From: Saprospiraceae bacterium
GTDB taxonomy: Bacteria > Bacteroidota > Bacteroidia > Bacteroidales > JAIPBB01
Length of the DNA: 14,266 nucleotides
Direction: 5' to 3'
Assembly (NCBI GenBank): GCA_021739805.1
Contig: JAIPBB010000121.1
Coordinates: forward strand, 1 to 14,266
Under the pieces are notes generated by a model. That model worked only from the letters and a program-made list of their open reading frames with translations, did no database searches and was not told the DNA's origin. The translations under genes and the position numbers were made by a program. Positions 1-14,266 of the stretch are shown one piece after another. The stretch's first letter is position 1. Each line of letters begins with the position of its first letter.

Positions 1-159
1 GCCAATATTACTGTATAAGCATTAATCTTATTGCTAACAAGTTGATCTCCACCAGAGCTTGCTTCCTCTTCAGATTAACGCCGGAATATTACAAATTAAT
101 TTTTAATTTTCTACCAACCATTTTTGCACACATTACCATTATTAAGCAAAAACAATTTC

Positions 160-189
160 AATCCCCTATTGTTAAATTAGGGGATTTTT
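160..189 (+). terminator. Rho-independent terminator hairpin near the left edge
   Basis: A perfect 9-bp stem pairs AATCCCCTA (160-168) with TAGGGGATT (178-186) around a 9-nt loop, and TTTTTG then TTTT follow directly on the plus strand. This fits a terminator for a plus-strand gene ending at or left of the window edge. Read on the minus strand it also lies downstream of the TerB-like gene, where a weaker T-rich tract follows after about 7 nt, so it may act in both directions. I could not support any coding frame in 1-159. Confidence 0.7.
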
Positions 190-213
190 GTTTTAAGAAA
201 AATATTAAACTTC

Positions 214-606
214 CTAAATTGAGTTTAGTTTTTCTGTTAATGCATTAATTAATTCCCTTTCTTCCTTAACAACACCTTGATAAGCATTTGCTACATTTTC
301 AACTATTTTAATGCAAATTGCTTTTAATTCAATAGTGAAATCACTCTTGTTTTCATCAATAAAAATCATAAATGAATCAAATGCTTCTTTCATACTTACT
401 TTTTTATCCAAAAGCTTTTCGAACTCGAATTCAGTGTAAAATGCACTGTCCATTCCAAATTCATCAACACCCTCTTGCAATGGAATTAAAAGTTCATTTA
501 AATCCTCTCGAAATTTTTCAATTTCTTCTTGTTGAACGCTACCATCAGCCATTGCAATAGCATAAACAAGTTTTCCTAGATTAACATAAAACTGCTTGTA
601 GTTCAT
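214..606 (-). CDS. Small TerB-like domain protein, function unknown
   Basis: This 130-residue acidic soluble protein has no signal peptide or membrane segment. Residues 10-34 contain a helix followed by an ADGSVQQEE stretch. That resembles the TerB (tellurite resistance B-like) fold, in which helical repeats carry a conserved acidic 'ADG.v...E' segment. A second, weaker stretch with similar spacing lies near the C-terminus (GVVKEERELI). TerB-like domains are metal-binding or scaffolding modules, and no tellurite role should be assumed for a lone domain. The gene is divergent from the HD-domain gene, with 104 bp between the starts. A Bacteroidota -7 element lies just upstream of its start. The coding call is firm; the family call is from pattern recognition only. 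Confidence 0.8.
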   Translation of the reverse strand: MNYKQFYVNLGKLVYAIAMADGSVQQEEIEKFREDLNELLIPLQEGVDEFGMDSAFYTEFEFEKLLDKKVSMKEAFDSFMIFIDENKSDFTIELKAICIKIVENVANAYQGVVKEERELINALTEKLNSI

Positions 607-633
607 AATTGTTTTGTTTTAATGATTGCTTAT

Positions 634-641
634 CAAATATA
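634..641 (-). promoter_or_regulatory. Candidate -7 element for the TerB-like gene
   Basis: The minus strand reads TATATTTG, an exact match to the Bacteroidota -7 consensus TAnnTTTG. It lies 28 bp upstream of the start codon at 606. No TTG is found at the expected 17-20 nt farther upstream, so only the -7 half is supported. Confidence 0.45.
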
Positions 642-685
642 ATATTATTATTGCAAAATATGAAATTTTTTTTATTTTTTTTACA

Positions 686-693
686 TAAATTTG
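686..693 (+). promoter_or_regulatory. Candidate -7 element for the HD-domain gene
   Basis: TAAATTTG matches TAnnTTTG and sits 17 bp before the ATG at 711, which would leave a very short leader. The region upstream is a T-rich run without a clear -33 TTG at normal spacing, so the call is tentative. Confidence 0.4.
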
Positions 694-710
694 TCTAAAT
701 TAATAATAAA

Positions 711-1265
711 ATGGATAGAAGTCAAGCATTAAAACTGTTAAAAGATAATATAAAAAATGAAAATATGCTAAAGCATTCATTGGCTTCAGAAGCTGTGTTA
801 AGAGCTTTGGCAATACATTTAAAGCAAGATGCCGACAAATGGGCAATTGCAGGATTGCTTCATGATATTGATGTTGAAATTACAAATGCCGACCCAAAAA
901 TCCATGGAGTTATAGGAGCGGAAATGCTCGCTGAACTAAATATTAATCCCGAAATTATCGATGCAATAAAAATGCATAATGAAGAAGCGACAGGACTTCA
1001 AAGAACAAAAATGTTTCAACACGCATTGGCAGCCGGAGAAACAATCACCGGAATGATAACAGCAACAACATTGGTTTATCCTGACAAAAAGCTATCCAGT
1101 GTAAAACCAAAGTCAATAACAAAAAGGATGAAACAAAAGGCTTTTGCTGCCTCTGTTAACCGAGAAACTATTATGGAATGTGAAAAAATTGGGATTCCCC
1201 TACCCGACTTTGCAGCAATTTGTTTGGATGCAATGTGTGGGATTAGTGATGAGTTAGGGCTTTAG
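711..1265 (+). CDS. HD (HDIG-type) domain metal-dependent phosphohydrolase
   Basis: This 184-residue cytosolic protein carries the HD superfamily signature: H22 in the first helix, the paired H51-D52 of GLLHDID, then H65 and H89 as further likely metal ligands. HD proteins hydrolyse phosphoester bonds in nucleotides or related substrates using a divalent metal. The short single-domain HDIG proteins of this type are common in bacteria and their substrate is not known. Residues after about 110 form an alanine-rich helical tail without a recognisable partner domain. The ATG at 711 is preceded by an A-rich leader and no Shine-Dalgarno, as usual in Bacteroidota. The gene is monocistronic: it diverges from the TerB-like gene and converges on the TPR gene. 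Family assignment is firm, substrate unknown. Confidence 0.9.
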   Translation: MDRSQALKLLKDNIKNENMLKHSLASEAVLRALAIHLKQDADKWAIAGLLHDIDVEITNADPKIHGVIGAEMLAELNINPEIIDAIKMHNEEATGLQRTKMFQHALAAGETITGMITATTLVYPDKKLSSVKPKSITKRMKQKAFAASVNRETIMECEKIGIPLPDFAAICLDAMCGISDELGL

Positions 1266-1270
1266 GTTTT

Positions 1271-1298
1271 GGGTTTCAGGTTTAAGGTTTAAGGTTGC
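1271..1298. repeat. Four tandem heptamers, left arm
   Basis: Directly after the HD gene stop, four 7-nt units follow in phase: GGGTTTC, AGGTTTA, AGGTTTA, AGGTTGC. They are the reverse-complement type of the heptamers at 1368-1396, so the two sets face each other between convergent genes. Confidence 0.7.
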
Positions 1299-1307
1299 TT
1301 TAACCAT

Positions 1308-1341
1308 GGTCATTGAGCGGAGTCGAAATTAGTCGAAATGC
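1308..1341. repeat. Dispersed-repeat-like segment with GTCATTGAGCGGAGTCG
   Basis: The segment contains GGTCATTGAGCGGAGTCG followed by AAAT and then a second AGTCGAAATG. I recall closely similar strings as an abundant extragenic repeat in Bacteroidota genomes, which cannot be verified here. It carries the same GTCATT hexamer that defines the large arrays elsewhere in the window. Confidence 0.5.
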
Positions 1342-1367
1342 AGGTTTGATGTTTCAGGTTACAAGAC

Positions 1368-1396
1368 GCAACCCGCAACCCGAAACTCGAAACTCG
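1368..1396. repeat. Four tandem heptamers, right arm
   Basis: Two GCAACCC units are followed by two GAAACTC units, strictly 7-nt phased. Opposed to the heptamers at 1271-1298, the pair could fold imperfectly and lies in the shared 3' region of two convergent genes. A T-tract typical of a terminator is absent. Confidence 0.7.
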
Positions 1397-1432
1397 TAAT
1401 TAATCTCTCTTATACTCCCCCTGAACTACAAG

Positions 1433-3715
1433 CTAAATCTGATACTTCAAATAATCCAGCATCAATGGAATTTCATTTTCATCAACACCATGTTTTAAGA
1501 GATATTGTTCGTCATCTTTAAATCCGGCTAGAAATAATTCAAAATCATTATCCTTTTCAAGTATAGATTTTTTATAAAATTCGAAAGCCTCAGTTTTGTT
1601 TCCTTTTGCCCAATTCAAATGACCAAAATTCATATAGTCATATTTATTTGGCTCGGTTTCTAAAAGCTTTTTGTAATATTTATCAGCAACATCAAACCTT
1701 CCGATTATAAATGAACACCAGGCAATTGGTCTTAAAATTTTAGTGTTTGAAGGAGCTAGATATTCAACTTTAAAATAGAAATCAAGTGCCTTTTCATACT
1801 CCTTTTTCTCAAGATAACAATGTCCGAGATTTGCTTGTACATAAAGATCTTCATCTTTCAATTTTTCAGCTTCATGATAAGTTTCCAATGCCTTCTCATT
1901 TTGATTCAGGTTTCTGTAACATAAGGCAATCTTCTTCAAATTCCACAATCTATTTTCATCAAAAAGCTCGGCTTTACTATAATATTTTAAGGCTTCGTTA
2001 AAATCAGCTGATTTTTCATAAGCATAAGCCGTTTTTTCAAAAATCTCCCTATTATTTTCACCTTTTTCAATTAAAATTTCAAAAACTTCAATTGCTTCAT
2101 CAAAATATTGATTTGAAAAGAAATACTCACCAATTTTTCTAATACTTTCAACATTATCTAAAAGAGTAAAGAACTTAACTTTATGAAAAGCTAATTTCTG
2201 TTTGAAAATATCAATAAAATCTTCTTTGAAAGTGTAAAGTTTTACGAAGCGATAAATATCCTGGATATATTGAGTAAAAACAGTGCTTTCAAGTTTTTGT
2301 TTATTCAGAATTTCATCATCTTTAATAACTTCCGACATTCCGTCAATTTCAGCATTCAGCATTTCGAGCATCATTGATTTTTGAGCTTCGGGCAATCGTT
2401 CCAAATTCAAACAAAATGAATATTTGTCGGAATTACACATATGCGTTGATTTGGCCAGACCATTTACAAAGCTATCTTTATCAAATTTTGTTTTTTCAGT
2501 TTCTAAGGCATTGAAAGCAATCTTGTTTCCATTGTAAAATGGCATAAACCAATTCTGCATTTCATTAAAAAAACTAAAATGCTTTAACATCTGGAAAGTA
2601 CTCATAAAAACATCAGAGCCATCAAGTTGCATTTCTGAAAGTTCCTGAAGTTTATCCATCAAACCCGGAGCATCATCGAAAAATCTCTCCCATTCAGGAT
2701 TTTTATCATCAAACAAATCGTCAGTTAATAAATTATCAAGGTCGAGTTTCTCTTTGATTTTGGGTTGTATTTTTAATACTTCCGGAATAATTTCATCCTG
2801 AAATTTCTTAGTTACTCTTTCGGTGTCCTTGGCTTTTAAAAGCTGTATAATGATTTTCTCAATTTCGCTTTCAATGTTTGAAGTTTCTTTGAGATGAAGC
2901 AATTCTTCATTTATACTCGGATAAAAATCCATTCTCAAATTATGAGCATACATTGAAATAACCAAACCAACCAAGGCTCTTTGCCAGACTTCGTTTTCTC
3001 TCTTTTTATAAAATGAGAAAAGAATATCAAATTTTTTAACATCAAAATAGCTTAATACACTTAATGTTACAGCACTGACGACCAGGCTCTTTTCATGCCA
3101 CGGAATTTCTTCAGAGTTGATTGTTCGATTAAGGAAGTCGATTTCTTTTTTATTATAAATGTCGGTTAGCCAAAGCAATTCAAATAATTCTTTTAAGATT
3201 AACTCTCTCTCCTCTGAATATTCATCAGACTCGCCGGACAAATCTGCTTCTTCAAGAACATTTTTTAATTCATTCTCAAATGAAAAACCATCGAATAAAA
3301 TTTCTGATTTATTTAGTATTTCAGTTAATTTGCTAAGTATTTCTGTCTTTCTAATGGAAGGACGAATAGCTTTCTGAACAACAATAGCTTCTTTAAGCTT
3401 ATCAGCTAATTCAATTATTTTTAATTTTAAATCAAGGAATATTTTGTTCCGTTGTGGGTCGTTAACACCCATAAAAGTATATTTCAATATATTTTGATAT
3501 GTTTCAGTTAACCTTTCAAATTGTAGATTATAATCAGAAATACCAATAATTTCGACAAATTCTGATAATAAATTCAGGGCATCCTTAATTTTACTTTTGG
3601 AAACAAATCTTAATATTTGCTTATGTGTTTTTTCTATTGTTAATTTATTCATGTATTTTTTCAGCAATAATGTTAAAATTTTCAGTATATATCTTCTGTA
3701 TTTCAAAAAACCCAT
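1433..3715 (-). CDS. Large tetratricopeptide repeat (TPR) protein
   Basis: The longest reading is 760 residues. Roughly residues 530-720 hold about five consecutive TPR units, with patterns such as the AYAYEKSADFNEALKYYSKA and LGHCYLEKKEYEKALDFYFK segments. The first 500 residues are helical, highly charged and match no domain I recognise. TPRs are protein-interaction scaffolds, so a partner-binding role is inferred and no catalytic function is visible. Start choice: the first ATG (3715) adds a basic-hydrophobic stretch, residues 1-21, without lipobox or cleavage site. The internal Met22 (MNKLTIEKT, ATG at 3650-3652) begins a more ordinary soluble N-terminus and may be the real start. Neither has a Shine-Dalgarno or a strong promoter match. 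The gene stands alone, convergent with the HD gene. Confidence 0.85.
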   Translation of the reverse strand: MGFLKYRRYILKILTLLLKKYMNKLTIEKTHKQILRFVSKSKIKDALNLLSEFVEIIGISDYNLQFERLTETYQNILKYTFMGVNDPQRNKIFLDLKLKIIELADKLKEAIVVQKAIRPSIRKTEILSKLTEILNKSEILFDGFSFENELKNVLEEADLSGESDEYSEERELILKELFELLWLTDIYNKKEIDFLNRTINSEEIPWHEKSLVVSAVTLSVLSYFDVKKFDILFSFYKKRENEVWQRALVGLVISMYAHNLRMDFYPSINEELLHLKETSNIESEIEKIIIQLLKAKDTERVTKKFQDEIIPEVLKIQPKIKEKLDLDNLLTDDLFDDKNPEWERFFDDAPGLMDKLQELSEMQLDGSDVFMSTFQMLKHFSFFNEMQNWFMPFYNGNKIAFNALETEKTKFDKDSFVNGLAKSTHMCNSDKYSFCLNLERLPEAQKSMMLEMLNAEIDGMSEVIKDDEILNKQKLESTVFTQYIQDIYRFVKLYTFKEDFIDIFKQKLAFHKVKFFTLLDNVESIRKIGEYFFSNQYFDEAIEVFEILIEKGENNREIFEKTAYAYEKSADFNEALKYYSKAELFDENRLWNLKKIALCYRNLNQNEKALETYHEAEKLKDEDLYVQANLGHCYLEKKEYEKALDFYFKVEYLAPSNTKILRPIAWCSFIIGRFDVADKYYKKLLETEPNKYDYMNFGHLNWAKGNKTEAFEFYKKSILEKDNDFELFLAGFKDDEQYLLKHGVDENEIPLMLDYLKYQI

Positions 3716-3785
3716 AATTAATCAACAATCATACCCATACGTATTTAAGGAAATTATGGCAGTTTGGCAGAGGATTGTTAGCTTA

Positions 3786-3920
3786 TGAAATATCAAATAC
3801 CAAATAAATTTCAAATACCAATTTTCAAATGTTCAAAACGGTTTGGAATCCAGACGGACAAGTTTTGAAATTTAATTCATTGGAATTTATTTGTATTTTG
3901 GTGCTTGTTTTTTGTTATTT
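3786..3920. repeat. AT-rich dispersed-repeat-like tract with compound hairpin
   Basis: The tract has CAAATACCAAATAAATTTC-type words on the left and an opposed GGAATTTATTTGTATTTTGG on the right, forming an imperfect inverted repeat. In the middle, TTCAAAAC (3832-3839) pairs with GTTTTGAA (3862-3869). Inside that, GTTTGG (3841-3846) pairs with CCAGAC (3850-3855) over an AAT loop. The 12-mer ATCCAGACGGAC (3848-3859) recurs within the 30-bp repeat near 6182. No gene is supported. Confidence 0.5.
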
Positions 3921-4070
3921 AGTGTCTGCAAGAAAACTACCCTGAATTAAAAATCAGCCTTTCCCCGTTCCGCCAATTGGCGTATGGGCTGATTTTCAGT
4001 GAGTTCACCCTTTAGGCTTGGGGAAAAACTCACTGAAAATCAAAATTTTTTGGGTTTTCTTGCAGGCACT
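3921..4070. mobile_element. MITE-like 150-bp element with terminal inverted repeats
   Basis: The ends are 17-bp inverted repeats: AGTGTCTGCAAGAAAAC (3921-3937) and the complement of AGTGCCTGCAAGAAAAC (4054-4070), with one mismatch. Both ends abut ATTT (3917-3920 and 4071-4074), a possible 4-bp target duplication, although this is weak evidence in AT-rich DNA. The interior holds a 12-bp palindrome CGCCAATTGGCG (3971-3982), a 10-bp stem (3950-3959 with 3987-3996) and a perfect 16-bp stem (3990-4005 with 4027-4042). No coding capacity is present, so any movement would need a transposase supplied elsewhere. A structured extragenic repeat is the alternative. Confidence 0.5.
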
Positions 4071-4083
4071 ATTTAAGAACAAG

Positions 4084-4146
4084 GATTAACGATTTTTGAT
4101 GATTTCGGCAATGAAAAAACACATCTAAAATCAAAAATCGTTAATC
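4084..4146. repeat. Perfect 17-bp hairpin downstream of the amidohydrolase gene
   Basis: GATTAACGATTTTTGAT (4084-4100) pairs perfectly with 4130-4146 around a 29-nt loop. It lies about 50 bp past the amidohydrolase stop on the minus strand, so it could form at that transcript's 3' end. Neither side has a strong T-tract, so intrinsic termination is uncertain. The following ATTCGATATTC words resemble low-complexity intergenic sequence near 6110-6130. Confidence 0.5.
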
Positions 4147-4196
4147 GATATTCGATATTCAAAATCCTTTGTCATACAAAATTACAAATGAAACTA

Positions 4197-5843
4197 TTAA
4201 TATACCTTTTCTCCACCTAGATAAGTTTCCAAAACCTTAATCTTAAACAATTCATTTTCAGCTTCTGTCATTAAATCTTTTTCAAGAATTACAAAATCAG
4301 CAAATTTCCCAACTTCAATACTGCCTTTTTCGTTTTCTTCGAAACAGGATTTTGCTGCCCAAATTGTCATGGCTTTTAAGGCTTGTTCACGAGTTAAATC
4401 ATTTTCCGCTTGAAATCCATTTTCAGGGTATCCACTTTGGTCTTTTCTGGAAACCCCGGCATAAAAACCAAATAATGGATTTATGCTTTCAATTGGAAAA
4501 TCACTGCCATTTGGCAACCAGCCATTTTGTTGAAGTAGTTGTTGATATGCATAAGCTCCTTTGATTCTTTTCGGTCCTACCCTACTTTCAGCCCAATACA
4601 TATCGGAAGTTGCGTGAGTGCTTTGTATGGAAGGAATAATGTTATATTTTCCGTATTTATCAAAATCATCCGGGTGAACAACCTGTGAATGTTCAATTCT
4701 CCATCTTAAATCGTTTTTCCCTTTTAGAATTGAAGAATAAATATCAAGCATAAATCTTACAGCAGAATCACCAATGGCATGTGTGCAAACCTGAAAGCCT
4801 GCATCATAAGCCGCCTGACATTCGGCTAACTGTTCTTCATAAGTCTTAACAAATACGCCACTTTTAGTAGAGTCATCGGAATATGGTTTAATTAATTTTG
4901 CTCCTCTTGAACCCAAAGCACCGTCAGCATAGAGTTTTACAGATCTGACACTTAAATATTCAGTTTTATATTTTCCTTGTTTTAATTTATCTAAATGTGC
5001 TAAAGCATAAGGAAGCATTGCATAAACACGCATTTTCAATTCTCCTGCTTTTTGAAGACTGTCAATTAAATCTATCCATGGAATATCAGTTCCGGCATCG
5101 ACAACAGTTGTTAATCCAACTGCAAAGCAATTTTTCTGGGCATCAAGCAATGCTCTGACTTTTTCATCATAAGATTTTTCAGGAATACCATCTTTTGCAG
5201 CATCAGCAGCATTTTCTAAAAGTACTCCTGTGAATTTTCCATCTTTATAAATAATTTCTTCCTTTTGAAAATCATCAAAATTCAAATTGGCTCTTTTTAA
5301 TGCTTCTGAATTAATTATCACAGCATGACCATCAATACGTATTAAAACAACCGGTTTGTCTGGGAATAAACTATCCAACAAATGATTATCAGGAAAGTCT
5401 TTTACTTCCCAGTCATTCTGATCCCATCCTCTTCCAACAAGCCATTCGGGATTGTATTTAACGTTATGTTCTTTTAAAATATCAATTATTTCATCAAAAG
5501 ATTTTGTTGCTGTTAAATCAGCATTTTGAAGATTTAATCCATATCCCCAAAAATGACAATGAGCATCAATTAGTCCGGGATAAATAAATTTGCCTTCGCC
5601 ATCAACAATCTTTTCTGACTCATAATTTCCTGAAATATAATCGTTTGTTCCAATGGCAACAAATTTTCCATCTTTCACAGCAAAACTTTCTGAAATTGTC
5701 ATTATGCTATCAACTGTGTAAACCTTTGCATTTTTTACTATTAAATCAACCTTTACTTTATTGGAGCAAGAAAAACATGCAATCATAATTATGCTTATTA
5801 TTGGTAAAAAAATATACTTATGTCTTTTTTGAATAATTTTCAT
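4197..5843 (-). CDS. YtcJ-like metal-dependent amidohydrolase, predicted lipoprotein
   Basis: This 548-residue protein of the amidohydrolase superfamily (YtcJ / Amidohydro_3 type) is full length. Likely metal ligands are visible: H95 and H97 in DAHCH, K303 in the SVKLYADGALGSRGA motif (probably the carboxylated lysine), H355 in THAIGDS, H385 in EHSQV and D448 in NGSDFP. Members hydrolyse amide, imine or formamide-like bonds, but the substrate cannot be read from sequence. The N-terminus has basic residues, a hydrophobic core (about residues 11-22) and two possible lipobox cysteines, C23 and C26. Export and lipid anchoring are therefore predicted, placing the enzyme in the envelope. The ATG at 5843 is the natural start because it gives a complete signal peptide. 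The gene appears monocistronic. Family is firm; substrate and exact cysteine are open. Confidence 0.92.
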   Translation of the reverse strand: MKIIQKRHKYIFLPIISIIMIACFSCSNKVKVDLIVKNAKVYTVDSIMTISESFAVKDGKFVAIGTNDYISGNYESEKIVDGEGKFIYPGLIDAHCHFWGYGLNLQNADLTATKSFDEIIDILKEHNVKYNPEWLVGRGWDQNDWEVKDFPDNHLLDSLFPDKPVVLIRIDGHAVIINSEALKRANLNFDDFQKEEIIYKDGKFTGVLLENAADAAKDGIPEKSYDEKVRALLDAQKNCFAVGLTTVVDAGTDIPWIDLIDSLQKAGELKMRVYAMLPYALAHLDKLKQGKYKTEYLSVRSVKLYADGALGSRGAKLIKPYSDDSTKSGVFVKTYEEQLAECQAAYDAGFQVCTHAIGDSAVRFMLDIYSSILKGKNDLRWRIEHSQVVHPDDFDKYGKYNIIPSIQSTHATSDMYWAESRVGPKRIKGAYAYQQLLQQNGWLPNGSDFPIESINPLFGFYAGVSRKDQSGYPENGFQAENDLTREQALKAMTIWAAKSCFEENEKGSIEVGKFADFVILEKDLMTEAENELFKIKVLETYLGGEKVY

Positions 5844-5870
5844 TTTTGTTCAATTAAGATTATTAATCTA

Positions 5871-5878
5871 CAAAATTA
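5871..5878 (-). promoter_or_regulatory. Candidate -7 element for the amidohydrolase gene
   Basis: The minus strand reads TAATTTTG, an exact TAnnTTTG match, 28 bp upstream of the start codon. There is no TTG at 17-20 nt farther upstream. Confidence 0.45.
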
Positions 5879-5902
5879 AGTAATTATTGCATAAAGTTGG
5901 AG

Positions 5903-6130
5903 TTAATTGGATAAAAAGGCGAAGGCTAAGGGAAGTGAGAGCTTGGGAGCATGAGAGTGTGTGAATTGGAGAGCCTGAGAAATGAGAGTTGAGTAAGTGA
6001 TATGTAATTTCAGATCAAGTGCCACGCTTGATAAATTTAGAATTTGGGATAGGTAAACAGCTTGGATTATCGAGGAATGACGGCGAAAGTAGGAAAAAAA
6101 TAATGAATATCGAATAATAAATGTTGAATA
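5903..6130. repeat. Gene-free stretch of degenerate short repeats
   Basis: No convincing gene is seen. 5918-5995 is purine-rich with loosely 8-nt-phased GAGAG/TGAG words. 6014-6032 is a small inverted repeat: ATCAAG pairs with CTTGAT, and the stem extends by T-G and G-C pairs around a CCA loop. 6071-6086 reads GAGGAATGACGGCGAA, which includes the AATGAC hexamer of the large arrays. 6103-6130 has GAATAAT/GAATATCG words. Reading frames here lack codon bias and family resemblance. Confidence 0.45.
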
Positions 6131-6145
6131 ATGAAGATGGCAGAG

Positions 6146-6205
6146 AGGCATCCAGACTGACTCCCTTCGGTCGAAAGGCATCCAGACGGACTACCTGCGG
6201 TAGAA
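6146..6205. repeat. Two tandem copies of a 30-bp repeat with mini-hairpins
   Basis: Copies at 6146-6175 and 6176-6205 both begin AGGCATCCAGAC and are exactly 30 bp. They diverge mainly in the centre: the second has a perfect CTACC-TGC-GGTAG hairpin, while the first has CCCTTCGG at the same place. A third 30-bp copy lies at 11274-11303. The same block produces a spurious RESVWMPL peptide in minus-strand frames at both sites. Confidence 0.75.
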
Positions 6206-6242
6206 AGGAAAAATCTTAAAAAATCTGCGTAAATCAGCATCA

Positions 6243-6317
6243 GAAACCTGAAACTTGAAACGAGCAACGAGAAACAAGCAACGAGAAACGAGAAACAAGA
6301 AACGAGCAACGAGAAAC
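6243..6317. repeat. Ten phased heptamers of the GAAACGA/GCAACGA type
   Basis: Ten consecutive 7-nt units fit G[AC]AACNN: GAAACCT, GAAACTT, GAAACGA, GCAACGA, GAAACAA, GCAACGA, GAAACGA, GAAACAA, GAAACGA and GCAACGA, followed by a partial GAAAC. The four units at 1368-1396 belong to the same pattern. No coding function is supported. Confidence 0.8.
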
Positions 6318-6380
6318 TACCCCACCCTATTTATTAACATTTTCACAACTAACATTTGTTAGAAAAATTCCATCTTTTAA

Positions 6381-6410
6381 TTGTACTGTTTAAAATCTTT
6401 GTTATTTTTG
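6381..6410 (+). promoter_or_regulatory. Bacteroidota-type promoter of the DUF6580-like gene
   Basis: TTG at 6381-6383 and TATTTTTG at 6403-6410 are separated by 19 nt, matching the -33 TTG / -7 TAnnTTTG architecture of the Bacteroidota primary sigma factor. The predicted transcript starts near 6417, giving a leader of about 28 nt before the ATG at 6445. Confidence 0.7.
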
Positions 6411-6444
6411 CTAATTCTAAAACAAACAAGAAAAAACTTAAAAC

Positions 6445-6999
6445 ATGAATAAAATCAAATTAAACCCAAGATTCATCTTTATTGCAGCAATTATTTTAAT
6501 AGCAGCCGCTTTACGATTACTTATTAACATACCGAATGTTACTCCTATAGCAGCTATGGCATTATTTGGTGGAGCCTATTTCGGAAAACGTCATATTGGC
6601 TATATCATTCCACTTGTAACACTTTTTGTTTCTGATTTAGTTTTAATGTGGATTAATCCAGAATTCGGATTCCATGCTACTATGATTTATGTATATATAG
6701 GCTTTGCAATTGCTGTTACCATTGGAATTGCAATGAAAAAGAAAGTAAATGTTTATTCAATTTTTGGAGCATCTTTATTGTCATCAATAGTGTTTTTCCT
6801 TTTAACAAACTTTGGAGCTTGGATGACTCAAATGATGCCTTATCCAATGAATATTGCCGGTTTGATGGAATGTTATACAGCAGGACTTCCATTCCTAAGA
6901 TGGGAAGCACTTGGAACTCTTGGATTTTCAACTGTATTCTTTGGTGTGTTTTATTTAGCACAACTTAGATTTCCAGTTTTAGCTAAAGTGAAAGCATAA
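6445..6999 (+). CDS. DUF6580-like integral membrane protein, possible transporter subunit
   Basis: This 184-residue protein has about six hydrophobic segments, near residues 10-28, 33-47, 51-69, 79-97, 103-124 and 155-175. Polar signatures lie between them: NVTPIAAMALFGGAYF early, VSDLVL after the third segment and LTNFGAW before the loop. I recall these as hallmarks of the DUF6580 family of putative transport proteins, which resemble the substrate-binding S components of ECF vitamin transporters. No ECF ATPase or T component lies nearby, so any partner would be encoded elsewhere and the substrate is unknown. The gene is a complete single unit, with a consensus promoter 34 bp upstream and a strong terminator 25 bp downstream. 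The coding call is firm; the family call is from memory of motifs. Confidence 0.85.
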   Translation: MNKIKLNPRFIFIAAIILIAAALRLLINIPNVTPIAAMALFGGAYFGKRHIGYIIPLVTLFVSDLVLMWINPEFGFHATMIYVYIGFAIAVTIGIAMKKKVNVYSIFGASLLSSIVFFLLTNFGAWMTQMMPYPMNIAGLMECYTAGLPFLRWEALGTLGFSTVFFGVFYLAQLRFPVLAKVKA

Positions 7000-7024
7000 A
7001 AAGAAATTAGCTTAAAATATATTG

Positions 7025-7057
7025 AACTCTCCGGCTTTGGTTGGGGAGTTTTTTTTT
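7025..7057 (+). terminator. Strong rho-independent terminator after the DUF6580-like gene
   Basis: AACTCTCC (7025-7032) pairs with GGGGAGTT (7043-7050), with one G-T wobble and a 10-nt loop. A run of nine T follows. It ends exactly where the repeat array begins, so the array should be mostly untranscribed from this side. Confidence 0.88.
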
Positions 7058-7480
7058 GCTTCGCAAGTCATTTACCCTTCGGGTGTCATTTATGCTGCGC
7101 ATGTCATTTGTCCTTCGGACGTCATTTACTTCGTGTCATTTACCCTGCTGGCGTCATTCGCTTCGCGTCATTAGTGCTTCGCACGTCATTTACCCTTCGG
7201 GTGTCATTTATGCTTCGCAAGTCATTTACCCTTCGGGTGTCATTTATGCTGCGCACGTCATTTACTTCGTGTCATTTACCCTGCTGGCGTCATTCGCTTC
7301 GCGTCATTAGTGCTTCGCACGTCATTTACCCTTCGGGTGTCATTTATGCTGCGCATGTCATTTACCCTTCGGGTGTCATTTATGCTGCGCATGTCATTTG
7401 TCCTTCGGACGTCATTTACTTCGTGTCATTTACCCTGCGGGCGTCATTCGCTTCGCGTCATTAGTGCTTCGCACGTCATT
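7058..7480. repeat. Array A: 25 GTCATT hexamers alternating with variable mini-hairpins
   Basis: Twenty-five GTCATT hexamers, the first at 7067 and the last at 7475, alternate with 12-nt or 8-nt segments, giving 18- or 14-nt units. Most variable segments are palindromes with a 3-nt centre: ACCC-TTC-GGGT, ATGC-TGC-GCAT, GTCC-TTC-GGAC, GTGC-TTC-GCAC, CGC-TTC-GCG and AC-TTC-GT. The stems differ from unit to unit but remain complementary. Only the two ACCCTGCTGGC units and a few end bases break pairing. A four-unit block recurs three times (from 7127, 7263 and 7417). The array lies between a terminator and a convergent gene. Frames through it are open only because 18 is a multiple of three. Confidence 0.95.
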
Positions 7481-7503
7481 ATGTAATACTTAATTAACAA
7501 CTG

Positions 7504-7691
7504 AATGACTATTGAATGACTTCTGAATGACTACTGAATGACAACCGAATGACTACTGAATGACAAATAATGAGGCAAAGCAAATGACAATTGAATGACA
7601 GCAAAGCGAATGACTACTGAATGACAGCGAAGCGAATGACTACTGAATGACAGCGAAGCGAATGACAAATAATGACAGCGAAGCGAATGAC
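7504..7691. repeat. Array B: AATGAC hexamers, inverted relative to array A
   Basis: AATGAC, the complement of GTCATT, recurs about 15 times. From 7504 to 7564 the period is exactly 11 nt, with TACTG, TTCTG, AACCG or TATTG between copies. Later units carry GCGAAGC (7627-7633, 7653-7659, 7678-7684) or the variant GCAAAGC. A short AT-rich junction (7481-7503) separates it from array A. It ends 36 bp before the alkaline phosphatase stop codon. Confidence 0.92.
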
Positions 7692-7727
7692 CGATTCCAA
7701 TATTACTCAATGTTTCTTTTGATTAAA

Positions 7728-8900
7728 TCATTTCGAAAACTCAAACAAAACCATCATCTTGTCAAAAATCTCAGTATTCTCATAAATTCCTTCAAATTTC
7801 TCTGCTCCGGGACCAATAGCAAAAACCGGAACCATTAAACCTGTATGTGAGCTTGTGGAAAATTTCGTTTTAACATCTCCGGTTTTCATATTTCCGTCAT
7901 TTACTGATAATCCACCTGTTTCGTGGTCTGCGGTAACAATTATTAGAGTTTCTTTATTTTTGGCTGCAAATTCCAAAGCAATACCTAGAGCTTTATCCAT
8001 ATCAAAAATTTCGTTAATAATGAAAGTTTGATTTCTTAAATGCCCGCCCCAATCTATTTGTGAACCTTCAATCATTAAAAAGAAACCATCTTCATCCTGA
8101 TTTAAAATCTCAATAGCTTTCTTTGTTGAAACTTCAAGCATATTACCCCTTTTAGGCATCTTCGGGCAATGAGCATCATAAAGTAAAGCGGCAACTTTAC
8201 CTTGATTAAGTGACTGTAAATCTGTTAGATTATAAACGATCGAATAAGATTTTTCCTTTAACTCATTTGTTAAATTCTTTCCATCTTTTCTTTTTTCAAA
8301 ATTATCCCTTCCACCCCCAATAAAAAGGTCAATGTCGGTTTTAAGGAAATCTGCTGCTATTTCTTCATAATTATTTCTTGATATATTATTGGCAATAAAA
8401 GATGCCGGAGTTGCATGAGTAATTGAAGAAGTTGCCACCAAGCCTGTTGCTTTACCATTATCTTCAGCATACTTTAAAATGGATTTAAGAGGTTTTTTGT
8501 TCATATCAACACCAATAGCTCCATTATATGTTTTGACTCCACAAGCCATTGCTGTTCCACTTGCTCCTGAATCAGTAACATAATTGTCGGCTGATTGGGT
8601 TTTGGAAAAGCCAATATGTTTGAAATTTTCAATATAAAGATGATTTTTATTGGCAGTCATAGCAGCAAAAATGTGAGACAATCCCATTCCATCACCGATA
8701 ATTAGAATAATGTTTTTTGGTTTGTGCGACTTGAATGTATCATCCAAGTTAAAGCTTTTAACTTCATAAGAACTAGCTTGTTCAACTTCTGAATCATTAT
8801 AATCTGAACTAGCTTTTTTTTGGAAAAAGCAGGAGGTAAATAAAATAATTAAAAATGATGAAGAAATTAAATAAAATGTGAATTTATGGCTTTTGTTCAT
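7728..8900 (-). CDS. Alkaline phosphatase, predicted lipoprotein
   Basis: This 390-residue enzyme belongs to the alkaline phosphatase superfamily (PhoA type), which releases phosphate from monoesters using two zinc ions and often magnesium. Active-site residues are all visible: D70 in IIGDGMG, nucleophile S111 in VTDSGASG, T164 in THATPASF, E278 in MIEGSQIDWGGH with D283 and H287, D325-H326 in TADHETGG, and H352. The length matches compact bacterial forms. Residues 1-24 form a lipoprotein signal peptide (hydrophobic core, then FTSC), so the enzyme is predicted to be anchored in the envelope. The ATG at 8900 is supported by this signal and by a promoter just upstream. The gene stands alone; no Pho box could be recognised. 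The family call is very secure. Confidence 0.95.
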   Translation of the reverse strand: MNKSHKFTFYLISSSFLIILFTSCFFQKKASSDYNDSEVEQASSYEVKSFNLDDTFKSHKPKNIILIIGDGMGLSHIFAAMTANKNHLYIENFKHIGFSKTQSADNYVTDSGASGTAMACGVKTYNGAIGVDMNKKPLKSILKYAEDNGKATGLVATSSITHATPASFIANNISRNNYEEIAADFLKTDIDLFIGGGRDNFEKRKDGKNLTNELKEKSYSIVYNLTDLQSLNQGKVAALLYDAHCPKMPKRGNMLEVSTKKAIEILNQDEDGFFLMIEGSQIDWGGHLRNQTFIINEIFDMDKALGIALEFAAKNKETLIIVTADHETGGLSVNDGNMKTGDVKTKFSTSSHTGLMVPVFAIGPGAEKFEGIYENTEIFDKMMVLFEFSK

Positions 8901-8939
8901 AGTATGCGAATTAATATATTAATGCAAAAGAATTGGCAT

Positions 8940-8967
8940 CAAAATTAGTAAAAATTGATTTCGCCAA
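8940..8967 (-). promoter_or_regulatory. Bacteroidota-type promoter of the alkaline phosphatase gene
   Basis: On the minus strand a TTG (8967-8965, within TTTTTG) is followed after 17 nt by TAATTTTG (8947-8940), matching the TTG / TAnnTTTG architecture. The predicted leader is about 30 nt. Confidence 0.65.
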
Positions 8968-9026
8968 AAATCTTTACACTAATTACAATTAGGTTTCACC
9001 TAAAGCTGTTTATAAAATAAAATAAT

Positions 9027-9034
9027 TATTTTTG
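9027..9034 (+). promoter_or_regulatory. Candidate -7 element for the small membrane protein-mutL unit
   Basis: TATTTTTG matches TAnnTTTG exactly, 16 bp before the ATG at 9051. The -33 position holds CTG (9006-9008) at 18-nt spacing rather than the usual TTG. It would drive both overlapping genes. Confidence 0.5.
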
Positions 9035-9050
9035 TAAAAAAATATTAGCT

Positions 9051-9380
9051 ATGGGATTTCTATCATCAGGTTTGCAAAAGCCTAAACCATTCGAATATCA
9101 ACCGCTTTATTTCGATAAAGAGAAAGAAGAAAGAGAAAAAAGCAGAAAACGTTCAAGAATGAGGGAGAAAATCACTGATGCTGAAATGCCATCAGAAGAG
9201 GAAAGAACAAAGATACCGACTTTTAAAAGCAAATTTAAAGACTATCGCAATGTTGATAGTGGATCAAAGGATAATTTTTCAATGATTAGAAAGGTTATAA
9301 TTTTAATTAGCATTGGATTACTTATCGCAATTATTTACCTCGTACTTCAATTATCAAATATCATCATAAATAATGTCTGA
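9051..9380 (+). CDS. Small charged protein with one C-terminal membrane segment
   Basis: This 109-residue protein begins with a segment containing KPFEYQPLYFDKEKEE, reminiscent of a 'F.Y.P.YYD..KEE' motif I recall in small conserved Bacteroidota proteins. A very basic and acidic linker follows (about 21-65). One hydrophobic helix (about 81-102) lies close to the C-terminus. With no signal peptide, a cytoplasmic N-terminus and tail-anchored topology are likely. Its stop overlaps the mutL start by 8 bp in the ATGTCTGA arrangement, so translation is probably coupled. Its function is unknown, and mismatch repair is not implied by the context alone. The coding call rests on the overlap, codon use and the promoter element upstream. 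Confidence 0.85.
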   Translation: MGFLSSGLQKPKPFEYQPLYFDKEKEEREKSRKRSRMREKITDAEMPSEEERTKIPTFKSKFKDYRNVDSGSKDNFSMIRKVIILISIGLLIAIIYLVLQLSNIIINNV

Positions 9381-11205
9381 TATTATTCGCCTACTCCCCG
9401 ACTCTGTTGCTAATCAAATAGCTGCCGGTGAAGTAATTCAACGTCCGGCTTCGGCAGTGAAAGAGCTTTTAGAGAATGCAATTGATTCGGGTGCAACTGA
9501 AATTAAACTAATTATTAAAGATGCCGGGAAAACTCTAATCCAGGTAATTGACAATGGTTGTGGTATGTCGGAAACTGATGCCCGAATGAGTTTCGAACGT
9601 CATGCAACATCAAAAATCAGTGAAGCAAATGACTTGTTTGCAATTCGTACTATGGGTTTTCGTGGAGAAGCTTTAGCTTCGATAGCTGCAATTGCACAAG
9701 TTGAGCTTAAATCAAAAAAAGTCGAAGATGAATTGGGAACTCAAATTATTATCGAAGGTTCGGAAGTTAAAGCACAAACAATTTGCAGCACTACAAACGG
9801 GACATCAATTTCAATAAAAAACTTATTCTTTAATGTTCCTGCCCGTCGCAATTTTCTTAAATCAAACCAAATTGAAACAAAACATATTTTTGATGAATTT
9901 TTCAGAGTTGCTTTAGCCAATCCTGATGTTGCATTCTCTGTATTCGATAATAGCAATCAAAGATTTGCTTTGAATAAATCAAATCTAAAACAACGAATTG
10001 CCGGATTGTTTGGAAGCAGCATTGGCGAAAAATTGGTTGATATAAAACTCGAATCCGATATTGTGAAAATCAGCGGTTTTATCGGAAAAGCTGATAGTGC
10101 AAAGAAGACTCGTGGAGAGCAATATTTCTTTGTAAACAACAGGTTTATAAAGCATCCGTATTTTAATCATGCTGTTGAAAATGCTTATCAGGAACTATTA
10201 CCGGAAAATTCACATCCATCCTATTTTGTTTTTTTTCAAATCAATCCTGAGAAAATTGATATAAATATTCACCCTACAAAAACCGAAGTAAATTTTCAGG
10301 ATAGTAATGTGATTTATTCAATTTTGCTTTCGGCAGTCAAACAATCCTTAGGGAAATTCAGCATTACACCAAGCATTGATTTTAGTGTTGAACAAAGTTT
10401 CGACTATAAACACATTCCAAATGCACCTATCAAACAACCCAAAATATCTATAAATCCGGATTTTAACCCATTTGAACAGAGAAGTCCAAAAACAGAAAGA
10501 GAAAAATCCAATGCTGATAATTGGCAGGAATTATTTGTTTCGAAAGAGTTTAAAGCTCCTGACTTTGGAAACAATAAAACTGAAGATATCGAAGACGAAA
10601 GACAAACAACTATTTCTTCAGATATTGATGAAGAACATGCAGTTCAGGCAAGCAAACTAATTCAGTTGCACAATAAATACATTTTAGCTAATGTCAAATC
10701 AGGTTTATTAATTGTAAACCAGCAAAATGCTTTCGAAAGAATTTATTATGAAAAATTCTTGAAAAATCTTGAAACAGATAAGAGTTCTACTCAACAGCAA
10801 CTATTTCCGCAAACACTTGAATTTAATGCTTCTGATGCAGAGTTACTAAATGAAATAAGTGATGAATTAACAGCATTTGGATTCGACATAAAAAGCTTTG
10901 GTGCAAATTCATTTATTGTTAATGGAATTCCTACTGATTTGACCAATGAGAACCTAAAAGACCTTCTCGATGGCATACTCGAATACTATAAGAAAAACTT
11001 AATAGAGTTAAAAATTGATAAAAGAATCAATGTTCTTAGGTCAATGGCAAGGAATTTGTCAATAAGGCAAAATGTTGAAATGCAAACAGCCGAAATGCAA
11101 GCGTTAATTGACAGTCTTTTTGCATGCAAACTGCCTGAAACAACACCTTCAGGAAAAAAAGTATTTAAGATTTTAAATATGGAAGATATTAATAGTTTCT
11201 TTTAA
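9373..11205 (+). CDS. mutL: DNA mismatch repair protein MutL
   Basis: This 610-residue MutL links mismatch recognition by MutS to strand processing. The N-terminal GHKL ATPase is complete: E31 and N35 in KELLENAID, D60 and the DNGCGM loop, HATSKI, and GFRGEALASI (95-104). An S5-like domain follows, ending with the HPTKTEVNF segment. A variable linker spans about residues 340-425. The C-terminal dimerisation domain starts near 430. The position of the DQHA(X)2E(X)4E endonuclease motif reads NQQNAFERIYYE (449-460): the two glutamates remain, but the Asp and His do not. The late CPHGRP-type motif reads TPSGKK (591-596). Canonical nicking activity is therefore doubtful. The gene overlaps the small membrane protein gene by 8 bp. 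Confidence 0.97.
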   Translation: MSDIIRLLPDSVANQIAAGEVIQRPASAVKELLENAIDSGATEIKLIIKDAGKTLIQVIDNGCGMSETDARMSFERHATSKISEANDLFAIRTMGFRGEALASIAAIAQVELKSKKVEDELGTQIIIEGSEVKAQTICSTTNGTSISIKNLFFNVPARRNFLKSNQIETKHIFDEFFRVALANPDVAFSVFDNSNQRFALNKSNLKQRIAGLFGSSIGEKLVDIKLESDIVKISGFIGKADSAKKTRGEQYFFVNNRFIKHPYFNHAVENAYQELLPENSHPSYFVFFQINPEKIDINIHPTKTEVNFQDSNVIYSILLSAVKQSLGKFSITPSIDFSVEQSFDYKHIPNAPIKQPKISINPDFNPFEQRSPKTEREKSNADNWQELFVSKEFKAPDFGNNKTEDIEDERQTTISSDIDEEHAVQASKLIQLHNKYILANVKSGLLIVNQQNAFERIYYEKFLKNLETDKSSTQQQLFPQTLEFNASDAELLNEISDELTAFGFDIKSFGANSFIVNGIPTDLTNENLKDLLDGILEYYKKNLIELKIDKRINVLRSMARNLSIRQNVEMQTAEMQALIDSLFACKLPETTPSGKKVFKILNMEDINSFF

Positions 11206-11221
11206 ATATGACAATGTTGCA

Positions 11222-11304
11222 GTTGGTTAGGCTAAGGAGAAGGCTAAGGAGAAGGGAGAAGGCAAAAGTATAAAGGCATCCATACGGACTCCCTTCGGTC
11301 GAAA
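11222..11304. repeat. Purine-rich tract containing a third 30-bp repeat copy
   Basis: The tract starts with GCTAAGGAGAAG repeated twice (12-nt period) and runs into GGAGAAGGCAAAAG. 11274-11303 is a 30-bp copy of the repeat at 6146-6205, beginning AGGCATCCATACGG and containing CCCTTCGG. No gene is supported. Confidence 0.7.
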
Positions 11305-11472
11305 GACAAAAGTAAAAAGGCAAAAGGCAGAAGGCAAAAGGCAGAAGGAAGAAGGCAAAAGTAAAAAGACAAAAGTAAAAAGGCAAAAGGCAGAAGGCAA
11401 AAGGCAAAAGGCAGAAGGAAGAAGGCAAAAGTAAAAAGGCAAAAGTAAAAAGGCAAAAGGCAGAGGTAAAAA
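11305..11472. repeat. 24 strictly phased purine-rich heptamers
   Basis: The run consists of consecutive 7-nt units that fit GNNANAA, with one unit (11459-11465) ending in G. The types are GGCAAAA, GGCAGAA, GTAAAAA, GGAAGAA and GACAAAA. The five-unit order GGCAAAA, GGCAGAA, GGAAGAA, GGCAAAA, GTAAAAA occurs at 11333 and again at 11403, 70 nt apart. Minus-strand frames here give leucine/phenylalanine-rich peptides that are artefacts of the 21-nt codon register. Confidence 0.9.
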
Positions 11473-11695
11473 ATGACGCGAAGCAAATGACACAAAAAGT
11501 CAGAAGTGCGAATACCGAAGTCGGAAGACTAGTTAAAACAACTTAATGACTACTGAATGACCCGAAGCGAATGACATGCGAAGCATAAATGACAACTTAA
11601 TGACATCCGAAGGATAAATGACGCGAAGCAAATGACAACTGAATGACAGCGAAGCAAATGACGCCCGAAGGGCAATTAAAACGAAGCAAATAACA
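11472..11695. repeat. Array C: AATGAC repeats upstream of the rhomboid gene
   Basis: AATGAC recurs from 11472, and the array contains three perfect palindromes with GAA centres: ATGC-GAA-GCAT (11576-11586), ATCC-GAA-GGAT (11605-11615) and GCCC-GAA-GGGC (11663-11673). GCGAAGC appears at 11478-11484 and in later units. Some spacers are plain AACTT/TACTG. About 11490-11525 is irregular. The array ends 16 bp before the rhomboid start, and no TAnnTTTG promoter was found between them. Confidence 0.9.
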
Positions 11696-11710
11696 ATAGA
11701 ATAATAAATT

Positions 11711-12469
11711 ATGAATCAACAATACCGACCACAAGGATTTAGAATTTTACCACCGCTAATAAAAAATCTATTAATTATAAACGGGATATTCTTTCTAGCA
11801 ACTTTGGCTTTGGAAAGATATGGAATTGATTTGTCTGATTATTTAGGTCTGCACTATATTGGATCTGATGATTTTCAGCCATATCAGTTTATTACTTATA
11901 TGTTTATGCACAGCACTTTAAGTTTTTGGCATATCTTAGGTAATATGTTTGCCCTGTGGATGTTTGGTAGTGCAATTGAAAATGTTTGGGGACCAAAACG
12001 ATTTCTAATATTTTATATGGTTACAGGAATTGGTGCGGCAGTAATTCAAATGATTATAATGTACATCAGAGTTTCAATGATTGAAGCCCAATTAACACCG
12101 GAAGCTGTTAATATGGTTTATAGTCAAGGATTAGAAGTATTATCAAGAGATATGAATTACACCAATGTTTTGCTTGCTAAACTAAACATCATGATTAATT
12201 CAACAACTGTTGGTGCTTCGGGTGCAGTATTTGGAATCTTATTAGCATTTGGTATGATGTTCCCTAACTCTTTGATTTATGTTTACTTTGCAATTCCTGT
12301 TAAAGCAAAATGGTTTGTAATGATTTATGGTGCGTTCGAGCTTTATGCAGGAATAGCAGCAAATCCGGGAGATAATGTTGCTCATTTTGCTCATTTAGGT
12401 GGAATGATTTTCGGATTTTTATTAATAAAATATTGGAATAAAAAATCAAATAAACCAAAGTATTTTTAG
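11711..12469 (+). CDS. Rhomboid family intramembrane serine protease
   Basis: This 252-residue polytopic membrane protein has the complete rhomboid catalytic set. H74 and N78 lie in FWHILGN (the equivalents of GlpG H150 and N154), nucleophile S170 lies in GASGAVFG, and H228 lies in AHLGG. Rhomboids cleave single-pass membrane proteins within the bilayer; the substrate here is unknown. About six hydrophobic segments are visible, with a longer loop (about 122-160) before the serine helix. The gene follows a repeat array with no visible promoter, and a second rhomboid-family gene starts 33 bp after it, so the two probably form an operon. Active-site completeness makes this the likely working protease of the pair. 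Confidence 0.93.
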   Translation: MNQQYRPQGFRILPPLIKNLLIINGIFFLATLALERYGIDLSDYLGLHYIGSDDFQPYQFITYMFMHSTLSFWHILGNMFALWMFGSAIENVWGPKRFLIFYMVTGIGAAVIQMIIMYIRVSMIEAQLTPEAVNMVYSQGLEVLSRDMNYTNVLLAKLNIMINSTTVGASGAVFGILLAFGMMFPNSLIYVYFAIPVKAKWFVMIYGAFELYAGIAANPGDNVAHFAHLGGMIFGFLLIKYWNKKSNKPKYF

Positions 12470-12502
12470 TTATAAATTTAAGGACTTTAGAAAGAAAATT
12501 TA

Positions 12503-13246
12503 ATGCAACAAAGACCTATATTAGAACAAATTAAATCTTTTTATAAAAGATATACCCTCCTGTCAATACTAATGATTGTTAATTTGGTGGTATCACTTTT
12601 TATTGGGACAAAATTTTTTATTATACTTTATAATGTTTACATGACATATTTTGCCGGAAAGTTCATTATTGACTTTATAAACAATAGAAAACTTTTAACA
12701 ACCTACATTTATGGAGCTTTAGCCGGAATGTTTGTTTATATGATATTTTTTGTTCCTGTATATGAGTTTGAATATAAAATCTTCTTTTCTGTTGGAGTTA
12801 CTTCCGCTGTTATGGCTCTTTTAGTGGCTATTGGAACTTATAAACCAAATCTGGAATTAATGCTTATGATTTTAGGAAAAGTAAAACTAAAATGGGTTGT
12901 AATAGTTCTTGTTGTTTTGGATTTCATAAGTGTAAACACTGATTTTCATGGAGCTGAAATATCACATCTTGGTGGCGTTTTGGTTGGTTTTCTTTCTATT
13001 TATTTACTAAAACAAACTTCGGCAAACAATTGGTTCACAAAATGGTTTTATTCTTCAAAACCTAAACTTAGAAAAGTAAAACCTGATAAAAAAGGAAGAC
13101 CATTAACAGATGAAGAGTATAATACTAACAGGGTTATTGACCAGGATGAAATTGACAAAATTCTTGAAAAAATATCAAAATCGGGTTATGAAAGCCTTAG
13201 CAAATCAGATAAAGAGAAATTGTTTAGGATGAGTGGGAAGAAATAG
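12503..13246 (+). CDS. Rhomboid-family protein lacking the catalytic serine
   Basis: This 247-residue membrane protein lies 33 bp after an active-looking rhomboid. Aligned to its neighbour (VGASGAVFGILLAFG), the serine helix reads VGVTSAVMALLVAIG, so the nucleophile position is T100, with a Ser only at 101. The His site remains (H155 in SHLGG). The N-terminal part is short: the segment carrying the HxxxN oxyanion-hole motif is absent, and the protein passes straight from the first helix into the second. The C-terminal tail (about 195-247) is soluble, charged and ends with DEIDKILEKISKSGYESL, a conserved tail I recall in Bacteroidota rhomboids (DUF6576-like). Most likely it is a pseudoprotease acting with or regulating its neighbour. 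The family is firm; inactivity is inferred. Confidence 0.88.
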   Translation: MQQRPILEQIKSFYKRYTLLSILMIVNLVVSLFIGTKFFIILYNVYMTYFAGKFIIDFINNRKLLTTYIYGALAGMFVYMIFFVPVYEFEYKIFFSVGVTSAVMALLVAIGTYKPNLELMLMILGKVKLKWVVIVLVVLDFISVNTDFHGAEISHLGGVLVGFLSIYLLKQTSANNWFTKWFYSSKPKLRKVKPDKKGRPLTDEEYNTNRVIDQDEIDKILEKISKSGYESLSKSDKEKLFRMSGKK

Positions 13247-13255
13247 AGTGTCTGG

Positions 13256-13310
13256 AGTTTGAAGTGCCTAGAGTGCCTAGAGTTGGGAGTGCCTGAAGTT
13301 GAATTATTAT
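13256..13310. repeat. Short AGTGCCTAG-type repeats
   Basis: Two AGTGCCTAG units lie in tandem (13263-13280), followed by AGTTGGG and AGTGCCTGAAGTTG. The tract begins right after the second rhomboid stop, and no hairpin or T-tract terminator is evident. Confidence 0.55.
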
Positions 13311-13315
13311 ATTGA

Positions 13316-13371
13316 ATTGTTAAATTGTTCGATTGTTAAATGGTTAAATGATAAAATTGTTAAATTGTTAA
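13316..13371. repeat. Seven phased octamers of the ATTGTTAA type
   Basis: Consecutive 8-nt units run ATTGTTAA, ATTGTTCG, ATTGTTAA, ATGGTTAA, ATGATAAA, ATTGTTAA, ATTGTTAA. GTTAAATTGTTAATTTGC recurs at 13639-13656. 13372-13450 shows nothing further that I can support. Confidence 0.8.
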
Positions 13372-13450
13372 TCCCACTAGTCATCCCGGGTGAAAACATC
13401 CGGAAATGGGAGCATTTAGTTAAATGACAAAAGAAAATATTATTTTCAAA

Positions 13451-13536
13451 TTAGCACTTTAGTGCGATATATTTGTAGAAAAATCAATCTCAAAGAAAGA
13501 ATAAGTGCCGTAGGTACGTCATATTATTTGCCGATT
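13451..13536. repeat. Dispersed-repeat-like segment with GTGCCGTAGGTACGTC
   Basis: The segment joins GCACTTTAGTGC, CGATATATTTGTAGAAAA and, after about 30 nt, AGTGCCGTAGGTACGTCATA. I recall similar strings as widespread extragenic repeats in Bacteroidota, unverified here. Two small inverted repeats are visible: GCAC-TTTA-GTGC, and GTGCC-GTA-GGTAC with one wobble. An open frame across it has no other support. Confidence 0.45.
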
Positions 13537-13670
13537 ATTAATGATTATAAAAAACGAATTATAAGAAATTTTAAAAAAGCTGTAATTAACAAATATGCAA
13601 TAGTTAGTGAGAAATGTATCGAGGGGGACGGGTTGAATGTTAAATTGTTAATTTGCTAAATATACAACCT

Positions 13671-13790
13671 AATGACAACTTAATGACTATTGAATGACAA
13701 CTGAATGACTATCGAATGACAACAAAATGAAGCGAAGCAAATGACAATGAATGACGCAAAGCGAATGACAATGAATGACTATTGATGGCG
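13671..13790. repeat. Array D: AATGAC repeats upstream of the last gene
   Basis: AATGAC recurs from 13671, first with exact 11-nt period and AACTT, TATTG, AACTG or TATCG between copies. Later units contain GCGAAGC (13732-13738) and GCAAAGC. It ends about 55 bp before the next start codon. Confidence 0.88.
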
Positions 13791-13842
13791 TTAATATTTA
13801 CAGTTTAAATAATAAGTAATTTAGCAAACAGAATTTGGAATT

Positions 13843-14266
13843 ATGGCAAAGGATAAAAAGAGACTTGGTTTTTTAGGAAAAATCTTTCTTTTGTTTAATT
13901 ACATCTTTGCTTTGACATTGCTACTTTCTTATCTAGCTCCTTTTATTAGTCCTGACACCTTTTCATTTCTTGCTTTTATTGGTTTGGCATATCCCTATAT
14001 TTTAGCTATAAATTTAATATTTATTGTACTGTGGATCATTTCAGCTAAAAAATATTTTTTAGTTTCTTTAATTATCATTGCTATTGGCTGGAATAATGTT
14101 GGAAGACATGTTCAATACAGCAAAACAACGGAACAAAATGATTCAATCCCTTCAATAAAAATTGTGTCCTTCAATACTCATATTTTCGACTATTATAAAT
14201 GGAAGGATGATGAAAATCACACTTTGAGAAACGAATTTCTTCAATATATTAAGGATGAAAACCCTG
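13843..14266 (+). CDS. Membrane-anchored endonuclease/exonuclease/phosphatase protein, cut by window edge
   Basis: The first 141 residues are present and the frame runs off the right edge. Three hydrophobic helices (about residues 13-34, 41-66 and 70-83) are followed by IKIVSFNTHIFDYYKW, which matches the opening strand of the endonuclease/exonuclease/phosphatase fold, with N111 as the usual first active-site Asn. The remaining catalytic residues would lie beyond the window. Bacteroidota proteins of this layout hold a metal-dependent phosphodiesterase domain at the membrane; whether it acts on nucleic acid, phospholipid or another ester is unknown. Its position after mutL and paired rhomboids fits an order I recall from the phylum. 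The ATG at 13843 (MAKDKKRLGF) gives a basic N-terminus before the first helix. Confidence 0.87.
   Translation, partial: MAKDKKRLGFLGKIFLLFNYIFALTLLLSYLAPFISPDTFSFLAFIGLAYPYILAINLIFIVLWIISAKKYFLVSLIIIAIGWNNVGRHVQYSKTTEQNDSIPSIKIVSFNTHIFDYYKWKDDENHTLRNEFLQYIKDENP

What the first reader, a model, noticed from the sequence alone, without database searches (positions are those of the whole stretch)
7058..7480. Array of GTCATT plus mini-palindromes whose stems vary but stay complementary
Twenty-five GTCATT hexamers alternate with short segments that nearly all fold back on themselves. The stems come in at least six versions (ACCC/GGGT, ATGC/GCAT, GTCC/GGAC, GTGC/GCAC, CGC/GCG, AC/GT), so sequence changes while pairing is kept. 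That is covariation inside one array and implies the hairpin itself is selected, or is made by a process that copies palindromes. It is not a CRISPR array, a transposon end or a classic REP. A hexamer next to a small hairpin resembles how REP-associated tyrosine transposases (RAYTs) recognise a tetranucleotide beside a REP hairpin, which is an inference only.
Basis: partly seen in the sequence, partly recalled or inferred. Interest (0 to 1): 0.85.

Follow-up and report, generated by a model that had tools for sequence, protein, structure and literature searches.

The report
Paired arrays of tiny DNA hairpins
Between two genes of a bacterium related to the order Bacteroidales lies one arm of a two-armed repeat element, in which a six-letter tag alternates with tiny hairpins whose letters change while their pairing is kept; similar elements occur patchily in other bacteria, and what they do is not yet known.

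Summary
The array is real: 25 GTCATT tags and 24 spacers at 7067-7480. Seven of its 10 distinct spacers pair over at least 3 bp (shuffle mean 0.65). It is one arm of a two-armed element: a reverse-strand GTCATT array follows at 7504-7691.

Related arrays occur patchily in other Bacteroidales, Mucilaginibacter and the phylum of a Calditrichaceae genome. The usual unit is GTCATT-1 nt-stem-TNC-stem'-GTCATT (83 of 107 paired units). Stems co-vary: of 33 distinct 12-nt units, 19 keep all three outer pairs, against 2.4 by permutation. On the AATGAC strand each is a C-GNA-G mini-hairpin, a class published as extraordinarily stable; the loop was inverted in 0 of 76 occurrences where no loop had been pre-selected. 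Opposite-strand neighbours converge, tags outward, in 42 of 43 cases.

Best reading: a REPIN-like, non-autonomous intergenic element with multi-unit arms, kept by hairpin structure and resized by block duplication. A RAYT link is not supported: no array adjoined any of 46 Y1 loci inspected, and Y1 genes are in 29 of 36 genomes without arrays in that phylum. Closest known: CGTC-tagged REPs, whose stem, loop and tail criteria are not met. Function is inferred.

The parts
7058..7066 (+). leading partial hairpin unit before the first tag
   Evidence: sequence
7067..7480 (+). arm 1: 25 GTCATT tags, 24 spacers (10 distinct), hairpin-rich
7481..7503 (.). short centre between the two arms
   Evidence: sequence
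7504..7691 (-). arm 2: 15 tags on the - strand; 5-nt spacers (CAGTA and the like) mixed with hairpin spacers such as CGCTTCGCT
11472..11662 (-). second array, 11 tags, upstream of the rhomboid gene; spacers include TATCCTTCGGAT and TATGCTTCGCAT
13671..13779 (-). third array, 9 tags; hairpin-like spacers at its 5' end, 5-nt spacers after them
6445..6999 (+). flanking gene, DUF6580
   Evidence: Pfam
7728..8900 (-). flanking gene, alkaline phosphatase, convergent to DUF6580
   Evidence: Pfam

Best explanation
Shown: the run is one arm of an intergenic element with two arms facing each other; each arm is a head-to-tail array of the tag GTCATT, in most pairs one arm with mini-hairpin spacers and the other with 4-5 nt spacers only. 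On the AATGAC strand a typical hairpin unit reads AATGAC directly followed by a stem closed C-GNA-G, then 1 nt, then the next AATGAC. Inferred: it is a REPIN-like, non-autonomous selfish repeat. When the DNA is single-stranded or strongly supercoiled, the GNA mini-hairpins fold and the tags of the two arms can pair; the structure is recognised by hairpin shape, GNA loop and tag rather than by stem letters, so stems drift while pairing is kept. Arms grow and shrink by block duplication and deletion. Unlike arms keep the whole from being a perfect long palindrome. The factor that spreads or binds it is not identified.
For: Stem halves co-vary: 32, 27 and 19 of 33 distinct 12-nt units keep at least one, two and all three outer pairs, permuted means 13.5, 4.8, 2.4, maxima 22, 12, 9 of 2000; 71 of 397 spacers with stem >=4 against 6.5, sd 2.5. 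Fixed anatomy in 83 of 107 units. Loop orientation fixed: CTNCG 76, CGNAG 0 in the window and six genomes not chosen by loop (occurrences). Arms converge in 23 of 23 and 42 of 43 pairs; 17 of 23 pairs have one hairpin arm and one short-spacer arm. A dispersed copy family in G069 has both arms and a common centre. Orthologous Mucilaginibacter arrays of 14 and 8 tags differ by repeated unit blocks, and the hairpin that differs changes only the middle loop base, TTC to TGC. GNA mini-hairpins are published as extraordinarily stable (PMC4686876, passages), and a 3-nt-loop hairpin extrudes at superhelical density -0.035 in phage N4 promoters, where non-conserved stem bases may change if pairing is kept (PMC4496689, passages).
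Against: No mobilising gene found beside arrays. Within the window's array 3 of 3 stem differences between near-copies break a pair. In the six loop-unbiased genomes the general palindrome excess is weak: stem >=3 in 15 of 56 against 10.0, sd 2.4, maximum 18. Units of 8 and 9 nt show no co-variation beyond permutation. DNA folding parameters give almost no preference for the GNA strand (-2.22 against -2.11 kcal/mol), while RNA parameters also favour that strand in 31 of 42 units, so a role in RNA is not excluded. In the wider set 18 of 184 arrays lie inside ORFs of at least 80 aa, though 0 of 65 in the chunk set. In the relative G002 the corresponding site has GTAATT tags. Transposition was not observed.
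Confidence: 0.45

Rival explanations
1. Mutational origin: replication template switching on imperfect inverted repeats copies one stem half onto the other, and slippage multiplies the units; no selection for the hairpin is needed.
For: Template switching can create perfect stems and restore pairing (PMC8794818, abstract and opening); the array clearly grows by copying blocks; near-copies carry unrepaired pair-breaking changes.
Against: Template switching between inverted repeats is reported to invert the spacer between them as well (PMC8604942, abstract in the listing), yet the loop is inverted in 0 of 76 occurrences; closing C-G pair, TNC loop and exact tag distance are kept; it does not explain why arms converge in 42 of 43 pairs.
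Confidence: 0.25
2. RNA-level element: the arrays are transcribed with neighbouring genes and their hairpins act in the RNA as stabilisers, terminators or protein-binding sites.
For: Arrays lie mostly between genes in the same direction or convergent ones (uni 42, conv 9, div 3 of 54 placed loci; background 448, 96, 162). G-U wobble would be allowed on the tag strand at several imperfect pairs. RNA parameters give stable hairpins on both strands.
Against: Hairpin arms lie on either strand relative to the genes (36 with, 58 against). The conserved loop is the one published as special for DNA; no Rfam family matches the window.
Confidence: 0.15
3. REP elements proper, cut and moved by a RAYT (Y1 HUH transposase).
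For: Tag directly at the foot of a hairpin. Y1_Tnp in 20 of 20 array-rich Bacteroidales genomes and 4 of 4 array genomes of the G006 phylum. RAYT subclass 2.6, mostly of Bacteroidetes, is flanked by atypical structures with copies elsewhere (PMC6006769, passages).
Against: No array beside 30 plus 16 Y1 loci; the subclass-2.6-like genes have other palindromes beside them, such as CGGGTTTGTAACCCG in L380. Y1 also in 183 of 275 and 29 of 36 genomes without arrays, and DDE_Tnp_1 is enriched likewise. Stems are shorter than the 7-20 nt rule for GTAG REPs (PMC6006769, passages).
Confidence: 0.1

Closest known systems
CGTC-tagged REPs (Di Nocera et al. 2013, PMC3733652; include Neisseria dRS3 and Rickettsia RPE-4 and RPE-6)
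   Same: tag CGTC or TGTC continued by ATT (23 of the 25 tags in arm 1 are preceded by C or T); partners face each other with tags outside; unlike partners common; intergenic; no transposase of their own; reported in Bacteroidetes among 5 phyla
   Different: there single 8-9 bp stems that begin with AT and have 4-5 nt loops and mostly a CCA tail, head-tail pairs negligible and clusters rare; here long head-to-tail arrays, short stems, 3-nt loops, ATT outside the stem. Both kinds coexist in G007
REPINs and GTAG REPs with RAYTs (PMC3116915, PMC6006769; passages)
   Same: inverted pair separated by a spacer, predicted to fold in single-stranded DNA; tag at the foot of a hairpin; tandem arrays of REPs exist in P. 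fluorescens SBW25
   Different: GTAG or GTGG tag, longer stems, RAYT gene flanked by the element; none of that found here
TAACTGA heptamer direct repeats of Beggiatoaceae, Cyanobacteria and five Bacteroidetes (PMC4679880, abstract and passages)
   Same: intergenic direct repeats of one short word, patchy across distant lineages, up to 43 copies
   Different: directly repeated heptamers; no hairpin spacers or facing arms mentioned in what I read
GNA mini-hairpins and phage N4 vRNAP promoters (PMC4686876, PMC4496689; passages)
   Same: 3-nt loop hairpin on one strand; non-conserved stem letters free while pairing holds
   Different: single promoter sites read by a phage polymerase; no such polymerase was sought here

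Membership tests
CGTC-tagged REP | CGTC or TGTC tag | tested here: met
   23 of 25 tags of arm 1 are CGTC or TGTC followed by ATT (sequence); GTCATT is the top spaced hexamer in 8 of 12 genome samples
CGTC-tagged REP | stem of 8-9 bp beginning with AT, loop of 4-5 nt | tested here: not met
   0 such elements in the window; stems of arm 1 are 1-4 bp with 3-nt loops
CGTC-tagged REP | unpaired CCA-like tail | tested here: not met
   units run directly into the next GTCATT
CGTC-tagged REP | facing pairs with tags outside; head-tail pairs negligible | tested here: inconclusive
   facing arms in 42 of 43 pairs, but inside each arm units are head-to-tail
CGTC-tagged REP | no flanking transposase gene | tested here: met
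   no array beside 46 Y1 loci
GTAG REP with RAYT | GTAG or GTGG at the hairpin foot, stem of 7-20 nt | tested here: not met
   tag is GTCATT/AATGAC; stems 3-7 bp among paired units
GTAG REP with RAYT | RAYT gene flanked by the element | tested here: not met
REPIN | inverted pair with spacer, dispersed between genes | tested here: met
REPIN | transposition intermediates or mobility | not testable with these tools
   needs reads or experiments
GNA mini-hairpin | GNA loop closed by C-G on one strand | tested here: met
   sequence only: CTNCG 76, CGNAG 0; folding not measured, and the published class also needs two G-C pairs, which not all units have (for example TACTTCGT)
CRISPR array | long repeats with non-repetitive spacers and cas genes | tested here: not met
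   6-nt repeat, spacers recur; no cas family among the nine window proteins scanned

The most novel reading that the evidence does not exclude
An undescribed class of bacterial repeat: two-armed arrays of GNA mini-hairpins that a host or phage factor recognises as single-stranded or cruciform DNA structure plus an AATGAC tag, with stem letters free, spread horizontally between distant bacterial lineages.
Probability: 0.25. Interest if true: 0.85.

Novelty: new variant of a known kind. Interest (0 to 1): 0.6.

Why it matters
If the hairpins are what is kept, these arrays are natural covariation experiments for DNA rather than RNA structure: many stems per genome that differ in letters but not in pairing. 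They would show that some bacteria carry fields of mini-hairpins of a class known to extrude from supercoiled DNA, and they bring back the question left open by the CGTC REPs: what spreads a tagged palindrome that has no transposase of its own.

Tried and rejected
Viral collection: 84 stretches matched a one-unit hairpin pattern; 75 of the 80 listed rows hold one match. The chance level was not computed and the lead was not pursued. Genome collection: 97 stretches, of which several groups only fit the pattern and are something else to the eye (Chloroflexi JACQUA with CGGACTTC spacers, Verrucomicrobia, Gammaproteobacterium BMAG). They were not removed from the 397 spacers or, where the one divergent pair (QHRF) is such a record.

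Coding function: open frames of 89 and 118 aa cross the array, but units of 18 and 14 nt shift the frame; rejected by inspection. Simple REP-RAYT pair: see rivals. Classic CGTC REPs as ancestors in place: none in the window, 4 in G007, 1 in G006, 0 in nine other samples; control tags 4 in all. G007, titled Deltaproteobacteria, falls in the same order as the Calditrichaceae genome G006, so it is not an independent phylum, and other titles of binned genomes may mislead too. No DNA could be reached for the closest MutL (P0002, 94% identical). Searches for papers listed none on GTCATT mini-hairpin arrays; that covers the open library and those terms only. PMC12306157 was seen by passages only.

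Rows dropped: one search leaves out L177 and L128 as duplicates, loci L182-L241, arrays that were neither hairpin nor pure short-spacer, and, for placing only, short-spacer arrays of two tags. One search uses loci L242 and up that were assigned then, plus the window. The 20 array-rich genomes (at least 30 matches and at least three times the reversed-pattern control) were picked by eye before one search was seen. Not all 18 genomes are rich (G017: 12 against control 12). One search found mutL in 27 of 33 genomes.

Full report
Observation. The run at 7067-7480 holds 25 GTCATT tags and 24 spacers. Around a 3-nt loop 13 spacers pair over 4 bp, 3 over 3 bp, 6 over 2 bp and 2 are broken. Only 10 distinct spacers exist, arranged as A B C D E F G / A b1 A b2 D E F G / A B A B C D e F G, so the array has grown by copying blocks. 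On distinct spacers the excess stands: 7 of 10 with a stem of 3 or more, shuffle mean 0.65, maximum 4 in 5000; exchanging right halves among 8 distinct 12-nt units reaches the observed 20 outer pairs in 72 of 40,320 permutations.

The element is larger than reported. A second array follows on the other strand at 7504-7691 (15 tags), and two more lie at 11472-11662 (11 tags) and 13671-13779 (9 tags). The genes on either side of the element are DUF6580 and an alkaline phosphatase, convergent. The named proteins nearest to the window's MutL are mostly labelled Bacteroidales, at 57-59% identity; an unnamed one is 94% identical. No genome is held for the window.

Spread. A two-unit pattern found 97 stretches in a collection of 84,980 species, many in records titled Bacteroidales and Mucilaginibacter, some Calditrichaceae and Desulfobacterota, and some plainly unrelated. 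Whole-genome counts of GTCATT-N(4-14)-GTCATT against the reversed pattern include G001 509 against 18, G004 695 against 12, G006 273 against 10, G007 242 against 5, G010 216 against 6, but also G017 12 against 12 (18 genomes). Among 295 genomes of the order of G001, 20 are array-rich. In the 40 genomes of the phylum of G006 the hairpin pattern counts 124 in G006, 111 in G007, 19 in G345, 12 in G324 and at most 2 in the other 36. Of 12 genome samples, GTCATT/AATGAC is the commonest spaced hexamer triple in 8, not in those of G006, G007, G220 and G136.

Covariation. Of 397 genome-distinct spacers of 7-20 nt, 71 have a stem of 4 or more against 6.5 (sd 2.5) when each is shuffled. Of the 218 with one CTNCG core, 33 distinct 12-nt flank pairs keep at least one, two and three outer pairs in 32, 27 and 19 cases; permuting right halves gives 13.5, 4.8 and 2.4, with maxima 22, 12 and 9 in 2000. 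The 10-nt units show it too: 18 and 11 of 21 against 12.0 and 4.0, maxima 17 and 10. Units of 8 and 9 nt do not, and six 14-nt units are uninformative. CTNCG cores away from tags in the same DNA have three outer pairs in 2.1% of 12,380 cases. The pattern fixed TTCG but no stem letter except the G that closes the loop. In six genomes chosen without loop information the general palindrome excess is weak, 15 of 56 against 10.0 (sd 2.4), and 5 against 2.0 for stems of 4.

Anatomy. In 83 of 107 units with a stem of 3 or more around CTNCG, one nucleotide separates tag and stem on the 5' side and none on the 3' side. The loop is TNC on the tag strand, hence GNA on the other, closed by C-G. Counting occurrences, window and six loop-unbiased genomes have CTNCG in 76 spacers (of 123) and CGNAG in none; five other genomes 58 and 0 of 85; the pattern-selected loci 233 and 1 of 383. 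N is T, G or A in these; a few units with C are listed in G006 and G007. The mini-hairpin GCGAAGC and other GNA loops with at least two G-C pairs are published as extraordinarily stable and nuclease-resistant (PMC4686876, passages). In phage N4 promoters a hairpin with a 3-base loop extrudes from DNA at superhelical density -0.035, and the non-conserved stem bases may vary if the hairpin is kept (PMC4496689, passages). The folding parameters available here barely distinguish the strands as DNA, so the strand assignment rests on those papers. As single-stranded DNA the stretch 7050-7700 folds at -124.0 (+) and -124.9 (-) kcal/mol against -80.1 and -84.2 in 20 shuffles each, as any inverted repeat would.

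Two arms. Opposite-strand neighbouring arrays converge, tags outward, in 23 of 23 pairs in chunks and window and in 42 of 43 in the wider set. In 17 of 23 pairs one arm has hairpins and the other only other spacers. Of 65 array loci in the chunk set none lies inside an ORF of 100 aa or more; in the wider set 18 of 184 arrays lie inside ORFs of 80 aa or more. In G069 a search with the centre found 11 places, 9 of them clear copies of a dispersed element with both arms. CGTC REPs likewise occur mostly as head-head pairs, with unlike partners that their authors left unexplained (PMC3733652, parts 1-4 of 8 and passages).

Evolution. Two Mucilaginibacter loci, 86% and 82% identical over two long stretches, have an array at the same place, with 14 and 8 tags; a group of four units recurs a different number of times, one tag is degenerate in the shorter array, and one hairpin differs in the middle loop base only. 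In G002, the closest by MutL of 33 genomes searched (83% over a 132-aa fragment), the site behind the DUF6580 gene has an 11-bp-unit array with four GTAATT and one GTGATT tag; the alkaline phosphatase gene was not found there. So arrays change by blocks, and the tag itself can change within one array.

Transposase test. Y1_Tnp: 20 of 20 array-rich against 183 of 275 other genomes; control DDE_Tnp_1: 18 of 20 against 184 of 275. Phylum of G006: Y1 in 4 of 4 against 29 of 36. No array adjoins the 30 plus 16 Y1 genes inspected; one has two tags that are variants of a different palindrome. This agrees with the report that no RAYT gene is flanked by CGTC units (PMC3733652, passage).

Verdict. A real, structured and patchy element, best called a variant of the tagged extragenic palindromes. 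It is built like a REPIN with multi-unit arms, but it is not a member of the CGTC or GTAG families by their own criteria. That DNA hairpins are the selected feature is the likeliest reading, not a demonstrated one.

Noticed in passing
window 6242-6317, 11302-11471, 13315-13371: Other intergenic regions hold arrays of variable 7-8 letter words (AGAAACG, AAAGGCA, AATTGTTA), recalling the heptamer repeats of PMC4679880.
   Followed up: no
window 6142-6208 and 11290-11302 region: A longer degenerate repeat (GGCATCCAGACGGACT...), once in two copies and once near the second array.
   Followed up: no
L323, L320, L322, L336, L337 (G069): Dispersed element of several hundred bases with a common centre and GTCATT arms; its arms include a 7-bp hairpin ATCCGTC-GAA-GACGGAT.
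   Followed up: partly
L268 and others (G004): Tags alternate with GAAAAG and ATG spacers as well as hairpins, a different spacer vocabulary.
   Followed up: no
L380, L386, L387: RAYT-like genes lie beside other palindromes (for example TTCGGGTTTGTAACCCGAA), which may be the atypical structures of RAYT subclass 2.6.
   Followed up: partly
L291-L298 (G007): Classic CGTC REPs with a GAAA loop occur beside mini-hairpin arrays in one genome; this genome, titled Deltaproteobacteria, groups with Calditrichaceae.
   Followed up: partly
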